NCBI GenBank assembly: GCA_025350055.1
Contig: JANXYK010000021.1
Span: 1 to 64,000, forward strand
Length of the DNA stretch: 64,000 nt
Reading direction: 5' to 3'
DNA from: Gammaproteobacteria bacterium
GTDB taxonomy: Bacteria > Pseudomonadota > Gammaproteobacteria > Steroidobacterales > Steroidobacteraceae
Shown here piece after piece: positions 1 to 64,000 of the stretch; the stretch's first letter is position 1; each line of letters begins with the position of its first letter. The notes beneath the pieces are model-generated. The model was not told where the DNA came from. It saw only the letters and a program-made list of their open reading frames with translations, and ran no database searches. Both the position numbers and the translations under genes were made by a program.

Positions 1-2552
1 CGGTTGATGCCGGCATCGGTGGTGAGCTTGGGCTTGGCCTCTTCCTCGGGCTGGTCGGCGTCATCGGCCGCATAGCGGTTCGGCTTCGCGACCGATGTGA
101 GCGTGCGCACGAGTTTCCCCTGCGCGTCGTAGATCTCAAGCTTCAGCACGCGCGGCGTTGCGCCCGGCTTGTCCTTGATCTCATCCTTCAGCCAATAGGT
201 GACGTTCATGCCCAGCGGCGCGTTGGGCGCCTCGCCCTCGCGCTTGAAATCCCAGCGATTGTCGAGGCGGAAGCGATAGGCCGCGCGCGGCGCGAACAGG
301 TGCAGGGCTTCGTTCTTTACTTCGGGCGTGAAGGCGCGCAGCGCGCTCAGGTCATCGAGCACCCAGATGCCGCGGCGCGTGCCGAGGATCAGATCGTCGT
401 GCTTGACCTCGATGTCGGCCACGCCGACCGCCGGCAGGTTGTTGCGCAGGTCATGGAAACTGGCGCCGGCATCGCGCGAGAAATACAGGCCGCGCTCGCT
501 GCCGACATACAGCAGGTTGGCATCGGTCGGGTCTTCGCGCAGCACGTACAGGTGCTGGTCCTGCGGGAGCGAAGCGCCGAGCTGCTCCCAGGTCTTGCCG
601 AAGTCGCGGGTGCGGAACAGGTACGGGCGCACATCATCGAGGCGACGCGCGTCGACCACCACATAGGCCGTACCGCTCGCGCGATGCGAGGGCTCGATGA
701 ATTCCACCGTTGCCCATTGCGGCAGCTTGGCCGGCGTGACGTTCTTCCAGCTCTTGCCACCATCCTGTGTGAGCTGCACCAGGCCATCGTCGGTGCCCAC
801 CCAGATCTCGCCCGCAGTGAGGGGCGACTCGGCGATCGAGAAGATCGTGTCGTAGTACTCGACGCCGGTGATGTCGCCGGTGATCGGGCCACCGGTCCAC
901 TGCTGCTTGCTCTTGTCGTTGCGCGTCAGGTCGGGACTGATCGCATCCCAGTGTGCGCCGCGATCATCGCTCCGGAACAGCACGTTGGCGCCGTGATAGA
1001 TCACCTTGGCATCGTGCGGCGAAGTGGCGATCGGCGCGGTCCACTGGAAGCGGTATTTCGCTTCCTTCGAGGGCACGCCGGAAAAATTGCGCGGATAGCG
1101 CGAGACCTGGCGATACTGGCCGGTCGCTTCCTGGTAGTGCGTGATCACGCCCGAATATTCGCCGGCGAAATTGTGGCCGGCCTCGCTGCGGTCGTAGACG
1201 AAGTCGCCGGCTTCACCGCCGCCAGCGAAATAGAAGTCGCCGAGGTTCGGGCCGCCGCTGCCATCTTCACCGCTGCGCAGCGTATAGGCCGGGCCGCTCG
1301 CGGTGCCCCAGTCCTGGATCGTGCCGCCAACGTGATACGGGATGCGATCATCCACATCGATGTTGTAGAACTGCGGCGTCGGCAGCGCCGGCGCGGCCCA
1401 GGTGGCGCCGCCGTCGCTGCTGAGCGCGACGCCGCCATCGTTACCCGTCAGCAGGCGACGCGGATTGGCGGGATCGATCCACACGTCGTGATGATCGCCA
1501 TGCGCGGGGCCTTTTACCGACTGCCAGCTCTTGCCGCCATCGATGGTGCGCAGCAGATTGACCTCGGGCACCCAGACAATGTTGGCATCGGTCGGATCGA
1601 TGGTCAGGCAGCTGTAATACCAGGCGCGCTGGCGCAACACATGCGCGCCGCTCACGTGCTCCCACTTCGCGCCGCCATCATCGGAGCGGAACATGCCGCC
1701 TTCCTTGGCCTCGATCAGCGCATAGACAATGTGCGAGTCGGAGGGCGCGACCCGCACGCCTACCTTGCCCCAGTCACCGTCGGGCAAGCCTTTTTCCTTG
1801 AGCCGCTGCCAGGTTTCACCGCCATCGCTCGAGCGATACAGGCCGCTGCCCGGTCCGCCACTGGTCATCGTCCAGGGCAGGCGCTGCGCCTGCCACATAC
1901 CCGCAAACAAAATGTTGGAGTTGTTGGGATCGAAGGCGACATCGGAGGCGCCGGTGCGCTCATCGACGTACAGCATCTGCTGCCAGTTCTTGCCACCATC
2001 GCTGCTGCGGTACACGCCGCGATCCTTGCCGGGGCCGAAGGGCGAACCCAGCACCGCCGCGAAGACCACGTTGGCATTCTTCGGATCGATGGCGATGGTG
2101 CCGATCTGCCCGTGCAGCTTCCAGACCTGGTTCCAGGTCTTGCCGGCATCAACCGATTTGAAGATGCCGCTGCCAAAAGCGACGTTGCCGCGGATGTTGG
2201 CTTCGCCCGTACCGACGTAGACGACATTGGGGTTCGAGGCCGCCACCGCAATCGAGCCGATGGAGTTGGTGGGTTGGTCATCGAAGATCGGCGCCCAGTC
2301 GCGGCCGCCGTTCGCGCTCTTCCACACGCCGCCCTGCGCAAAGGCCGCGTAGTACACCAGCGGATCGCCGGGTACGCCCACCACGCGATCGACGCGGCCG
2401 GAAATCGCCGGGCCCAGCGCGCGGAATTTCAGCGCACCGTATTCGGACTTCGGCTTCTCAGGGGTCACCGTGACCGCGGCGTACAGCGCGCTGGCAGTGC
2501 CGAGCCATGCGGCGGCGATCACGAAACAACGGGCAGTGGTTCCTGCTCTCAT
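1..2552 (-). CDS. Secreted BNR/VPS10-like beta-propeller protein, C-terminus beyond window
   Basis: About 850 codons read from an ATG at 2552 to the left edge with no stop, so the C-terminus is missing. The protein starts with a signal peptide (a short basic start, then a hydrophobic stretch ending ALYAA). It is then built of repeated Asp-box units such as SANGGRDW, SVDAGKTW, SSDGGKNW and TIDGGKSW, each followed by a strand of the type NVVYVGTGE. These are the hallmarks of BNR/sortilin-type beta-propellers, often annotated as glycosyl hydrolase or sialidase-like. I see no sialidase catalytic residues, so enzymatic function is unproven; binding or scaffolding outside the cytoplasm is equally likely. 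It lies 45 nt downstream of the amidase gene on the same strand and is probably co-transcribed with it. Confidence 0.85.
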   Translation of the reverse strand, partial: MRAGTTARCFVIAAAWLGTASALYAAVTVTPEKPKSEYGALKFRALGPAISGRVDRVVGVPGDPLVYYAAFAQGGVWKSANGGRDWAPIFDDQPTNSIGSIAVAASNPNVVYVGTGEANIRGNVAFGSGIFKSVDAGKTWNQVWKLHGQIGTIAIDPKNANVVFAAVLGSPFGPGKDRGVYRSSDGGKNWQQMLYVDERTGASDVAFDPNNSNILFAGMWQAQRLPWTMTSGGPGSGLYRSSDGGETWQRLKEKGLPDGDWGKVGVRVAPSDSHIVYALIEAKEGGMFRSDDGGAKWEHVSGAHVLRQRAWYYSCLTIDPTDANIVWVPEVNLLRTIDGGKSWQSVKGPAHGDHHDVWIDPANPRRLLTGNDGGVALSSDGGATWAAPALPTPQFYNIDVDDRIPYHVGGTIQDWGTASGPAYTLRSGEDGSGGPNLGDFYFAGGGEAGDFVYDRSEAGHNFAGEYSGVITHYQEATGQYRQVSRYPRNFSGVPSKEAKYRFQWTAPIATSPHDAKVIYHGANVLFRSDDRGAHWDAISPDLTRNDKSKQQWTGGPITGDITGVEYYDTIFSIAESPLTAGEIWVGTDDGLVQLTQDGGKSWKNVTPAKLPQWATVEFIEPSHRASGTAYVVVDARRLDDVRPYLFRTRDFGKTWEQLGASLPQDQHLYVLREDPTDANLLYVGSERGLYFSRDAGASFHDLRNNLPAVGVADIEVKHDDLILGTRRGIWVLDDLSALRAFTPEVKNEALHLFAPRAAYRFRLDNRWDFKREGEAPNAPLGMNVTYWLKDEIKDKPGATPRVLKLEIYDAQGKLVRTLTSVAKPNRYAADDADQPEEEAKPKLTTDAGIN

Positions 2553-2597
2553 GGTAGCTCCCCCATTCGACTGACATCGGGGGGCTAATGTACTGCA

Positions 2598-4217
2598 TCA
2601 GCGCAGCTCGGGTAACTCCGCCGTGGTGCGCGCGTAGCGCGGTGGCGCGATCGGTCCGAGCAAGCGCTCGCACGCTGCGCCGATCGACAGCACTTGCTCA
2701 TCGGACCATGCAAGGCCAATCACGGAGAGCCCGACCGGCAGGCCTTTGACCTGACCCATCGGCACGGTCAGGTGCGGGTAGCCCGCGATGGCGGGCAGGT
2801 TGCCGGGGCCCGAGCCATTGATGGCATCACCGTTGACCGGGTCGATGGGCATGGCCGGACCTTCGGTGTAGGCGATCAGTGCCTGCAGCTGATGGGCTGC
2901 AAACAATTTATCGAGGCCATCCTTGCCGGCGATGCGCAGGCTCTCCGCGCGTGCCTGCCGATAGCCGGCGTCCTGCAGGCCGGTGGTCGCCTGCGCGCGC
3001 TCGAACAATTCCTGGCCGAAAAACCTCAGCTCGCCAGAGGCGTGCGCACGATTGAATGCGATCAGGTCCGCGAGCGTGCGCGCAGTCACCGTACTTGGCG
3101 TCGTGGCCAGGTAGCTGTTGAGGTCGGCCTTGAGCTCGAACAACAACACGGTCTGCTCCATGTTGCCGAGCTTGTCAGTGTCGGGCGGTTCGACATCGAC
3201 TATGGCGGCCCCTGCCGCACTGAGGCGCCTGGCCACCGCCGCCAGCAAGGCCTGTACGCCCGGCAGGGCGTTGCTCGCAGGCAGCAGTCCGATGCGCACG
3301 CCACTCAGGTTCATGTTCGCATCGACCTTGCCGGCCTCGGGTCGATGGCTGTCCGCGTCGCGGGTCGCCACATCGAGCGCGTCAGTGCCGGCGATGACCT
3401 GCAGCAACAAGGCCGCATCGCCCACCGTGTGTGCAATGGGCCCCGGCGTATCCTGGCTGTGCGAGATCGGCACGACATGCGTGCGCGACACGAGCCCGAC
3501 AGTAGGCTTGATGCCCACCACGCCGTTCATCGACGACGGGCAACTGATCGAGCCATCCGTCTCGGTGCCAATGGCCGCCGCCGCAAGGCTCGCCGCCACC
3601 GCTGCCCCGCTCCCCGAACTGGAACCACAGGCACTGCGATCGAGCGCATAGGGATTGTGCGTCTGGCCACCCACTGCACTCCAGCCGCTGACCGAACTCG
3701 TGGAGCGCATGTTGGCCCACTCGGAGAGATTGGTCTTGCCAAGCACCACGGCGCCCGCGGCGCGCAGGCGCGCCACCAGCGGCGCATCGCGAGCGCTGCG
3801 GTTGCCTGCCAGTGCCAGCGAGCCTGCGGTGGTGGCGATCGGATCCGCGGTTTCTATGTTGTCCTTGATGAGCAGCGGGATGCCGTGCAGTGGCCCGCGC
3901 ACGTGGCCGGCAGCACGTTCACGATCGAGTGCGCGCGCTTGCGCACGTGCCTCTGGATTCAGCGCGAGCACGGCGTGCAGCGCCGGGCCCGCGCGATCGA
4001 TGTGGGCGATGCGCGCGAGATAGGCATCGACCAGCTGGAGCGAAGTGACGCGGCCCTGGGCCTGTGCCGCGGAAAGTTCGCTGATGCTCTTGCCCACCAC
4101 ATTGAATGGCGCGGCGGCGTGCGCGGTCGCGGCTGCACCTGCGCCAGTTGCCGCGCAAGTTGCTGTGAAAAGCCCCAGCTGCGCGATCCATTTCAGCGAG
4201 CGAAATGACTTACCCAT
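2598..4217 (-). CDS. Exported amidase, amidase-signature family
   Basis: 539 residues. The start at 4217 (MGKSFRSLKW) gives a good signal peptide ending near AHAAAP; an in-frame ATG at 4256 would add an unlikely Gly/Ala-rich leader. Amidase-signature features are clear: the catalytic Lys in LLIKDNIET, the Gly/Ser-rich stretch SACGSSSGSG with the cis-Ser, and the nucleophile Ser in GTETDGSISCP followed by GVVGIKPTVG. The family hydrolyses amides with a Ser-cisSer-Lys triad. The signal peptide suggests a periplasmic amidase; substrate unknown. The beta-propeller gene follows 45 nt downstream. Confidence 0.9.
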   Translation of the reverse strand: MGKSFRSLKWIAQLGLFTATCAATGAGAAATAHAAAPFNVVGKSISELSAAQAQGRVTSLQLVDAYLARIAHIDRAGPALHAVLALNPEARAQARALDRERAAGHVRGPLHGIPLLIKDNIETADPIATTAGSLALAGNRSARDAPLVARLRAAGAVVLGKTNLSEWANMRSTSSVSGWSAVGGQTHNPYALDRSACGSSSGSGAAVAASLAAAAIGTETDGSISCPSSMNGVVGIKPTVGLVSRTHVVPISHSQDTPGPIAHTVGDAALLLQVIAGTDALDVATRDADSHRPEAGKVDANMNLSGVRIGLLPASNALPGVQALLAAVARRLSAAGAAIVDVEPPDTDKLGNMEQTVLLFELKADLNSYLATTPSTVTARTLADLIAFNRAHASGELRFFGQELFERAQATTGLQDAGYRQARAESLRIAGKDGLDKLFAAHQLQALIAYTEGPAMPIDPVNGDAINGSGPGNLPAIAGYPHLTVPMGQVKGLPVGLSVIGLAWSDEQVLSIGAACERLLGPIAPPRYARTTAELPELR

Positions 4218-4307
4218 TGTGCCTACCCCCGCTGCCGCTGCCCCGCCCGGCACCAACTATAGACCAGACTGACGGCCACGGTTCGCGATCAGCCGGCTTT
4301 CTGCTAT

Positions 4308-4326
4308 TCTGTACAGACTGTACAGA
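4308..4326. promoter_or_regulatory. Tandem CTGTACAG palindromes, likely autoregulatory operator
   Basis: CTGTACAG occurs twice in tandem (4309-4316 and 4318-4325), the first inside the perfect palindrome TCTGTACAGA. The pair sits 17 nt upstream of the antitoxin ATG at 4343 in an otherwise GC-rich gap, where Phd/YefM-type antitoxins usually bind to repress their own operon. The regulatory role is inferred from position and symmetry. Confidence 0.5.
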
Positions 4327-4342
4327 TTGCCACCAGACCAGT

Positions 4343-4597
4343 ATGGCTACCAGAAAACACCGTGGTGTCGAAGAAGCGCGCAGCCAGTTGCCGCAGTTGC
4401 TCGAGCAGGCTGCTGCGGGCGCGGCCACGATCATCACGCGACATGGCAAGCCGGTGGCAGCACTGGTGCCGCTCGACACTTATGGAGCAGTAGGCAGGCA
4501 ACAATCTGCGTTGCCGCTCGCCGGCACCGGGCGCGGTCTATGGGGCAAACGAAGCAGCACTACCCTTCGCAAGCTGCGCGACGAATGGAGCCGCTAG
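4343..4597 (+). CDS. Phd/YefM-family antitoxin
   Basis: 84 residues from the ATG at 4343; the longer in-frame extension upstream runs through the operator and is not credible. The N-terminal half (VEEARSQLPQLLEQAAAG, then IITRHGKPVAALVPLDTY) matches the Phd/YefM DNA-binding fold, and the C-terminal tail (RSSTTLRKLRDEWSR) is the kind of segment that wraps the toxin. It overlaps the PIN toxin start by 13 nt, so translation is probably coupled. Role: neutralises the downstream toxin and probably represses the operon through the tandem CTGTACAG sites. Confidence 0.85.
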   Translation: MATRKHRGVEEARSQLPQLLEQAAAGAATIITRHGKPVAALVPLDTYGAVGRQQSALPLAGTGRGLWGKRSSTTLRKLRDEWSR

Positions 4598-5010
4598 ACC
4601 TCAGCGATCTGCAGGCGGGTGCGCTGCTGCTGATCGATACGGCGCCGATTGTCTACCTGCTTGAAGGGCACCCAAGATACGCGGCGCGCTTCCGTCCGAT
4701 CTTCGAAGCGCACGCCGCCGGTCGCGTAATTTTTGCGACCACGACAGTCACGCTGGCGGAATTGCTGACCGGGCCGCTGCGCACCGGCAACGAAGCATTG
4801 GCGCGGCGCTATCGCAGCCTGCTGCAGTCGTGGCAGTTGATGGACCTCGATGCCGACATCGCCGAGACTGCGGCGCGGCTGCGTGCCACGCTCGGACTCA
4901 AACTTCCCGATGCAGTGCAGGCGGCCAGCGCCCTGGCCATCGGCGCAGCCGCACTGGTCACGCACGATCGCGATTTCTCGCGCGTCAGGGAGCTGCACGT
5001 CCTGTCGTGA
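4585..5010 (+). CDS. vapC: PIN-domain toxin, VapC-like
   Basis: 141 residues from the ATG at 4585, inside the antitoxin end. The acidic PIN residues are all visible: Asp in LLIDTAPIVYLLE, Glu in LAELLTGP, Asp in LKLPDAVQAA and Asp in VTHDRDF. PIN toxins are Mg-dependent ribonucleases that cleave tRNA or rRNA. The arrangement (antitoxin first, short overlap) is standard for type II modules, though a Phd-type antitoxin rather than VapB is paired with it. The RNA target cannot be told from sequence. Confidence 0.88.
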   Translation: MEPLDLSDLQAGALLLIDTAPIVYLLEGHPRYAARFRPIFEAHAAGRVIFATTTVTLAELLTGPLRTGNEALARRYRSLLQSWQLMDLDADIAETAARLRATLGLKLPDAVQAASALAIGAAALVTHDRDFSRVRELHVLS

Positions 5011-5058
5011 GCGGAAAGTGAGCGGCGGCGCTACGCCGGCGCCCGAGCTACCGTGTTG

Positions 5059-5084
5059 TAATCAGTTTTAATCAAGTCGATTGA
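5059..5084. promoter_or_regulatory. AT-rich repeat upstream of second toxin-antitoxin module
   Basis: A low-GC patch 18 nt upstream of the antitoxin GTG holds a direct repeat, TAATCA at 5059-5064 and 5069-5074, and an inverted repeat, TCAA at 5072-5075 against TTGA at 5081-5084. It is a plausible operator or promoter for the module; there is no direct evidence of binding. Confidence 0.35.
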
Positions 5085-5102
5085 CTTTCCCCGGAGAGCG
5101 CC

Positions 5103-5345
5103 GTGGCTACACGCGTCGTCACCACACACCTGGACAGCAAACTTGCCCGCCAGCTGGATGAGCTCGCCGAGAGCCTCGATCGGCCCAGAGGCTGAGTGGT
5201 AAAGGAAGCTGTCACCTCCTACCTCGCCACTGAAAATCAGCGTCACCAGGCCACGCTCGAAGCGCTGGCCGAACTGGACGCCGGCGAGGTCGTGCCACAC
5301 ACCGAGATCGAGGCCTGGGCCAGTTCGCTGAAGCCGAAACGGTGA
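5103..5345 (+). pseudogene. Ribbon-helix-helix antitoxin interrupted by in-frame TGA
   Basis: Read from GTG 5103 (preceded by CCGGAGAG) the frame gives a CopG/ParD-like antitoxin: ATRVVTTHLDSKLARQLDEL, then SLDRPRG, a TGA at 5193-5195, then VVKEAVTSYLATENQ to a stop at 5345. Related antitoxins usually have Trp at this spot (RGW followed by V/I-KEA), so a TGG to TGA change is the simplest explanation. The stop is followed at once by GTG (TGAGTG), so restart could yield a 49-residue C-terminal piece carrying the toxin-binding part but not the beta-strand that contacts DNA. The toxin gene overlaps the end by 4 nt and is intact. Confidence 0.75.
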
Positions 5346-5623
5346 ACAGCGCCCTGATCTGGACGCAGGCCGCCGCCAACGATCTGCGACGCCTGCATCA
5401 TTTCCTGTCGGTCGTGAACGCGGGCGCGGCCACCCGCGCGGTCCGACTCATCGTGGCGCGGGCACGACGCATCATGGAGAACCCGGGTCTTGGCTCCCCC
5501 ATCGTCCGCTACGACAAGCACGAAGTACGCTGGATCAGCGTGGGTCAGCATGAGATCCGCTATGCAGTGCGCGATCGGGAAATCGCGATCCTACGGGTGT
5601 TTTACCATAGGGAACGTCGCTAG
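5342..5623 (+). CDS. ParE/RelE-superfamily toxin
   Basis: 93 residues from a GTG at 5342 that overlaps the antitoxin stop (GTGA). The sequence shows the ParE/RelE pattern: WTQAAANDLRRLHHFL near the start, a middle helix ending RIMENPGLGSPI, and a C-terminal strand pair EIRYAVRDREIAILRVFYHRERR. ParE members poison gyrase and RelE members cut mRNA on the ribosome; I cannot decide between them. All of the toxin appears intact even though the antitoxin has a premature stop. Its end overlaps the convergent Feo-associated gene by 4 nt. Confidence 0.82.
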   Translation: MNSALIWTQAAANDLRRLHHFLSVVNAGAATRAVRLIVARARRIMENPGLGSPIVRYDKHEVRWISVGQHEIRYAVRDREIAILRVFYHRERR

Positions 5624-5763
5624 TGGCAGGCTTTGCCACCCTTATCGCAACCACAACCGGGCGCGCCATCCGGCTTTGCGCGCCAGCGCCGCGGCCCCAG
5701 CTTGCGCGCGGCATAGACCGCCGCCGCAATCACCAGCAAACCGACAATGATCTGTTGCCACAT
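5620..5763 (-). CDS. FeoB-associated Cys-rich membrane protein
   Basis: 47 residues starting 2 nt after the feoB stop. It has one N-terminal transmembrane helix (MWQQIIVGLLVIAAAVYAA), a basic linker and a Cys-rich tail (GCGCDKGGKACH). Short proteins of this form are regularly found after feoB and may fill the role of FeoC, perhaps binding iron or stabilising the transporter. Function is inferred from position and shape. It is convergent with and overlaps the ParE/RelE toxin gene by 4 nt. Confidence 0.8.
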   Translation of the reverse strand: MWQQIIVGLLVIAAAVYAARKLGPRRWRAKPDGAPGCGCDKGGKACH

Positions 5764-5765
5764 GA

Positions 5766-7721
5766 TCAGGCGCCCGCGCCAAGAGCCAATGCAATGCGAT
5801 AGGTCGCGAAGGAAGCGATCCACGCCATCGCGAACAAGTACCCCGCCATGATCAGCGGATAGCGCCAGGAGTTGGTCTCGCGCCGCACCGTGGCCAGTGT
5901 CGACAGGCATTGCGGCGCGAATACGTACCACGCCAGCAGCGAGAGCGCCGTGGCCAGGCTCCAGCTCGAGGCGATCATCGGCCGGAGCGCCGCATCCAGA
6001 TTGTCAGTGCTGCCCGAGAGCGCATACACCGTGCCGAGTGCACCGACCGCGACCTCGCGCGCCGCGAGGCCCGGCACCAGCGCGACGCAGATCTGCCAGT
6101 TGAAACCGATCGGCGCGAAAATGGTCTGCAGCGCGCGACCCATCATGCCCGCGAAACTGTACTGGATCGCAGGCCCCGTGGCGCCGACCGGCGGCGCAGG
6201 GAAAGTCGCCAGGAACCACAGCACGATCATCAGCGCGAGGATGATCGTGCCCACGCGCGAGAGGAAAATCATCGTGCGCTCGTACAACCCAACCATCAGG
6301 TTGCGCAGGTTGGGCCAGTGATATTCCGGCAGTTCCAGCAGCAGCGGGTGATAGCTGGTGCGAAAGGCCGCGCGCTTCATCACGAAGGCCACCAGCACCG
6401 CGCCCAGCACGCCGGCGACATAGAGCGCAAACAGCACCAGGCCGCGCAGGTTGAACCAGCCGACCGACTGATCCGGAATGAAGGCACTGATGATCAGCGC
6501 GAAGACCGGCAGCCGCGCGGAACAGGTCATCAGCGGTGCGATCAAAATGGTCGCGAGGCGATCGCGCACATTGGGAATGGTGCGCGTGGCCATGATGCCG
6601 GGAATTGCGCAGGCGTAGGAGGACAGCAGCGGGATGAACGAGCGGCCCGAGAGGCCAATGCTGCCCATCAGCCGATCAAGCAGGAACGCCGCGCGCGGCA
6701 GGTAACCACTGTCTTCGAGCAACAGGATGAACAGAAACAGGATCAGGATCTGCGGCAGGAACACCAGCACGCTGCCCGCGCCCTTGATCACGCCATCGAC
6801 CAGCAGGCTCTGCAGTGGCCCCGGGCTCATGCTGGCACGCACCGCGGCACCGAGCGTCGACATGCCGCTGTTGATCAGATCCATCGGATACTGGGCCCAG
6901 CTGAACACAGCCTGGAATACCGCGAACAGCAGCACGGCCAGCAGTATCGGACCGGCGATCGGGTTCATCACCACGCCATCGAGACGCGCGAGTGCGCGGG
7001 TGCGCAGCGGCTCGACGTAGCCCGCGATGGCGAGGATACGGCGCGCTTCGCGTTGCGTGGCGGCGATTTCTTCCGAAGTGTTGGTGGGCTCGGGCGGTGC
7101 CAGCACGCGGTGCCGACCCGTCGATGCAAGTTGCACCAGGTCTTCATCGGCGGCGCGCCGGGCGCTGTCGCGCTCCACTTCCTGCGCGCCGCGCATCGCA
7201 TCGAGCGCCGCGACCAGTTCGCGCACGCCGGAGTGCGCGACCGCCACGGTCTCGACTACCGGCAAACCCAGCTCGGATTCGAGCCGCGCGCGATCGAGCT
7301 GGTAGCCGCGGCTGTGCGCGAGATCGCTCATGTTCAGCGCCACGATCATCGGCTTTTTCAGCCGGCGCAGCTCGAGCACCAGACGCAGCGAGAGCTTCAG
7401 GTTGGTGGCATCGACCACGCAGACGATCAGGTCGGGCGCGATCTCGCTGCGCAGCTTCCCGGAGATCACATCGCGCGTAATCGCCTCATCGAGCGTGGCA
7501 GGCACCAGGCTGTAGGTGCCGGGCAGATCGATCAGCTGGTAGTGCCGGCGCCGGTCGGCGCTGTGAAACTGGCCTTCCTTGCGCTCGACGGTGACACCAG
7601 GATAGTTCGCCACTTTCTGCCGGCTGCCAGTCAGGCGGTTGAACAGCGCCGTCTTGCCGCAATTGGGCACGCCGACCAACGCGACGCGGCAGGACCCGGG
7701 AATTTCAGGTTTGGGGCTCAC
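5766..7721 (-). CDS. feoB: Ferrous iron transporter FeoB
   Basis: 651 residues. The N-terminal G domain has G1 GVPNCGKT (residues 17-24), the switch region with YPGVTVERKEG, G3 DLPGTYSL (from residue 65) and G4 NMSD. The membrane part follows from about residue 255 with repeated gate motifs such as LLSSYACAIPGIMATR and FAPQCLSTLATVRRE. Length is at the short end for FeoB, lacking the long C-terminal extension of the E. coli protein. Imports Fe(II) across the inner membrane. feoA overlaps its start by 4 nt; a Fur-like site precedes feoA. Confidence 0.97.
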   Translation of the reverse strand: MSPKPEIPGSCRVALVGVPNCGKTALFNRLTGSRQKVANYPGVTVERKEGQFHSADRRRHYQLIDLPGTYSLVPATLDEAITRDVISGKLRSEIAPDLIVCVVDATNLKLSLRLVLELRRLKKPMIVALNMSDLAHSRGYQLDRARLESELGLPVVETVAVAHSGVRELVAALDAMRGAQEVERDSARRAADEDLVQLASTGRHRVLAPPEPTNTSEEIAATQREARRILAIAGYVEPLRTRALARLDGVVMNPIAGPILLAVLLFAVFQAVFSWAQYPMDLINSGMSTLGAAVRASMSPGPLQSLLVDGVIKGAGSVLVFLPQILILFLFILLLEDSGYLPRAAFLLDRLMGSIGLSGRSFIPLLSSYACAIPGIMATRTIPNVRDRLATILIAPLMTCSARLPVFALIISAFIPDQSVGWFNLRGLVLFALYVAGVLGAVLVAFVMKRAAFRTSYHPLLLELPEYHWPNLRNLMVGLYERTMIFLSRVGTIILALMIVLWFLATFPAPPVGATGPAIQYSFAGMMGRALQTIFAPIGFNWQICVALVPGLAAREVAVGALGTVYALSGSTDNLDAALRPMIASSWSLATALSLLAWYVFAPQCLSTLATVRRETNSWRYPLIMAGYLFAMAWIASFATYRIALALGAGA

Positions 7722-8032
7722 GGCTTGCCGCCGCCTGCGACCTCTGGCCTCACCAGCACGGCACGCGCCTCGCGGCGCCGCAAGGCAAACACGCTGGCGC
7801 CCACGCGCACCGCCAGCGGATCGCCTCCGGGCCAGACTTCTTCGATGACCTGGACCGTTTCGCCCGGCACGAAGCCGATTTCGATCAACCGGCGGCCGAT
7901 CGTGGCGCCGGCGGAATCGCCGACGATGCCGGCATCTGTCTCCAGGATCTCGGCGACTACGCCCCGATCACCCTTGTGCAGGCTGGCCAGCGGTACGCTG
8001 GCAGGCACGGGCGAACGGCGGGAGCTGTCCAT
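7718..8032 (-). CDS. feoA: Ferrous iron transport protein A
   Basis: 104 residues with the SH3-like FeoA core: LASLHKGDRGVVAEI, then RRLIEIGFVPGETVQVIEEVWPGGDPLAVRVGASVFALRRREARAV in outline. FeoA is a small cytosolic partner required for FeoB activity. It is the first gene of the operon and overlaps feoB by 4 nt (ATGA). An N-terminal extension of about 15 residues precedes the domain. The Fur-box-like sequence at 8050-8068 ends 18 nt before the start codon, so iron repression is likely. Confidence 0.93.
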   Translation of the reverse strand: MDSSRRSPVPASVPLASLHKGDRGVVAEILETDAGIVGDSAGATIGRRLIEIGFVPGETVQVIEEVWPGGDPLAVRVGASVFALRRREARAVLVRPEVAGGGKP

Positions 8033-8049
8033 AGGGGGCCCTGGATGTT

Positions 8050-8068
8050 AATGAGAATGACTCGCATC
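8050..8068. promoter_or_regulatory. Fur-box-like operator of feoAB
   Basis: AATGAGAATGACTCGCATC. The left half AATGAGAAT equals the classical proteobacterial Fur half-site; the right half matches the inverted half at 6 of 9 positions. It lies 18 nt upstream of feoA, which is where Fe-Fur would block transcription of a ferrous iron uptake operon. Confidence 0.65.
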
Positions 8069-8211
8069 TGGAATATAGTCCATCCGCGCCCCTGGCGCCA
8101 CTGTGGAAACTACGCTCCGGGTCGCGGTTTTGAAGACCCGCCGCGGTTCAGAATCCATTCATCAGCGACCCCCTATGCTGAGCCTGCCTGTTCGTATCAC
8201 TGGAGTGCTTT

Positions 8212-8961
8212 ATGTCCGCTCGCAATCACCTGCTGGGTGCCGCCGCCGGTGCGCTAGCCCTGTTCTGCGCCCAGGCCCCCGCCTTTGCCGATCCGCCGGG
8301 CTGGTCCGATGGCTACAGCGAACATGGCCAGGATCGCGACGAGCGCGATCACGACAACCGGGATCATGACCGGAACGACCGGCCACACGACAATCGGGTC
8401 AACGCCCACGAGCGGCGAGACGAGCGCCATGAAGAGCGCGACGATCGTCGTGACGATCACGGCGATCAGGGCTATCGCGGCTATGGCAGCTACGGCGGCT
8501 ATGGTGGGTACGGCGGCTATCGCGGTTACGGCGGCGATCGCTGGCCGCGCGACTACGGCGTGGTGGGTCGCGGACGCTGCGACGCCGATGGCGTGATGAC
8601 CGTGTTCGGCGCAGTGACAGGCGGAATCATCGGCAATCGCACCGCCTCACCGGCGAACCGCGGCATCGCCACTGTTTTTGGCGCCATCGCTGGCGGCATC
8701 ATCGGCAACGCGGTGGGCAGTGCCATCGACGACAGCGACCGCGCTTGCATCGGTCAATCACTCGAGCTGGTGCCCATCGGTCGTCCGGTGGTCTGGCGCA
8801 ATCCGCGCAGCCACATCGACTGGCGCATGGTGCCGGTACGCGATGTGTCGCACGACTGCCGCGAGTTCGACCTGGTGCGCGACTACGACGGCCGCTCGGG
8901 CCATGAACGTGTGATCGCCTGCCGCCGCGGGCGCGGCTACTGGGAGTTCCGCGGACGCTAA
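8212..8961 (+). CDS. Exported Gly-zipper envelope protein with Asp/Arg- and Gly/Tyr-rich repeats
   Basis: 249 residues. A signal peptide (ending QAPAFA) is followed by a charged stretch rich in DRDERDHD-type repeats (about residues 40-85), a Gly/Tyr repeat (about 87-105), and two Gly-zipper helices (VFGAVTGGIIGN and VFGAIAGGIIGNAVGSAI). A C-terminal domain with three Cys ends GRGYWEFRGR. Gly-zipper 2TM domains resemble 17-kDa surface antigen and OmpA-linked lipoproteins; an envelope or outer-membrane-associated role is likely but unknown. The His/Asp-rich part could bind metals, which fits a place between feo and bufferin genes, but this is speculation. It converges on the DoxX gene with a 4-nt overlap of stops. 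Confidence 0.8.
   Translation: MSARNHLLGAAAGALALFCAQAPAFADPPGWSDGYSEHGQDRDERDHDNRDHDRNDRPHDNRVNAHERRDERHEERDDRRDDHGDQGYRGYGSYGGYGGYGGYRGYGGDRWPRDYGVVGRGRCDADGVMTVFGAVTGGIIGNRTASPANRGIATVFGAIAGGIIGNAVGSAIDDSDRACIGQSLELVPIGRPVVWRNPRSHIDWRMVPVRDVSHDCREFDLVRDYDGRSGHERVIACRRGRGYWEFRGR
8470..8541 (+). repeat. In-frame Gly/Tyr codon repeat
   Basis: Imperfect repeats of GGCTATGGC-like units encode a run of GY and GGY units inside the Gly-zipper protein. Such a repeat can expand or shrink in 9- or 3-nt steps without breaking the frame. Confidence 0.6.
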
Positions 8962-9416
8962 GCGCTACGGCGACTGGCCAACAGCCGCGCGATCAGCGCA
9001 TCGAGCGAGAGCACGCCGGGACCGCGCGCCAGCAGAATCAGCAGGAACGCTACCCACTGGATGTGCGTGGGCCAAGCGCTCGGATAAACGAAAGTCTGTA
9101 TTACCGTGATCATCCCGAGATAGGCCAGCGCGACGGCGCGCGTACCCAGCCCCAGCAGCATCAGCACGGCGCCACCGAGTTCCATCGCGGTGGCCGCGTA
9201 GGCGGCGACCTGCGGCGGGATCAGCGGCACCTTGTATTCGTCCGCGAACAGGTTGAGCGTGCCGGCCCAGTCATCGAGCTTCACTGAACCCGAGCGCCAG
9301 AACACTACCGCGGTGGCCAGACGCGCCACCAGTGCGATGAAGCTGTAGGGAATGCGTTCCAGCAGGTTGCGTATCCTGATGAACAGGCCGCCTGATGTCG
9401 TTGCGATGGTGTTCAT
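8958..9416 (-). CDS. bufD: DoxX-family membrane protein of bufferin operon
   Basis: 152 residues from ATG 9416, which overlaps the bufC stop (ATGA). Four hydrophobic helices are visible (FIALVARLATAVVFW; AYAATAMELGGAVLMLLGLG; ALAYLGMITVIQTFVY; WVAFLLILLARGPGVL), with the DoxX-type R-x-A-x-x-x-x-F segment in the first. DoxX proteins often close bufferin/MNIO operons; proposed to support respiration-linked steps, but the exact role is unknown. The symbol bufD is positional. Confidence 0.8.
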   Translation of the reverse strand: MNTIATTSGGLFIRIRNLLERIPYSFIALVARLATAVVFWRSGSVKLDDWAGTLNLFADEYKVPLIPPQVAAYAATAMELGGAVLMLLGLGTRAVALAYLGMITVIQTFVYPSAWPTHIQWVAFLLILLARGPGVLSLDALIARLLASRRSA

Positions 9417-10258
9417 TGGCCTGCCCCCGTGGCGGCATTGTTGTGGGTTGCGACGCGCACGAAGCGCGCCTGGAGAATTTCCTGTTGCAGCTGTGCGGCC
9501 ACTGCGCCCTCGGGCGAATCGCCTGCTGAGAGTGCGGCGGCCAGCGCCTGCTCGCTTGTGCCGCCATCGAGCACGGCACGCAGATAGCTCGCCGCGGCAG
9601 CGCCCAGCGGTTGCAGCATCACGCCTTCCGCAGTGCGCCACATCGCAAAATGCTGCTCGCCGCAGGCGAGATCGACCGCGGCCAGCGCCGCGGCGTCATC
9701 GGCCAGGATGGCCTCGCGCAGTGCCGCGACCGGATAGCTCGAAGAGTGCACCAGCAATCCGGCAGTGAAATACAGGTTCAGCTCGCCGTGCAGTGGCACA
9801 GCGACACCGGCGTGACGATCATCGGGCACGCGACGCGCCAGCTCATCGAAGCGCGCATCGAACTGCGCCAGTGCGCGCAGGTATGGCAGGTTTCCGGTGC
9901 CAGGAAAGCCATCGATGAAAGCGACGAAACCGTGGCCCCAGCTGCCGAGTTGCGGTGCGCGCGGCGGCTGCGCGCGCGAAAACTCCACCGCCATGCGATC
10001 GAAGAAGGCCTCACCCACCAGCTGATCGACGGCTGGATAGGTCTGTCGCAAGGCGTGGCTCAGGCCACCGAGTACCGTGTTGCGATGTACCCGCAATCCC
10101 TCGGCGCCAGGCATGGCGCCTGCGAACAGTGCCGCAGGCAGTTCGCGCCCCGCATCGTCCGCGGCCATCAGCGCCGTGGCCATGCGTGATTGCAGCATCG
10201 CCAGCGGCCAGAGCGCGGGCGCGACCTGCGCGCCGGCAATGTCAGGCGTGCGCTGCAT
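9413..10258 (-). CDS. bufC: MNIO partner protein BufC (DUF2063-type)
   Basis: 281 residues from ATG 10258, 17 nt inside the end of bufB. The N-terminal domain (LQSRMATALMAADDAGRELPAAL, then LRVHRNTVLGGLSHALRQTYPAVDQLVGEAFF in outline) is the DUF2063/putative DNA-binding domain seen in HvfC and BufC; a second beta-rich domain follows. In bufferin and methanobactin-like systems this partner presents the precursor peptide to the multinuclear iron oxygenase. The overlap with both neighbours supports a single translationally coupled operon. Confidence 0.88.
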   Translation of the reverse strand: MQRTPDIAGAQVAPALWPLAMLQSRMATALMAADDAGRELPAALFAGAMPGAEGLRVHRNTVLGGLSHALRQTYPAVDQLVGEAFFDRMAVEFSRAQPPRAPQLGSWGHGFVAFIDGFPGTGNLPYLRALAQFDARFDELARRVPDDRHAGVAVPLHGELNLYFTAGLLVHSSSYPVAALREAILADDAAALAAVDLACGEQHFAMWRTAEGVMLQPLGAAAASYLRAVLDGGTSEQALAAALSAGDSPEGAVAAQLQQEILQARFVRVATHNNAATGAGQ

Positions 10259-11165
10259 TGGCCTGGTTCCTGAAGTCTGCACGGCTGCTGCGAGCGAGCG
10301 GCAACGACGTGTAGTCATCCTGCAATTGCTGCGCGTGCTGCGCTTCTTCCTGCAGCACCCTGAAATCGGGCAGGCGCGTATCCCATTCGAGCAGGGTGGG
10401 CAGCACGCCAAATTCCGCAATAGCGGCTGCATACAAAGACCAGACATCGGCGCACACGCGATCGCCGTGATCGTCGATGCGCAGCTCTGCGCCATCGGTT
10501 GTGGCGACCACGGCGTGGCCGGCGAGGTGCATCTCGCCCACACTGCGATGATCGAGGGCCTGGCTCCAGTGCGCCAGCACTTCATGGGCATCGCGGCGCT
10601 GATTGCGCGCACTCACATAGATATTGTTGATGTCGAGCAGTACGCCGCAGCCGGTGCGCTGGACCACCGCTGCGAGAAATTCCGCCTCGCTCATATCAGC
10701 GGAGGCGTAACAAAGATAAGTAGAAGGATTCTCGATCAGCAGCGTGCGAGCCAGCGCCTGTTGCACCTGCCCGACATTGCGGCAGACGATGGCCAGCGCT
10801 TCTTCGGTATATGGCAGCGGCAGCAGATCTGGCAGGTAGTGGCCGTTGGCCACGCTCCAGGAGAGATGATCGGAGATCAGGCCGGGTGCGAGTCGCTCGC
10901 TCAAGTCGCGCAGTCGCGCCACATGTGCAGCCTCTACACCCACTGCCGAACCCAGTGAGAGGCCTACGGCGTGGAGCGAGAGCGGATAGTGCGCGCGCAG
11001 CTGCTCGAGTTCGGCCAGCGCGGCCTCATCGGCCATGTAGTTCTCGGGATGAACCTCGAACCACGCCGCGGTGGGTCGCTCGGTCGCCACCATCGACTGA
11101 TGAGGCAAACGCAGCCCGATTCCGGCGCGGGCCGGAATCGGGCTGCTGGCGAGCGACTGCGACAT
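10242..11165 (-). CDS. bufB: Multinuclear non-heme iron oxygenase BufB (DUF692)
   Basis: 307 residues. Start taken at 11165, where the ATG overlaps the bufA stop by one base (TGATG). Metal-ligand motifs of the MNIO TIM barrel are all visible: FEVHPENYM, LHAVGLSLG, SDHLSW, LIENPSTYL, LDINNIYVS, EMHLAGH and IDDHGDRV. MNIOs modify Cys residues of RiPP precursors; for Caulobacter bufferins the reported product is a thiooxazole that binds copper. Its likely substrate is the four-Cys peptide encoded just upstream. Confidence 0.93.
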   Translation of the reverse strand: MSQSLASSPIPARAGIGLRLPHQSMVATERPTAAWFEVHPENYMADEAALAELEQLRAHYPLSLHAVGLSLGSAVGVEAAHVARLRDLSERLAPGLISDHLSWSVANGHYLPDLLPLPYTEEALAIVCRNVGQVQQALARTLLIENPSTYLCYASADMSEAEFLAAVVQRTGCGVLLDINNIYVSARNQRRDAHEVLAHWSQALDHRSVGEMHLAGHAVVATTDGAELRIDDHGDRVCADVWSLYAAAIAEFGVLPTLLEWDTRLPDFRVLQEEAQHAQQLQDDYTSLPLARSSRADFRNQANAAHA

Positions 11166-11443
11166 CAGCCCTTCATCAGGCTGCCACTGCCCAGCTTGGC
11201 GCACACGCCAGCGGGCAGTTCCACGAACGAGGTCTTGTCCATGCTCTTGGTCGCCTGGCCAGCGCAGGAATGATCGCCCGAGGCGCAATCGTTCTTGCCG
11301 GCCTTGTTCACGCCGAAACACTTCTCCATGGCGGGCTTGTCCATCGCCTTCTCGGTGGCGGCAGAAGCCGTGGCGACGAAGCCGAGGGCGGCGGCGCCGA
11401 GCAGCGCGGACAGGGTCGCGGTCTTGAGGGAAATCGCTGACAT
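11165..11443 (-). CDS. bufA: Bufferin precursor BufA1 (DUF2282)
   Basis: 92 residues. A Sec-type signal peptide ([16 protein letters not shown], to about residue 28) is followed by a small domain with four Cys at 42, 53, 60 and 81 in the DUF2282 pattern: EKCFG, AGKNDCA, HSCAGQ and GVCAKL. This matches BufA1-type bufferins, exported RiPPs whose Cys are modified by BufB and that chelate copper. Unlike many RiPP precursors the peptide keeps a signal sequence in place of a typical leader. First gene of bufA-bufB-bufC-bufD; a candidate ECF promoter lies about 90 nt upstream. Confidence 0.92.
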
Positions 11444-11530
11444 GAGTTACTCCAGTATGGATTGAGGGTTGTCGATCAATGGGCCTGGGCGTCGCCAGTC
11501 TGTCTGACGCTCTCCGCTGCGGCTACCCAT

Positions 11531-11557
11531 ATATCGTTGCGATCGGGCGAAGGTTAC
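11531..11557 (-). promoter_or_regulatory. Candidate SigF-type ECF promoter for bufA
   Basis: On the minus strand GTAACC (11557-11552) is followed after 15 nt by CGATAT (11536-11531), about 88 nt upstream of bufA. It resembles the GTAACC/CGAA promoter described for Caulobacter SigF, but spacing is one short and the -10 differs. It overlaps the ribosome-binding region of the divergent sigma gene, which could link the two units. Confidence 0.35.
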
Positions 11558-11560
11558 ACG

Positions 11561-12145
11561 ATGATCGTGGCCATGGCCCCGGGCACGCAAGCACAACTGC
11601 AGGAAGCCGCCTGGGCCGGGCTGATGCGCGCTGCCCAGGCCGGCGACGCACACAGCTACGAGCAGCTGCTGCGGGCGATAGTTCCTTTCATCAGGAGCCT
11701 GGCACGCCGTTACAGCCGCGGCGCCACGGCCGCTGAAGATGTGGTGCAGGACGTACTGCTGTGCGTGCACCGCGTACGCCACACCTGGGATCCGGCGCGA
11801 CCTTTCTGCCCCTGGCTGGCGGCCATTGCCGCGCGTCGCGGTATAGACAGAATCCGGCGCGATGCGCGCATCTCGCGCCATGAGCTCAACGATGAGGCGG
11901 CCTATGAAACCTTTGCCGCCCCTGCAACGAATAACGAAACAGGAGCCTTGCGCGCCGCCGAACAGATCGAGCCCTTGCTGGCAGCGCTGCCCGAGCGGCA
12001 GCGCCAGGCTCTGGAGGCGACCAAGCTGCGCGGCCTGTCGCTGGCGCAGGCGGCCGAAGAGTCGGGCCAGAGTGTCGCGGCCCTGAAGGTCAATGTGCAT
12101 CGCGCCGTGAAATCGCTGCGGCGCCTGCTGGGTAACGATGGATAG
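11561..12145 (+). CDS. sigF: ECF sigma factor, SigF-like, of bufferin locus
   Basis: 194 residues from ATG 11561, chosen because GCGAAGG sits 7 nt before it; an in-frame ATG at 11462 would add 33 unlikely residues. Region 2 shows FIRSLARRYSRGATAAEDVVQDVLLCVHRVRHTWDP in outline with FCPWLAAIAARRGIDRIRR, and region 4 shows LPERQRQALEATKLRGLSLAQAAEESG with the recognition helix VAALKVNVHRAVKSLRRLL. Its divergent position to buf genes and an NrsF-type partner match the Caulobacter SigF/NrsF arrangement that controls bufferins. Overlaps the anti-sigma gene by 8 nt. Confidence 0.88.
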   Translation: MIVAMAPGTQAQLQEAAWAGLMRAAQAGDAHSYEQLLRAIVPFIRSLARRYSRGATAAEDVVQDVLLCVHRVRHTWDPARPFCPWLAAIAARRGIDRIRRDARISRHELNDEAAYETFAAPATNNETGALRAAEQIEPLLAALPERQRQALEATKLRGLSLAQAAEESGQSVAALKVNVHRAVKSLRRLLGNDG

Positions 12146-12821
12146 GAATGTGGAGACCGATAGACTGATAGCCACGCTGGGCCAGGGGCTCAGTGCCGTC
12201 AAACCGCTGCGGCCGCCGCAGTGGCGGGCGTTGCTGTGGCTGACGCCGCTCGCCTTGCTGGTAGTCGCCGCGCTGTGGCGCTACGCGAATCTCACGGCGA
12301 TGGCGCATCGCCTGGCCGAGCCGCGCGCGGCGCTGGAGTGCATTGGCGCGCTACTGACCGGTGTGAGCGCGATCGTATCGGCGTTCTATCTGTCGTTGCC
12401 CGATCGCTCAGACCTGTGGCGCTTCGCGCCCCTGCCGCCGTTGTTGTTGTGGATGGCCTGCAGCGGTGTGGGCTGCCTGGAACACGGCCTCGGCCTGGGC
12501 CCAGCTGGCGATCGGCTGGGCGAGAGCGGCAGTTGCTTCAAGTTCATCCTGATAGTCAGCCTGCCGACGGCGGCGCTGTTGTTCCTGGCGCTGCGCCGTG
12601 CGCGGCCCCTGCTACCGCTACGCGTGGCGCTCAGCGGCGCGCTCGGCGTCGCGGCGCTGGCGGCCTTCGTGCTGATGTTCTTTCATCCCTTCGACGTCAC
12701 GCTGATCGATCTTGCAATGCATGCATTGGCGGTGGTTCTGGTCGTCAGCCTCGCCGGACTGCTCAGGCGGGTGGCCTTTTCGCCCACGGACTCGCGCCCG
12801 GGCGGTACCGGACAAAGTTGA
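12138..12821 (+). CDS. nrsF: NrsF/DUF1109-family membrane anti-sigma factor
   Basis: 227 residues. A short cytosolic N-terminus (ETDRLIATLGQGLSAVKPL) precedes about six transmembrane helices. Cys residues at 68, 108, 113 and 133 lie in or near the membrane part; conserved Cys in Caulobacter NrsF are tied to metal sensing. It overlaps the ECF sigma gene by 8 nt, the standard sigma/anti-sigma arrangement. Expected role: holds the sigma factor until metal stress releases it to drive the buf operon. Confidence 0.87.
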   Translation: MDRNVETDRLIATLGQGLSAVKPLRPPQWRALLWLTPLALLVVAALWRYANLTAMAHRLAEPRAALECIGALLTGVSAIVSAFYLSLPDRSDLWRFAPLPPLLLWMACSGVGCLEHGLGLGPAGDRLGESGSCFKFILIVSLPTAALLFLALRRARPLLPLRVALSGALGVAALAAFVLMFFHPFDVTLIDLAMHALAVVLVVSLAGLLRRVAFSPTDSRPGGTGQS

Positions 12822-12899
12822 GGTTTCTCGCTACCGCTTCGCACGCGAGTATAGTTCCGCCGGCCTACTGCCAAACAACAACCAACCTCGGGGGCTGAT

Positions 12900-13358
12900 C
12901 TGAACTACAAGACACTATTGCTGGCGGCAACACTGAGCATTGCGCCATTGGCCTATGCGGATCTCGAACCGTACAAGGACTACACGGAGAGTGAGGCCGT
13001 CTGGTCGGTGACGACGATCAAGGTGCACTCGAACATGTCCGATGCCTATCTGGAAGGTCTGCAGAAGACCTGGGTCGCCTCGAACGAAGTGTCCAAGAAG
13101 CTCGGGCAGATCGAGGACTACCACATCTATCGCAGTGAGCTTGAAGACAGCGGCAATTTCAACCTGCTGCTGGTCGTCAAGTTCAAAAACTCCGAGATGT
13201 TGGCGCCCAACAAGGCGCGTTACGATGCATTCATGAAAGAATGGGGCGCCGAGCGCAACAAAAAGACCATCGATACCGCTCAGCATGAATATCCGGCGAT
13301 GCGCGATATCACCGGAGATTACCTGCTGCGCGAAATTACCCTTACGAATACTAAGTAG
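12900..13358 (+). CDS. Exported protein of unknown function, probable CTG start
   Basis: 152 residues if started at CTG 12900, which gives a complete signal peptide (basic NYK, then TLLLAATLSIAPLAYA, cut before DLEPYK). A GGGGG run lies about 5 nt upstream. The first conventional start in frame, TTG 12918, would remove the basic N-region. The mature part is a compact alpha/beta domain (VWSVTTIKVHSNMSDAYLEG, then FNLLLVVKFKNSEML) that resembles a dimeric alpha-beta barrel or NIPSNAP-like fold, but I do not recognise the family. It stands alone, 78 nt after the anti-sigma gene. Confidence 0.65.
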   Translation: MNYKTLLLAATLSIAPLAYADLEPYKDYTESEAVWSVTTIKVHSNMSDAYLEGLQKTWVASNEVSKKLGQIEDYHIYRSELEDSGNFNLLLVVKFKNSEMLAPNKARYDAFMKEWGAERNKKTIDTAQHEYPAMRDITGDYLLREITLTNTK

Positions 13359-13380
13359 CGCTGGAATCCTGCCGCACTGG

Positions 13381-13416
13381 CGCGCCCGATCCTGACGAAG
13401 GAGCGGGCGCGTCAGG
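13381..13416. terminator. Competing hairpins between convergent genes
   Basis: Two mutually exclusive stems share this gap: CGCGCCCG (13381-13388) with CGGGCGCG (13404-13411), and CCTGACG (13391-13397) with CGTCAGG (13410-13416). There is no clear T-run. It separates the exported-protein gene from convergent rhlE and may act as a bidirectional terminator. Confidence 0.35.
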
Positions 13417-13423
13417 CTCAATC

Positions 13424-14542
13424 TCAGGCGGCGACCGGGATCTGCCGGCCGAGCATCTTCTCGATCGCACGCAGGCGATCGCGTTCGTCACGACTGACCA
13501 GCGAGACCGCCTCGCCGCTGCAACCGGCCCGGCCGGTGCGGCCGATGCGATGCACGTAATCCTCGGGCACATGCGGCAACTCGAAGTTCACCACGTGCGG
13601 CATGTCCTCGATGTCGAGGCCGCGCGCGGCGATATCGGTGGCGACCAGCACCTGGATGCGGCCCTGCTTGAAATCATCGAGCGCACGGGTGCGTGCGCCC
13701 TGCGACTTGTTGCCGTGGATCGCGGCGCAGCGCAGGCCATCCTTCTCGAGGCGCTGCTGCAGTCGGTTGGCGCCGTGCTTGGTGCGCGTGAACACCAGGC
13801 TCTGGCGCTTGCCACCGTCGAACAGGATGCGCGTCAGCAGCGGATGCTTGTCACCGCTCTCGACGTGATACACGCGATGATCGACCAGCGCGATCGGCGC
13901 ATTGCGCGGCGCGATGTCGATGCTCTCGGGATTGCGCAGCAGCCCGCGCGCCAGCTCACGGATCTCGTTGGAGAAGGTGGCCGAGAACAGCAGGCTCTGG
14001 CGCACTTTCGGGAGCGCCGCGATCAGCTTGCGGATCGGGCGGATGAAGCCCATATCGAGCATGCGATCGGCTTCGTCGAGCACCAGCAGGTTGATGGCGC
14101 TGAGGTCCACGGCGCGCTGCTGCAGGTGATCGAGCAGGCGTCCGGGCGTCGCGATGATGATGTCCACGCCGTTACGCAGTGAGTCGATCTGCGGCTTGGG
14201 GCTCACGCCGCCGAAGATCAGGACGCCGCGTTGCGGCAGGTGAGCGCCGAGTTCACGGAACGAATCGGCCACCTGGGCCGCAAGTTCGCGCGTCGGCACC
14301 AGCACCAGCGCACGCGGCGCACGTGCACCGCGCGGCGCAGGCTGTTGCTCCTGCAGCTTGTGCAGCAGCGGCAGCGCAAAGGCCGCGGTCTTGCCGGTGC
14401 CGGTTTGCGCGGCGCCCAGCACGTCACGACCGGCCATCACCAGTGGAATGGCGCGCGACTGGATCGGGGTCGGGTTCTCATAGCCGGCACCAGCGATGGC
14501 GCGCAGCAGTTCAGGATGCAGATCAAAATTACTGAAAGACAA
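13424..14542 (-). CDS. rhlE: DEAD-box RNA helicase RhlE
   Basis: 372 residues with the whole helicase core: Q motif (YENPTPIQSRAIP), motif I AQTGTGKT, Ia PTRELAAQV, II DEAD, III SAT, V ATDIAARGLDI and VI HRIGRTGRAG. RhlE-type helicases unwind RNA during ribosome assembly and RNA decay. The basic C-terminal tail typical of RhlE is almost absent: the protein ends about 20 residues after motif VI with RLRAIEKMLGRQIPVAA. Monocistronic by position. Confidence 0.93.
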   Translation of the reverse strand: MSFSNFDLHPELLRAIAGAGYENPTPIQSRAIPLVMAGRDVLGAAQTGTGKTAAFALPLLHKLQEQQPAPRGARAPRALVLVPTRELAAQVADSFRELGAHLPQRGVLIFGGVSPKPQIDSLRNGVDIIIATPGRLLDHLQQRAVDLSAINLLVLDEADRMLDMGFIRPIRKLIAALPKVRQSLLFSATFSNEIRELARGLLRNPESIDIAPRNAPIALVDHRVYHVESGDKHPLLTRILFDGGKRQSLVFTRTKHGANRLQQRLEKDGLRCAAIHGNKSQGARTRALDDFKQGRIQVLVATDIAARGLDIEDMPHVVNFELPHVPEDYVHRIGRTGRAGCSGEAVSLVSRDERDRLRAIEKMLGRQIPVAA

Positions 14543-14877
14543 AGAAGTTCTCCAAATATGGACGGGCCCGGAGCGCTGTAGCGCTGTCGGTACGGGCGAT
14601 TAAACCGTTGAGGCAATACACCGCCACCGTCGAACGGCCCGTGGCAATGCAAAAGCGCAATGCACGGCGGCCGACCGGCGCGGTCAGGTTTGCAGGAGGA
14701 GCGATTGATCCCGGCTAGAGCGGGAGGTCAGAAGAACCTCGGCACGTGGGACCGACGCCCACGTATTCGACAAACTCGGGGCGCACTCTACAGGAAATGG
14801 TCCGGCCGCGCGAGCACGCATTTCACAATACCTGCCTGGCAGCCGCGCCAGCGGGGGTCGCAGCGTACCAGGGGCCG
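14543..14877. other. Non-coding gap between vapC and rhlE
   Basis: No convincing gene on either strand. It must hold the rhlE promoter and leader (minus strand) and the 3' end of the VapBC transcript. It contains an inverted repeat AGCGCT/AGCGCT (14572-14585) about 30 nt upstream of rhlE and a hairpin at 14744-14764. Long leaders are common for cold-inducible helicase genes, but no riboswitch or known leader motif was recognised. Confidence 0.5.
14744..14764. terminator. Perfect 7-bp hairpin downstream of vapC
   Basis: ACGTGGG (14744-14750), loop ACCGACG, CCCACGT (14758-14764). It lies about 115 nt after the vapC stop on the minus strand. No strong T-run follows, so termination is uncertain. 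Confidence 0.35.
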
Positions 14878-15279
14878 CTAGATCTGGACGATCCTGACAA
14901 TACGTTTCAGCGGGCCAAAGTCGACTGCGTTGCGGGTGTAGAGCGGCAGGCCGATGGCTGCGGCTGTCGAGGCGATGAGCAGGTCGGCGAGCCGCGCGCG
15001 ACTCGATTGCCCAGCGGCAAGTGCCGCAGCGAATACCCGGCCATACATGCGTGCTGATTCTGCATCGAAGGGTAACGGGTCCCAGGTCGCCGTCGCCCAC
15101 TGTAGTCGATCCTGTCGGCGGGCGCGTTCGTCCGTGTTCTCGGTCGCGTGCGGGCCCGCGGTGAGTTCAGCCAGACTGATCGCGGTGATTGCGGATTCAT
15201 CGGGTAGCAACGAGGGATCGATCAGGTCATGATCGATCACGACCGAAGTGTCCAGAACGCCCTGCGAGGGTTCAGACAT
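14878..15279 (-). CDS. vapC: PIN-domain toxin VapC
   Basis: 133 residues. PIN acidic residues are seen in VLDTSVVIDHD, AISLAELTAGP, RLADLLIASTAAAIG and TRNAVDFGPL, the usual VapC layout. Predicted Mg-dependent ribonuclease toxin. Starts 8 nt inside the end of the antitoxin gene, so the pair is translationally coupled. A second, unrelated PIN toxin is encoded at 4585-5010. Confidence 0.9.
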   Translation of the reverse strand: MSEPSQGVLDTSVVIDHDLIDPSLLPDESAITAISLAELTAGPHATENTDERARRQDRLQWATATWDPLPFDAESARMYGRVFAAALAAGQSSRARLADLLIASTAAAIGLPLYTRNAVDFGPLKRIVRIVQI

Positions 15280-15523
15280 GGGCGTGTGGGTTCACGACCG
15301 CATCGAGGTCGGCGCGAAACTGCCCGGCGTCGATCCGCGCCGCCTGCGCCGCAGCATCCGCGATGGCAGCTCGTGGCACGAAACGGCGGCGCCGGATAGG
15401 TCGCAGTTCGCCTACCGGGGTGCCATTCCGACTGACTATTACCGTCCGTCCGGCTTCCACCTCGCGGAGGATGGCCCCGGAGTCATTGCGCAGTTCTCGC
15501 TGTGTGATGACGCGGTTTTTCAT
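15272..15523 (-). CDS. Phd/YefM-family antitoxin
   Basis: 83 residues from ATG 15523 (MKNRVITQRELRNDSGAIL), the usual family start; an in-frame ATG at 15559 would add 12 residues. The DNA-binding half continues VEAGRTVIVSRNGTPVGELRPI, and the tail after RRRRFVP is the toxin-binding part. The sequence before ATG 15523 (CTACCCTCC) has no Shine-Dalgarno. Three TGCTAC repeats lie directly upstream. Confidence 0.88.
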   Translation of the reverse strand: MKNRVITQRELRNDSGAILREVEAGRTVIVSRNGTPVGELRPIRRRRFVPRAAIADAAAQAARIDAGQFRADLDAVVNPHAHV

Positions 15524-15528
15524 GGAGG

Positions 15529-15558
15529 GTAGCGTAGCAGTTGTAGCACTTCGTAGCA
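15529..15558. promoter_or_regulatory. GTAGCA triplicate, likely VapBC operator
   Basis: GTAGCA occurs at 15534-15539, 15543-15548 and 15553-15558, with a partial copy GTAGC at 15529-15533. The 9-10 nt spacing puts copies about one helical turn apart immediately upstream of the antitoxin, as expected for cooperative binding by the antitoxin complex. If translation starts at 15559 the repeats are coding. Confidence 0.4.
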
Positions 15559-15696
15559 AGTCGGCCCCTCGCCCCCTCTGCGCGCAGGCTGAGGTGCGCA
15601 GCGCCAGCGGCTATCGCACTGCACTACGAAGATTCCGCAGCGACTAGCGGTTTCCCGCAATGACGTGCGCTGGCATGGCCTTGGTATAAACAGCCC

Positions 15697-16437
15697 ATGG
15701 CACCGAAAAACAACGCGCTGCGCCTGGCCACCGCCACCGCGAACTGCGACTGCTGCTTCATGGAGTCGCACTGCTGGCCCGGGATCGAGGCACACAGCGG
15801 CGAAGTGCTCGTCAAGCGCGAGCCGACGCTGATGGCGGAGAATGTGTTGTGGCGCGAAGGCGCGCAGTTCAACGGGCTGTATTTCGTGCGCAGCGGTGCC
15901 ATCAAGGTCTACGAGATCGACCTGAGTGGCGAAGAGCGCATTCTCCAGTTCGCCTTCGCGGGCGATCTGCTGGGCCTCGAGGCGCTGGCCGCGGGCCGCC
16001 ATGAGAACAGCGCCGTGGCGCTGATCGAGACCATGCTCTGCAAGCTCCCCTGGCCGCCGCCGGCGGACGACCGGGCGCTGCTCGAGCGTCTGCTCAAGCG
16101 CGCCAGCGTGCAGCTGCGCCAGCGCGCGCGTGCCACGCGGCTTGCGGATCCCGATGCTTCGGTGCGCAGTTTCCTGCACGAGATCGCCACGCACATTGGT
16201 CGCGAGGAGCGCGTGGGCGAGAATGTGTGGATACGCCAGCGCCTGCCGATGAGCCGGCTGGAAATCGGCCAGTACCTGGGCTACGCGGAAGAGACCGTCT
16301 GCCGCAGCATGCGCCGGCTGCAGAGCAACGGTGAACTGGAAGTGAGCGGCCGCACGCTACTGCTCAGGCAACCCCCCGTCGGCAGTGCGGCGACTGCGGT
16401 TCGCAGCGCGGGCAGAACAGAAACGCTCAGCGCGTAG
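15697..16437 (+). CDS. fnr: FNR-type oxygen-responsive regulator (Crp/Fnr family)
   Basis: 246 residues. The N-terminus carries Cys17, Cys20 and Cys26 in the C-x2-C-x5-C spacing of FNR (plus Cys19), and Cys115 in TMLCKLP matches the fourth [4Fe-4S] ligand. The cyclic-nucleotide-like beta-roll, dimer helix and C-terminal helix-turn-helix follow. The recognition helix reads EETVCRSM: Glu199 and Arg203 match FNR Glu209 and Arg213, but Ser212 is Cys202. A C-terminal tail of about 20 residues follows the HTH domain. Likely regulates anaerobic or microaerobic genes; half-site preference may differ from TTGAT. Confidence 0.88.
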   Translation: MAPKNNALRLATATANCDCCFMESHCWPGIEAHSGEVLVKREPTLMAENVLWREGAQFNGLYFVRSGAIKVYEIDLSGEERILQFAFAGDLLGLEALAAGRHENSAVALIETMLCKLPWPPPADDRALLERLLKRASVQLRQRARATRLADPDASVRSFLHEIATHIGREERVGENVWIRQRLPMSRLEIGQYLGYAEETVCRSMRRLQSNGELEVSGRTLLLRQPPVGSAATAVRSAGRTETLSA

Positions 16438-16447
16438 CACCGGCAGC

Positions 16448-16484
16448 GCGCGCCCCGGCAACGTGCGCCGGCAGCGCGGCGCGC
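16448..16484. terminator. GC-rich hairpin between convergent fnr and scoB
   Basis: GCGCGCC (16448-16454) can pair with GGCGCGC (16478-16484), with further GC pairing inside. It fills the 47-nt gap between convergent genes and may terminate both, though no T-run is present. Confidence 0.35.
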
Positions 16485-17132
16485 TCAGCGCTTCGGCGGC
16501 AGATCGAACTTCGCAGTGGTCTTGGCGCGGACTTCTTCCAGCGTAACGCCCGGCGCCATCTCCTGCAGCACGAAGGGCGCGTGCCGATCGGGCCGAGCGA
16601 ACACCGCCAGATCGGTGATCAGCTTGTCGACCACGTTGAGGCCGGTGAGCGGCAGATCGCAACGCGGCTTGAACTTGGCGCTGCCATCTTTCGAGGTGTG
16701 CTCCATCACCACGACCACGCGCTTCACACCCGCGACCAGGTCCATCGCGCCGCCCATGCCCTTGACCATCTTGCCCGGGATCATCCAGTTGGCCAGATCG
16801 CCGTTCTCGCCGACTTCCATCGCGCCAAGGATTGAAAGATCGATGTGCCCGCCGCGAATCATCCCGAAGCTGTCGGCCGAGGAAAAATACGACGAGGTCG
16901 GCAGCGCCGTGATGGTCTGCTTGCCGGCGTTGATGAGATCGGGATCTTCCTCGCCTTCGTAGGGGAACGGGCCCATGCCCAGCATGCCGTTCTCCGACTG
17001 CAGCACCACGCGCATGTTCGCGGGAATGTAGTTGGCCACCAGCGTCGGAATGCCGATGCCGAGGTTCACATAGAAGCCGTCACGCAGTTCCTGCGCGGCA
17101 CGGGCAGCAATCTCATCGCGCGACCAGGCCAT
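16485..17132 (-). CDS. scoB: 3-oxoacid CoA-transferase subunit B
   Basis: 215 residues. Family I CoA-transferase beta subunit with the catalytic Glu in [10 protein letters not shown] and nearby [14 protein letters not shown]. With ScoA it moves CoA from succinyl-CoA to acetoacetate, feeding ketone bodies or acyl chains into central metabolism. Its ATG overlaps the scoA stop by one base (TGATG). Confidence 0.94.
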
Positions 17133-17884
17133 CAGCGTGCTCCCTGCGCGCCAGCAGGCGCACCCGCACCGGGGCGCTTGCGCACCGTACGATTCTCGAT
17201 GCTCTTCAGATAGCCCGACCCCTGGACGATGCGCTGGACAAAAATGCCCGGCGTGTGGATCTGATCGGGATCGAGCGTGCCGGGCTCGACCAGCTCTTCT
17301 ACTTCGGCCACCGTGACGCGACCCGCGGTCGCCATCATCGGATTGAAATTGCGCGCGGTCTTGCGATACACGAGATTGCCTTCGCTGTCGCCGCGCCAGG
17401 CCTTGACCAGCGAGAGATCGGCAACCAGGCCGGTCTCGAGCACGTAGATGTCGCCATTGACCGTGCGCTGCTCCTTGCCTTCGGCCACCAGCGTGCCGGC
17501 GCCGGTGCGCGTGTAGAAACCCCAGATGCCCGCGCCGCCGGCGCGTATACGCTCGGCCAGCGTGCCCTGCGGATTGAACTCGAGCTCGAGCTCGCCGGAA
17601 AGGTATTGGCGCTCGAACTCCTTGTTCTCGCCCACATAGGAGGAAATCATCTTGCGGATCTGGCGCGTCTTGAGCAGCGGACCGAGTCCGAACTCATCGA
17701 TGCCGGCGTTGTTTGAAACAACTGTAAGGTTCTTGGCACCCGAATCGCGCAGCGCGACGATCAGGTTCTCGGGAATGCCACACAGGCCGAAGCCGGCCGA
17801 CATCACGGTGATGCCATCGCTCACGACGCCCGCGAGTGCGGCGGCTGCGTCGGGGTAAACCTTGGGACCTTGGGGCTTACTCAT
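17132..17884 (-). CDS. scoA: 3-oxoacid CoA-transferase subunit A
   Basis: 250 residues. Family I CoA-transferase alpha subunit: [54 protein letters not shown] in outline, and the Gly-rich [15 protein letters not shown]. Works with ScoB. It follows arnD at a 60-nt gap on the same strand, so read-through from the arn operon is possible but a separate promoter in 17885-17944 is more likely. Confidence 0.94.
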
Positions 17885-17944
17885 GGCTGTAATCTCACTG
17901 GCAAATACCTGAAGCAGGCAAGCTCGTTGCCCGGGATTATTGCA

Positions 17945-18853
17945 TCAGGCTTGCTGGCAAGCCAGTTCGCCGCTGCGGCCGGGCACTGTTCCCGCCGCCA
18001 CTTCGCAGGCGGGCAGCGCATCGCGATCGAGCGTCGCGCAAAGCGTCGCCAGCGACACCAGTTCGTGCCCCTGCGCGGCCCAGCCCTCGATGAGGCGCCG
18101 CATCACTGGCAGCAACTTCATGCCCTCGAGCTCGGCATGCAGCGTGAACACTTCGCTGCCGCCACTTCTGCCACCGCGATGGCCCTCGGTGTGTGCGAGC
18201 AGCACTTCGTGCACGTTCTCGGCATTGCGCCCGTCCAGGCCGATCAGCTCGTCAAGGGTCGGCAGCGTGGTCGGCATCTGCAGCACGCGGCTGCGTCGGC
18301 CGTTGATCAACGGTACGAAGGGCGCGCTGCCGCGCGCATCGGAGGCATAGTCGAAACCCAGTTGTTCCTCGAGCGCCAATGCGGCCTCATTCATCTGCCA
18401 GCCGGCGGCGCCGTGGACCCGCGGCGCATCGCCGAAGATGCGCTGGAAGCACTCGATACCCAGACGCATCTGGCGTTCAGTCCAGGCCGCATCGCGACGC
18501 GCGACGAAATCCTGCCAGGCGATGTGGTCATAGCAATGCATGCCAACCTCGAAGCCGGCATCGCGCACCGCGCGCATCTGATCGCCCGCGCGCCGGCCGA
18601 TGTCGGGGCCGGGCAGCAAGGTGCCGTACAGCAGTGTGCGCAGGCCATAGTGTTCGAGCACCGAAGTGCGCGACACCTTGCCGAGGAAGCCGGGACGAAA
18701 CACCCTGCGGATCGCACGCCCAGTGTGATCGGGGCCGAGGCTGAATAGAAACGTGGCGCCGGCACCGGCCTGCTGCAACAAGCGCAGGAGAGGCGGCACG
18801 CCCTCGCGCGTACCGCGCAGGGTGTCGACATCCACCTTGAGTGCGATGCGCAC
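17945..18853 (-). CDS. arnD: 4-deoxy-4-formamido-L-arabinose-phosphoundecaprenol deformylase
   Basis: 302 residues, NodB-like polysaccharide deacetylase. It opens with LKVDVDTLRGTREGVPPLL, where the acidic pair binds metal, and has the ArnD-specific stretch GPDHTGRAIRRVFRPGFLGK and GMHCYDHIAWQDF. Removes the formyl group from the undecaprenyl-linked sugar in the periplasm-facing stage of the L-Ara4N pathway. Last gene of the arn operon, 3 nt after the dehydrogenase gene. Confidence 0.93.
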   Translation of the reverse strand: MRIALKVDVDTLRGTREGVPPLLRLLQQAGAGATFLFSLGPDHTGRAIRRVFRPGFLGKVSRTSVLEHYGLRTLLYGTLLPGPDIGRRAGDQMRAVRDAGFEVGMHCYDHIAWQDFVARRDAAWTERQMRLGIECFQRIFGDAPRVHGAAGWQMNEAALALEEQLGFDYASDARGSAPFVPLINGRRSRVLQMPTTLPTLDELIGLDGRNAENVHEVLLAHTEGHRGGRSGGSEVFTLHAELEGMKLLPVMRRLIEGWAAQGHELVSLATLCATLDRDALPACEVAAGTVPGRSGELACQQA

Positions 18854-18856
18854 CGT

Positions 18857-19903
18857 TCAGTCGATCAGATTCGAAGCCTGCGCAATCTGGCCGCGATAGG
18901 CCTCGAAGATCTGCTTGAGCGCATCGTGCATCGCGACCTTCGGCTCCCAGCCGAGCTCGCTCATCGTGTTGCTGATCTTCGGCACGCGATTGGTGACGTC
19001 CTGGTAACCCTTGCCGTAGTACTCGCCGGCCGTGGTGTCGAGCAGCTTCACTTTCTTGGCGTTGTCGCGGTACTCGGGATAGTCAGCCGCGAGCGCCAGC
19101 ATCTGCTCGGCCAGTTCGCGCACCGAGAAATTGTTGGCCGGATTGCCGATGTTGAAGATCTTGCGCGTCGCGCAGCCATCTTTATTGGCAATGATACGCA
19201 TCAGCGCATCGACGCCGTCGCTGATCGCCGTGAAGCAGCGCTTCTGCGCGCCGCCATCGACCAGCTTGATCGGCTCGCCGCGCGCGATGTGGCCGAGAAA
19301 CTGCGTAATCACGCGCGAGCTGCCCTCCTTGGCCGAGTGGATGTTGTCGAGGCCGGCGCCGATCCAGTTGAAGGGGCGGAACAGCGTGTAGTCGAGCTGG
19401 TTGCCGGCGCCGTAGGCGTAGATCACGCGATCGAGCAGCTGCTTGGAGCAGGCGTAGATCCAGCGCTGCTTGTCGATCGGGCCGTAGATCAGCTCCGAGC
19501 TGGAAGGATCGAACTCACTGTCGCGGCACATTCCGTAGACCTCGGAGGTCGAGGGGAACAGCACGCGTTTGCCGTATTTCACGCACTGGCGAATGATCGG
19601 CAGGTTGGCTTCGAAATCGAGCTCGAACACTTTCAGCGGCGCCTGCACGTAGGTCGCCGGGGTCGCGATCGCCACCAGCGGCAACACCACATCGCACTTG
19701 CGGACGTGGTATTCGATCCACTCCTTGTTGATGGTGATGTCGCCCTCGAAGAATTTCATGCGCGGGTTGGCGAGCAGCGGCTCGATGCGCTCGGAGTTCA
19801 TGTCCATGCCGAACACCTGCCAGTCGGTATCCTTGAGGATGCGTGCCGAGAGGTGGTGGCCGATGAAGCCGTTGACGCCGAGTATCAGTACTTTGGTAGC
19901 CAT
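18857..19903 (-). CDS. UDP-glucuronate decarboxylase (stand-alone ArnA dehydrogenase domain)
   Basis: 348 residues, NAD-dependent SDR: VLILGVNGFIGHHLSARIL at the start, Ser/Thr and Tyr-x3-Lys in STSEVYGM and YACSKQLLDRV, and RPFNWIGAGLD. It matches the C-terminal half of ArnA, which oxidises and decarboxylates UDP-glucuronate to UDP-Ara4O. In E. coli this domain is fused to the formyltransferase; here the two are separate genes. The formyltransferase gene lies just upstream with a 22-nt gap. Confidence 0.92.
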   Translation of the reverse strand: MATKVLILGVNGFIGHHLSARILKDTDWQVFGMDMNSERIEPLLANPRMKFFEGDITINKEWIEYHVRKCDVVLPLVAIATPATYVQAPLKVFELDFEANLPIIRQCVKYGKRVLFPSTSEVYGMCRDSEFDPSSSELIYGPIDKQRWIYACSKQLLDRVIYAYGAGNQLDYTLFRPFNWIGAGLDNIHSAKEGSSRVITQFLGHIARGEPIKLVDGGAQKRCFTAISDGVDALMRIIANKDGCATRKIFNIGNPANNFSVRELAEQMLALAADYPEYRDNAKKVKLLDTTAGEYYGKGYQDVTNRVPKISNTMSELGWEPKVAMHDALKQIFEAYRGQIAQASNLID

Positions 19904-19925
19904 GATATGAACCCGTCGATGTTGT

Positions 19926-20888
19926 TTATTTGAGGCCGTTCGTCAGCGGCAGGATCTTGTCGCCAAAGCGCGCGTGGAAGGCCGCAGCATCGCGCACTTG
20001 TCCGTCCAGTTCGAATTCCAGCAGGCGCAGCGCACCATCGGCGCACAGGGCCTGCACTTCGCCGCCGCGCCAGCACAGCCCGGGCGGCGCGCTGCCTGCG
20101 CCGCCGCCAGCGCCAGTGCCAATTCCGGCGCCAGCACTGGCGCCAATCGCCGTGCGCAGCACCCGCAGCGGCAACCCGCCTGCCAGCGCAAACGCGCCCG
20201 GATAAGGCGGCGCCACGGCACGCACCAGATTGTGCACGGCGCGCACCCCGAGGCGCCAGTCTATCGCACCATCGGCGGCGCTGCGCCCACCGTAATAGCT
20301 GCCTTGGCCCAGGTCCTGCGGACGCAACTGTGCGGTGTCCGCCACCAGACCCGGCAGCGCACGATTGAGGCTGATTTCGGCCGCCACGCAAACCTTACGG
20401 AATACTTCCACCGCCGTGTCATCCGGCAGGATCGGCACGGCTTCGGCATCGACAATGGCACCCGCATCGGGCTTGACCGTCATCGCATGCAGCGTCGCCC
20501 CGGTCTCAGTCTCGCCATTGAGCACCGCCCAGTTCACTGGCACGCGACCGCGGTACTTCGGCAGGAGCGAGCCGTGCATGTTGTAGGCGCCACGCGCGGG
20601 CATCGCGAGGATCTCAGAGCCCAGCATGTGGCGGTAATAGAAAGAGAACAGGAAGTCCGGGCGCGCGGCGCGCAGCTGCGCCAGGAACTCCGGCGTATTG
20701 GGATCGGCCGGCGTCGCAATCCTCAGCCTATGCCAGCGTGCATGCTGCGCCACGCTGGCGAACCAGATCTGCTCGGCCGGGTTGTCCTGGTGCGTGACCA
20801 CCAGTGGCACTTCGATACCCTGCGCCAGCAACACCCGCAGGCAGCGCACTCCCACATCGTGGTAGGCGAAGACTACCGCGCGTGTCAC
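19926..20888 (-). CDS. UDP-Ara4N formyltransferase (stand-alone ArnA formyltransferase domain)
   Basis: 320 residues, formyltransferase fold. Asn103, His105 and Asp141 in AYNMHGSLLPKYRGR and TVKPDAGAIVDAE correspond to the catalytic Asn-His-Asp set of ArnA. Adds a formyl group to UDP-L-Ara4N using 10-formyl-tetrahydrofolate. Residues 249-267 form a Gly/Ala-rich insertion in the C-terminal beta-barrel part. Overlaps arnC by 4 nt. Confidence 0.9.
   Translation of the reverse strand: MTRAVVFAYHDVGVRCLRVLLAQGIEVPLVVTHQDNPAEQIWFASVAQHARWHRLRIATPADPNTPEFLAQLRAARPDFLFSFYYRHMLGSEILAMPARGAYNMHGSLLPKYRGRVPVNWAVLNGETETGATLHAMTVKPDAGAIVDAEAVPILPDDTAVEVFRKVCVAAEISLNRALPGLVADTAQLRPQDLGQGSYYGGRSAADGAIDWRLGVRAVHNLVRAVAPPYPGAFALAGGLPLRVLRTAIGASAGAGIGTGAGGGAGSAPPGLCWRGGEVQALCADGALRLLEFELDGQVRDAAAFHARFGDKILPLTNGLK
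20092..20152 (-). repeat. Gly/Ala codon repeat in the formyltransferase gene
   Basis: A run of GGCGC/GCCGGC-rich units encodes GASAGAGIGTGAGGGAG-like residues, which are absent from the catalytic core of the family. Similar insertions occur in arnC and hutI. Confidence 0.5.
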
Positions 20889-21955
20889 GGCGGCGGCGCG
20901 CCGCCCGGCCGACGCTCGAGCACCGCGCCAATGATGTAACGCGGCCGGCGACGCACCTCTTCATAGATGCGGCCGATGTATTCGCCCAGCAGGCCGAGAC
21001 CGAACAGCGCGATGCCGATCAGCAGGAACGCGATCGCGAACAAAGTGAACATGCCCTGCTCGGCCGCGTTCGGACCAAACACCAGCCGGCGCACGATCAG
21101 GCCGATGCCAAACAGCACCGACAGAAACGACACCGCGGTGCCCAGCGCCGAGAAGATCTGCATCGGCACGATCGAGAAGCCGGTCATCAGATCGAAGTTC
21201 AGCTTGATCAGCTGCCAGATCGAATACTTGGATTCGCCGGCGCTGCGATCCTCGTGCCGCACCATGATCTCGGTCGGGCTGCCCGCAAAGGTATAAGCCA
21301 GCGCCGGCACGAAAGTGTTGTTCTCGCTGCACTGATTGATGGCATCGACAATGCTGCGCGCATAGCCGCGGAACATGCAGCCGTGGTCGCTGATGCGGAT
21401 CTTCGTGGTGCGCTCGCGCACGATGTTCACCAGGCGCGAGGCCCAGCGCCGCCAGGCCACGTCGTGGCGCTGCTTGCGGATGGTGCCGACGTAGTCGTGC
21501 CCGGCATCGAGCTCGGCCAGCACGCGACCGATTTCTTCCGGCGGATTCTGCAAATCGGCATCAAGCGTGATCAGGTATCTGCCGCGCGCCTGCGCAAAGC
21601 CGGCCAGGATCGCGCGATGCTGGCCGAAGTTGGCGGCGAACAGCACCACGCGCGTGACATCGCTGCGCTGCTCAAACTGTGCGCGCAGGATCGCCGCTGA
21701 ACTGTCGCGACTCCCATCGTTGACGAAGATGATCTCGTAGCTGCGCCCCAGTGCATCGAGTGCCGCATAGAGGCGCGCGAACAAGGCCGCGAGGCTGGCC
21801 TCTTCGTTGTAGACCGGAATCACCACGGAGATTTCGGGCATCGCAAAGCCCGGCGCGCCCGCGACACTCAGCGCGCCACCAACACTCGGCACGCCGCCAA
21901 TGCTCGGCACGCCGCCGAAATTCAGCTCGCCACTGGTGCCGGTCACTACGCTCAT
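20885..21955 (-). CDS. arnC: Undecaprenyl-phosphate 4-deoxy-4-formamido-L-arabinose transferase
   Basis: 356 residues from ATG 21955, which overlaps the arnB stop (ATGA). A GT2 glycosyltransferase domain (PEISVVIPVYNEEASL, LDADLQNPPEEI, ISDHGCMFRGY) is followed by two C-terminal transmembrane helices. Residues 12-38 are an unusual Gly/Val/Pro repeat before the normal family start MPEISVV; ATG 21841 is an alternative start that would remove it. Transfers the formylated sugar to undecaprenyl phosphate on the cytosolic face. Confidence 0.93.
   Translation of the reverse strand: MSVVTGTSGELNFGGVPSIGGVPSVGGALSVAGAPGFAMPEISVVIPVYNEEASLAALFARLYAALDALGRSYEIIFVNDGSRDSSAAILRAQFEQRSDVTRVVLFAANFGQHRAILAGFAQARGRYLITLDADLQNPPEEIGRVLAELDAGHDYVGTIRKQRHDVAWRRWASRLVNIVRERTTKIRISDHGCMFRGYARSIVDAINQCSENNTFVPALAYTFAGSPTEIMVRHEDRSAGESKYSIWQLIKLNFDLMTGFSIVPMQIFSALGTAVSFLSVLFGIGLIVRRLVFGPNAAEQGMFTLFAIAFLLIGIALFGLGLLGEYIGRIYEEVRRRPRYIIGAVLERRPGGAPPP
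21885..21916 (-). repeat. 18-nt period repeat at arnC 5' end
   Basis: The 14-mer CTCGGCACGCCGCC (plus-strand reading) occurs at 21885-21898 and 21903-21916, encoding GGVPS units. It extends ArnC ahead of its conserved start and is a candidate for slipped-strand expansion. Confidence 0.6.
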
Positions 21956-23094
21956 GCTGTGGCCCTTTGAGTACTCGCTGCCGCCAGCGCCGGGCCGATC
22001 GCGGCGCAGACGCGATCGACATCGCCATCCTGCATCGCCGGAAACAGCGGCAGGCTCACGGTGGCGCGGCCAATGCGCTCGGCGTGCGGGAATTCCCCAA
22101 CGCGATGACCGAGCTCGCGGAACAGGCTGAACAGATGCATCGCCGGATAATGCACGCCGCAACCGATGCCAGCCGCGCGCAGGTTCGCAATGAACGGCCC
22201 GCGCGCCGCCCACTCGGGCAGCAGGATCTGGAACATGTGCCAGTTGCTGTGCTCGAAATCAGCCAGCGGCAGCTCACAGCCGAGCGTACGATCGAAGCGC
22301 TCGAAGTAACGGCGCGCCAGTACCGCGCGGCGCTCGTTGAAAGTCTTGAGTGCCTTGAGCTGTCCGAGGCCGATGCAGGCCGCGATATCGGTCATGTTGT
22401 GCTTGCCGCCGGGCAGCGTGACATCCATGCCTTCCCAGCTGTCGCCGCGGCGCACCGCGCCCTGCAGCCGCCACAACTCGCATTGCCTGGCTTCGTCTTC
22501 ATTGTTGAGCACCAGGCAACCGCCTTCGCAGCTGGTGATGTTCTTGTTGGCGTGGAAGCTGATCGATACCAGATCGCCGATGCTGCCGATCGGCTTGCCG
22601 CCCCAGCTCGCGCCCATCGACTGCGCGGCATCTTCGATCACGCGCAGCTTGTGCTTGCGCGCGATCTCGTACAGACGATCGCGATCGACCGGGAGACCCG
22701 CGAGATCCACCGGGAACAAGGCGCGCGTGCGCGGCGTGATCGCCGCTTCGATGCGCTCGAGATCAATGTTGCGCGTGCGCGGATCGCAATCGACGAACAC
22801 CGGCTTGGCGCCAGCGCGCAGCACCACGTTCGCGGTTGCCACCCACGACAGCGGTGTCGTGATCACTTCGTCGCCGGCTTGCACGCCAATCATCGACAGC
22901 GCGATTTCCATGCCACCCGTAGCGGAGCTGAGCGCGCGCACCGGTCGGCCGCCGAACATGGCCGAGAGCTGCGCTTCGAATTCCTTCACCTTGGGGCCAC
23001 TGGTGATCCAGCCCGAGCGCAACACCTCGCCGACTGCAGCGATGGTGGCCTCGTCGATGGCCGGTCGGGTGAAGGGCAGGAAGGGCTGACTCAA
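21952..23094 (-). CDS. arnB: UDP-4-amino-4-deoxy-L-arabinose aminotransferase
   Basis: 380 residues, DegT/DnrJ/EryC1 PLP-dependent aminotransferase. Family blocks are clear: LRSGWITSGPKVKEFE near the start, SSATGGMEIAL, TTPLSWVATANVVLRAG, VIEDAAQSMGA, and the PLP Lys in SFHANKNITSCEGG. Converts UDP-Ara4O to UDP-L-Ara4N with glutamate. Length is typical. Start overlaps nothing; 21 nt separate it from the SMR gene upstream. Confidence 0.95.
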   Translation of the reverse strand: MSQPFLPFTRPAIDEATIAAVGEVLRSGWITSGPKVKEFEAQLSAMFGGRPVRALSSATGGMEIALSMIGVQAGDEVITTPLSWVATANVVLRAGAKPVFVDCDPRTRNIDLERIEAAITPRTRALFPVDLAGLPVDRDRLYEIARKHKLRVIEDAAQSMGASWGGKPIGSIGDLVSISFHANKNITSCEGGCLVLNNEDEARQCELWRLQGAVRRGDSWEGMDVTLPGGKHNMTDIAACIGLGQLKALKTFNERRAVLARRYFERFDRTLGCELPLADFEHSNWHMFQILLPEWAARGPFIANLRAAGIGCGVHYPAMHLFSLFRELGHRVGEFPHAERIGRATVSLPLFPAMQDGDVDRVCAAIGPALAAASTQRATA

Positions 23095-23115
23095 GCTCGG
23101 TACCTCAAAATCCGC

Positions 23116-23499
23116 TTAAGCATGAACCGCACTGCGCGCGACCAACCACACGCCGATGAGGATGATGCCGATGCCGACAAGGCGCCCCGCACTCAGGCTC
23201 TCGCCGAACAACCACCACGCGGCCAGCGCGTTCACCACATAGCCGACCGAGAGCATCGGGTAAGCTACGCTCACCTCGACGCGCGAGAGCGCCAGGATCC
23301 ACACCACCACGCTGATCGCGTAGCAGAACAGGCCGCCGATGATCGGCGCATTGAGCACCAGCCGGCCGGCGATCGCCATGGCGTTTGAGGCGCGCAGTTC
23401 GATGCCGGCGAGTGCGCCAGCGCCGGCCTTCAGCAGGAGCTGCGCTACAGCGTTCAGCAGCACTCCCGTGAGCACCAGCGCCAACTGCGAACCTTTCAT
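23116..23499 (-). CDS. SMR/EamA-type flippase subunit, ArnE-like
   Basis: 127 residues from ATG 23499, overlapping the arnT stop (ATGA). Four transmembrane helices in an SMR/EamA pattern (QLALVLTGVLLNAVAQLLLK; GGLFCYAISVVVWILALSRVEVSVAYP in outline; VGIGIILIGVWLVA). In the arn pathway ArnE and ArnF together flip the undecaprenyl-linked sugar. Only one such gene is present here, so it may work as a homo-oligomer. Confidence 0.82.
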   Translation of the reverse strand: MKGSQLALVLTGVLLNAVAQLLLKAGAGALAGIELRASNAMAIAGRLVLNAPIIGGLFCYAISVVVWILALSRVEVSVAYPMLSVGYVVNALAAWWLFGESLSAGRLVGIGIILIGVWLVARSAVHA

Positions 23500-25124
23500 T
23501 TTCTCGCCACCGCCACCATGGAGGGCGCAGTGTATATCACGCGCATGGGCAGTCCCATCTGCTGCAGGGTCGGGAAGGCCGAGGCGCGGATGACCGCCAC
23601 GGCATCGCCCTGGGCGCGCCAGCGCTCGGCAAATTGCGGCAGATCGGCCACCCAGCGCGAGGGCGCCTGATTCAGGCCAAAATCGAGCTCGCCGCGGTAG
23701 CGCACCAGCGTGCAGGTGCGATTGAGGTAGAAGGGTATGGACTGCTCGTAGTCGTCCACGCAATAGAAAGGTGTCGCGGGCTTGAGCTCAGGGCGCACAG
23801 CCGCAATCAGCCGCGCCAGTTCGCGCTGCCGTGGCAGCTGATCGGCCGCCAGCGGCAACAGGCTCAGCAGCAACATGGACCCCGCCGCAGCCGCGATCGT
23901 GGCTGCCAGCGTTCCCCGGCGCAGCGCCAGCCAGGCGGCATAGACGCAGGCCAGCCCGGCGGCGATGAAGGCGCCCGCCATCAAGGGCAGCGCAGCGCCC
24001 GTGCCGACCTCAAGTCGCGCCGCCCAGGCCGGATTCAGCCACAGCGCCACCACCAGCGCCCCGAGCAGCAGCCACAGCGCCGCGGCCACCGCCAGCGCAC
24101 GCATCAGGCGCGGCGCGGGCAGGTCGGCCAATGCCCTGCCGGTCAGCAATGCCAGCGCCGGAAACAGCGGCAGGATGTAGGGGATCAGTTTCGATTGCGA
24201 AATGCTGAAAAACAGGAACCCGAACAGCACCCACAGCACCAGCATCCAGGTAGCGCCGTCACCCATGCGCATCGCGCGGTAGCTGCGCGCCACGACGGCG
24301 GGCAGCAATTCAGTCCACGGCAGGAAACCCAGCAGCAACACGGGAATGAAAAACCAGTCGGGCTCGTAGCGCGCGTGCACGCGGGTCAGGAAGCGTTCGA
24401 AGTGTTCATGGATGAAAAAGAAGCGCGCGAATTCCGGATTGCGCTGCGAGACCAGCAGCACCCAGGGCGCGGCGATCAGCGCCAGCGCGATCAGCACCCA
24501 CCAGGGGCGCGCGCGCAGCAGCAAGCGCCAGTCACGGCGCAGCAGCAAATACAGCGTCGCCACAACACCCGGTATCAGGATGCCGACCAGGCCCTTGGAG
24601 AGAAACGCGAGCGCCGTGCCCACTGCCAGCAACAGCGCACCACTGCGTTCACGACTCGCGCCCTGTTCGCTAACCAGCAACAACAGGCCCACCAGCGACA
24701 CCTCGAGAGCGATGCTGAGTCCCATGTCGAGCGTCGACATGCGCGCCAACGCGAGGTACAGCAGCGACCCGCCCTGCACCAGCGCCGCCAGCGCGCCAAC
24801 CCGTGCACCGAACACGCGCGTGCCGACCCAGGCCGTGAGCAGCAGGCCGAAGAAACCGCACAGCGCCACCCACGCACGCGCCGACCACTCGTGTTCACCG
24901 AACACACTGAAGGCGACGGCGGTGGCCCAATAGTGGAGCGGTGGCTTCTCGAAATACTTCAGGTCATTGAGCCGCGGCGTGACCCAGTCGCCACTGGCAA
25001 CCATCTCGCGCGGAATCTCGGCGTAGCGTCCTTCGTCGGGATTGAACAGCGTGTAGCTGCCCAGTGGCGCGAACCACAGCAGCAACGCGACCACGACCCC
25101 GAAGACCCACGGCTTTTGCGGCAT
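23496..25124 (-). CDS. arnT: Undecaprenyl-phosphate-L-Ara4N:lipid A transferase
   Basis: 542 residues, GT83/PMT-type membrane glycosyltransferase. The first periplasmic loop carries the catalytic acidic residues in FNPDEGRYAEIPREM, followed by KYFEKPPLHYW, the standard ArnT signature. About 12 transmembrane helices precede a soluble C-terminal domain. Attaches L-Ara4N to lipid A phosphates, lowering negative charge and polymyxin binding. First gene of the arn cluster, 27 nt after the glutamate-synthase-like gene. Confidence 0.93.
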   Translation of the reverse strand: MPQKPWVFGVVVALLLWFAPLGSYTLFNPDEGRYAEIPREMVASGDWVTPRLNDLKYFEKPPLHYWATAVAFSVFGEHEWSARAWVALCGFFGLLLTAWVGTRVFGARVGALAALVQGGSLLYLALARMSTLDMGLSIALEVSLVGLLLLVSEQGASRERSGALLLAVGTALAFLSKGLVGILIPGVVATLYLLLRRDWRLLLRARPWWVLIALALIAAPWVLLVSQRNPEFARFFFIHEHFERFLTRVHARYEPDWFFIPVLLLGFLPWTELLPAVVARSYRAMRMGDGATWMLVLWVLFGFLFFSISQSKLIPYILPLFPALALLTGRALADLPAPRLMRALAVAAALWLLLGALVVALWLNPAWAARLEVGTGAALPLMAGAFIAAGLACVYAAWLALRRGTLAATIAAAAGSMLLLSLLPLAADQLPRQRELARLIAAVRPELKPATPFYCVDDYEQSIPFYLNRTCTLVRYRGELDFGLNQAPSRWVADLPQFAERWRAQGDAVAVIRASAFPTLQQMGLPMRVIYTAPSMVAVARK

Positions 25125-25151
25125 TTCGCCATCTTAGCAGCCGCCCGGCAT

Positions 25152-26774
25152 TCAGGTGGCGGGGGCAAAACTCTCCGCGCGGGCCAGCTTCCAGGAATTG
25201 CCATAGAAGCGATGCACGGTGCCGCTGAGCAGTTCGTCGGGCTCCAGGAAGGTATGCACATCGGAGAACTGCTGCACCCGGGTCTGGCTGATACGCCGCA
25301 CCAGGTGTTGGGGTCGCAGCTGCCCCGGATGCTCGAGGCCGGCGGCCGCGAGGATCTGCGCCAGCGCGGCCACGGTGTTGTGATGGAAATTGCGCACCCG
25401 CTGCGCCTTGTCGTCGACCACCAGCGCGCGCTGGCGCAGAGCATCCTGTGTGGCGACGCCGGTCGGGCAGCGGTTGGTATTGCAGCTCTGCGACTGGATG
25501 CAGCCGATCGCGAACATGAAGGCGCGCGCCGAGTTGGCCCAGTCGGCGCCGAGCGCCAGCACGCAGGCGATATCGAAACCGCTGACGACCTTGCCGCTGG
25601 CCGCGACGCGCAGGCGCTTGCGCAGGCCGGTGCCCACCAGCACGTTGTGCACGAACAGCAGGCCTTCGCGCATCGGCATGCCGATGTGATTGGTGAACTC
25701 CACCGGTGCGGCGCCCGTGCCGCCTTCCTTGCCATCGACGACGATGAAGTCGGGCGTGATGCCGGTGCGCAGCATCGCCTTGACGATCGCCATGAACTCC
25801 CAGGCGTGGCCGATGCACAGCTTGAAGCCTACGGGTTTGCCGCCTGATCGTTCACGCAACTGCGCCAGGAATTCCAGCAGCGCGATCGGGCTGTCAAAGG
25901 CGCTGTGGCGCGCCGGTGAAACACAATCGACACCGACCGGCACGCCGCGCGTCGCGGCGATTTCGGGCGTGACTTTTGCGGCCGGCAATATGCCGCCGTG
26001 GCCGGGCTTTGCACCCTGACTGAGCTTCAGCTCGATCATCTTCACCTGCGGGCTGGCAGCCTGCTCGGCGAAGCGCGCAACATCGAAGCGACTCTGCGCA
26101 TCGCGGCAACCGAAATAGCCGCTGCCGATTTCCCAGATCAGATCGCCGCCGCATTCGCGGTGATAAGGACTGATGCTGCCCTCGCCCGTGTCGTGCGCGA
26201 AGCCACCCAGGCTCGCACCACGATTGAGCGCGCGGATCGCATTGGCGCTCATCGCGCCGAAACTCAGCGCGGAGATATTCAACACCGAGGCCGCATAGGG
26301 CTGCGCGCACTGCGCACCGCCGACCTTGATGCGAAAACTACCCGGGTCGGCTTCGTGTCGTGGCTGCAGCGAGTGGCCGATGAATTCGTAACCTTCTTCG
26401 TACACGTCAGTCAGGGTGCCAAAAGGCTTCTCGCTGCTGGCGTTCTTGGCGCGCTGGTACACCAGCGAGCGTTGTGCGCGCGAGAACGGCAGCTTCTCGT
26501 CATCGCCCTCGAGCAGGTACTGGCGAATCTCGGGTCGTATGCTTTCGACGAAGTAGCGTATGTGGCCGATCAGCGGATAGTTGCGCAGCACCGCGCGGCG
26601 GGTCTGCAACAGATCGTAGCTGCCGATCACGCTCAGGCCGATGACCAGTACCGCCGGCGGCCACCAGGCGCTGCCGCGCGGCAGCAGCCACAGGCTCAAG
26701 GCCGCCAGTAGCAGGCAGCAGAGGAAAACCGAATAGCGGTTGAACAGCGACAGGGTTGTTCCGCGCGAACTCAT
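25152..26774 (-). CDS. FMN-binding glutamate-synthase-family membrane protein
   Basis: 540 residues. Two N-terminal transmembrane helices are followed by a GltB2-like FMN barrel: ISALSFGAMSANAIRALNRGA, HDTGEGSISPYHRECGGD in outline, GAKPGHGGILPAAKV, and DGKEGGTGAAPVEF. A Cys cluster (CIQSQSCNTNRCPTG) matches the 3Fe-4S site of glutamate synthase. It lacks the N-terminal glutaminase domain, so it is not a classical GOGAT; the substrate is unknown. Precedes arnT by 27 nt and may share its promoter. Confidence 0.88.
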   Translation of the reverse strand: MSSRGTTLSLFNRYSVFLCCLLLAALSLWLLPRGSAWWPPAVLVIGLSVIGSYDLLQTRRAVLRNYPLIGHIRYFVESIRPEIRQYLLEGDDEKLPFSRAQRSLVYQRAKNASSEKPFGTLTDVYEEGYEFIGHSLQPRHEADPGSFRIKVGGAQCAQPYAASVLNISALSFGAMSANAIRALNRGASLGGFAHDTGEGSISPYHRECGGDLIWEIGSGYFGCRDAQSRFDVARFAEQAASPQVKMIELKLSQGAKPGHGGILPAAKVTPEIAATRGVPVGVDCVSPARHSAFDSPIALLEFLAQLRERSGGKPVGFKLCIGHAWEFMAIVKAMLRTGITPDFIVVDGKEGGTGAAPVEFTNHIGMPMREGLLFVHNVLVGTGLRKRLRVAASGKVVSGFDIACVLALGADWANSARAFMFAIGCIQSQSCNTNRCPTGVATQDALRQRALVVDDKAQRVRNFHHNTVAALAQILAAAGLEHPGQLRPQHLVRRISQTRVQQFSDVHTFLEPDELLSGTVHRFYGNSWKLARAESFAPAT

Positions 26775-26918
26775 GCCCTGCTATCGGCCGGCAGGGCCGG
26801 AAATTGCGTGTCGCAGCGCACATTCCCTGCGCGATCTACCTATGCCAAGGCCGGGGCTGGCGGGCGTAAGATGGGCGTAGCTGGCCCCGGAGGCGGTAGC
26901 CAGGAATGGAGAACTGCA

Positions 26919-27119
26919 ATGAAAATCAACGTGGGAACTGTCGATCGCGTGCTGCGGGTATTGATCGGCCTGATACTGATCAGCGCCGCGGCCACCGGGC
27001 GCATAGGCCTGTGGGGCTGGCTGGGCGTGGTACTGCTGGCCACCGGCCTGTTCCGTTTCTGCCCGGCCTATACGCTGCTGGGCATGAACACCTGCGGCAC
27101 GCCGCCAGCGCCAAAATAA
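26919..27119 (+). CDS. DUF2892 small membrane protein
   Basis: 66 residues from ATG 26919 (GGAG 9 nt upstream). N-terminal KINVGTVDRVLRVLIGLILI, then a second helix and the conserved FCPAYTLLGMNTC end, as in DUF2892/YgaP-tail proteins. The Cys pair near the end is typical. Role unknown, sometimes tied to sulfur metabolism. Divergent from the glutamate-synthase-like gene; its stop abuts the stop of the convergent asmA-like gene with no spacer. Confidence 0.85.
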   Translation: MKINVGTVDRVLRVLIGLILISAAATGRIGLWGWLGVVLLATGLFRFCPAYTLLGMNTCGTPPAPK

Positions 27120-29207
27120 TCAGCGCTTGAAGAGGTCCTTGAGCTTGTCCTGCAGTTTATCCTGCAGCTTCTGCTTGACCTCGTCCTTGCGCTTGTCGAT
27201 TTCCTGCTGAAGGCGCGCTTTCAGCAGGCCGCTGACGTCGGGCCGCAGCTTGGGTGAGGCGAAGCTGCCGGTGACCACCACTGGCACCTTCAGACCGACG
27301 ATGTCCTGTGTGTCCGCGGCGTTTTCCTCCGGAATTTTCAGCACCACCGCATCGAGCCGGTAGTCGAGCGTGCTCGCAGGCAGGTCGGCGCTACCGCGGC
27401 CACTCACCTGCAGGTATTGCATCGCCACCTTGAGATCATCGTTGCTCAGCACACCGTTGGTGAATTTGCCGGTGGCCGAAAGTGCGGTGAAGGGCGTGTG
27501 CTCGGGGCCGGTGCGCGCCGGCGGTGCCTGCTGCTTCAGCAGCGCACGCGCGCGGCGAATCTCGTACCAGAGATCGGCGCCCTCGAGCGCACCGTCATCG
27601 ACGTGGAACTCGAGTGTGCCGTTGAGCGTGCGCAGCATCGCGCTGCTGTCGGCGCCGGTGGCGGTGGCCTTGATGGCGGCATTGCCGTGTCCGGAGATGC
27701 GCTTGGTCTCGAGCATGTCGCTCATCAGCGGCGCGAAGTCGATGCCGCTCAGGTGCTCATCGACGCTCAGGCGCGGCACCCGACCCGAGGCGTCGACAGT
27801 AATGTCGCCGTGATACTGGCCGCCGTACATCTGCGCTTCTGATGGGAACACATGCAGCTTGCCGCCATCGGCATTCACGCCGATGCGCAGGTTGCTGTAT
27901 TGCACGCCGGCGAACACGGCCGCGCCCGCGTTCAGCGTGCCGTCGGCGTTGAGACTACGCAGCCACTCGACCGGCACCGCGATCGGCGCTTCCGGTGCCG
28001 CCTTGGCAGCGCCGGCAGTCGCATTCGCGGCAGCAGCGTTCTTCGGCGGTAGGGGCGCGAGATAACGATCGGCATTGATGCGATCGAGTTTCAGGTCAAA
28101 GGCCAGCGCCGAGGTGGCGAGATTGGAAATGCCCGCGCGCCCGGTCATCGTGGAGTCATCGAACTTCAGCTTCAGGCCATCCAGCATCAGCGCATCGCGG
28201 CTGGCGGCGAGCGTGCCGCTGAAGCTGAGCTTGCGGAACATCGCCGGATCGCGCGTCGCGGGCAGCTCGATGCCGAGGCGGTGAAGAAGCTCGCGGGTCG
28301 ATACCTCGGCCAGTTGCACCGGGCCCGCAAAGTGCGGCGCATCGATGATCTTCGTGCCCTCGAGACTGCCGTTGAGCTGCGCACCAGCGGCCTGCAACTG
28401 CAGGCCGGGCAATTTCAGTGTCTGCGCATTGAGATCAGCGTCGATGGCTTCGAAGCGCAGTTGCACCGGCAAACCCGCGGCCGGCAGGCCTGCGGCTTTG
28501 AGCAGCAGGTCGAGCTGCGGCGCCGCGAGCTGGTAGCGATTGGCGGCCAGATCGAGCGTCGTCTTGCCCAGCAATTGCACGCCTGCTTCGAGGGACTTGC
28601 CCTGCAGCAGCGTGAAAGCCAGCTTCAGGTCGAAGGGCTGGCCCGACTGCAACCTGCCGGTCTCGAGGTTCAGTGCACGCAGCGTGAGATCAGTGCCCGC
28701 GCCCGCGTCGCGATACTGCAGGGTGCCGTTGACGATCTGCAGCTTCGCAATGGCGGCAGCCGGAGCGCCTGAAGACTTGCTCTCGTCAGCGGCTTCCTTG
28801 TCCTTGCTGCTGCTCAGGTCGGCCCAGTTGTTGTGGCCCTTGGCATCCACGGCCAGGCGGATGGTGGGCGAATCGAGCTCGACCGCGCCGATCTCCAGCT
28901 GCCCGTGCAACAGCGGCATCAGCGCCACGCCCAGTCGCGCATGCTCGATCGCGACCATCGGCTCGGCGCCAAAGCCGGCGCCATTGGCGAGCGAAGCGCG
29001 GCCGACATCGACTGCGATCCAGGGGAAAACCTTGAGTTTCAGATCGCCCGGCAACAGCAGCTGTCGGCCGGTCTTCTCGAGCACCAGCTGCTGCAGGCGG
29101 GCCTTGTGCGCATTGGGGTCGACGAACACCAGCAGCAACACGGCGGCTAGCACCACCAGCCCGATGAGTCCGAGCACCGCAAATACCGCAATCTTGAACC
29201 CACGCAT
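27120..29207 (-). CDS. AsmA-family envelope protein
   Basis: 695 residues from ATG 29207 (AGGAG 7 nt upstream). An N-terminal membrane anchor (FAVLGLIGLVVLAAVLLLVFV) is followed by the AsmA domain opening (LVLEKTGRQLLLPGDLKLKVFPWIAVDVG in outline), a long repeating-beta-groove region, and the conserved C-terminal part (LNGTLEFHVDDGALEGADLWYEI in outline). A Lys/Gln/Asp-rich coiled tail closes the protein. AsmA-like proteins are thought to carry phospholipids to the outer membrane. It converges on DUF2892 with no gap. Confidence 0.88.
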   Translation of the reverse strand: MRGFKIAVFAVLGLIGLVVLAAVLLLVFVDPNAHKARLQQLVLEKTGRQLLLPGDLKLKVFPWIAVDVGRASLANGAGFGAEPMVAIEHARLGVALMPLLHGQLEIGAVELDSPTIRLAVDAKGHNNWADLSSSKDKEAADESKSSGAPAAAIAKLQIVNGTLQYRDAGAGTDLTLRALNLETGRLQSGQPFDLKLAFTLLQGKSLEAGVQLLGKTTLDLAANRYQLAAPQLDLLLKAAGLPAAGLPVQLRFEAIDADLNAQTLKLPGLQLQAAGAQLNGSLEGTKIIDAPHFAGPVQLAEVSTRELLHRLGIELPATRDPAMFRKLSFSGTLAASRDALMLDGLKLKFDDSTMTGRAGISNLATSALAFDLKLDRINADRYLAPLPPKNAAAANATAGAAKAAPEAPIAVPVEWLRSLNADGTLNAGAAVFAGVQYSNLRIGVNADGGKLHVFPSEAQMYGGQYHGDITVDASGRVPRLSVDEHLSGIDFAPLMSDMLETKRISGHGNAAIKATATGADSSAMLRTLNGTLEFHVDDGALEGADLWYEIRRARALLKQQAPPARTGPEHTPFTALSATGKFTNGVLSNDDLKVAMQYLQVSGRGSADLPASTLDYRLDAVVLKIPEENAADTQDIVGLKVPVVVTGSFASPKLRPDVSGLLKARLQQEIDKRKDEVKQKLQDKLQDKLKDLFKR

Positions 29208-29210
29208 CAC

Positions 29211-29417
29211 TGTTCTCCTGCCGGCAAGGCGCCCATCTTACTACCGCGCTGCCCGCCGGGCACGCGCAGCATCCACGCTTTCGTGCGCGACGATGTGCGT
29301 GCGATGTGTTTGCGCGCCTGCGCCGCCAGGTGATTTTCCTGCGCGCAATCCTGCCGCGACGACGCCGCGGCCGGCCGGGTTCCTGAAGCCCCGCCGACCG
29401 CGTTCGTGCCGCCCGGC
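29211..29417. other. Gap with asmA promoter region
   Basis: About 207 nt between the DUF1993 gene end and the asmA-like gene start. No gene or clear promoter was recognised; the sequence is GC-rich without obvious repeats beyond short GC palindromes. Confidence 0.4.
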
Positions 29418-29921
29418 TCAGGAACCGATGTACTCGCCCTTGCCGAGCTCCAGGCCGTTGTGACGCAGGATCGCGTACGTCATCGTGTAGTGGAAATAGA
29501 AATTCGGCATCACCGCGTTCAACAGGTAGACCAGACCCGTGAATTCCATTTCCCGCGGACCAAACTTCAATTTAATCTCTCGGCCTTCACTGCCGTCAAT
29601 CTGCGCGGCGCTGTAGCTGGCCATGGATTTACGGGTCTTCTCGATGCGCGCCTGCAGCTCGGCAAAGGTGGTCTCGTTGTCTTCGAATTTCGGCGGCTCG
29701 GCGCCCGCAAGGCGTGCCGGCGCTCCCTTGGCGAAATCGCAGGCAATCTGCACTTGCCGGCAAAGCGGGAACATGTCGGGCGCCAGTCGCGCATTGATCA
29801 GCACCGACTGGTCGATCTTACGGGATTCAGCCCAGGTGGCGGCTTTTGTCAAGATCGTGGAAAGATTGCCGAGCAGCTTGTCCAACACCGGAACCGACGC
29901 CTGGTACATGGAAATAGCCAT
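29418..29921 (-). CDS. DUF1993-family protein
   Basis: 167 residues from ATG 29921, with CAGGAG 7 nt upstream; longer in-frame starts run into the divergent ABC gene. Helical four-bundle pattern: SMYQASVPVLDKLLGNLSTILTKA in outline, DMFPLCRQVQIACDFAKGAPARLAG, and C-terminal NFYFHYTMTYAILRHNG. It belongs to the DinB-like helical-bundle group; biochemical role unknown. 46 nt from the divergent ABC transporter gene. Confidence 0.82.
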   Translation of the reverse strand: MAISMYQASVPVLDKLLGNLSTILTKAATWAESRKIDQSVLINARLAPDMFPLCRQVQIACDFAKGAPARLAGAEPPKFEDNETTFAELQARIEKTRKSMASYSAAQIDGSEGREIKLKFGPREMEFTGLVYLLNAVMPNFYFHYTMTYAILRHNGLELGKGEYIGS

Positions 29922-29967
29922 TGAAAACTCCTGGGGGTTTGAGGGGCGGCAACCATAGAATAGAGCG

Positions 29968-31779
29968 ATGGCGATACACAAGGAGAATGACGCGCAGGCT
30001 GCACCACCAGCGGCCGCGCCGCAGCCAGCCGCACGGCGGCTGGCGCCCCTGGCGGCGTTGCGGCCGTTCCTGCGTCCGCACCTGCGGCTGATCCTGCTGG
30101 CGCTGGTGGCGCTGGCCGTGGCGGCGGGCGCCACGCTGGTGTTGCCGGTGGCCGCGCGCGAAATCGTCGATCACGGCTTCGATGCCAATGCCGCCGCGCA
30201 CATCGGCCGTTATTTTTTTGGCTTCCTGGCCGTGAGCGTCATCATGGGCGTGGCTTCAGCCACGCGTTACTATCTGGTGAGCTGGATCGGCGAACGGGTG
30301 GTGGCCGATGTACGCCAGCGCGTGTTCAGCCACGTACTGTCGCTGTCACCCGAATTCTTCGAGTCTGCACGCACCGGCGAACTGCTCTCACGCCTCACCG
30401 GCGACACCACGCTGGTGCAGACTGTCATCGGCTCCTCGGCTTCATTTGCACTGCGCAGCATCGTCACCACCATCGGCGCATTGTTGATGATGGCGATCAC
30501 CAGTCCGAAACTCACCGGACTCGCGTTGCTCAGCGTGCCGGTGGTGGTGGTCTCGATCATCCTGCTGGGCCGGCGCGTGCGCGGCCTGTCGCGCGCCGCA
30601 CAGGATCGCATTGCCGAGACTTCAGCGCTCGCCAGCGAAGTACTCAACTCGATGCCGACCGTGCAGGCCTACACTCACGAGCCGGTCGATCGGGAGCGCT
30701 TCAGCGCTGCCACCGAGACAGCCTTTACCACCGGCATCAGGCGCACGCGTGTGCGCGCCGTGATGACCGCCGTGGTGATCATGCTGGTCGGCGCCTGCAT
30801 TGTCGGTGTGCTGTGGGTAGGCGCCTCAGACGTGCTTGCCAAGCGGCTAAGCTCGGGCCAGCTGCTGCAATTTCTGCTGTTCGCGATCCTGCTGGCCAGT
30901 TCGGTGGGCGCACTCAGCGAGCTGTGGGGCGAAGTGCAACGCGCTGCCGGCGCTACTGAGCGCCTGATGGAGATACTCGCCACGACGCCCCTGATCCGCG
31001 CGCCCTCGCAGCCGCTGCGGCTGGCGCAGCCGGTGCGCGGAGCCATCGAATTCCGGCAGCTGCGCTTCAGCTACCCCTCGCGCCCCGAACATGCGGCGCT
31101 CGCCGATTTCAATCTGTCGGTGGCGCCCGGCGACGCGGTGGCGCTGGTCGGCCCTTCCGGCGCCGGCAAGTCGACAGTGTTTCAGCTGTTGCTGCGCTTC
31201 TTCGATCCGGGTGCGGGCCAGGTGCTGCTCGATGGCATCGACATCGCCAAACTCGATCCCTCGGAACTGCGCGCGCAGATTTCTGTGGTCGCACAGGAGG
31301 CGGTGATCTTCGCCGGCAGCATCGCCGACAACATCCGCTATGGCCGGCCCGAGGCCGATGACGCCGCCGTGCAGGCCGCAGCCACGGCCGCTGCGGCCGA
31401 CGAATTCATCCGCCGCCTGCCGCTGGGTTACGCCACCCTGGTCGGCGAGCGCGGCATCACGCTCTCGGGCGGCCAGCGCCAGCGCATCGCGATCGCGCGC
31501 GCCATGCTGCGCGATGCACCGGTACTGCTGCTGGACGAAGCCACCAGTGCACTCGATGCCGAGAATGAACGCCTGGTGCAACAGGGCCTCGCCAACCTGA
31601 TGGCCGGACGCGGCGGCCGCGCGCGCACCACGCTCGTGATCGCGCATCGCCTCGCGACCATCCAGAAGCTCAAGCGCATCGTGGTGCTCGATCAGGGACG
31701 CATCGTCGCGCAGGGCGATCACGCCCAGTTGGTGCGCGATGACGGGCTTTACGCCCGACTGGCTGCGCTGCAGTTCTGA
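29968..31779 (+). CDS. MsbA-like ABC exporter, fused permease and ATPase
   Basis: 603 residues. An N-terminal Ala/Pro-rich tail and six transmembrane helices are followed by the ATPase: Walker [10 protein letters not shown]-loop VVAQEAVIF, signature LSGGQRQR, Walker [13 protein letters not shown] and switch His in VIAHRLAT. Half-transporter that dimerises. Lipid or drug export is likely; MsbA-type lipid A export is possible but I would not assign it from sequence. It heads a run of same-strand genes to 38743. Confidence 0.9.
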
Positions 31780-31823
31780 AGGCGGCTTGACAGCTCCGCG
31801 GGGCGCGCCGATTCTTGGCCGTC

Positions 31824-32936
31824 ATGAGCAATACCCTCTGGATCGGCACCCGCAAGGGCGCATTCACGTTGCGATCGGACATGCAGCGCCGCAGCTGGCG
31901 CCTGGCCGGGCCGCAATTTCTGGGCCATATCGTCCATCACGTCGTGCAGGATCCGCGCGATCCGCGCCACCTGGTGATGGCCGCCAAGACCGGGCACCTC
32001 GGTCCCACGATTTATACCTCGGCCGATCGCGGCCGGCATTGGCAGGAAGCCAAGACGCCGCCAGCGTTTCGCAAGGCGCGCGAGGGCGAGGCCCCGCGCG
32101 CCGTCGAGCGCAACTTTTGGCTCAGCCCCGCCCATGCGAGTCAGCCCGGTCTCTGGTATGCCGGCACTGCGCCCGCGGGCCTGTTCCGCTCCGAAGATCA
32201 TGGGCAGAACTGGCAGCCCGTATCGGGCTTCAACGATCACGCGATGTTTTCCAAATGGGCGTCGGGCCAGCGCACGCCCGATGGCGAGCTGCTGCATTCC
32301 ATCAGCGTCGATCCGCGCGATGCGCGTCATCTGTATCTTGCGATCTCGATCGGCGGCATCTTCGAATCGCTGGATGGTGGCGCCGACTGGGCGCCATTGA
32401 ATGAGGGCGTGGCCGCGGATTGGCTGCCCGATCCCACCACGGAATACGGCCATGATCCGCACTGCCTGATCGTGCATCCGCAGCAGCCTGACCGGCTCTA
32501 TCACCAGAATCACTGCGGCATCTACCGGCTTGACCGGCCCTCGCGCCGCTGGCAGCGCATCGGCGACAACATGCCGAAGAAGATCGGCGACATCGGTTTT
32601 CCGGTGGTCGCGCATCCGCGCGAGCCCGATACGCTCTTTGTATTTCCGATGGATGGCTCGAAGGTGTGGCCGCGCACCGCAATCGATGGCAAACCGGCGG
32701 TCTATCGTTCGCGCAATGGCGGGCGCAGCTGGCAGCGGCTCGATCGCGGCCTGCCGCGCAAGCAGGCCTGGTTCACGGTGCTGCGCCAGGCCATGTGCAG
32801 TGATGCGACCAGCAAGCTCGGGCTCTACTTCGGCACCACGCACGGCGAGGTCTGGGCCAGCAGCAACGGTGGCGACAGCTGGCGTTGCATCGCGCGACAC
32901 CTGCCGGAAATCTACTCGGTCACGCACGCGAGTTGA
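31824..32936 (+). CDS. Cytosolic BNR/WD40-like beta-propeller protein
   Basis: 370 residues from ATG 31824. No signal peptide: it begins MSNTLWIGTRKGAFTLRSD. Asp-box units recur (TSADRGRHW, SEDHGQNW, SLDGGADW, SRNGGRSW, SSNGGDSW), forming a propeller. A His-rich stretch (TEYGHDPHCLIVHPQQPDRLYHQNHCG in outline) might bind metal. Often annotated as exo-alpha-sialidase, but no sialidase catalytic set is evident. It sits 25 nt before a MoaD/ThiS-like gene, suggesting a joint function. Confidence 0.85.
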   Translation: MSNTLWIGTRKGAFTLRSDMQRRSWRLAGPQFLGHIVHHVVQDPRDPRHLVMAAKTGHLGPTIYTSADRGRHWQEAKTPPAFRKAREGEAPRAVERNFWLSPAHASQPGLWYAGTAPAGLFRSEDHGQNWQPVSGFNDHAMFSKWASGQRTPDGELLHSISVDPRDARHLYLAISIGGIFESLDGGADWAPLNEGVAADWLPDPTTEYGHDPHCLIVHPQQPDRLYHQNHCGIYRLDRPSRRWQRIGDNMPKKIGDIGFPVVAHPREPDTLFVFPMDGSKVWPRTAIDGKPAVYRSRNGGRSWQRLDRGLPRKQAWFTVLRQAMCSDATSKLGLYFGTTHGEVWASSNGGDSWRCIARHLPEIYSVTHAS

Positions 32937-32961
32937 ATCGTCCTGTGAACGCTGCGCTGTC

Positions 32962-33228
32962 ATGAAGCATGTCGTCAGAATTCCCGGTCCGCTGCGTTCC
33001 TACACGCAGGACGCCGCGCAGGTGCAGGCCAGCGGCGACACACTGGTGGAGCTGCTGGCGGCACTCGATCGGGCTCATCCCGGCATGCGCTTTCGCATCA
33101 TCGATGAGCAGGATCGCATCCGCCCGCATATCCGGATCTTCGTGAACACACGCGAGATGCCAACGCTTGCAACCCCGCTGGCGGCGGGTGATGAAGTGCA
33201 CCTGATCTGCGCCCTGAGTGGTGGCTGA
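32962..33228 (+). CDS. MoaD/ThiS-family ubiquitin-like sulfur carrier
   Basis: 88 residues. Beta-grasp protein (VVRIPGPLRSY, then GDTLVELLAALDRAHPGMRFRI in outline, and LAAGDEVHLICALSGG). The C-terminal Gly-Gly that is adenylated and thiocarboxylated in this family is present. It lies 20 nt before a MoeB-rhodanese gene that would activate it. No MoaE, ThiG or CysM gene is nearby, so the sulfur or conjugation target is not obvious. Confidence 0.9.
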   Translation: MKHVVRIPGPLRSYTQDAAQVQASGDTLVELLAALDRAHPGMRFRIIDEQDRIRPHIRIFVNTREMPTLATPLAAGDEVHLICALSGG

Positions 33229-33248
33229 CGTGCCGGGCGGTGGCTGAC

Positions 33249-34388
33249 ATGTTGAGCGAGGACGAACGCGCGCGTTACAGCCGCCACCTGCTGCTGCCGG
33301 AATTCGGCGAGGCCGGGCAGGAGAAGTTGCGTGCCGCGCGTGTGCTGGTGGTCGGTGCCGGAGGACTCGGCTCACCCGCAGCGCTCTACCTCGCCGCAGC
33401 GGGCGTCGGTACGCTGGGGCTCGTCGATCACGATCGCGTCGACATTTCCAACCTGCAGCGTCAGGTACTGTTCGACACGGCTTCACTCGGTGCCGGCAAG
33501 GCCGAGACCGCGCGCGCGCGGTTGCGTGCACTCAATCCACTGATCGACGTGCAGGCACACAGCGTCGAGCTGCGCGCGAGCAACGCGCAGTCCTTGATCG
33601 AACCCTATGATCTGGTGATCGACGGGAGCGACCGGCTGGCAACACGCTACCTCGTCAACGACCTGTGCGTGCTGCTGAAAAAGCCGCTGGTGTCAGCGGC
33701 GATCCACCGCTTCGAAGGCCAGGCGATGAGCTACTTGCCCGGCCGCGGTCCTTGCTACCGCTGCCTGTTCCCGAAATCCGCGGACGGCGTGGTGCCCAAT
33801 TGCGCTGAAGCCGGCGTGCTCGGCGTATTGCCGGGCATTCTGGGTTCGTTGCAAGCCACCGAGGCCTTGAAGATCGTGCTCGGTATCGGTACACCGTTGG
33901 CGGGCCGCCTGCTCACCTTCGATGCGCTGGCGATGAGCTGGCACGAATTCAGCTTCACGCGCCGCGCCGATTGCGCCGTCTGCGGCGACGCGCCTTCGAT
34001 CAGGAGTGCCAACGACAGTGTCGCGGCCGGCCTTGACAATTCTTCAAGCGGAATCGAACGCCTCGAGCCGCAACAACTGCAGGCGCTGCTGGCGAGCGCA
34101 CAGAGCGCTGCCGCTGCAGTGACACTGGTGGACGTGCGGGCCCCGCGCGAATATTCCGCCGGTCATCTGCGGGTCGCGATAAACATTCCTTTACCTGATC
34201 TATCGCGACGACTGGTGGAGCTTCCGCTAGACTCACAGCTGATCTTCATCTGCCGCAGTGGCGGTCGCAGCTGGGCAGCCGCAACGCAAGCTGCAGGCGC
34301 TGGCTACCGATCGCTGGCGCACCTCGAGGGTGGCATGCTCGCATGGGCGGCCACGCTCGATCCGTCCATGGTGGTTGCGCCGGCTTGA
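33249..34388 (+). CDS. moeB: E1-like MoeB/MoeZ adenylyltransferase with rhodanese domain
   Basis: 379 residues from ATG 33249; an in-frame GTG at 33240 is possible. ThiF/MoeB domain: LSEDERARYSRHLLLPEFG, nucleotide loop VLVVGAGGLGSPAALYL, ISNLQRQVLF, GSDRLATRYL, and zinc pairs CYRC and CAVC. A C-terminal rhodanese domain has the persulfide Cys in CRSGGRS. This fusion can both adenylate and sulfurate a Ub-like carrier, as in MoeZ-CysO. The obvious partner is the MoaD/ThiS protein just upstream. Confidence 0.92.
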   Translation: MLSEDERARYSRHLLLPEFGEAGQEKLRAARVLVVGAGGLGSPAALYLAAAGVGTLGLVDHDRVDISNLQRQVLFDTASLGAGKAETARARLRALNPLIDVQAHSVELRASNAQSLIEPYDLVIDGSDRLATRYLVNDLCVLLKKPLVSAAIHRFEGQAMSYLPGRGPCYRCLFPKSADGVVPNCAEAGVLGVLPGILGSLQATEALKIVLGIGTPLAGRLLTFDALAMSWHEFSFTRRADCAVCGDAPSIRSANDSVAAGLDNSSSGIERLEPQQLQALLASAQSAAAAVTLVDVRAPREYSAGHLRVAINIPLPDLSRRLVELPLDSQLIFICRSGGRSWAAATQAAGAGYRSLAHLEGGMLAWAATLDPSMVVAPA

Positions 34389-34456
34389 GCGTCGTCGTCG
34401 ACGCCCAGCGGATTGTGCGACCCGGCGCTATTCGACCTCGATTCAGGGCTGAGACA

Positions 34457-35617
34457 TTGCATACACACCTAGCGCGCATCACTCGCGCCGCGCTCGCGAC
34501 ACTCAGCGCAACCCTGTTGCTGCAGGCCTGTGCGCAGAAGGATCCGCAGGGAGCGAATGCGCGTGTGCCCGAAGTCGGTTTCCTGGTGCTGGCGCCGCAG
34601 CGCCTCACGTTGGGCACGCAGCTGCCAGGGCGCACGGTGGCGTTTCGCATGGCGCAAGTGCGCCCGCAGGTCTCCGGCATCATCAAGCAGCGCCTGTACA
34701 CCGAGGGCGCCAACGTGACTGCGGGCCAGGCGCTGTATGCGCTCGATGCCGCCCCTTTCAAGGCCGCCTACGACAGCGCCCAAGCCGCCGTGGCAAAGGC
34801 CGACGCCAACGAACTCACCGTGCGACTGCGCTTCGCGCGCTACCAGAAGCTCGCGGCCAGCGGCGACGTCAGCCAACAGGATCGCGACGATGTCACGGCC
34901 AACCTCTCGCAGGCGCAGGCCGATCAGGCGACCGCGCGCGCCGCACTGGAAACCGCGCGCATCAACCTCGGCTACACCCGCATCGTGGCGCCGATCGCCG
35001 GGCGTACGGGCACCTCAGCGTTCACCGAAGGCGCGCTGGTGACCGCCAACCAGGATAGCCCTCTGACCACGGTGCAGCAGTACGACCCGATGTACGTGGA
35101 TCTGAGCCAGTCGGTCACCGACCTCCTGAAGGTGCGCGCGGAATTTGCTGCCGGCCGCTTGCGGCGCGCCGATGATCACAGCGCCGCGGTGCGCCTGCAG
35201 CTCGATGATGGCAGCGAGTACAACCACGACGGCCGCCTGGAATTCACCGGCGTATCGGTCAGCGAAAGCACCGGCGCGGTGACCTTGCGGGCGATCTTCC
35301 CCAATCCCGAGGGTCGGCTGCTGCCAGGCATGTATGTGCGCGCGCAGGTGTCACAGGGCGTCGACGACACTGCGTTGGTGGTGCCGCAACAGGCGGTGGC
35401 ACGCGATGCGCGCGGTGAAGCCACTGCATTGGTCGTGGGCGCCGAAGACAAGGCCGAGCTGCGCACGCTCAAGGTGAGTGAAGCCGGCAACAATCAGTGG
35501 CGGGTCGACACTGGCCTGAAGAGCGGCGATCGCGTGATCGTGCAGGGCCTGCTCAACCTGCGCCCGGGCACGACGGTGAAAGCCTCGCCACTACAGGCGC
35601 CGGCTCAGGCGCCCTAA
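34457..35617 (+). CDS. RND efflux periplasmic adaptor lipoprotein, AcrA-like
   Basis: 386 residues from TTG 34457 (AGGG about 10 nt upstream), which gives a lipoprotein signal with lipobox LLQAC. Family blocks follow: VRPQVSGIIKQRLYTEGANV, the hairpin helices, TRIVAPIAGRTGTSAFTEGALV in outline, and VVPQQAVARDARG. Bridges the inner-membrane pump encoded next to an outer-membrane channel. No TolC-like gene is in the window, so a channel encoded elsewhere must be used. Confidence 0.9.
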   Translation: MHTHLARITRAALATLSATLLLQACAQKDPQGANARVPEVGFLVLAPQRLTLGTQLPGRTVAFRMAQVRPQVSGIIKQRLYTEGANVTAGQALYALDAAPFKAAYDSAQAAVAKADANELTVRLRFARYQKLAASGDVSQQDRDDVTANLSQAQADQATARAALETARINLGYTRIVAPIAGRTGTSAFTEGALVTANQDSPLTTVQQYDPMYVDLSQSVTDLLKVRAEFAAGRLRRADDHSAAVRLQLDDGSEYNHDGRLEFTGVSVSESTGAVTLRAIFPNPEGRLLPGMYVRAQVSQGVDDTALVVPQQAVARDARGEATALVVGAEDKAELRTLKVSEAGNNQWRVDTGLKSGDRVIVQGLLNLRPGTTVKASPLQAPAQAP

Positions 35618-35629
35618 GAGCAGGCCGCC

Positions 35630-38600
35630 GTGGCACCGTTCTTCATCGACCGGCCCATCTTCGCCTGGGTGATCGCGATCATCGTGATGCTGGCCGGCGC
35701 GCTCGCGATCCGCCAACTCCCGGTTGAGCAGTATCCGAACATCGCGCCCACCTCGATCGCGGTGGGCGCGAACTATCCGGGCGCTTCAGCTAAGGCGCTC
35801 GAGGAATCGGTGACGCAGATCATCGAGCAGTCGCTGACCGGCATCGATCGGCTGGTCTACATGTCCTCCACCAGCAGTTCGCAGGGCAACGCCAATGTGT
35901 CACTGACCTTCGAGGCTGGCACCGATCCCGACGTGGCGCAGGTGCAAGTGCAGAACAAGGTGCAGCAGGCGATACGTCGTCTGCCCCAGGCAGTGCAGGC
36001 GCAGGGCATCACGATCAACAAGGCGACCAACGGCTTCCTCGCCTTGTACGCCTTCTACACCGACGATGGCAGCATGTCGCGCGCCGATATCGGCGACTAC
36101 GTGAATTCGAACCTGATCGATCCGATCAGCCGTGTGGATGGCGTCGGCACGGCGCAGCTGTTCGGCTCGGGCTATGCGATGCGCATCTGGCTCGATCCCT
36201 ACAAGCTCAACCAGTTTCGCCTGATGCCCGGCGATGTCACCGCCGCGATCAATGCACAGAACACGCAGGTGTCTGCCGGCCAGCTCGGCGGCCTGCCGGC
36301 GACTGACGGACAGCAGCTCAATGCCACCATCACGGCACAGAGCAAGTTGACCACGCCGACGCAGTTCCGCAACATCGTGCTTCGGGTCAATGCCGATGGC
36401 TCAGTGGTGCACTTGGGCGATGTCGCGCGGGTGGAGCTCGGCGCCGAGAACTACGACATTAGTACGCGCATCAACGGCAAACCATCGATTGCGATGGGTG
36501 TCTCGCTGGCCTCCGGTGCCAACGCGCTGCGCACCGCCGATGCGGTGGCGGCACGTGTCGCGCAACTGGCGCGGTTCTTCCCGCAGCGCCTCAAATATCT
36601 GGTGGCCTATGACAGCGCCGCCTTCGTGCGCGTCTCGATCCGCGAAGTGGTCAAGACGCTGTTCGAAGCGGTCGCGCTGGTGGTGTTGATCATGTTCCTG
36701 TTCCTGCAGAACCTGCGGGCCACGCTGATTCCGACGCTGGCGGTGCCGGTGGTGCTGCTGGGCACCTTCGGCGTGCTGGCCGTGCTCGGCTACTCGATTA
36801 ACACGCTGACGATGTTCGGCATGGTGCTGGCGATCGGCCTGCTGGTCGATGATGCCATCGTGGTGGTGGAGAACGTCGAGCGCATCATGCGCGAGGAAAA
36901 ACTCAGTGCGCGCGATGCCACGCGCCGCTCGATGGAGCAGATCACGGGCGCCTTGCTGGGTATCGCACTGGTGCTCTCGGCGGTGCTGGTGCCGATGGCC
37001 TTCTTTGGCGGCTCCACGGGCGTGATCTATCGGCAGTTCTCGATCACGATCGTCTCCGCGATGGCGCTCTCGGTACTGGTGGCGCTGACGCTGACGCCGG
37101 CGTTGTGCGCCAGCCTGCTGCGCCAGAGTGATATGGCGCAGCACATTGCGCATGGTCCATTAGCCTGGTTCGAGCGCGGCTTCAATACACTCAGTACGCG
37201 CTACCAGGCGCTGATCCGCCGGCTGCTGCCGCAGCTCAAGCGCAGCATGCTGTTGTACCTGGCGCTGGTCGGGCTGATGGCGCTGCTGTTCGTCACGCTG
37301 CCGACGGCGTTCCTCCCACAGGAAGACCAGGGCGTGCTGATGGCGATGATCCAGCTGCCCGCGGGCTCCACGCAGCAGCGTACGGTTGCCGCGCAGGGCC
37401 AGCTCGAACAGCAGCTGCTCGGCGACTCGAAGGCGATCGACACGGTGATGTCCATCTCTGGTCGCAGCTATGGCGGCAGCGGGCAGAACGCCGGCATGAC
37501 ATTCATCCGCATGCGCAACTGGAACGATCGCACCGCTAGCGCTTTGTCGGCCAGCGCCACCGCGCAGCGCGCGCAGCGTGGTGCGAACAAGATTACCGAC
37601 GCGGCCATTTTCGTTCAGGCGCCGCCGCAGATCCTGGGCCTCGGCACCTCAGGTGGTTTTGATCTGGAGCTGAAGGACGTCGGCGGCGTCGGTCGCGAGA
37701 CACTGGTGCGCGCGCGCGAGCAATTCCTCGCGCTCGCGCATGAGAGTAAGGTGCTGGCGCGCGTACGCGCCAACGGCCTCGCCGATCAACCGGAATTCCA
37801 TGTACAAATCGACCAGCCCAAGGCCAGTGCACTGGGGCTGGCGATTGCCGATGTGAATGACACGCTCTCGAGCGCCATCGGCGGCAGCTATGTGAACGAT
37901 TTCATCGATCGCGGCCGCGTGAAGAAGGTGTATATCCAGGCGGATGCGCCCTTTCGCATGCAACCCGGCGACCTGCAGAACTGGTTCGTGCGCAATGCCA
38001 GCGGCGGCATGGTGCCGATGTCCGCGGTGGCCGCGGGTGTTTGGACCCTGAGCCCGCCGACACTCGAGCGCTACGGCGGCGCCTCGGCCTATGAGATTGT
38101 GGGCGAGCCGGCCTCTGGGGTTAGTACTGGCACGGCGCTGCGCGAAGTGGAGCGCGTCATCAGCCAGTTGCCGGCCGGCATCGGTTACGAGTGGTCGGGC
38201 ATTTCCTACCAGGAAAAGCTCTCCGGTGCACAGGCTCCGGCGCTCTATGCCATCTCGGTGCTGTTCGTATTCCTGTGTCTCGCCGCTCTCTATGAGAGCT
38301 GGTCACTGCCCTTCTCGGTGATGCTGGTGGTGCCACTGGGCATCATCGGTGCGTTGAGCGCTGCAGCACTGCGCGGACTGTCGAACGATGTGTACTTCCA
38401 GGTAGGGCTCCTGACCACGGTGGGCCTCTCGGCCAAGAACGCCATCCTGATCATCGAGTTCGCCAAGACCTTGCACGAGGGCGGCATGGATGCTGCTGCT
38501 GCGGTATTGCAGGCGGTGCGCATCAGGTTGCGCCCTATCCTCATGACTTCGATGTCCTTCATGCTGGGCGTGATGCCACTGGTGATCACCAGTGGCGCGG

Positions 38601-38743
38601 GCGCGGCGGGTCGCATCGCCATCGGTACCGGTGTGTTTGGTGGCATGCTCGCGGCCACCATCCTCGGCCTGTGCTTCGTACCGCTATTTTTCCTGTTCGT
38701 GCAGGGGCGGCTCAGCCAGCGCGCTGCGCACCAGCGCCAATGA
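35630..38743 (+). CDS. RND multidrug efflux pump, HAE1/AcrB-like
   Basis: 1037 residues from GTG 35630. Opens with FFIDRPIFAWVIAIIVMLAG; porter-domain hallmarks EQYPNIAPTSI and NYPGASAKALEESV; proton-relay Asp pair in GLLVDDAIVVVENVER and relay Lys in GLSAKNAILIIEFAK. Twelve transmembrane helices and full length indicate a working pump for hydrophobic drugs or solvents. Lies 12 nt after the adaptor gene. Its last 60 nt overlap the convergent TlpA-like gene. Confidence 0.95.
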   Translation: MAPFFIDRPIFAWVIAIIVMLAGALAIRQLPVEQYPNIAPTSIAVGANYPGASAKALEESVTQIIEQSLTGIDRLVYMSSTSSSQGNANVSLTFEAGTDPDVAQVQVQNKVQQAIRRLPQAVQAQGITINKATNGFLALYAFYTDDGSMSRADIGDYVNSNLIDPISRVDGVGTAQLFGSGYAMRIWLDPYKLNQFRLMPGDVTAAINAQNTQVSAGQLGGLPATDGQQLNATITAQSKLTTPTQFRNIVLRVNADGSVVHLGDVARVELGAENYDISTRINGKPSIAMGVSLASGANALRTADAVAARVAQLARFFPQRLKYLVAYDSAAFVRVSIREVVKTLFEAVALVVLIMFLFLQNLRATLIPTLAVPVVLLGTFGVLAVLGYSINTLTMFGMVLAIGLLVDDAIVVVENVERIMREEKLSARDATRRSMEQITGALLGIALVLSAVLVPMAFFGGSTGVIYRQFSITIVSAMALSVLVALTLTPALCASLLRQSDMAQHIAHGPLAWFERGFNTLSTRYQALIRRLLPQLKRSMLLYLALVGLMALLFVTLPTAFLPQEDQGVLMAMIQLPAGSTQQRTVAAQGQLEQQLLGDSKAIDTVMSISGRSYGGSGQNAGMTFIRMRNWNDRTASALSASATAQRAQRGANKITDAAIFVQAPPQILGLGTSGGFDLELKDVGGVGRETLVRAREQFLALAHESKVLARVRANGLADQPEFHVQIDQPKASALGLAIADVNDTLSSAIGGSYVNDFIDRGRVKKVYIQADAPFRMQPGDLQNWFVRNASGGMVPMSAVAAGVWTLSPPTLERYGGASAYEIVGEPASGVSTGTALREVERVISQLPAGIGYEWSGISYQEKLSGAQAPALYAISVLFVFLCLAALYESWSLPFSVMLVVPLGIIGALSAAALRGLSNDVYFQVGLLTTVGLSAKNAILIIEFAKTLHEGGMDAAAAVLQAVRIRLRPILMTSMSFMLGVMPLVITSGAGAAGRIAIGTGVFGGMLAATILGLCFVPLFFLFVQGRLSQRAAHQRQ

Positions 38744-39229
38744 TTCGGGCGCGTCCCACTCGCGCGCACCATAGACCTTGAGACGCACCCGGCCACTGGC
38801 ATCGACGATCACCGTCAGCGGCAGGCGCGTGGCCCCCAGCATGTGCTCCATCTGCAGCTGCTGATCGAGATAGTGGCTGATGGTGGCGTTCGAATTCTTC
38901 AGCCACGCCAGCGCCTGATCGCGATAGTCATCGGTAGAGATGCCGATGATCGCGAACTGACGACCCTCCTCCCGCCAGGCCACGCGCTCGAGCGAGGCCA
39001 TCTCGGCGCGACACGGGCCGCACCAGCTCGCCCACACATTGATCACCAGCGGCCGGCCACGCAATTGCGCCAGTTGCCGGTCGGGGCCATTCAGTCCGCG
39101 CAGCAAGGCGGCGCGTAGCAGCTGCCCGACCTTCACTTCGGTATCCACTGTCGTTGCCGCGGGCGCAGCGAACGCGGCGACGCTCGCCAGCGCCACAGTC
39201 ACGACCGCCAATGCCGTGAAAGTCCGCAT
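38684..39229 (-). CDS. TlpA/ResA-like thioredoxin-fold protein
   Basis: 181 residues from ATG 39229. Signal peptide or anchor (TFTALAVVTVALASVAAFA), then a TlpA-type domain with the redox motif WASWCGPC and cis-Pro region TRLPLTVIVDASGRVRLKVYG in outline. A periplasmic thiol-disulfide reductase is likely. Starts one base after the dinB stop. The 3' end lies antisense to the last 60 nt of the RND pump gene. Confidence 0.88.
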   Translation of the reverse strand: MRTFTALAVVTVALASVAAFAAPAATTVDTEVKVGQLLRAALLRGLNGPDRQLAQLRGRPLVINVWASWCGPCRAEMASLERVAWREEGRQFAIIGISTDDYRDQALAWLKNSNATISHYLDQQLQMEHMLGATRLPLTVIVDASGRVRLKVYGAREWDAPESLALVRSALAEPPLHEQEK

Positions 39230-39230
39230 T

Positions 39231-40430
39231 TCAATGCGAGAACAGATCAAAAGTTTCAGGGAGCGGCTCATTCACGGGCAGCGCCGTCGCCTTGACGAGG
39301 CTCCCGACCCGCACGCCCAGCAGGCGCAGGCGTCGCTCCAGCGGCGCACGCCGCAGGCACAGGCCGGCATTGCGGCGTATCACCGCGGCTTCGGCCGTAT
39401 ACATCGGCAACGTTACGGCGCGTGTGACGCTCTGGAAGTTATCGTAGCGCAGCTTGATGCCGATCGTGCGGCCCGCGTAGCCATGGCGCTGCAGATCGGT
39501 CGCGACGCGCTCGCACAGTTTCGTGAACAGCGCGCTCAACTCCGGACGATCACGCACCGCGTGCAAGTCGCGCTCAAACGTGGTCTCGCAACTCATCGAC
39601 ACCGGTTCGCTGTGTGTCACCACGTCGCGCTCATCACGACCCCACGAGGCCTCATGCAGCCAGGCGCCATGGTGGCGGCCGAAGTTCTCCGCCAGCCAGC
39701 CGCGCTCGCAGCGCGCCAGCTCACCGATGCTGTTGATGCCTAGCTGTTCGAGCCGCGCAGCAGCCTTGGGCCCCACGCCGTTGATGCGCCGGCAGGGCAA
39801 CGGCCAGATCTGTGATTCGAGATCACCCTCATTCAGTATCGTGATGCCATTGGGTTTGTGCAGTTCGCTGGCAATCTTCGCCAACAACTTGTTGGGCGCC
39901 ACGCCCAGCGAACAACTGAGGCCGGTCGCCGCTCGTACTTCATTCTGCATGCGCTCCGCCAGCACGCGCCCGCCCTGCTCAGCACCGCCCGGCACGGAGT
40001 CGAAGTCGATGTACACCTCATCGATGCCGCGATCTTCCATGCGCGGCGTGATGGCGGTGATCACGGCCTTGAACATCCTCGAGTAACGCCGGTACTCGTC
40101 GAAATCCGCGGGCAGCAGGATCGCGTCGGGACACCGCTTCGCGGCTTTCATCAAACCGAGCCCAGAGTGCACGTCAAACTCACGCGCCGGATAGGTGGCC
40201 GTGGTGACGACGCCGCGGCCCGTGTAGTCGGCGAGGCGTTCGAAGTCGTTGCTGCCAGCATCCAGGCCAGCTTCCTGGCCCGCACCACTGCGCCGTCGGC
40301 GACCACCGATGACCACCGGCAGGCCGCGCAGCTGCGGATAGCGCAGCAACTCGACCGATGCGTAGAAAGCATCCATGTCGAGGTGCGCGATGCGACGCGC
40401 GCCCAGATGAGCAGGACTCTGTATCGTCAT
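39231..40430 (-). CDS. dinB: DNA polymerase IV (Y family)
   Basis: 399 residues from ATG 40430. Catalytic acids are in HLDMDAFYASVELL and GIDEVYIDFD; SLGVAPNKLLAKIAS and the little-finger domain follow. Between VVIGG and GRGVVTTATYPAREFDVHSG there is an extra segment of roughly 25-30 residues rich in Arg and Gly (RRRRSGAGQEAGLD) not found in E. coli DinB. Translesion polymerase. No clear LexA box was seen in the 8-nt gap to hutI, so it may be read from the hutI promoter. Confidence 0.93.
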   Translation of the reverse strand: MTIQSPAHLGARRIAHLDMDAFYASVELLRYPQLRGLPVVIGGRRRRSGAGQEAGLDAGSNDFERLADYTGRGVVTTATYPAREFDVHSGLGLMKAAKRCPDAILLPADFDEYRRYSRMFKAVITAITPRMEDRGIDEVYIDFDSVPGGAEQGGRVLAERMQNEVRAATGLSCSLGVAPNKLLAKIASELHKPNGITILNEGDLESQIWPLPCRRINGVGPKAAARLEQLGINSIGELARCERGWLAENFGRHHGAWLHEASWGRDERDVVTHSEPVSMSCETTFERDLHAVRDRPELSALFTKLCERVATDLQRHGYAGRTIGIKLRYDNFQSVTRAVTLPMYTAEAAVIRRNAGLCLRRAPLERRLRLLGVRVGSLVKATALPVNEPLPETFDLFSH

Positions 40431-40438
40431 TGCCGGCC

Positions 40439-41707
40439 TCAGACCAGTGCGCGATCGGGCTGGCCGCGCCACAGGCGCGCGTGCAGCGGGTGGTGACCGA
40501 GCGAGAGCACCAGTTCGGCCGGGTGCGTCACGTTCCAGACCGCGAGATCGCACCAGTAGCCGGGCGCGATACTGCCGCACTCCTGCTGCAGGCCCAGCGC
40601 GCGCGCAGCCTGTCGTGTCACGCCATCCAGGCATTCCTCGACGCTGAGCCCGAATTCCAGCGCTGCGAAATTCATCGCCGCGAGTATCGAGACCACGGGC
40701 GACGTGCCCGGATTGCAATCGGTGGCCACCGCCATCGGCACGCCGGCGCGACGCAGTGCAGCGATTGGCGGAAGCTGCGTCTGGCGCAGGAAGTAGTAAG
40801 CAGCGGGCAACAGCACGGCCACGCTACCACTGCGCGCCATCGCGGCCACGCCGGCTTCATCGGTAAATTCCAGATGATCGGCCGACAGCGCCTCGAAGCG
40901 CGCCGCCAGCACCGCACCCCCCTGGTTCGAGAGTTGATCGGCGTGCAGCTTGACCCGCATGCCCAGTGCACGCGCGGCGGTAAACAGCTTCTCGACCTGC
41001 GCGGCACTGAAAGCATGCGCATCACAGTAGGCATCGAAGTTGCGCGCCCAACCGCCCGCAGCAATCGCCGGCAGGAACTCCTTGCAGACGCGCTCGACGT
41101 AGGCATCTGCATTGCCGCGATAGTCGGGCGGCAAGGCATGCGCGCCCAGATAGGTGCTGGAAATATTCACGCGCCGCTGCACGCCCAGCTCGCGCGCCGC
41201 CTGCAGCATGCGGATCTCGGTGTCGAGTTCCAGCCCGTAACCTGATTTCACTTCGATGGTCGTGACGCCTTCCGCCAGCAGCGCCGCGACACGCGGCAGC
41301 GCGAGTTGCACCAGCTCGGCGACCGTCGCCGTGCGCGTGGCTGCAACGGTCGAGAGTATGCCGCCGCCGCTGCGCGCAATATCCTCGTAGCGCTCACCCG
41401 CCAGCCGGCGCTCGATCTCAGCGCTGCGATCGCCCGCATAGACCACATGCGTGTGGCAATCGATAAAGCCCGGCGTGATGAGCCGACCGCATAGGTCTAT
41501 GCATTCGGCATTGGAGTATTGCTGCTGCAGCTCGGCCAATGCGCCCAGCGCCACGATGCGCCCACCCTGCTCCGCCAGCGCCCGGATCGGCCAGCCGTCG
41601 GCTGCGGCCGCGCCTGCGCCGGCACCCGCGCCGGCGCCCGACCTTCCAGGCGACCAGACGCGCCCGCCGCTATAGATACGCACGGCCTCAGATTTGCCAC
41701 GACTCAT
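40439..41707 (-). CDS. hutI: Imidazolonepropionase
   Basis: 422 residues from ATG 41707. Amidohydrolase with metal-binding TPGFIDCHTHVVYAGDR, EVKSGYGLELDTE, HADQLSNQGG and VATDCNPGTSP. Hydrolyses 4-imidazolone-5-propanoate to N-formimidoyl-L-glutamate, step 3 of histidine degradation. Residues 24-36 form a Gly/Ala run that interrupts the N-terminal beta domain. Divergent from the hutFUHG operon, with 92 nt between starts. Confidence 0.95.
   Translation of the reverse strand: MSRGKSEAVRIYSGGRVWSPGRSGAGAGAGAGAAAADGWPIRALAEQGGRIVALGALAELQQQYSNAECIDLCGRLITPGFIDCHTHVVYAGDRSAEIERRLAGERYEDIARSGGGILSTVAATRTATVAELVQLALPRVAALLAEGVTTIEVKSGYGLELDTEIRMLQAARELGVQRRVNISSTYLGAHALPPDYRGNADAYVERVCKEFLPAIAAGGWARNFDAYCDAHAFSAAQVEKLFTAARALGMRVKLHADQLSNQGGAVLAARFEALSADHLEFTDEAGVAAMARSGSVAVLLPAAYYFLRQTQLPPIAALRRAGVPMAVATDCNPGTSPVVSILAAMNFAALEFGLSVEECLDGVTRQAARALGLQQECGSIAPGYWCDLAVWNVTHPAELVLSLGHHPLHARLWRGQPDRALV
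41607..41645 (-). repeat. Gly/Ala codon repeat in hutI
   Basis: GCGCCGGC-type units encode a GAGAGAGAGAAAA-like run near the HutI N-terminus. It resembles the insertions in the arn genes and is a likely slippage site. Confidence 0.6.
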
Positions 41708-41799
41708 CACTGCAGGATACCGCGCGCGCCACGGCCCGCGCCATGCCCTCAGAGCTGGCGCAACGTGTAGGACCCGGGCGCGCGGTGTAACATGCCGCG

Positions 41800-43224
41800 A
41801 TGCCTGCCGCCGAAAATACCCCAATCACCCGGGTACATTTTGCCCATCTTTGGCTGGACGGATCCTGGCGGCGCAACGCGCAGGTCAGCATCGATGCGCA
41901 GGGCATGGTCAGCGGCGTAATCGAGAGCGCGGAACCCGCTACCGCCGGCGCCGCGGTAGTGCCGGGCCTTACGGTGCCGGGCATGAGCAACGCGCACTGC
42001 CACGCATTCCAGCGCGCGCTCGGTGCGCTCACGCAGCGCAGATGCGATCGCGGCGACCAGGCGGCCAACAAGGATAGTTTCTGGACCTGGCGCGAAACCA
42101 TGTACTCGCTGGCCGCGCGCGTTGACCAGGAGAGTCTTAAGGCGATCACGGCGCGCTGTTATCTGGAGTTGCTGCGCGGCGGCTACACCAGCACGGCGGA
42201 ATTCCTCTACCTGCATCGCCTCGATGCCGCACGCCAGGGTGAGCTCAATGCCGACGCCGCGGTGGCCGACGCCGCCGCGCTCACCGGCATGCAACTCACT
42301 TTGTTGCCCACGCTGTACCAGTATTCGGATTTCGGTGGCGCGCCGCCGCGCGCTGGCCAGCAGCCCTTCGTGCGCAGTACCGCGCAGTTCCTCGAGGACT
42401 GGAGCACGCTGCGCAATCGCTATCCGGCCTCGGGCCCGATCTCGCTGGGTGTGGCCTTTCACAGCCTGCGTGCTGTCGATCTTCCGGCCATCGATGCGGT
42501 GCTCGCAGCATTGCAAGGTGACGAGCGCTGCCGCTGCCTGCATATCCACGTGGCCGAGCAGGTGGCCGAGGTCAAGGCCTGCATCCGTCAGCACGGTCTC
42601 GCACCCGTGGCACTGCTGGCGAAACGCAAATTGCTCGACGCGCGCTGGGCGCTGGTGCACGCCACGCACGCCGACAATCGCGAGATGGAGAAGATCAGCG
42701 CCTCCGGCGCAACCCTGGTGTTATGCCCGACCACAGAGGCCGATCTCGGCGATGGCATCGTCGATTGCGCGGATTTCCTGAACGCCGGCGGCGCGCTCGC
42801 CATCGGCTCGGACAGCAACATCTCCCGCAGCGCCGCCACCGAGCTGCGCCTGCTCGAATGGACCCAGCGCCTGGTACGCGGCCAGCGCAACGTGCTCGCC
42901 ACCAGCGCCGAACCCGCCGTCGCCGATCGGCTGTACGCGGCGGCGCTACGCGGCGGACGCCGTGCCATGGGCGCTGCACCGGCGGGAGCGAGCGCGAAGT
43001 TGCGCGCTGACTTCGTCACGTACGAACCACCCGCGGGCGACTGGCAGTCGCACGTCGCCAACAATTTTCTCAGCGCACTGGTATTCGACGGCGCCGCAGT
43101 GCAGGCGCGCCAAGTCATGGTCGGCGGCCGCTGGGTGATACGCGATGGTCGCCATCCGCAGGAAGCCACAATAGAGGCATGTTACGCCGAGGCGCTGCAA
43201 CGCCTGCTGGCGCCAGGAGTGTAG
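41800..43224 (+). CDS. hutF: Formimidoylglutamate deiminase
   Basis: 474 residues, amidohydrolase family. [24 protein letters not shown] in outline holds the zinc ligands; [41 protein letters not shown] and [11 protein letters not shown] follow. Converts N-formimidoyl-L-glutamate to N-formyl-L-glutamate plus ammonia. Its presence with HutG shows the five-step branch of the Hut pathway. First gene of hutFUHG. Confidence 0.95.
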
Positions 43225-43226
43225 AC

Positions 43227-44921
43227 ATGAGTGAATCCTCGAATCGTTTCAAGGCGGGTACACGCGTGGTGCGCGCGCCGCGCGGCCCGAAGTTGAGCGC
43301 ACGCAGCTGGCTCACCGAAGCGCCACTGCGCATGTTAATGAACAACCTCGATCCGGAGGTCGCCGAGCGACCCGAAGACCTGGTGGTCTATGGCGGCATC
43401 GGCCGGGCGGCACGCGACTGGGAATGCTTCGATGCGATTGTCGCCACACTGCGCAGGCTCGGCGATGACGAAACGCTGCTGGTGCAATCGGGCAAGCCCG
43501 TCGGCGTGTTTCGCACCCATGCGGATGCGCCGCGCGTGCTGATCGCCAATTCCAACCTCGTGCCGCACTGGGCCACCTGGGAACATTTCAACGAACTCGA
43601 TCGCAAGGGCCTGATGATGTATGGCCAGATGACGGCCGGCTCGTGGATCTACATCGGCTCGCAGGGCATCGTGCAAGGCACCTACGAGACTTTCGTCGAA
43701 ATGGGCCGTCGCCATTTCGGCGGCGAACTCAAGGGCCGCTGGATACTGACCGCGGGGCTCGGCGGCATGGGCGGGGCGCAGCCGCTGGCGGCCACCATGG
43801 CCGGCGCCTCCATGCTCGCCGTGGAATGCCGGCAGTCGCGCATCGAAAAGCGCCTCAGCACTGGCTATCTCGATGCGCAGGCCGCCAACCTCGATGAAGC
43901 GCTCAAGATGATCGACGCGTGCCGCAAGAGCGGCGAGGCGCGCTCGATCGGCCTGTGCGCCAACATCGCCGAAGTGCTGCCCGAATTGCTGAAGCGCGGC
44001 GTGCTGCCTGATGCCCTCACTGACCAGACCTCGGCGCACGATCCGGTGCACGGCTATCTGCCAATTGGCTGGACGGTCGAGCGCTGGGAAGCGCAACAGC
44101 AGACCGATCCCGCGGGTGTCGCCGCCGCCGCTTCGCAGTCGATGGCGACCCAGGTGCGCGACATGCTGGAAATCCAGCGTCGCGGCGTGCCGACCGTCGA
44201 CTACGGCAACAATATCCGCCAGGTCGCCATGGAGCAGGGCGTCAAGGAAGCCTTCAAGATTCCGGGCTTCGTGCCCGAATACATCCGCCCACTGTTCTGC
44301 CGCGGCATCGGCCCGTTCCGTTGGGTGGCGCTCTCCGGCGATCCGGCCGACATCGCCAAGACCGATCAGCGCGTGCGCGAACTGATTCCCAACGATCAGC
44401 ACCTGCATCGCTGGCTGGACATGGCGGCCAAGCGCATCCAGTTCCAGGGCTTGCCGGCGCGCATCTGCTGGGTGGGCCTGGGCGATCGGCATCGGCTCGG
44501 ACTCGCGTTCAACGAGATGGTCGCCAAGGGCGAGCTCGCCGGCCCCATCGTCATCGGCCGCGATCACCTGGATTCCGGTTCGGTCGCCAGTCCCAATCGC
44601 GAGACCGAGAGCATGCGCGATGGCTCGGATGCGGTCTCCGACTGGCCGCTGCTCAACGCGCTGCTGAACACCGCGAGCGGCGCCACCTGGGTGTCGCTGC
44701 ATCACGGTGGCGGCGTCGGCATGGGTTATTCGCAGCACGCCGGCGTGGTCATCGTTTGCGATGGCAGCGAAGCGGCGGCGCGACGCGTCGGTCGCGTGCT
44801 GTGGAATGATCCGGCGACTGGCGTGATGCGTCATGCCGATGCCGGCTACGAGATCGCGCAGCAATGCGCCACGGAACACGCGCTCGACCTGCCGATGCTG
44901 CGCGGTGGAGCGGGGTCATGA
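43227..44921 (+). CDS. hutU: Urocanate hydratase
   Basis: 564 residues from ATG 43227, 2 nt after the hutF stop. Urocanase blocks are evident: [21 protein letters not shown] in outline, [34 protein letters not shown] (NAD-binding), [15 protein letters not shown] with the conserved TSAHDP signature, and [15 protein letters not shown]. Hydrates urocanate to imidazolonepropionate using NAD as an electrophile. The stop overlaps the hutH start by 4 nt. Confidence 0.97.
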
Positions 44922-46474
44922 GCACGGCGCCGTTCAGATTGGCGCTGCGCGCCGGGTCACTCACGCTCGATGATCTGCGCCGCGCGCTGCGCGCGCCAGT
45001 GCGCATCGCAATGCGACGCTCGGATCTGGCACGGGTGCGCCGCGCGCGCGCCGTGATCAGCGGCCTGATCGAGCGCGGCGAGACTGCCTACGGCGTCAAC
45101 ACCGGCTTCGGCTCGCTGGCGAGCGAACGCATCGCGTCATCGGATCTCGCACAGCTGCAGCACAACCTGGTGCTCTCGCATGCCGCCGGCACCGGCGAGC
45201 CTCTGTCCGATGAAGTGGTACGACTGGTGCTGGTGCTGAAGATCGCGAGCCTGGCACAGGGTCACTCGGGCGTACGCGTCACGACGCTGCGCGCACTGCG
45301 CAGTCTGCTGGAAGCTGGGGTGTATCCGCTGATTCCCTCGCAGGGTTCGGTCGGCGCCTCGGGCGATCTCGCGCCGCTCGCGCACCTCAGCGCCGCGCTG
45401 CTGGGCGTGGGCTCGGTGCGCTACCGCGGCCGCGTGCTCAGCGCGCGCGGTGGCCTGCGCCGCGCCGGGCTCAAGCCCATGAAGTTCGCGGCGAAGGAAG
45501 GCCTCGCCCTGCTCAACGGCACCCAGGTCTCCACCGCTCTGGCCCTGAGCGGCCTGTTTGCGATTGAGGATGTGTTCGCATCCGCGCTGGTAGCTGGTGC
45601 GCTATCGGTGGATGCACTCAAGGGGACCGATGTTCCCTTCGATCCGCGCATCCACGCATTGCGACGCCAAGTCGGCCAGCAAGTCGTGGCGCAACGCCTG
45701 CGTGCGTTGTTGCGCGGCAGCCGCGTGCGCGCCTCGCACCTCGATTGCACGCGTGTGCAGGATCCGTATTCGCTGCGCTGCCAGCCCCAGGTTATGGGCG
45801 CCTGCCTCGACCTGTTGCGCCAGGCCGGCGCCACGCTGCTGCGCGAAGCCAATGCCGTGACCGACAATCCGCTGGTGTTTCCTCGTGAGGGCGATGTGCT
45901 CTCGGGCGGCAACTTCCACGCGGAACCCGTGGCCTTCGCGGCTGATCAACTCGCGATGGCGGTGGCCGAGATCGGCAATATTTCCGAGCGGCGCATCGCG
46001 CTGCTGGTCGACACCAAGATGAGCGGCCTGCCCGCGTACCTGGTCAAGAACAGCGGATTGAATTCCGGTTTCATGGTGGCGCAGGTCACCGCCGCGGCGC
46101 TCGCTTCGGAGAACAAGGCACTCGCGCATCCCGCCAGCGTCGACACGATTCCGACTTCCGCTAACCAGGAAGACCACGTATCGATGGCGACGTACGCCGC
46201 GCGCCGTCTCACGCAGATGGCCGGCAATGCCGCAGGCATCGTCAGCATCGAGCTGCTGGCGGCGGCGCAAGGCCTGGAGTTCCATCGCCCGCTGCGCAGC
46301 TCGGCGGCACTGGAACAGGCGCATCGCGAGATTCGCCGCGTGGCGCGTGCCTGGCGCAGCGATCGCTTCTTTGCGCCCGATATCGCTGCGGTGCGCGCAC
46401 TGGTGCTGGGCGGTACGCTGCGCGAAATCGCTGGCACCGAGCTGTTTCGCACGGCAGGCCGCTCGGCCGCCTGA
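44918..46474 (+). CDS. hutH: Histidine ammonia-lyase
   Basis: 518 residues from ATG 44918. The Ala-Ser-Gly triad that cyclises to the MIO cofactor is at 147-149 in [16 protein letters not shown]. Other family blocks are [23 protein letters not shown] and DNPLVFP. Releases ammonia from L-histidine to give urocanate. Overlaps hutU by 4 nt and hutG by 1 nt, so the operon is tightly coupled. No HutC repressor gene is in the window. Confidence 0.97.
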
Positions 46475-47286
46475 TGATGTCTGACGTGTATAGCCTGCAG
46501 CGTGGCGGCACGCCGCTGATCGTCAGCGTGCCACACTCGGGCAACGCGATACCCGAGGCCCTACGGGCGCGGCTCACACCACTGGCGCTGGCGCAGCCCG
46601 ACACCGACTGGTATGTCGATCGTCTCTACGACTTCGTGCCGCAACTCGGCGCCACGCTGCTGGTGGCACGCTACTCGCGCTACGTCATCGACCTGAACCG
46701 TCCGCCCGATGACGCGGCCTTGTACCCGGGCGCGGCCCGCACCGGCTTGTGCCCAACGCTGACTTTTGAAGGCGCGCCGTTGTATTGCGACGGAGCGGGC
46801 TATGAATTGCCAGCGGCTGAAGTGCAACAACGCCGTGAGCACTACTGGCGGCCCTATCACGATGCGCTGCTCGATCTGATCGACGACACCCGCAAGCGTC
46901 ACGGCTACGCCTTGTTGCTCGATGCCCACTCGATACTCAGCGTCGTGCCACGCCTGTTTGCCGGGCAACTGCCCAACATCAATATCGGATGTAATGACGC
47001 CCGATCCTGCGACACGGCGACCATCGAACTGGTGCGCAGTCGGCTGACAGCGCAACAGCGCAGTTGGGTGATCGACGGCCGTTTCAAGGGTGGCTACATC
47101 ACGCGCCACTACGGCCAGCCCGCACAGAGCGTGCACGCCATCCAGATTGAACTGGCCCAGTGCGGTTACATGGCAGAGCCGAACGAGCCCGAGAGTGGCG
47201 CGCCCGCCTGGGATCAGGAACTGATGCGGCCGCTACAGACTTTCCTGCGCAGCTTGCTCAGCGATTGGCTGACACTGCGCCGCTGA
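46474..47286 (+). CDS. hutG: N-formylglutamate deformylase
   Basis: 270 residues; two ATGs at 46474 and 46477 are equally plausible. N-formylglutamate amidohydrolase: PLIVSVPHSGNAIPEAL, DTDWYVDRLYDF, YVIDLNRPPDDAALYPG, LLLDAHSILSVVPR, and GGYITRHYGQP. Cleaves N-formylglutamate into glutamate and formate, completing the pathway begun by HutF. The stop codon abuts the stop of the convergent DUF4337 gene. Confidence 0.96.
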   Translation: MMSDVYSLQRGGTPLIVSVPHSGNAIPEALRARLTPLALAQPDTDWYVDRLYDFVPQLGATLLVARYSRYVIDLNRPPDDAALYPGAARTGLCPTLTFEGAPLYCDGAGYELPAAEVQQRREHYWRPYHDALLDLIDDTRKRHGYALLLDAHSILSVVPRLFAGQLPNINIGCNDARSCDTATIELVRSRLTAQQRSWVIDGRFKGGYITRHYGQPAQSVHAIQIELAQCGYMAEPNEPESGAPAWDQELMRPLQTFLRSLLSDWLTLRR

Positions 47287-47844
47287 CTACAACCAGGCGA
47301 TGACCCAGCAGGTGATGCCGCCTATGGCGCTGATGCCCGCCATCAACAGCAACCAGCGCTGCCGCGTGAGCACCGTGAGCGCAGCCATCGCAATGGCCAC
47401 CTGCACCAGTGCCAGGGCCTGCGCCAACTGGTGATGCGGCTTGAAGGCGCGCTCGCTGGCTTGGTCCGCCGCGTGCGATGCCTCTTCGAAGGCGCGCGCC
47501 TTCTTCTCGATCTCGGCTTTCTCCGCGCCGTAGCGCTTCGCCTCGGCCGCCAGCGCCTGGCGCTCGGCCTCGTTCGCACCAACCGCGTGCGCGACCACGA
47601 CTTCCTTGATGCCCTTGGCCTGGTAGTAGGCCCACTGGTCCGACGCTTCGGTCTTCTTCAGGATGGCTTCGTTCTTGTGTTCCAGTCCCAGCGACTCGCT
47701 GCTGCCGTTCTGGTAGCTGATGATGGCGCCGATGGTGGCGAGTACCGCCGTGAACATCGCGACCATGCGCCCCAGGTTGTCCTCGTGCGCTGCGTGCTCG
47801 ACGGCGTGGTCATGCTGACCGTGCACTTCGTATTCTTCGCTCAT
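47287..47844 (-). CDS. DUF4337 membrane protein
   Basis: 185 residues. An acidic and His-containing N-terminus, a transmembrane helix (MVAMFTAVLATIGAIISY), a charged coiled-coil-like middle (ASDQWAYYQAKGIKEVV, EAKRYGAEKAEIEKKARAFEEAS in outline) and two C-terminal helices. This is the DUF4337 layout; function unknown. Separate from the cytochrome genes by 67 nt. Confidence 0.82.
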   Translation of the reverse strand: MSEEYEVHGQHDHAVEHAAHEDNLGRMVAMFTAVLATIGAIISYQNGSSESLGLEHKNEAILKKTEASDQWAYYQAKGIKEVVVAHAVGANEAERQALAAEAKRYGAEKAEIEKKARAFEEASHAADQASERAFKPHHQLAQALALVQVAIAMAALTVLTRQRWLLLMAGISAIGGITCWVIAWL

Positions 47845-47911
47845 GCGCGCAGTAAAGCGGCTTCGCTGCCGGGATGCAAGCCCCGGCAGCCAAGTAGCGC
47901 AGGTGTTGCGC

Positions 47912-48556
47912 TCAGGTACCCGAGAGTGACTGCAGGTAGGCGGCGACCGCGCTCATTTCCGGTGTCTTCAGTTCCGAGGCGACACCGTGCATCACCGCCA
48001 CGTTGCGCAGATTGCTCTGGAACGAACGCAGTTGCTTGAGCAGGTACTGCGCATGTTGCCCCGTGAGGCGCGGGAAGTCGTCGGTACCGACGGCGTTGGC
48101 GCCGTGACAGGAGATGCAGGGCGGGATGCCTTCGGCGGCGATGCCCTTGCCGAAGATGTCGGCACCGCGGGCGATGGTGGCGGCATCACCGCGCTGCCCG
48201 GGCCCCGGGGTCTGCACGCTGTAGTAGCCCGCCAGCGCCTCGATCATCGCATCGTCAAGCGGCGCGGCCATACCCCACATATAGCCGAGCGCATCCGGAT
48301 CGCCGCGCGTCTCTGCCTTGAAGGCTTTCATCTGCGCGATCAGGTAGGACGCGTGCTGACCTGCCAGCACCGGAAACTTGGGCGATTGGCTGCGCCCCTG
48401 GGGTCCATGGCAAGTGGCGCAGGTGGTGACCGCCACGCGCTGCGCCGCCAACTTCATCTGCGGGTCTATGTCGGCAGCGCGTAGCGCACTGCTGGCCAGC
48501 AGCCCCAGCGACATTGCGACCGAGACGGCAACTATCGAGCGTTTGATGTTCTTCAT
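47912..48556 (-). CDS. Diheme cytochrome c4-like protein
   Basis: 214 residues from ATG 48556 (GAGG upstream). Signal peptide, then two class I cytochrome domains with heme motifs CATCH (46-50) and CISCH (147-151) and candidate axial Met residues in YMWGM and AVMHGVAS. Periplasmic electron carrier. It starts 11 nt after the gene for an outer-membrane cytochrome-porin, pointing to a shared electron path across the envelope. Confidence 0.92.
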   Translation of the reverse strand: MKNIKRSIVAVSVAMSLGLLASSALRAADIDPQMKLAAQRVAVTTCATCHGPQGRSQSPKFPVLAGQHASYLIAQMKAFKAETRGDPDALGYMWGMAAPLDDAMIEALAGYYSVQTPGPGQRGDAATIARGADIFGKGIAAEGIPPCISCHGANAVGTDDFPRLTGQHAQYLLKQLRSFQSNLRNVAVMHGVASELKTPEMSAVAAYLQSLSGT

Positions 48557-48567
48557 GCTTGCATTCC

Positions 48568-49992
48568 TCAAAAGGCAAACCAGGCCAGCAGGTAGATCGA
48601 GTCGTTGTCACTCGCATTGCGCCCCAGCCCGTCGTAGTTGCTGTCGCCGCCGTTGAACTTCGAATACTGGGTGAACTGCGCCGTGAGCTTGGTGTTCAGC
48701 CAGGGCATGTAATTCAGCTCAGCGATCCAGCCGGTGGTATCCGGTTTGCCACTGGTGCCGCTGACTGCGGGCGTCGGAGTGGCCGCGGTGTACAGGCCCA
48801 GGTCGCTGCTGCCGGTGGTGGAGAAGTAGCCGAGTGCGCCGCCGTACTTGCGCTGGTAGTAGTAGGTGCCCGTCACGCGCGTCGTGGTCAGGTCGTTCTT
48901 GAGGTTCTGCGAAACGCCGTCGGCGATGCTGGCGTCCAGCGTCATGTTCTCCTTGATGCGCGTGCCGGCCACGGTGACCAGGTGCTGGTCGCCGATCCAC
49001 TGGTACTGAAAGTCGAAGGCCGTATCGCGAAACTTGTTTGAAGGCCCGGCCAGCGATGTCGTGCCGGGGGTACCGGCGGCGGCGGCGCCGGGCACCAGCT
49101 TGAAGGTGGCGCCGTAGGCACCGACGCTCAGGGAGTGCGCGCCCCAGTTGTGTTCGTAGGCGATGCGATAGTACGGCGCGCCACCGACGATCACGTTCGA
49201 CGTGGCGCCATCGAGCGGCCCGGTCTGCTGCGTGACCGAGTTGACTGCGCCCTGCTTGGCCGATCGATACAGACCCAGCTCGCCGTACAGCGATTCATTC
49301 CACATCGCATAGACGCTCAGGCCCGCGACACTCTGTGCCAGTCCGCCGGCGATCTGCGCACCGGCCAGCGAGGGCACGGTGGCGTTGCTGGACGCGAACG
49401 GAAACCCGAAGGCCGGCGTGCTGTTCCACAGATCCTGGATGGTGGGATTGTTATTCACGTCGATGCCATAGATCAGGCTCCTGTCCTCGGGCAGCACCAG
49501 CGCGTTGGCGTAGCGGATGTCCGTGTTGTCGATGCCGATCGTGCCGCTACTGTTGCCATAGGTGAGCTGGATGAAAGCGCCCAGGCGCGGCGCGATCTTG
49601 CCGGCGTAGAACAGGCTGATCTGCTGCGGGAATCCCACGGTGCCGTTCTGCGAGACGCTGCCGGGGGCCGTGCCGTCGGGCAGGGCCTTGGCGAGGCTCG
49701 TCTGCGAGACCTGCACCATCAGCGAGATCGGCGGCAGACCGCTCAGCGCCAGCAGCTCGCTCTTGGTGTTGTCGATGCCGCGTACCGGCTTGAGGTTATC
49801 GAGCGTGTAGGCATTGGCCTTGAACAGGCGGCCGAAGTGGTTGAGTTCGGGGTACAGCGTGTGGCAGGCCTCGCAGGCCATACCGGTTTGTCTCGCGAAG
49901 CTCGGTACAGCCTGTGCGGGCGGCGCGGCCGCGACCAGACCGAGCAACAGCAGCAGTGATGCCGCCAGCGCCTGTGGAATCCTGATGCTCAT
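48568..49992 (-). CDS. Monoheme cytochrome fused to outer-membrane beta-barrel
   Basis: 474 residues. Signal peptide to about residue 28, then one heme site, CEACH (40-44), in FARQTGMACEACHTLYPEL, followed by FGRLFKANAYTL. The remaining about 400 residues are an alternating amphipathic beta pattern with Tyr/Phe-rich strands and end LLAWFAF, the terminal Phe typical of outer-membrane barrels. The layout resembles fused cytochrome-porins such as Cyc2, though homology to Cyc2 is not established. It may carry electrons across the outer membrane to or from the c4-like protein. Confidence 0.83.
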   Translation of the reverse strand: MSIRIPQALAASLLLLLGLVAAAPPAQAVPSFARQTGMACEACHTLYPELNHFGRLFKANAYTLDNLKPVRGIDNTKSELLALSGLPPISLMVQVSQTSLAKALPDGTAPGSVSQNGTVGFPQQISLFYAGKIAPRLGAFIQLTYGNSSGTIGIDNTDIRYANALVLPEDRSLIYGIDVNNNPTIQDLWNSTPAFGFPFASSNATVPSLAGAQIAGGLAQSVAGLSVYAMWNESLYGELGLYRSAKQGAVNSVTQQTGPLDGATSNVIVGGAPYYRIAYEHNWGAHSLSVGAYGATFKLVPGAAAAGTPGTTSLAGPSNKFRDTAFDFQYQWIGDQHLVTVAGTRIKENMTLDASIADGVSQNLKNDLTTTRVTGTYYYQRKYGGALGYFSTTGSSDLGLYTAATPTPAVSGTSGKPDTTGWIAELNYMPWLNTKLTAQFTQYSKFNGGDSNYDGLGRNASDNDSIYLLAWFAF

Positions 49993-50097
49993 CTTTCCGC
50001 CCTTCGCCGAACTGTCGGCGTCTGATTTCTGTTATTGACTTGTGCGAAAGCTTAGGGGTGGCTTAGCACTGCAACCATGGCGGGTTTTACCTAGCAG

Positions 50098-52470
50098 CTA
50101 GGCATCTACCACCTGCACCGTGAAGTCGGTGCCTTCCCAGTGATCAGTCTCAGGCCAGAAGCAGGTGAAGATCACGCGCTCGCCCGCAGGCAATTGCGCG
50201 GTCGGCAAATCGAAGTAATGCACGCCAAATCCTGCGTTTTGCGTGGTGGCTTCATTGATCGTGCGCCAAGCATCGCTGCTGTAGCGCAGGCGTGCTGGCG
50301 CAAAGGTTTCGACGCGCAATACGCAGCCCGGTGCGATCGAGCGGATCTTCTGGTTGAAACGCCAGCTCCGCAGTGACGATTTCTTAACAGCCCCAAGATA
50401 TCGATCGCGTGTCTGCGGTGGCATGTCGAACACCGAGCCATCCGCAAGCGAATGCACAAGCTTGAGATATTCCGCATGTGCCCACACCAACGGCATCGCT
50501 GAACCCGCAGGCCGTCCGAGGAACAATTCGCGATCAGGTCGATCGGCCGCATCCCAGGTCTGCTCAGGCAGCAGGCCGCCCTCGCCCGCCATCGCTTCGA
50601 AGCTCGCGAGCAGCGTGCGCGCGGTCGCTACGTCACCGCTTGCCAACGCATAGTGCGCGCGCTCGCCGTTCAGCAAGGGCCACACCCTGCCGATGCCGGT
50701 GCCATCGAAGGGCGAACCATCGGCATGCTCGCCATAGCCGTCATCGGTATAGCGATGCCAGCCGGGGCCCATCGGCAGATCAGCCTTGAGCGTCGCGTCG
50801 ATGACCTTCACCGTATTCACGATGCGCGGATCATCGGCGGCACGCAGTCCCATGCGTACCAGTGCCAGCGCATCGCACGACACGATCTCATCGGCGCGCC
50901 GGCGCGTATCGGCAGCATCGTGATTGCGGATGTCGACGTAGTCATCGCCACCCTCGAGATCGGTCTCGGCGACACGCACGTAGTAACCCTCGACGCCGCA
51001 GCGCCGTGCCAGTGGCGTGTCGCGCACATAGAGCCAGTGCTCGATCTGCGAGTTCCAGGAATCGGCTGTTTCGCGCAGGAAGGGCGCGAGCCCGGGTTCA
51101 CCACAACGCTCGGCCCAATCGGCGGCCACCAGCAGCGCCGCGATCTCGGCGGCGAGCGTGTAGGGCGTGTAGCCGGCGGTCTCTTCCCAGCGATCCTGCG
51201 GAGTGACCGGTCCATTGCGCAGGATGAAACCCGCAGCGGCGCGCACCATCGGCCAGAAGCGTCGTTGCGCGAAATCATCTTCCAGCAACGCACCCTCGCG
51301 CGCTGCGAGATCGAACAGCAGGATCGGCAATGCAGTCTCGTCCATTTGCAAGCCTTGCCAGTACGCACTACCGTCGACCCACATGTTCTGCGGCCAATGG
51401 CCATCGGCATGTTGAGTGGCGGCAAGAAACACCAGCGAAGTGCGCGCATCGCCGCAGGCGCCCGCTGCCAGCAGGCCACCGACAGACTGCACCATGTCGC
51501 GCGGCCACACCAGGTGATAGCCACCCAGATCGTCATCGCCCTTGGAAAAACCCCAGGGTACGGCCAGGCTCGCCAGCAGCGCGCCAGGTATCAACTTCGA
51601 TTCGTGCGTGCGAATCACCGCGGCACTGACCACCGAAAGCGCGCCGGGCGCCACACGGTCGCGCGCCGCATGCCAGCGCTGCCACGGCGTCACGTAGCGC
51701 GCCAGCAGTGTCGGAAAGCCTTCCGCTAACGAGGCGCGCGCCTGGTGTCCCGCCTCGTCAGCACCGCGACCCACGGCGAACGCGAGCACCGTTTCCTGTG
51801 CCGGCAGTGGCACCTCGCCGATCAGCGCCACGTTGCCGTTCTCGGCGCGCGTGTATTGCCACCGCAGTTCGCCGTGCGCCATCAGGTCCTGCCAACCATC
51901 GGAGGTCCCGACGAAACCGACCGAGCGCGCCGCGAAACCGGTGGCCGACATCAGGCACAGCGCGCGATCGGCGCGTTCGGCAAACAGCGCCGGCACCTCG
52001 CGATATTCGCCCGCCCAGGCCGTGTTGCCGGCGCCAAAATTGCCCAGATGCGGCGCCACCAGCACATAGAGACGATAATCCGCAGGGTTGCCCTGCAGCG
52101 CCCGAAAATTCACCCGTACCATCACCACCGGCCGCGAGACATCGGTGATGAACTCACATTGCAGCGCGAACCGCCCCTGCAGGCACTCGCTAAGGGTCGC
52201 GTAGTAAGGCACACCGGCTTGCGGGCAGCGCGTGACATGGCGCGCGTGCCGCTTGATCTCGGAGACGAAACCGCCCGGCCCCGCGACCAGGAAGCCCACA
52301 TCGCGGGTCGCCGCTTCATCGATGCGCGGCGCGTAGATCTCGTTGAGTATGCCGTGCGAGAGCGTGAACCAGATCGGGCTGCCCTCGAGCGCGGTGCCCA
52401 CGCCGCTCTTGGCCGCCGAAGTCCAGCGACCTGGCGACCCCGGCCACCCAGGTGCAAAACTCTCGCTCAT
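50098..52470 (-). CDS. GH15 glucoamylase
   Basis: 790 residues from ATG 52470; an in-frame ATG at 52494 is also possible. An N-terminal beta-sandwich (GSPIWFTLSHGILNEIYAPRID in outline) precedes the (alpha/alpha)6 catalytic domain. YHLVWPRDM, WPQNMWVDG, the catalytic base Glu in DRWEETAGYTPY and the acid Glu in LLPEQTWD are in place. Releases glucose from alpha-glucans. No signal peptide, so it probably acts on intracellular glucans. The SDR gene lies 7 nt upstream. Confidence 0.94.
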   Translation of the reverse strand: MSESFAPGWPGSPGRWTSAAKSGVGTALEGSPIWFTLSHGILNEIYAPRIDEAATRDVGFLVAGPGGFVSEIKRHARHVTRCPQAGVPYYATLSECLQGRFALQCEFITDVSRPVVMVRVNFRALQGNPADYRLYVLVAPHLGNFGAGNTAWAGEYREVPALFAERADRALCLMSATGFAARSVGFVGTSDGWQDLMAHGELRWQYTRAENGNVALIGEVPLPAQETVLAFAVGRGADEAGHQARASLAEGFPTLLARYVTPWQRWHAARDRVAPGALSVVSAAVIRTHESKLIPGALLASLAVPWGFSKGDDDLGGYHLVWPRDMVQSVGGLLAAGACGDARTSLVFLAATQHADGHWPQNMWVDGSAYWQGLQMDETALPILLFDLAAREGALLEDDFAQRRFWPMVRAAAGFILRNGPVTPQDRWEETAGYTPYTLAAEIAALLVAADWAERCGEPGLAPFLRETADSWNSQIEHWLYVRDTPLARRCGVEGYYVRVAETDLEGGDDYVDIRNHDAADTRRRADEIVSCDALALVRMGLRAADDPRIVNTVKVIDATLKADLPMGPGWHRYTDDGYGEHADGSPFDGTGIGRVWPLLNGERAHYALASGDVATARTLLASFEAMAGEGGLLPEQTWDAADRPDRELFLGRPAGSAMPLVWAHAEYLKLVHSLADGSVFDMPPQTRDRYLGAVKKSSLRSWRFNQKIRSIAPGCVLRVETFAPARLRYSSDAWRTINEATTQNAGFGVHYFDLPTAQLPAGERVIFTCFWPETDHWEGTDFTVQVVDA

Positions 52471-52477
52471 GATTGCT

Positions 52478-53275
52478 TCAACCGCCATGTGCAAACTCGG
52501 GGTAGTCGGTCATCGCGCCATCGACGAACACGGTATTGCCACTCATATATGAGGCGGCGCCTGAAACCAGGAAGGTGGCGACCTGCGCGATCTCGGCCGG
52601 CTCGCCCATGCGGCCGAGCGGAATCTTGGTCAAGAGGTCGCGCAGCGAGTCGGGATTGCTCCACACGTTCTGGTTGATCGGCGTGCGGATCGCGCCGGGC
52701 GCCAGCGCCAGCACGCGCACGCCAAAAGGCGCGGCCTCCTGCGCCATGGTCTGCGTGAGCATGGCGAGGCCTGCTTTGCTCGCCGTGTAGGCCCCGAAAC
52801 CGCTCCAGGCAATGCGTTCATGGACCGAGGACATGTTGAGCACGACGCCGCTGCGCTGGGCCGTCATGCGCTTGAGCGCCGATCGCGCGCACAGGAAACT
52901 GCCCTGCAGGTTCACGCGCAGCACGCGTTCGAAATTCGCGGGATCGGCTTCCCAGGTCGGTGCCGGCGCGCCATCAATGCCGGCATTGTTCACCAGGATG
53001 TCGATGCCGCCCCATTGGCGGTCGAGCTCGGCGTACATCGCTTCGACCTGCGTGGCGTCACTGACATCGGCCTGCACGCCCACGGCCACCGCGCTCGCTG
53101 CGCCGGCGTTCGCAGCCTGCAGCTCAGCGACCAGGGCGTTGGCGAGCTCGGGGTGCACCACGTAGTTGATCGCCACGCGCGCACCGGCCGCCGCGAGCTC
53201 GCGCACGATGGCGGCGCCGATGCCGGAGTTGCCTCCGGTCACCAGCGCACGCTTGCCATCCAGCCTGATCTGCAT
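52478..53275 (-). CDS. SDR-family oxidoreductase, glucose-1-dehydrogenase-like
   Basis: 265 residues. Rossmann motif TGGNSGIGAAIV, NNAG at the fourth strand, and the Ser-Tyr-Lys set in NMSSVHERIAW and AYTASKAG. C-terminal ASYMSGNTVFVDGAMTDYP matches glucose 1-dehydrogenase-like SDRs. The close tie to glucoamylase suggests oxidation of released glucose to gluconolactone; the substrate is an inference. Likely transcribed ahead of the glucoamylase gene. Confidence 0.87.
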   Translation of the reverse strand: MQIRLDGKRALVTGGNSGIGAAIVRELAAAGARVAINYVVHPELANALVAELQAANAGAASAVAVGVQADVSDATQVEAMYAELDRQWGGIDILVNNAGIDGAPAPTWEADPANFERVLRVNLQGSFLCARSALKRMTAQRSGVVLNMSSVHERIAWSGFGAYTASKAGLAMLTQTMAQEAAPFGVRVLALAPGAIRTPINQNVWSNPDSLRDLLTKIPLGRMGEPAEIAQVATFLVSGAASYMSGNTVFVDGAMTDYPEFAHGG

Positions 53276-53293
53276 GCGGTTTGCGCAGCCGCT

Positions 53294-53626
53294 TCAGGTC
53301 TTGGGCACAGTGCCAGCGGGCGTCAGCTTGTCGATGGCCTGCGGCAGCACGGTCGAGAGCTTGTGCAGCATGTCCTGCACGTCGAGGCCGGCCTTCGCAG
53401 CCAGTTGCTTGACCGTGTCGGCGCCCAGCCCCTGCTGCACCTGCGCCGGCGTAATCGGCTGGTTCGAACCGGTGCCGACCCAGCTCTTTACGGTCGCGCC
53501 CAGACCCTGCTGCTCGAACTGGCTGACCACGCCGCCGACGCCGCCGTGCTTGTCGAGCACGCCCTGCACCACGTTCAGCATTTCCGCACCAACCACACCA
53601 CCCAGTACACCTGAGAGAAAACTCAT
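53294..53626 (-). CDS. YidB-family (DUF937) protein
   Basis: 110 residues. GlyVal-rich N-terminus (SFLSGVLGGVVG), VVSQFEQQGLGATVKSWVGTG in outline, PITPAQVQQGLGADTV and the C-terminal MLHKLSTVLPQAIDKLTP: the YidB/DUF937 pattern. A small helical protein of unknown function. Lies 18 nt upstream of the SDR gene on the same strand. Confidence 0.85.
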   Translation of the reverse strand: MSFLSGVLGGVVGAEMLNVVQGVLDKHGGVGGVVSQFEQQGLGATVKSWVGTGSNQPITPAQVQQGLGADTVKQLAAKAGLDVQDMLHKLSTVLPQAIDKLTPAGTVPKT

Positions 53627-53764
53627 GAGGGACCTCCATTGAGAACAGGAAAAGCAGTGCGCATAATGGCGCAGACGCCATATGCAGTGGATGAAATCTA
53701 CGTTAATTGCTGCAAACTGCGCTACCCTTTAATTCCTCTTTCGAGCCTGCAGGGAGTGCAAGCA

Positions 53765-55228
53765 GTGACCCGTAAAGCAATCATCGGCATTCTCGCGCTG
53801 CCAATTCTGGTAGTGCTGTTCCTGGCGATGTCATGGATCGACGGCGCGGTAGTGCGTGCCCGGCTCGCCCGGATCGATCAATCGCTGCAGGCCTCGATGC
53901 CGCTGGTTACGGTTCTGAGCAGGAAGGAAACCGCGGGATTATTCAATTCCACGGTGGAAGTCAGCTACCAGTTCAACGACAAGCTGTTCAAGGGCATGAT
54001 GCCGCCCTCAGCCAAGCAGACGGCGTTCGTCGTCGAGTCAACGCCGGCACCGGCGGACTCGCCGCCCGGCATCACACTGCGCCATCACATCCAGCATGGC
54101 CCGATCCCCGGATTCGCCACACTGGGCCTGGCGCGCGTCGATACCGAGATTGTGATTCCCGAGGCTGTCAGGCAGGAACTGCGCAAGTCCATCGGTACCG
54201 ACCAGCCGCTGAAGATTATCACCCTGCTGGGCCATCTGGGTGGCGGCACGACCACGATCGACAGCCCCGCGTTTGCCTACACCGACAAGAGCGGCGCCAC
54301 CCACATCGACTGGCGCGGCGTCAAGGGGCGCCTGAACTTCAGCCGCGGCCTGAACAGCCAGGACGGCAACATTGCCCTGCTGGGCATGACCATCAAGGAC
54401 AACAAGGGTGGCGATGCCGTCGTGGGGCCGATGCGCATCGACTATGACCTGCAGCGCGCCTTCAAATACCTGTCGACCGGCAAGGTCAGCTTCAAGGTGG
54501 ACAGCCTGACGGCGGTGATGCCGCAACAGGCCAGCGGCGGCAATATGGAAATGCGCGATCTCGGCTACGAGGTCAACACGATCGTCAATGGTGACTTCGT
54601 GGATATCGCGGGGAAATTCGGCATCGGCTCGCTGTCGGTTGCGGCCATCAAGTCATCCGCCGTGCACTATGAACTGACGCTGCGCCACCTGCATGGCCCC
54701 ACCCTGGAGGCATTGATTGAGAAACTGCGCGACTCCAATGCGACCCTGGCCAAGGGTGACAGCAAGGACCTGCAACTGCTGTTCGCGCCTTACAAAGAAT
54801 TTGGCCCCCTGCTGCTCGAGCACCAGCCCGAACTCTCGATCGATCGCATCTCGCTGAGCATGCCCGAGGGCGGTTTGCTGATGAGCGGTAAGGTTTCAAT
54901 CCCGGGTTACGCGCATGGCAATCTGGACTCCGGACCCATGGTGTTGGTGCCCAAGATCGAGGCGAGCCTGGACATCGGCGTAGATGAGCAGCTGCTCGAT
55001 TTCTATTGGAACTCGATGGCCGCGCAGCCTGCTGCGCCGGTCGTCCAGGGGCCGCACGGCAAAGGGCCGCCGCCGCCCTCGCGCGTTGAATTCATGAAGT
55101 CGCGGTTGGCCACGCTCGAGCGGCAGGGGTTCGTGATCCGCAGTGGTTCGCGCTTGAGTTCGCACCTGGAGTTCAAGCATGGTGCGCTGACCGTCAACGG
55201 CAAGCCGATGGGGCCACCGCGCGGCTAG
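53765..55228 (+). CDS. YdgA-family (DUF945) envelope protein
   Basis: 487 residues from GTG 53765 (AGGGAG upstream); an upstream in-frame ATG at 53639 adds an unconvincing leader. N-terminal membrane anchor ([23 protein letters not shown]), then the DUF945 beta-rich region ([24 protein letters not shown] in outline). Outer-leaflet or periplasmic role unknown. The end overlaps the convergent pyrophosphatase pseudogene by about 35 nt. Confidence 0.82.
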
Positions 55229-55749
55229 CTGCACGGCGGCGCTGCTGCGCGTTGGCCTGCTGCACGCCGGCCAGAATCAGCTGGTGCGCCTTCTGGGCAT
55301 CGCCCCAACCGAGGATCTTGGCCCACTTGCCGGGTTCCAGATCCTTGTAGTGCTGGAAGAAGTGCTCGATCTGCCGCAGCGTGATGCTCGGCAGGTCGCC
55401 ATAGTTCAGGCACTGATCGTAGCGCTGCGTCAGGTGCGAGGACGGCACCGCGATGATCTTCTCGTCCATCCCCATGTTGTCCTCCATCAGCAGTACGCCC
55501 ACCGGGCGCGATCGCGCGCGTGTTGCAGATCAGCACATCGCAGGGATCGCCATCGCCCGAGAGCGTGTGCGGTATGAAACCGTAGTTGCCGGGATAGCGC
55601 ATCGAGGTGTACAGGAACCGATCGACCACCTGGGTGCCGGCCTCCTTGTCCATCTCGTACTTGATCGGCTCGCCGCCGATCGGTACCTCGACGACTACGT
55701 TGACGTCGTGCGGTGGATTTCGACCTACGGCAATTTTGTCGATGCGCAT
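55194..55749 (-). pseudogene. ppa: Inorganic pyrophosphatase with internal frameshift
   Basis: From ATG 55749 the frame reads [67 protein letters not shown], the core of a family I PPase with the DGDPCDVL site. It then shifts; the remaining part ([46 protein letters not shown]) continues one base over and ends at 55194. About seven residues expected between APG and VGVL (a VIxVRP stretch) are missing as well. The break is at about 55500-55508. As assembled the gene cannot make a full enzyme. PPase is usually essential, so an assembly error, a second copy or true loss must be told apart. Confidence 0.85.
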
Positions 55750-55771
55750 GGTGATATGCCTTTGCTGATCG

Positions 55772-56260
55772 TCAGCTCGCCTGCAACCAGACGATGCAGG
55801 AGCCGATCGCCGCCTCATTATAGAGATACACATACTGCGTGGCCGGCGACTGTGCCAGCCGCATCATCAGCGACTCCGCGCCGAGCGGCAGCGCGAGGCT
55901 GCTTTGCGCGGGTGCCGTCGGTGCGCCCTCGGCATTGGCGGCCTTGTAGCGCTTGATGCTGCACTTCGCGCCCGAGGACTGCGTGACCACCATGTCGAGG
56001 TAGGCCGCATCTGCGTAGATCACCAGGCGATACTGATTGCCACCCACCACGCCAGTGGCATTGAGCCATTGCGGTTTCACCTCGCCCGCCATGCCGCTGA
56101 GCGTGGGTTCAACTGAATACTTCATCGGCGGACTCTGCACGAGCTCGGGGTTTTCGGCCTGTACCGGCGCTGCCAGAGCCAAAGCCATGGTCAAGGTTGT
56201 GGCGACGGTCGTGCCCAAGGTGGTCCCGATGTTGCGGCAGAAGAATTCGCGGCAATTCAT
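55772..56260 (-). CDS. Exported hypothetical protein
   Basis: 162 residues from ATG 56260. The N-region ([23 protein letters not shown]) precedes a signal peptide ending APVQAE. The mature part is beta-rich with three Cys, two of them in [14 protein letters not shown] and [11 protein letters not shown] do not recognise the family. It lies 22 nt upstream of the ppa pseudogene on the same strand. Confidence 0.65.
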
Positions 56261-56342
56261 GGTGGCCTCCCGTAGTGTCAGCAGGTCCGCGTAGAATACA
56301 GTCCAAACAAGGCGAGCGGCTTGATTCCGGGGGGGCGACAAG

Positions 56343-58208
56343 ATGAAGGACACGATCACGCGTCGGGACTTCGTGGATGGCGTGGCCTGCGCAATAGTCG
56401 CCGGTGCCGCGCCCTCGGCCGCGCTGGCACAGGTTGCCGGACATACCCCCTACCCGCCCGGCGAGACCGGCATGCGCGGCAGCCGCAACCCCGATGCCGC
56501 GGCCGCGCACGCCGTGCGCGATGGCACCAAATACCGTATCGCGGACTATCCCGTCGACGAGGAAGTCGCCTGCGTGGTGATTGGCGCTGGCATCGGCGGA
56601 CTTTCCGCCGCGCACTTCGTCCGCCAGGCCCTGCCCAAGACGCGGCTGCTGATCCTCGACAACCACGACGACTTCGGCGGCCACGCGCGTCGCAATGAAT
56701 TCAATGTCGACGGTCGCCAGCTGCTCGGCTACGGCGGGAGCGAGTCGATCCAGTCTCCCAAGACCATGTGGAGCCCGGTCGCGCACCAGTTGCTCGACGA
56801 TCTGGGCATCCAGGTGCAGAAATTTGAAAAAGCGATCAACACCAATCTGTACCCCGGGCTGGGCATGTCCTTCGGCCTGTTCTTCGCGCGCGAAGCCTTC
56901 GGCCACGACAAACTGGTGACCGGCGATCCGCAACGCGCGCTGCCCACGGACATCCCCCCTTCATTGCAGCGCGGCCGGCCGATCGCGCTATTTGCCGCCG
57001 ACTGCCCGCTCTCGGAGACCGCGCGCCGCGACCTGATTGCCCTATACACCGAAAAACGCGACGTGTTGCCCAAGCTCAGCGTGAAGCAAAAGATCGAGTT
57101 GCTCAGTACGCTCTCGTACCACGATTTTCTCGAGAAATACTGGCGCGTCGATCCGTCACTGGTGCGCCTGTTCGACGGTCGCACCAACGATCTGTGGGCC
57201 GTTCCCGGCACGATGATTCCGGCATTCCTGCTGGCTGAGACGGGTTACCCGGGCTTTCAAGGGCTGGGTCTTGGCGACGCGGTCGACACGAGCGAAGAGG
57301 ACGAGAAGTACATCTATCATTTTCCCGATGGCAACGCCTCGATCGCGCGCCTGCTGGTGCGACGCATGATTCCGCAGGTCGCGCCCGGATCCACGATGGA
57401 AGACATCGTCAGCGCGCGTTTCGACTACAGCGCGCTCGATCGCGCCAATGCACCGGTGCGGCTGCGGCTGTCGAGTACCGTGGTCGGCATGCAGAACTCC
57501 GGCTCGCACGTCGATGTGCTCTACATGCGCGATGGCAAAGTGCATCATGTCCAGGCTCGCAAGGTGATCTACGCGGGTTACTACACGATGCTGCCGTATA
57601 TTTGCCCCGACTTGCCGGCGGCGCAGCGCAGCGCCGTAGCAGGCTGCGTGCGTGCGCCGCTGGTCTACGTCACCGCAGCGCTCAGGAACTGGCGTCCGTG
57701 GGTCAAGGCGGGCGCGCACCTGGTCAACATTCCCGTCGGCTTTTACAGCCTGGCCAAGCTCGATTTTCCGGTCAGCCTCGGGCGCTACCAGTTTGCGAAG
57801 ACACCGGATGAACCGATCCTGGTGCATCTCTCGCACGTCCCCCAGCCACCGGCGCCGATGGCGGACCAGCGTGCTTCGCTCCGTGCGGCGCGCAAGGTGC
57901 TCTATGCGCGGCCATTCTCCGACTTCGAGTCCGCACTGCGCGATCAGCTCACCCGCTGCTTCGGCGCGGCGGGCTTCAATGCCGATCGCGATATCGCGGC
58001 GATCACCGTGAACCGCTGGGGACATGGCTACGCCTATCCCCTGCAGGCAATCACCGAAGAGATCGCGAGCACCGCGCGCCAGCCCATCGGCGGCATCAGC
58101 GTGGCGGGCTCGGATGCCGCGTGGACTGCGTACGCGCACGCTGCAATCGACGAAGCGCATCGGGCCGCGGGCGAAGTCATTGCCGGATTGCGCAAGACGG
58201 CGGCCTGA
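56343..58208 (+). CDS. Tat-exported FAD/NAD(P)-binding flavoprotein
   Basis: 621 residues. A Tat-type signal (TRRDFVDGVACAIVAGA) precedes a conserved leader (RGSRNPDAAAAHAVRDG) and an FAD-binding motif VVIGAGIGGLSAAHFVRQA with the acidic cap in LLILDNHDDFGGHARR. C-terminal AYPLQAITEEIAS and GGISVAGSDAAW match the amine-oxidase-like FAD fold. Substrate unknown. Not obviously linked to its neighbours; the divergent exported hypothetical protein starts 82 nt away. Confidence 0.85.
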   Translation: MKDTITRRDFVDGVACAIVAGAAPSAALAQVAGHTPYPPGETGMRGSRNPDAAAAHAVRDGTKYRIADYPVDEEVACVVIGAGIGGLSAAHFVRQALPKTRLLILDNHDDFGGHARRNEFNVDGRQLLGYGGSESIQSPKTMWSPVAHQLLDDLGIQVQKFEKAINTNLYPGLGMSFGLFFAREAFGHDKLVTGDPQRALPTDIPPSLQRGRPIALFAADCPLSETARRDLIALYTEKRDVLPKLSVKQKIELLSTLSYHDFLEKYWRVDPSLVRLFDGRTNDLWAVPGTMIPAFLLAETGYPGFQGLGLGDAVDTSEEDEKYIYHFPDGNASIARLLVRRMIPQVAPGSTMEDIVSARFDYSALDRANAPVRLRLSSTVVGMQNSGSHVDVLYMRDGKVHHVQARKVIYAGYYTMLPYICPDLPAAQRSAVAGCVRAPLVYVTAALRNWRPWVKAGAHLVNIPVGFYSLAKLDFPVSLGRYQFAKTPDEPILVHLSHVPQPPAPMADQRASLRAARKVLYARPFSDFESALRDQLTRCFGAAGFNADRDIAAITVNRWGHGYAYPLQAITEEIASTARQPIGGISVAGSDAAWTAYAHAAIDEAHRAAGEVIAGLRKTAA

Positions 58209-58284
58209 TTCACATGAGTCATGCATCTGGAACGCCAATGCCCACGTGTCACCCGATCTTCAACTACGAAAACCTGCTGCTGGT

Positions 58285-58662
58285 AAGGTACGCCAACTCG
58301 GTTCCTTGCCAGCCGTCGAGAACGACTTCGTTGGCTCCCCCAATGTGGAACAGACCAACTGTCAGTTCGACCGAAACGATCGGGCGGCGCTCGAAGCGGA
58401 ATTGCTCACCAAGGCAATTCATTCCGCGCGTGAACAGGCCGACAGGCGCGCCGAGCCGCTGGGTCGACACGTAACCGTTGCTGTTGCTGTGTCGAAGATG
58501 CCGTTCGAAATGTTGTCGTCCGCGTTGGGCATTGACACTCGTTACGCTGAGATGGCAAACGCCAGCCGGATGTTCAAGAAGTCTGTCAGCCAGGATGAAC
58601 TTCTGGTGCCATCGGCTATACACTTCGCCGTCTCGGTCAACGTACTTTTCAAGATGGAATAG
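58285..58662 (+). pseudogene. Remnant of SIMPL-domain (DUF541) protein
   Basis: Only the C-terminal part of a SIMPL-like protein is recognisable: NDRAALEAELLTKAIHSARE, RRAEPLGRHVTVAVAVSK, then VPSAIHFAVSVNVLFKME. No start codon, signal peptide or N-terminal half is found, and codon use is less GC-biased than in neighbours. A 5' truncated pseudogene is the best reading; the boundary is approximate. Confidence 0.5.
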
Positions 58663-58679
58663 CCGGCAGGCACCTTTGC

Positions 58680-59617
58680 ATGTGCATGGCAGCGTTTCTG
58701 GTCTCGCTCTTAGGCAGCACGGCTGCGCCAACGACAATGGCAGTGGCAGACCGGGTTTCGCCAGCGTCCCTTGAGCTTGAGCAACGCACGCAACCCTGGT
58801 GCCCAAGGAATTGCGCCGTCGCGGTGCCCTTCGTCGCGCGCTATCGCAAGGGCTCCGAGCGCTTGGTGTTCGTAGGTGTGCGCCACGCCTTCGATGCTGC
58901 CGACCCGACGATGCGTGCCGTCGCTGCCGGCTTTGCGGGCACGCATCCCGGGCTTGTCATCGTCGAAGGCTTCCCGACTGCAATGGGCGAGAACCCTGCG
59001 CCGTTGGTTGAAGAGGCCAGGCACTACGGTCAACCCGACGCCGGCCAATTCGATCGAGGTGAGTCCATGTACGCCGCCTCCTTGCATTGAAGCGACAGAT
59101 CCCCTTCGTCGGGGGCGAGCTTACGCGTGCCGAGGAGATAAGGAGCCTGAAGGAAAAGGACTACAGTGACGCCGACATCGCATTCAGCGTCATGGTCGGC
59201 GGATTCTCGCAATCGTTCCGCTCGGGCGAGATGCGCGGTCTGTCACTCGACGATTTGCAGGCGGCGTATCTGCAAGTCGCGCAGATTTTGCGGTTACCAC
59301 AAGAAGACGGCGGCTGGGCCATGGCAGCACCGTCGCTGGACGAGTTCCGGGAGCAGTACAAAGCCCTTTATGGCGTGGACATCGTTGGCGATTCAGGGTT
59401 TCCACTGCGCATCGACATCGGCGACCAGACGCGCCACGGCCAGCAAGGCCGGGACGCGATGTTGATGAGTGACCGCCATCTGCTGGGGCTCATCGAACAG
59501 CAGCTGACCGAGCGGCACACGGTGCTCGTGGTCTATGGTGGCAGCCACTGGAGTACGCTATCTGCGGCACTCGAAAAGCGGCTCGGCAAGCCGGCGGTCG
59601 CGCCGTTTCTCAAGTAA
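58680..59617 (+). pseudogene. TraB/Tiki-superfamily-like protein with frameshift
   Basis: Part one runs 58680-59090 and has a possible signal peptide, a GX2H motif in FVGVRHAFDAAD and the acidic VIVEGFPTAMGENPA. It ends MYAASLH and stop. Part two continues in another frame from about 59084 (ALKRQIPFVGGELTRAEE) to 59617 and holds the second GX2H in VVYGGSHWSTLSAALEKRLG. One missing base near 59081-59086 (TTGGCA to TTGCA) would restore a single protein of about 310 residues. Two GX2H motifs and paired acids fit the TraB/EreA/Tiki superfamily; precise function unknown. Confidence 0.7.
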
Positions 59618-59767
59618 ACAGTCGGTCTGCGCCGCTGAAGATCTGGTGATCGCCGCGGCGGCCGGCTACTGGCCCCGGACGTCTTGCCATTGCGCAGGCT
59701 TTGCCCGATGCTGCCGGTGATCGAGGGCGATTGTCGCCATCGCTCTGCAGGTCAAGGGAGACGAACC

Positions 59768-61210
59768 ATGCGTATGTGGAAGCTGTTGAGTGTTGCCGCC
59801 CTGTCTGGCGCACTGCCGATCGTGGCGATGAGTGCCCCCGCCACAACTCTGGCAGCCGACCGTCATCAGGCGACGCACGCCATGTTCGAACACGTGGTGA
59901 ATATTCCCACCGTGTTCGGCCGCGGCAATGTGCCCGCCATGGCCAATTACCTTGCCGACCAGTACCGTGCCGCGGGTTTTCCGGCGGACGATGTCCACGT
60001 GCTGCCTTACGAGAGCACTGATCCGGTATCAACATTCACCGAGAAAACCGCCGCGCTGATCGTCCGCTGGCGCGCGCCGGGCAAGAGCCTGGGCAGGCCG
60101 ATCATGCTGATGGGGCATATGGATGTCGTCGAGGCCAAGCGCGAGGATTCGACCACCGATCCGTTCGTGCTGACCGAGCGCGAGGGTTACTACTACGGGC
60201 GCGGCACCATCGATATGAAGGATGGCATCGTCGCCATCACGCAGTCGCTGTTCGACCTGCGGGCCGCTGGCTTCAAGCCGACGCGTGATATCGTTGTGCT
60301 GTTCACCGGCGACGAGGAAACCAACGGCATCGGCGCCAACAAGGGTGCGACCGACTGGCACCAGTACCTCGATGTCGAGTACGGCCTGAATGCCGATGGT
60401 GGCGGCGGCGGCTTTCTCCCCGACGGCCAGCCGGTCGGTTTCCAGATGCAGACGGCGGAAAAGACCTTTGCCGGCTATACGCTGACGGTTCGCAATCGCG
60501 GCGGCCATTCCTCCAAGCCGCGCAAGGACAACGCCATCTATAGCCTTGCGCATGCACTGGACAAGATCGAAGCACACCGCTTTGAACCGATGCTGAGCGA
60601 AACCACGCGCGCCTATTTCACCGAGCGGCAGAAGCAGGAGAAGGGTGCGCTCGGCGATGCGATGCGCGCCTGGCTGGCCGATCCGAAAAACGGCGCCGCT
60701 GCCGATGCGATCGAGGCCGATGAAGCCGAAGTCGGCTTGACCCGCACGCGCTGCGTGCCGACCCGGCTGTTTGGCGGCCACGCCGACAATGCCCTGCCGC
60801 AACTGGCCACGGCGATGATCAATTGCCGCATCTTTCCCGGCGTCGACCCCAACGACGTGCTCAAGGACCTGACATCCATCGTGGCCGACCGCGAAGTGCT
60901 CGTCACCCGCAATGACGCCTACAGCGCTTCACTGTCTTCGCCGTTGCGTGCCGATGTGACTGCCGCCTTCGAGAAGGCCGTGCACGCGCTGCATCCCGGA
61001 GCGCCGATCGCGCCGGAAATGTCCACGGGCGCCAGCGACGCCCGCCCCTTCCGGACCGCGGGAATTCCCATCTACGGGGCCAATGGCGCGTGGCTCGTGG
61101 TACCGGTGGATTACCGCGCCCACGGCAAGGACGAGCGGCTGCCGGTCAAGGCGCTGGACGACAACGTCGTTCACTGGAAGCTGCTGGTGACGGCGCTCGC
61201 GGGGAAATAG
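59768..61210 (+). CDS. Exported M20-family metallopeptidase
   Basis: 480 residues from ATG 59768, giving a signal peptide (MWKLLSVAALSGALPIVAMSAPA region). Zinc-site motifs of M20 peptidases are clear: MLMGHMDVV, GRGTIDMKDG and TGDEETNG, with the dimerisation-domain His in NRGGHSSKP. A carboxypeptidase, dipeptidase or acylase; substrate unknown. Plus-strand gene that ends 18 nt from the convergent nucleotidyltransferase gene. Confidence 0.9.
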   Translation: MRMWKLLSVAALSGALPIVAMSAPATTLAADRHQATHAMFEHVVNIPTVFGRGNVPAMANYLADQYRAAGFPADDVHVLPYESTDPVSTFTEKTAALIVRWRAPGKSLGRPIMLMGHMDVVEAKREDSTTDPFVLTEREGYYYGRGTIDMKDGIVAITQSLFDLRAAGFKPTRDIVVLFTGDEETNGIGANKGATDWHQYLDVEYGLNADGGGGGFLPDGQPVGFQMQTAEKTFAGYTLTVRNRGGHSSKPRKDNAIYSLAHALDKIEAHRFEPMLSETTRAYFTERQKQEKGALGDAMRAWLADPKNGAAADAIEADEAEVGLTRTRCVPTRLFGGHADNALPQLATAMINCRIFPGVDPNDVLKDLTSIVADREVLVTRNDAYSASLSSPLRADVTAAFEKAVHALHPGAPIAPEMSTGASDARPFRTAGIPIYGANGAWLVVPVDYRAHGKDERLPVKALDDNVVHWKLLVTALAGK

Positions 61211-61228
61211 CCGGAGCCGTCGGAATGG

Positions 61229-61786
61229 TCAGGCGGGAAGGATCTCTTCGAGCCTGTCTGCGGCCTCGCGCCTAAATCGGCGAGTCAGGGTGCGCAGGAG
61301 GTCCAGGTTGATTGGGCCCGGTGCCGTTTCGTAGGCGGACCGCGCATCGAGGACATCTTGCGCGCTGCCAGCGAAGCATTTCATCGCGATGAAATCTTCG
61401 CGGCCGACAATGCGGAGTGTCTCGTCGCGGAATTTGATCTCCAGGGTGCGGGATAGCGCACTGGAGTCCTGGTTGCGAAGCCCACCCAGTAGCTCCACTT
61501 GATTGCCGAATTTGTCGCCCAGGACGAGCATTCCCAATACCGGATCGTCGGCCTCTGCCGTTCGCAGCTCTGTGTTGAAACCCGCACGCTTGAATGGCTT
61601 CGCAAGTCTTAGCAGGTGGCCGGGCTTGATGAAGAGCAAGGCATCGACGTGGATAGTCGCGCGGACCACGCCAAGCACCGGAAGTGCGAAGGCGCCAATG
61701 ATCGCGTAGTCGACCTGTTCGGCTCGCAGAATCCCGACTGCGTCGAGCAGCAGGAGGGCAGACTGGCCACTCCTCGTTGTTCTCAC
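61229..61786 (-). CDS. Nucleotidyltransferase-like protein with altered active site
   Basis: 185 residues from GTG 61786, which overlaps the XRE gene stop (GTGA). The N-terminus reads VDYAIIGAFALPVLGVVRATIHVDALL, matching the minimal-nucleotidyltransferase core G-x-A-x5-G-x-x-R-x-T-x-D-x-D, but the first Asp is His (THVD type: TIHVDALL). The third acid lies in NQVELLGG as Glu instead of Asp. C-terminal GREDFIAMKCFAGSAQDVLDA matches AbiEii-like and related toxins. Probably the toxin of an XRE-nucleotidyltransferase module, perhaps with weakened or changed catalysis. Confidence 0.75.
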   Translation of the reverse strand: MRTTRSGQSALLLLDAVGILRAEQVDYAIIGAFALPVLGVVRATIHVDALLFIKPGHLLRLAKPFKRAGFNTELRTAEADDPVLGMLVLGDKFGNQVELLGGLRNQDSSALSRTLEIKFRDETLRIVGREDFIAMKCFAGSAQDVLDARSAYETAPGPINLDLLRTLTRRFRREAADRLEEILPA

Positions 61787-62247
61787 GAGTTGCGCGGCCC
61801 ATTGAAAGTCGTTGGCACCTGCGCGGCACGACCACTTTCACGCAGCTCGTTTGCCAGCTGGTTGTGCTCGAGGAACACTTCCAGCCGCTGCGCGGGAGTG
61901 AGCTCGCGGAGGGATTCTTTCATCGAGGTCTGAATGGCGGCAGCGGACTTCGACGGAAAGGTTCGGGCCTGAGAACTCCGGCCTGAAGAAATGAAGGCAC
62001 CGGCTTCGTTGTGAACCGCGCCAGTCTGTAGCGTAATCCGCAATCCAGCGCGAACTGAAATCCGCAGCAGCAACTCGAGCGAGAGATCCGAGGTAAGCCC
62101 GTTCACGATCTTGCTGATCGTGGGTTGCGGCACATCCAATTGCCTGGCGACGGCCTGCTGACTGATACCGAGCCGCTGCGTGTAGCGCGCAATCTGGAGA
62201 GCGAGGTCGCTCCGCAAGGCGTGCACGGTTTGGCATTCGGGAGACAT
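61783..62247 (-). CDS. XRE-family HTH regulator/antitoxin
   Basis: 154 residues from ATG 62247 (GTG 62256 is also possible). HTH at about residues 20-55: ARYTQRLGISQQAVARQLDV followed by PQPTISKIVNG. The C-terminal part (LRELTPAQRLEVFLEHNQLANELRE in outline) resembles the segment that binds partner toxins in XRE modules. Overlaps the nucleotidyltransferase gene by 3 nt and is preceded by a perfect palindrome at 62266-62281, as expected for autoregulation. Confidence 0.82.
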   Translation of the reverse strand: MSPECQTVHALRSDLALQIARYTQRLGISQQAVARQLDVPQPTISKIVNGLTSDLSLELLLRISVRAGLRITLQTGAVHNEAGAFISSGRSSQARTFPSKSAAAIQTSMKESLRELTPAQRLEVFLEHNQLANELRESGRAAQVPTTFNGPRNS

Positions 62248-62265
62248 CAATGGCACCGCAATCTT

Positions 62266-62281
62266 ATAGTAAATTTACTAT
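62266..62281. promoter_or_regulatory. Perfect 16-bp palindrome, XRE operator
   Basis: ATAGTAAATTTACTAT is a perfect inverted repeat, entirely A+T apart from its G and C, in a GC-rich region, 18 nt upstream of the XRE ATG. Its size and place suit a dimeric HTH autorepressor overlapping the promoter. Confidence 0.65.
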
Positions 62282-62313
62282 GATCGATTGCCAGCCAGAT
62301 TTCTAGCTCATTT

Positions 62314-64000
62314 TCAGCCACTTGGATGCACGGGGCGGCCGGCCAGACCAGGGATAGGGGTGACAGGGTTTGTGCCTGGCGGCCCGACGAGGATGGTCTC
62401 GCCAATCGCCCGCCGATATTCCCGCTCGTCGATCGCGTCCACCGAGCGCAGTTTCGCCAACAAGTCGTCGATCAGGGCACGCAATCCAGGCCCCGGCGTC
62501 CCGTGCGCAAACGAACTCTGGTACTTGATCGGCCCGGGAATGATCGAGACCAGGAACGCCATCTCGGCCAGTGTCAGCGCCGCGGGCTCGCGACCGAAAT
62601 AGGTGCGGGCTGCGGGCCGCAGGCCATGCAGGCCCGGTCCCCACTCGATGATGTTCAGGTAGATCTCGAGAATGCGATCTTTGCCGAGCGCCGACTCCAG
62701 CAGAAACGTGATTGCCAGTTCCTGGAGCTTGCGTCCGAGCTGCTTGTCGCGCGTCAGGAACAGGTTCTTGGCGAGCTGCTGGGTAATGGTCGATGCGCCG
62801 CGTGCAGCGGCGCCCCGCGACCAGTTGGTGAGCAACGCGGTGGGCAGTTCGTGCAGATCAATGCCGCGGTGCCCGTAGAAGCCTGCGTCTTCAGCCAGCA
62901 GCAGCGTGCGCACGAACAGTGGAGGCACATCGTGCAGTGCGATGAAGTCGGGCGACGCGGGCGAAACATCGATGAGGCGTCTGGGCGCAGCGCCGTCGTC
63001 CGGGCTGAAGGTGAAATCACCGCGCAGCCGCGCGATCGCCGGTGGCATCGTGCGTGGTGGCGTGAGCTTTATTTTCTGGGTCACCGCGAGCGAGGCGGGG
63101 TCTGCCAGGCGTCCGTGCGCCGACACGTCAATCATCGCCGAGCCCAGATCATGGTCGCCGCCCGGCGGTATCCCGAGGCTTTCGGGCACGGCCAGGCCTG
63201 ATGTGCCCAGCAATTGTGCGAAGTCCAGCCGCCGCACACTGATGGCGAGATCGACAAACGGATCCTTATCGAAATCGCGCAACGAAATTGAGCCCGCCAG
63301 GACCGCGCCGCCCACCGTCGCGTGTACGTCGGGGATGTTGATCGTGCCTTTGGAGCGCAGCCAGGCGCCATCGAATTGCAGGGACGCGTCCGTCGGATGG
63401 CCGAGTTGCGGATCGTCGGCGACGCTCTCCGCAAGCGTTCCCAGACGCACACCGCGCGCGCGCATGTCCATGTAGAAGCGCAGCGCATCGGCGTTGGCCT
63501 GAAGGTCCACGCGTCCGTCCGCGATACCACCAGCAAACAGCGGATGCGCGTCGCGCCGCACGTCGAGCAGGTGGCCGACGTCCAACCCACGTGCCTCGAC
63601 CTGCCACGCGCTACCCATCGGACGGGTCAACTTGCGGATGGACAGGCCGCCCTGTGGCTCCACCAACGTGAGTCGCAGGTCTTCACCGTGTATACCTGCG
63701 ACGTCCCAAGTTGTGGCCGGAGAACTCAAGCTGATCCCAGCTGTGCTGGTGAGAGCGGCGGCGCGGACGGCAAGTCGCAGGTGGCCGGGCCACGTGGCCG
63801 CGATCCTGTCCGCATGTACCCGCACGCCGGACCCGAGATCGAGATCGAATCCCTCGAGCTGCAGCCATCGCCAGACGCCGACGTGCACCTGCCCGATGTG
63901 GGCAACCCATCCATGGCGCGCTGCCGCGGCCTCGATCCGAGCGCGCACCGCGTGCTCGAGCATGGATCGCAACCATAGCGCGGCCAGGCTTGCGAGCAAG
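62314..64000 (-). CDS. AsmA-like/GT51 peptidoglycan transglycosylase, N-terminus beyond window
   Basis: At least 561 residues; the frame is still open at the right edge, so the true start lies outside. The C-terminal about 220 residues are a GT51 transglycosylase: catalytic Glu in LLLAEDAGFYGHRGID, then GASTITQQLAKNLFLTRDKQLGRK in outline and EIYLNIIEWGPGLHGLRPAA. The N-terminal part is beta-rich and AsmA/DUF3971-like (SGVRVHADRIAATWPGHLRLA in outline). No transpeptidase domain follows. Polymerises glycan strands, probably anchored in the inner membrane. Confidence 0.85.
   Translation of the reverse strand, partial: LLASLAALWLRSMLEHAVRARIEAAAARHGWVAHIGQVHVGVWRWLQLEGFDLDLGSGVRVHADRIAATWPGHLRLAVRAAALTSTAGISLSSPATTWDVAGIHGEDLRLTLVEPQGGLSIRKLTRPMGSAWQVEARGLDVGHLLDVRRDAHPLFAGGIADGRVDLQANADALRFYMDMRARGVRLGTLAESVADDPQLGHPTDASLQFDGAWLRSKGTINIPDVHATVGGAVLAGSISLRDFDKDPFVDLAISVRRLDFAQLLGTSGLAVPESLGIPPGGDHDLGSAMIDVSAHGRLADPASLAVTQKIKLTPPRTMPPAIARLRGDFTFSPDDGAAPRRLIDVSPASPDFIALHDVPPLFVRTLLLAEDAGFYGHRGIDLHELPTALLTNWSRGAAARGASTITQQLAKNLFLTRDKQLGRKLQELAITFLLESALGKDRILEIYLNIIEWGPGLHGLRPAARTYFGREPAALTLAEMAFLVSIIPGPIKYQSSFAHGTPGPGLRALIDDLLAKLRSVDAIDEREYRRAIGETILVGPPGTNPVTPIPGLAGRPVHPSG

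Follow-up and report, generated by a model that had tools for sequence, protein, structure and literature searches.

The window analyzed here, a 64,000-nt stretch of a Steroidobacteraceae contig (JANXYK010000021.1), carries on its minus strand four overlapping genes, bufA, bufB, bufC and doxX, which face a plus-strand gene pair encoding an ECF sigma factor and an NrsF anti-sigma factor. bufA (11165..11443) encodes a Buf1 (DUF2282) precursor of 92 aa (PF10048, 72.6 bits, E=2.6e-20), and directly after it bufB (10242..11165) encodes a 307-aa MNIO maturase that scores 343.1 bits against NF050167 (‘MNIO family bufferin maturase’), above the cut-off of 310, matches PF05114 (E=4.7e-96) and aligns with the solved DUF692 protein 3bww (E=1.3e-33). 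The DUF2063 partner protein is encoded by bufC (9413..10258; 281 aa, PF09836, 72.3 bits, E=4e-20) and a 152-aa membrane protein by doxX (8958..9416; PF07681, 64.4 bits, E=1.5e-17). On the opposite strand, an ECF16-type, sigF-like sigma factor gene (11573..12145; PF04542, PF08281) is followed by nrsF (12138..12821; PF06532, 44.7 bits against a cut-off of 26.8), whose product is a six-helix anti-sigma factor of what we call the His183 branch. The overlaps amount to 1 nt for bufA/bufB, 17 nt for bufB/bufC, 4 nt for bufC/doxX and 8 nt for the sigma gene and nrsF; the doxX stop also overlaps by 4 nt that of a convergent gene (8212-8961). The gene positions given in an earlier note for 8958-12821, along with the order, overlaps and facing strands it described, were all confirmed from the coordinates, and the family-profile matches agree with its reading of a known type of bufferin operon adjoining a SigF/NrsF pair.

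With a four-cysteine DUF2282 precursor, an MNIO directly after it, a DUF2063 partner and DoxX, the operon, as judged from its sequence, belongs to the published Buf1 bufferins and is unremarkable among them, and what is new in the locus is its control, not the operon itself. The genome, 96% complete, contains one MNIO match and one DUF2282 match. DoxX, present in the window, was rejected as an obligate part of the locus: at the locus itself, it is absent after bufC in the five nearest relatives whose contigs span that place (L114, L116, L117, L119, L120).

BufA has cysteines at positions 42, 53, 60 and 81, its N-terminus is Sec-type (the signal was judged by eye), and four cysteines were also seen in BufA of 11 relatives. 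The earlier proposal that the cysteine spacing predicts the modified residues has, for Buf1, already been answered in print: section 14 of PMC12452194 describes modification of the central two cysteines, with the outer two in a disulphide. By family membership, BufBC would thus convert C53 and C60 of BufA to thiooxazoles, and the peptide would be exported by Sec, form a C42-C81 disulphide and, once mature, trap copper, the metal shown in print for Buf1, in the periplasm. Peptides bearing thiooxazoles have a reported absorbance near 305 nm. Captophorins/fontiphorin and oxazolin (HvfABC) likewise depend on an MNIO and a partner that produce thiooxazoles on a precursor, and have a role in copper detoxification, but their precursors contain EGKCG-type repeats, in contrast to the DUF2282 precursor with four spaced cysteines found here.

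The locus had been described as equal in architecture to that of Caulobacter, which holds for the gene order but not for the controller. The Buf1 locus of Caulobacter vibrioides/crescentus (CCNA_03362-03366, with NrsF CCNA_03273) similarly combines genes for a four-cysteine DUF2282 precursor, an MNIO, a partner and DoxX with a sigF-nrsF pair and an ECF16-type promoter before the operon. However, the Caulobacter NrsF cysteines are C131/C181 whereas the window has Cys113/Cys133/His183, the Caulobacter sigF has an upstream ECF16 motif that the window's sigma gene lacks, and the spacer is 15 bases here instead of the published N16. A sigma gene followed by one for a six-helix NrsF-family anti-sigma factor is also the arrangement of EcfF/OsrA (Bradyrhizobium) and BcrS/AbcS (Brucella), and in the window, too, the AF2 model of the protein encoded after the sigma gene has six long helices; GTAAC...CGAA promoters are common to the window and these ECF16 pairs, SigF/NrsF included. 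In Caulobacter, according to the copper results in PMC8224329, copper induces the genes for SigF, NrsF, DUF2282, DUF692 and DoxX, and mutation of sigF makes the cells sensitive to copper; the NrsF results in PMC3511200 indicate that both cysteines are needed for repression and that the metal response is independent of oxidative stress.

The low PF06532 score of the window's NrsF led us to a divergent branch of the family. The protein departs from the two-cysteine pattern of NrsF/OsrA: Cys133 is kept, the second position, corresponding to OsrA C179, AbcS C179 and NrsF C181, is His183, and there is an additional Cys113, as well as His195. The residue that His183 replaces is indispensable in OsrA, where C179 is essential for the response to peroxide. 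In a tree of proteins of at least 150 aa plus 10 chosen loci (12 rows) from the locus set L114-L153, it falls in a well-supported clade (99/94). Column 183 was classed in a family sample and a phylum sample, both collected by matches to the Pfam NrsF model. The family sample comprised 68 matches (the window, 62 fetched loci and five weak or fragment matches left unfetched) and yielded 60 classed proteins of at least 100 aa, excluding the window; L046 and L274 gave none, and L043 and L044 belong to one genome. For the phylum sample, 80 stretches were fetched, leaving out five weak matches, and 79 rows were classed; two came from L189 and none from L248 or L260, and L258 was a fragment without column 183. 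Across both samples, the extra Cys113 occurs in 25/29 His183 proteins vs 0/103 Cys183 proteins, and the remaining four His183 proteins have Cys182 instead, but these counts are not independent because, in the tree, the H183/C113 set goes back in essence to a single deep split and one more recent swap. Column 183 is otherwise occupied by Glu in five proteins of one clade and Gln in one. Among 40 sequences with identity to the window down to 30%, 39 of which came from a scan favoring His183 (loci L114-L153, fetched with a pattern including FFH), the only invariant NrsF columns are F83, W105, C113, C133 and H183. One NrsF with C113, C133 and H183 is that of the isolate Zavarzinia aquatilis HR-AS (L148).

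The AF2 model of NrsF (pLDDT 87.5) has a six-helix topology in which helix 99-116 carries C113 at its end, helix 122-153 carries C133, helix 189-213 carries H195 and the loop 180-188 contains H183, all four on the same side; among solved structures, no sequence relative was found at E up to 1. His183 might have been a bufferin-specific form of NrsF, and in the family sample bufA or bufB lies within 4 kb in 11/16 His183 vs 16/43 Cys183 loci, the His183 loci there coming from the window's genus plus one near relative. The phylum sample, with 3/13 vs 22/60, does not support this idea, and the His183 branch as a whole has no tie to bufferins; all these counts are lower bounds, 30 family loci having flanks of only 1.5 kb.

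The sigma factor probably starts at the ATG at 11573 rather than at 11561, since the latter codon is Ile, and no start, in the six nearest relatives (L036-L041). Just 5’ of this start codon, on the minus strand, lies the predicted bufA promoter motif, TGTAACC-N15-CGAT (11533..11558), present before bufA in the window and in all 10 relatives aligned with it (L033, with another gene layout, was omitted). Compared with the published Caulobacter sigF motif, GTAACC-N16-CGAA, the spacer is one base shorter and the last base differs; the spacer is mostly 16 in bufferin loci with an ordinary NrsF. Upstream of the window's sigma gene, no GTAACC-N15/17-CGAA motif was found even at two mismatches, so autoregulation of this gene was rejected; another motif on the sigma strand, GGCTACCC, common to the nearest relatives, does not match the ECF16 spacing and was likewise set aside. 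EcfF, by contrast, is reported to be autoregulated, and the Caulobacter sigF is described in print as not strongly autoregulated itself.

The same asymmetry is seen in bufferin loci of the branch. Counting only loci with the sigma gene beside nrsF and at least 250 nt upstream, an ECF16-type motif stands on the strand directed away from the sigma gene in 28/32 distinct His183 bufferin loci (L033-L043, which occur in two locus sets, were counted once) and before the sigma gene in 0/32. With a Cys183 NrsF, the motif before the sigma gene is frequent though not universal, occurring in 28/37 loci with bufferin genes and 43/61 others. In shuffled sequence preserving base composition only, group means were 0 to 0.06 per strand, and 0.007-0.014 in the Cys183 and His183 bufferin groups. 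These are claims about a conserved, predicted sequence motif and not about expression. In three His183 loci without bufferin genes (L253, L256, L257), the sigma gene does have the full motif upstream.

Elsewhere in the genome, the same ECF16-type promoter precedes a gene for a secreted, thioredoxin-like DUF1223 protein, as it does in 6/8 genus genomes having this gene. One of the two promoterless DUF1223 genes is in a genus genome without an nrsF or DUF2282 match, and the other, L278, in one with nrsF and bufA. Exact matches to the promoter motif number six genome-wide vs two for the reversed pattern; besides that of bufA, the DUF1223 match is the only one checked in relatives, and it is supported there. 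DUF1223, a thioredoxin-fold family of unknown function, which PMC8224329 does not list under SigF in the copper core of Caulobacter, can thus be named a probable member of the bufferin sigma factor's regulon. Another motif match is found 228 nt upstream of what looks like a TonB-dependent receptor gene.

We consider it likely, with a probability of roughly 70%, that this is a complete Buf1 locus whose ECF16 sigma factor is released when metal fills a C113/C133/H183 site in NrsF. The sigma factor would drive bufABC-doxX and the DUF1223 gene from the conserved GTAACC-N15-CGAW promoter and would be held by the six-helix NrsF, with His183 and Cys113 on the same membrane side as Cys133. C113, C133 and H183, perhaps with H195, would together bind metal, Cu(I) being the simplest candidate; occupation of this site would release the sigma factor, and BufA would remove the metal. 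Positive feedback would be weak or absent, and because no ECF16-type motif precedes the sigma gene, the response would be graded and self-limiting. Copper binding by the Cys/Cys/His set is our inference, and this NrsF may have a different way of sensing its signal; a metal response as such does not require His183, since the ordinary two-cysteine Caulobacter NrsF already answers to metals.

A broader proposition, which we advance tentatively and consider less probable than not, is that His183 NrsF proteins are a family of direct metal-binding anti-sigma factors, in which a Cys2His or Cys2His2 site (C113, C133, H183, perhaps H195), embedded in the membrane towards the periplasm, would bind Cu(I) to release the ECF16 sigma, replacing the two-cysteine switch; in bufferin loci this sensor would be wired without positive feedback to a copper-sponge operon and a secreted thioredoxin-like DUF1223 protein. 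A serious competitor, to which we give a minority share of belief, is that NrsF is still a thiol-redox sensor in which Cys113, standing in for the second cysteine, forms a disulphide with Cys133 and His183 is a mere tuning residue: in all 29 His183 proteins Cys133 is accompanied by a further cysteine, either 113 or 182, and peroxide or hypochlorite triggers a response in two ordinary ECF16 systems. However, a disulphide switch leaves unexplained the invariance of His183 in the 40 sequences (39 from the scan favoring it), and the promoter-bearing genes here are a copper-peptide operon and one thioredoxin-like protein. It is unlikely that the locus is an entirely ordinary Buf1 locus in which the changes in NrsF arose by neutral drift within an old branch and have no bearing on sensing; the gene order and promoter type are those of the published system, and column 183 can also be Glu or Gln, but C113, C133 and H183 do not vary even where identity to the window is down to 30-50%, and drift would not keep three potential ligands while freeing nearly all other columns. 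Still less probable is a system serving another metal or thiophilic stress (gold, silver, mercury, arsenic), given that print shows copper for Buf1 and 0/10 scanned window proteins are arsenic or mercury proteins, even though the equivalent Cupriavidus cluster answers, in the account in PMC8224329, to gold and silver as well as copper, and the neighbors of one His183 NrsF (L244) resemble, by eye, a methyltransferase and an ArsR-type regulator. A natural His-for-Cys branch with another cysteine reduces the question of how NrsF-type proteins sense metal or oxidant to a few point mutants.

The surroundings of the operon had been taken to suggest a metal-stress island, a weak proposal in light of the neighbors. 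The His/Asp-rich neighbor was rejected as a metal protein, as it has only glycine-zipper family matches. As for feo, in the locus set L114-L153 feoB adjoins the operon in 7/8 same-genus loci with enough flank, with feoA matched in six, and in none of the 30 other loci, several of which end early.

The gene arrangement proposed in the earlier note, four overlapping minus-strand genes facing a plus-strand sigma/anti-sigma pair, was confirmed by coordinates, Pfam and NCBIfam. On the minus strand lie bufA (11443-11165, DUF2282), bufB (11165-10242, MbnB_TglH_ChrH and the NCBIfam bufferin maturase model), bufC (10258-9413, DUF2063) and doxX (9416-8958, DoxX); on the plus strand, the sigma gene (11573-12145, Sigma70_r2 and r4_2) overlaps nrsF (12138-12821, NrsF), with all matches above their cut-offs. 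Judging from the six nearest relatives, the sigma gene starts at 11573, not 11561. Searches of the genome (3.29 Mb in 76 contigs, 96% complete) turned up one MNIO (bufferin maturase family) gene and one DUF2282 gene. The Buf1 cluster core consists of precursor, MNIO, DUF2063 and DoxX genes, sigma and NrsF genes occur in such clusters, and the precursor contains four conserved cysteines, of which the inner pair is modified and the outer pair forms a disulphide, with thiooxazoles that chelate copper (PMC12452194); in Caulobacter, copper induces the equivalent genes, and mutation of sigF makes cells sensitive to copper (PMC8224329). Because the gene set, the sigma/NrsF pair and the copper role are thus already published, the window operon is, on sequence and gene order, an ordinary Buf1 family member, for which copper binding and Cys modification are predicted.

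The anti-sigma factor differs from its published counterparts. ECF16 anti-sigma factors have been described with two conserved cysteines (PMC3511200, PMC3420878, PMC8315932): in Caulobacter NrsF, replacement of either C131 or C181 raises regulon expression (PMC3511200); in OsrA of Bradyrhizobium, C179 is essential for sigma release on peroxide, and holding sigma possibly requires C129 (PMC3420878); and AbcS of Brucella has a cysteine pair equal to that of OsrA (PMC8315932). The window NrsF keeps the first cysteine (Cys133), but has His183 in place of the second and an additional cysteine, Cys113, where the third helix ends. No description of such a His183 branch was found in the open-licence papers searched.

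Within the genus, NrsF was matched in 11 of 15 genomes, the same 11 that carry DUF2282. Genome contigs were also scanned with an alignment of 12 sequences, which yielded 40 loci, mostly from alpha- and gammaproteobacterial records, with 42 NrsF proteins. All 42 contain C113 and C133, and H183 is present in 41/41 readable cases; because one of the two patterns used in the scan includes FFH and so favours H183, NrsF proteins collected with the Pfam model alone were classed as well. The resulting family sample (n=60) comprised 43 Cys183 proteins, none with Cys113, 16 His183 proteins (Cys113 in 15, Cys182 in one) and one Gln183 protein. The phylum sample (79 rows) comprised 60 Cys183 proteins, again none with Cys113, 13 His183 proteins (Cys113 in 10, three of these also with Cys182; Cys182 only in three), five with Glu183 and one unreadable. 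In a tree of 150 proteins, all His183 rows formed a single clade of 41 (support 99/94, with a bootstrap that had yet to settle completely), and the four proteins in which Cys182 replaces Cys113 formed one sub-branch; the pattern is thus an old split followed by a single swap rather than numerous independent events. Three Cys182-His183 proteins without Cys113 come from loci L261, L262 and L263; in L261, nrsF lies beside a gene resembling, by eye, DsbD/ScsB, a family linked to copper sensitivity. A further clade (L230, L231, L237, L239, L240; support 100/100) combines Glu183 with Cys133 and His195, and its L239 member adjoins bufA and bufB. Locus L143, from a Caenispirillum MAG, carries three NrsF-type genes (1623-2189, 2369-2956 and 6010-6624); two of these form a tandem pair on the far side of doxX and have 5-6 cysteines.

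The only columns invariant across 40 sequences (39 from the scan loci) are F83, W105, C113, C133 and H183; H195 occurs in at least 90%. The AF2 model of the window NrsF (pLDDT 87.5, pTM 0.81) contains six long helices and places C113, C133, H183 and H195, as judged by eye, on one side, the periplasmic one given that charged residues fit a cytoplasmic N-terminus. We infer that NrsF of the His183 branch may have a metal site because three invariant potential ligands lie on one membrane side, this candidate set replaces a cysteine known to be needed for oxidant sensing, and nrsF stands beside a copper operon. Against this reading, bufferin genes accompany only 3/13 His183 proteins versus 22/60 Cys183 proteins in the phylum sample (11/16 versus 16/43 in the family sample); the His183 branch is generally not tied to bufferins. 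Furthermore, the two-cysteine NrsF of Caulobacter already serves a metal response, independent of oxidative stress (PMC3511200). Alternatively, a Cys113-Cys133 disulphide would explain both cysteines, but not His183.

The promoters also set the bufferin-linked His183 loci apart. Upstream of bufA, TGTAACC-N15-CGA(A/T) is found in the window (11558-11533) and in 10 aligned relatives; the alignment excludes locus L033, whose genes share one strand and whose divergent strand lacks the motif. The motif published for Caulobacter is GTAACC-N16-CGAA, and sigF there, although not strongly autoregulated (PMC3511200), is preceded by a similar promoter. Counting GTAAC...CGWW on each strand of the sequence upstream of the sigma gene (about 0.01 per strand in shuffled sequence), we found the motif 5' of the sigma gene in 28/37 Cys183 bufferin loci (other strand, 22/37), in 43/61 Cys183 loci with no bufferin genes in reach, and in none of 32 distinct His183 bufferin loci, 28 of which carry it on the other strand. 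The window sigma gene has no upstream motif even at two mismatches. Among nine His183 loci of the phylum sample that lack bufferin genes, the full motif precedes the sigma gene in three (L253, L256, L257) and a weaker one in L244. The other-strand spacer is 15 in 24/28 His183 bufferin loci versus 16 in 21/22 Cys183 bufferin loci; because all five other-strand motifs of His183 loci without bufferin genes have 16, the short spacer is likewise a property of the bufferin-linked His183 members.

One of six exact motif matches in the genome precedes a DUF1223 gene, a candidate second target of this promoter type as judged from the motif. Its product has a signal-like N-terminus (by eye) and belongs to a thioredoxin-fold family (PMC3091736) with a solved relative, 2axo. 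DUF1223 is present in 8/15 genus genomes, and in six of the eight (T/C/G)GTAAC(C/T)-N15/16-CGAA lies 152-160 nt 5' of the domain; the motif is missing from L278, in a genome with both nrsF and bufA, and from L282, in a genome (G134) that matches neither. Outside the genus, a DUF1223 gene is in reach of nrsF in nine distinct loci, five of which, from both NrsF classes, have the motif. DUF1223 was not found mentioned together with copper in the open-licence papers searched, two of which name DUF1223 at all. Separately, a SigF-type motif (L109; G000:C17:44874-44900) lies 228 nt 5' of a gene resembling a TonB-dependent receptor; in Caulobacter, a TonB receptor is copper-induced, yet not under SigF (PMC8224329).

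Among the scan loci, feoB adjoins the operon in 7/8 same-genus loci with enough flank. The gene at 8212-8961, convergent with doxX with a 4-nt overlap of stops, encodes a glycine-zipper domain protein rich in Asp, His and Arg and in Gly and Tyr; close relatives retain it next to the locus (homologues in L114, L116, L117 and L120, a weak match in L119). The earlier note had taken feo and the His/Asp-rich protein to suggest a metal-stress island; we saw no evidence for a functional metal island around the operon, and these neighbours represent local synteny. doxX, present in the window, is absent after bufC in the nearest relatives (L114, L116, L117, L119, L120), and this lineage may not require DoxX. 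Two PIN-domain-like ORFs (4327-5010 and 14878-15559), the second beside a Phd-like ORF (by eye), are possible VapBC-type toxin-antitoxin pairs.
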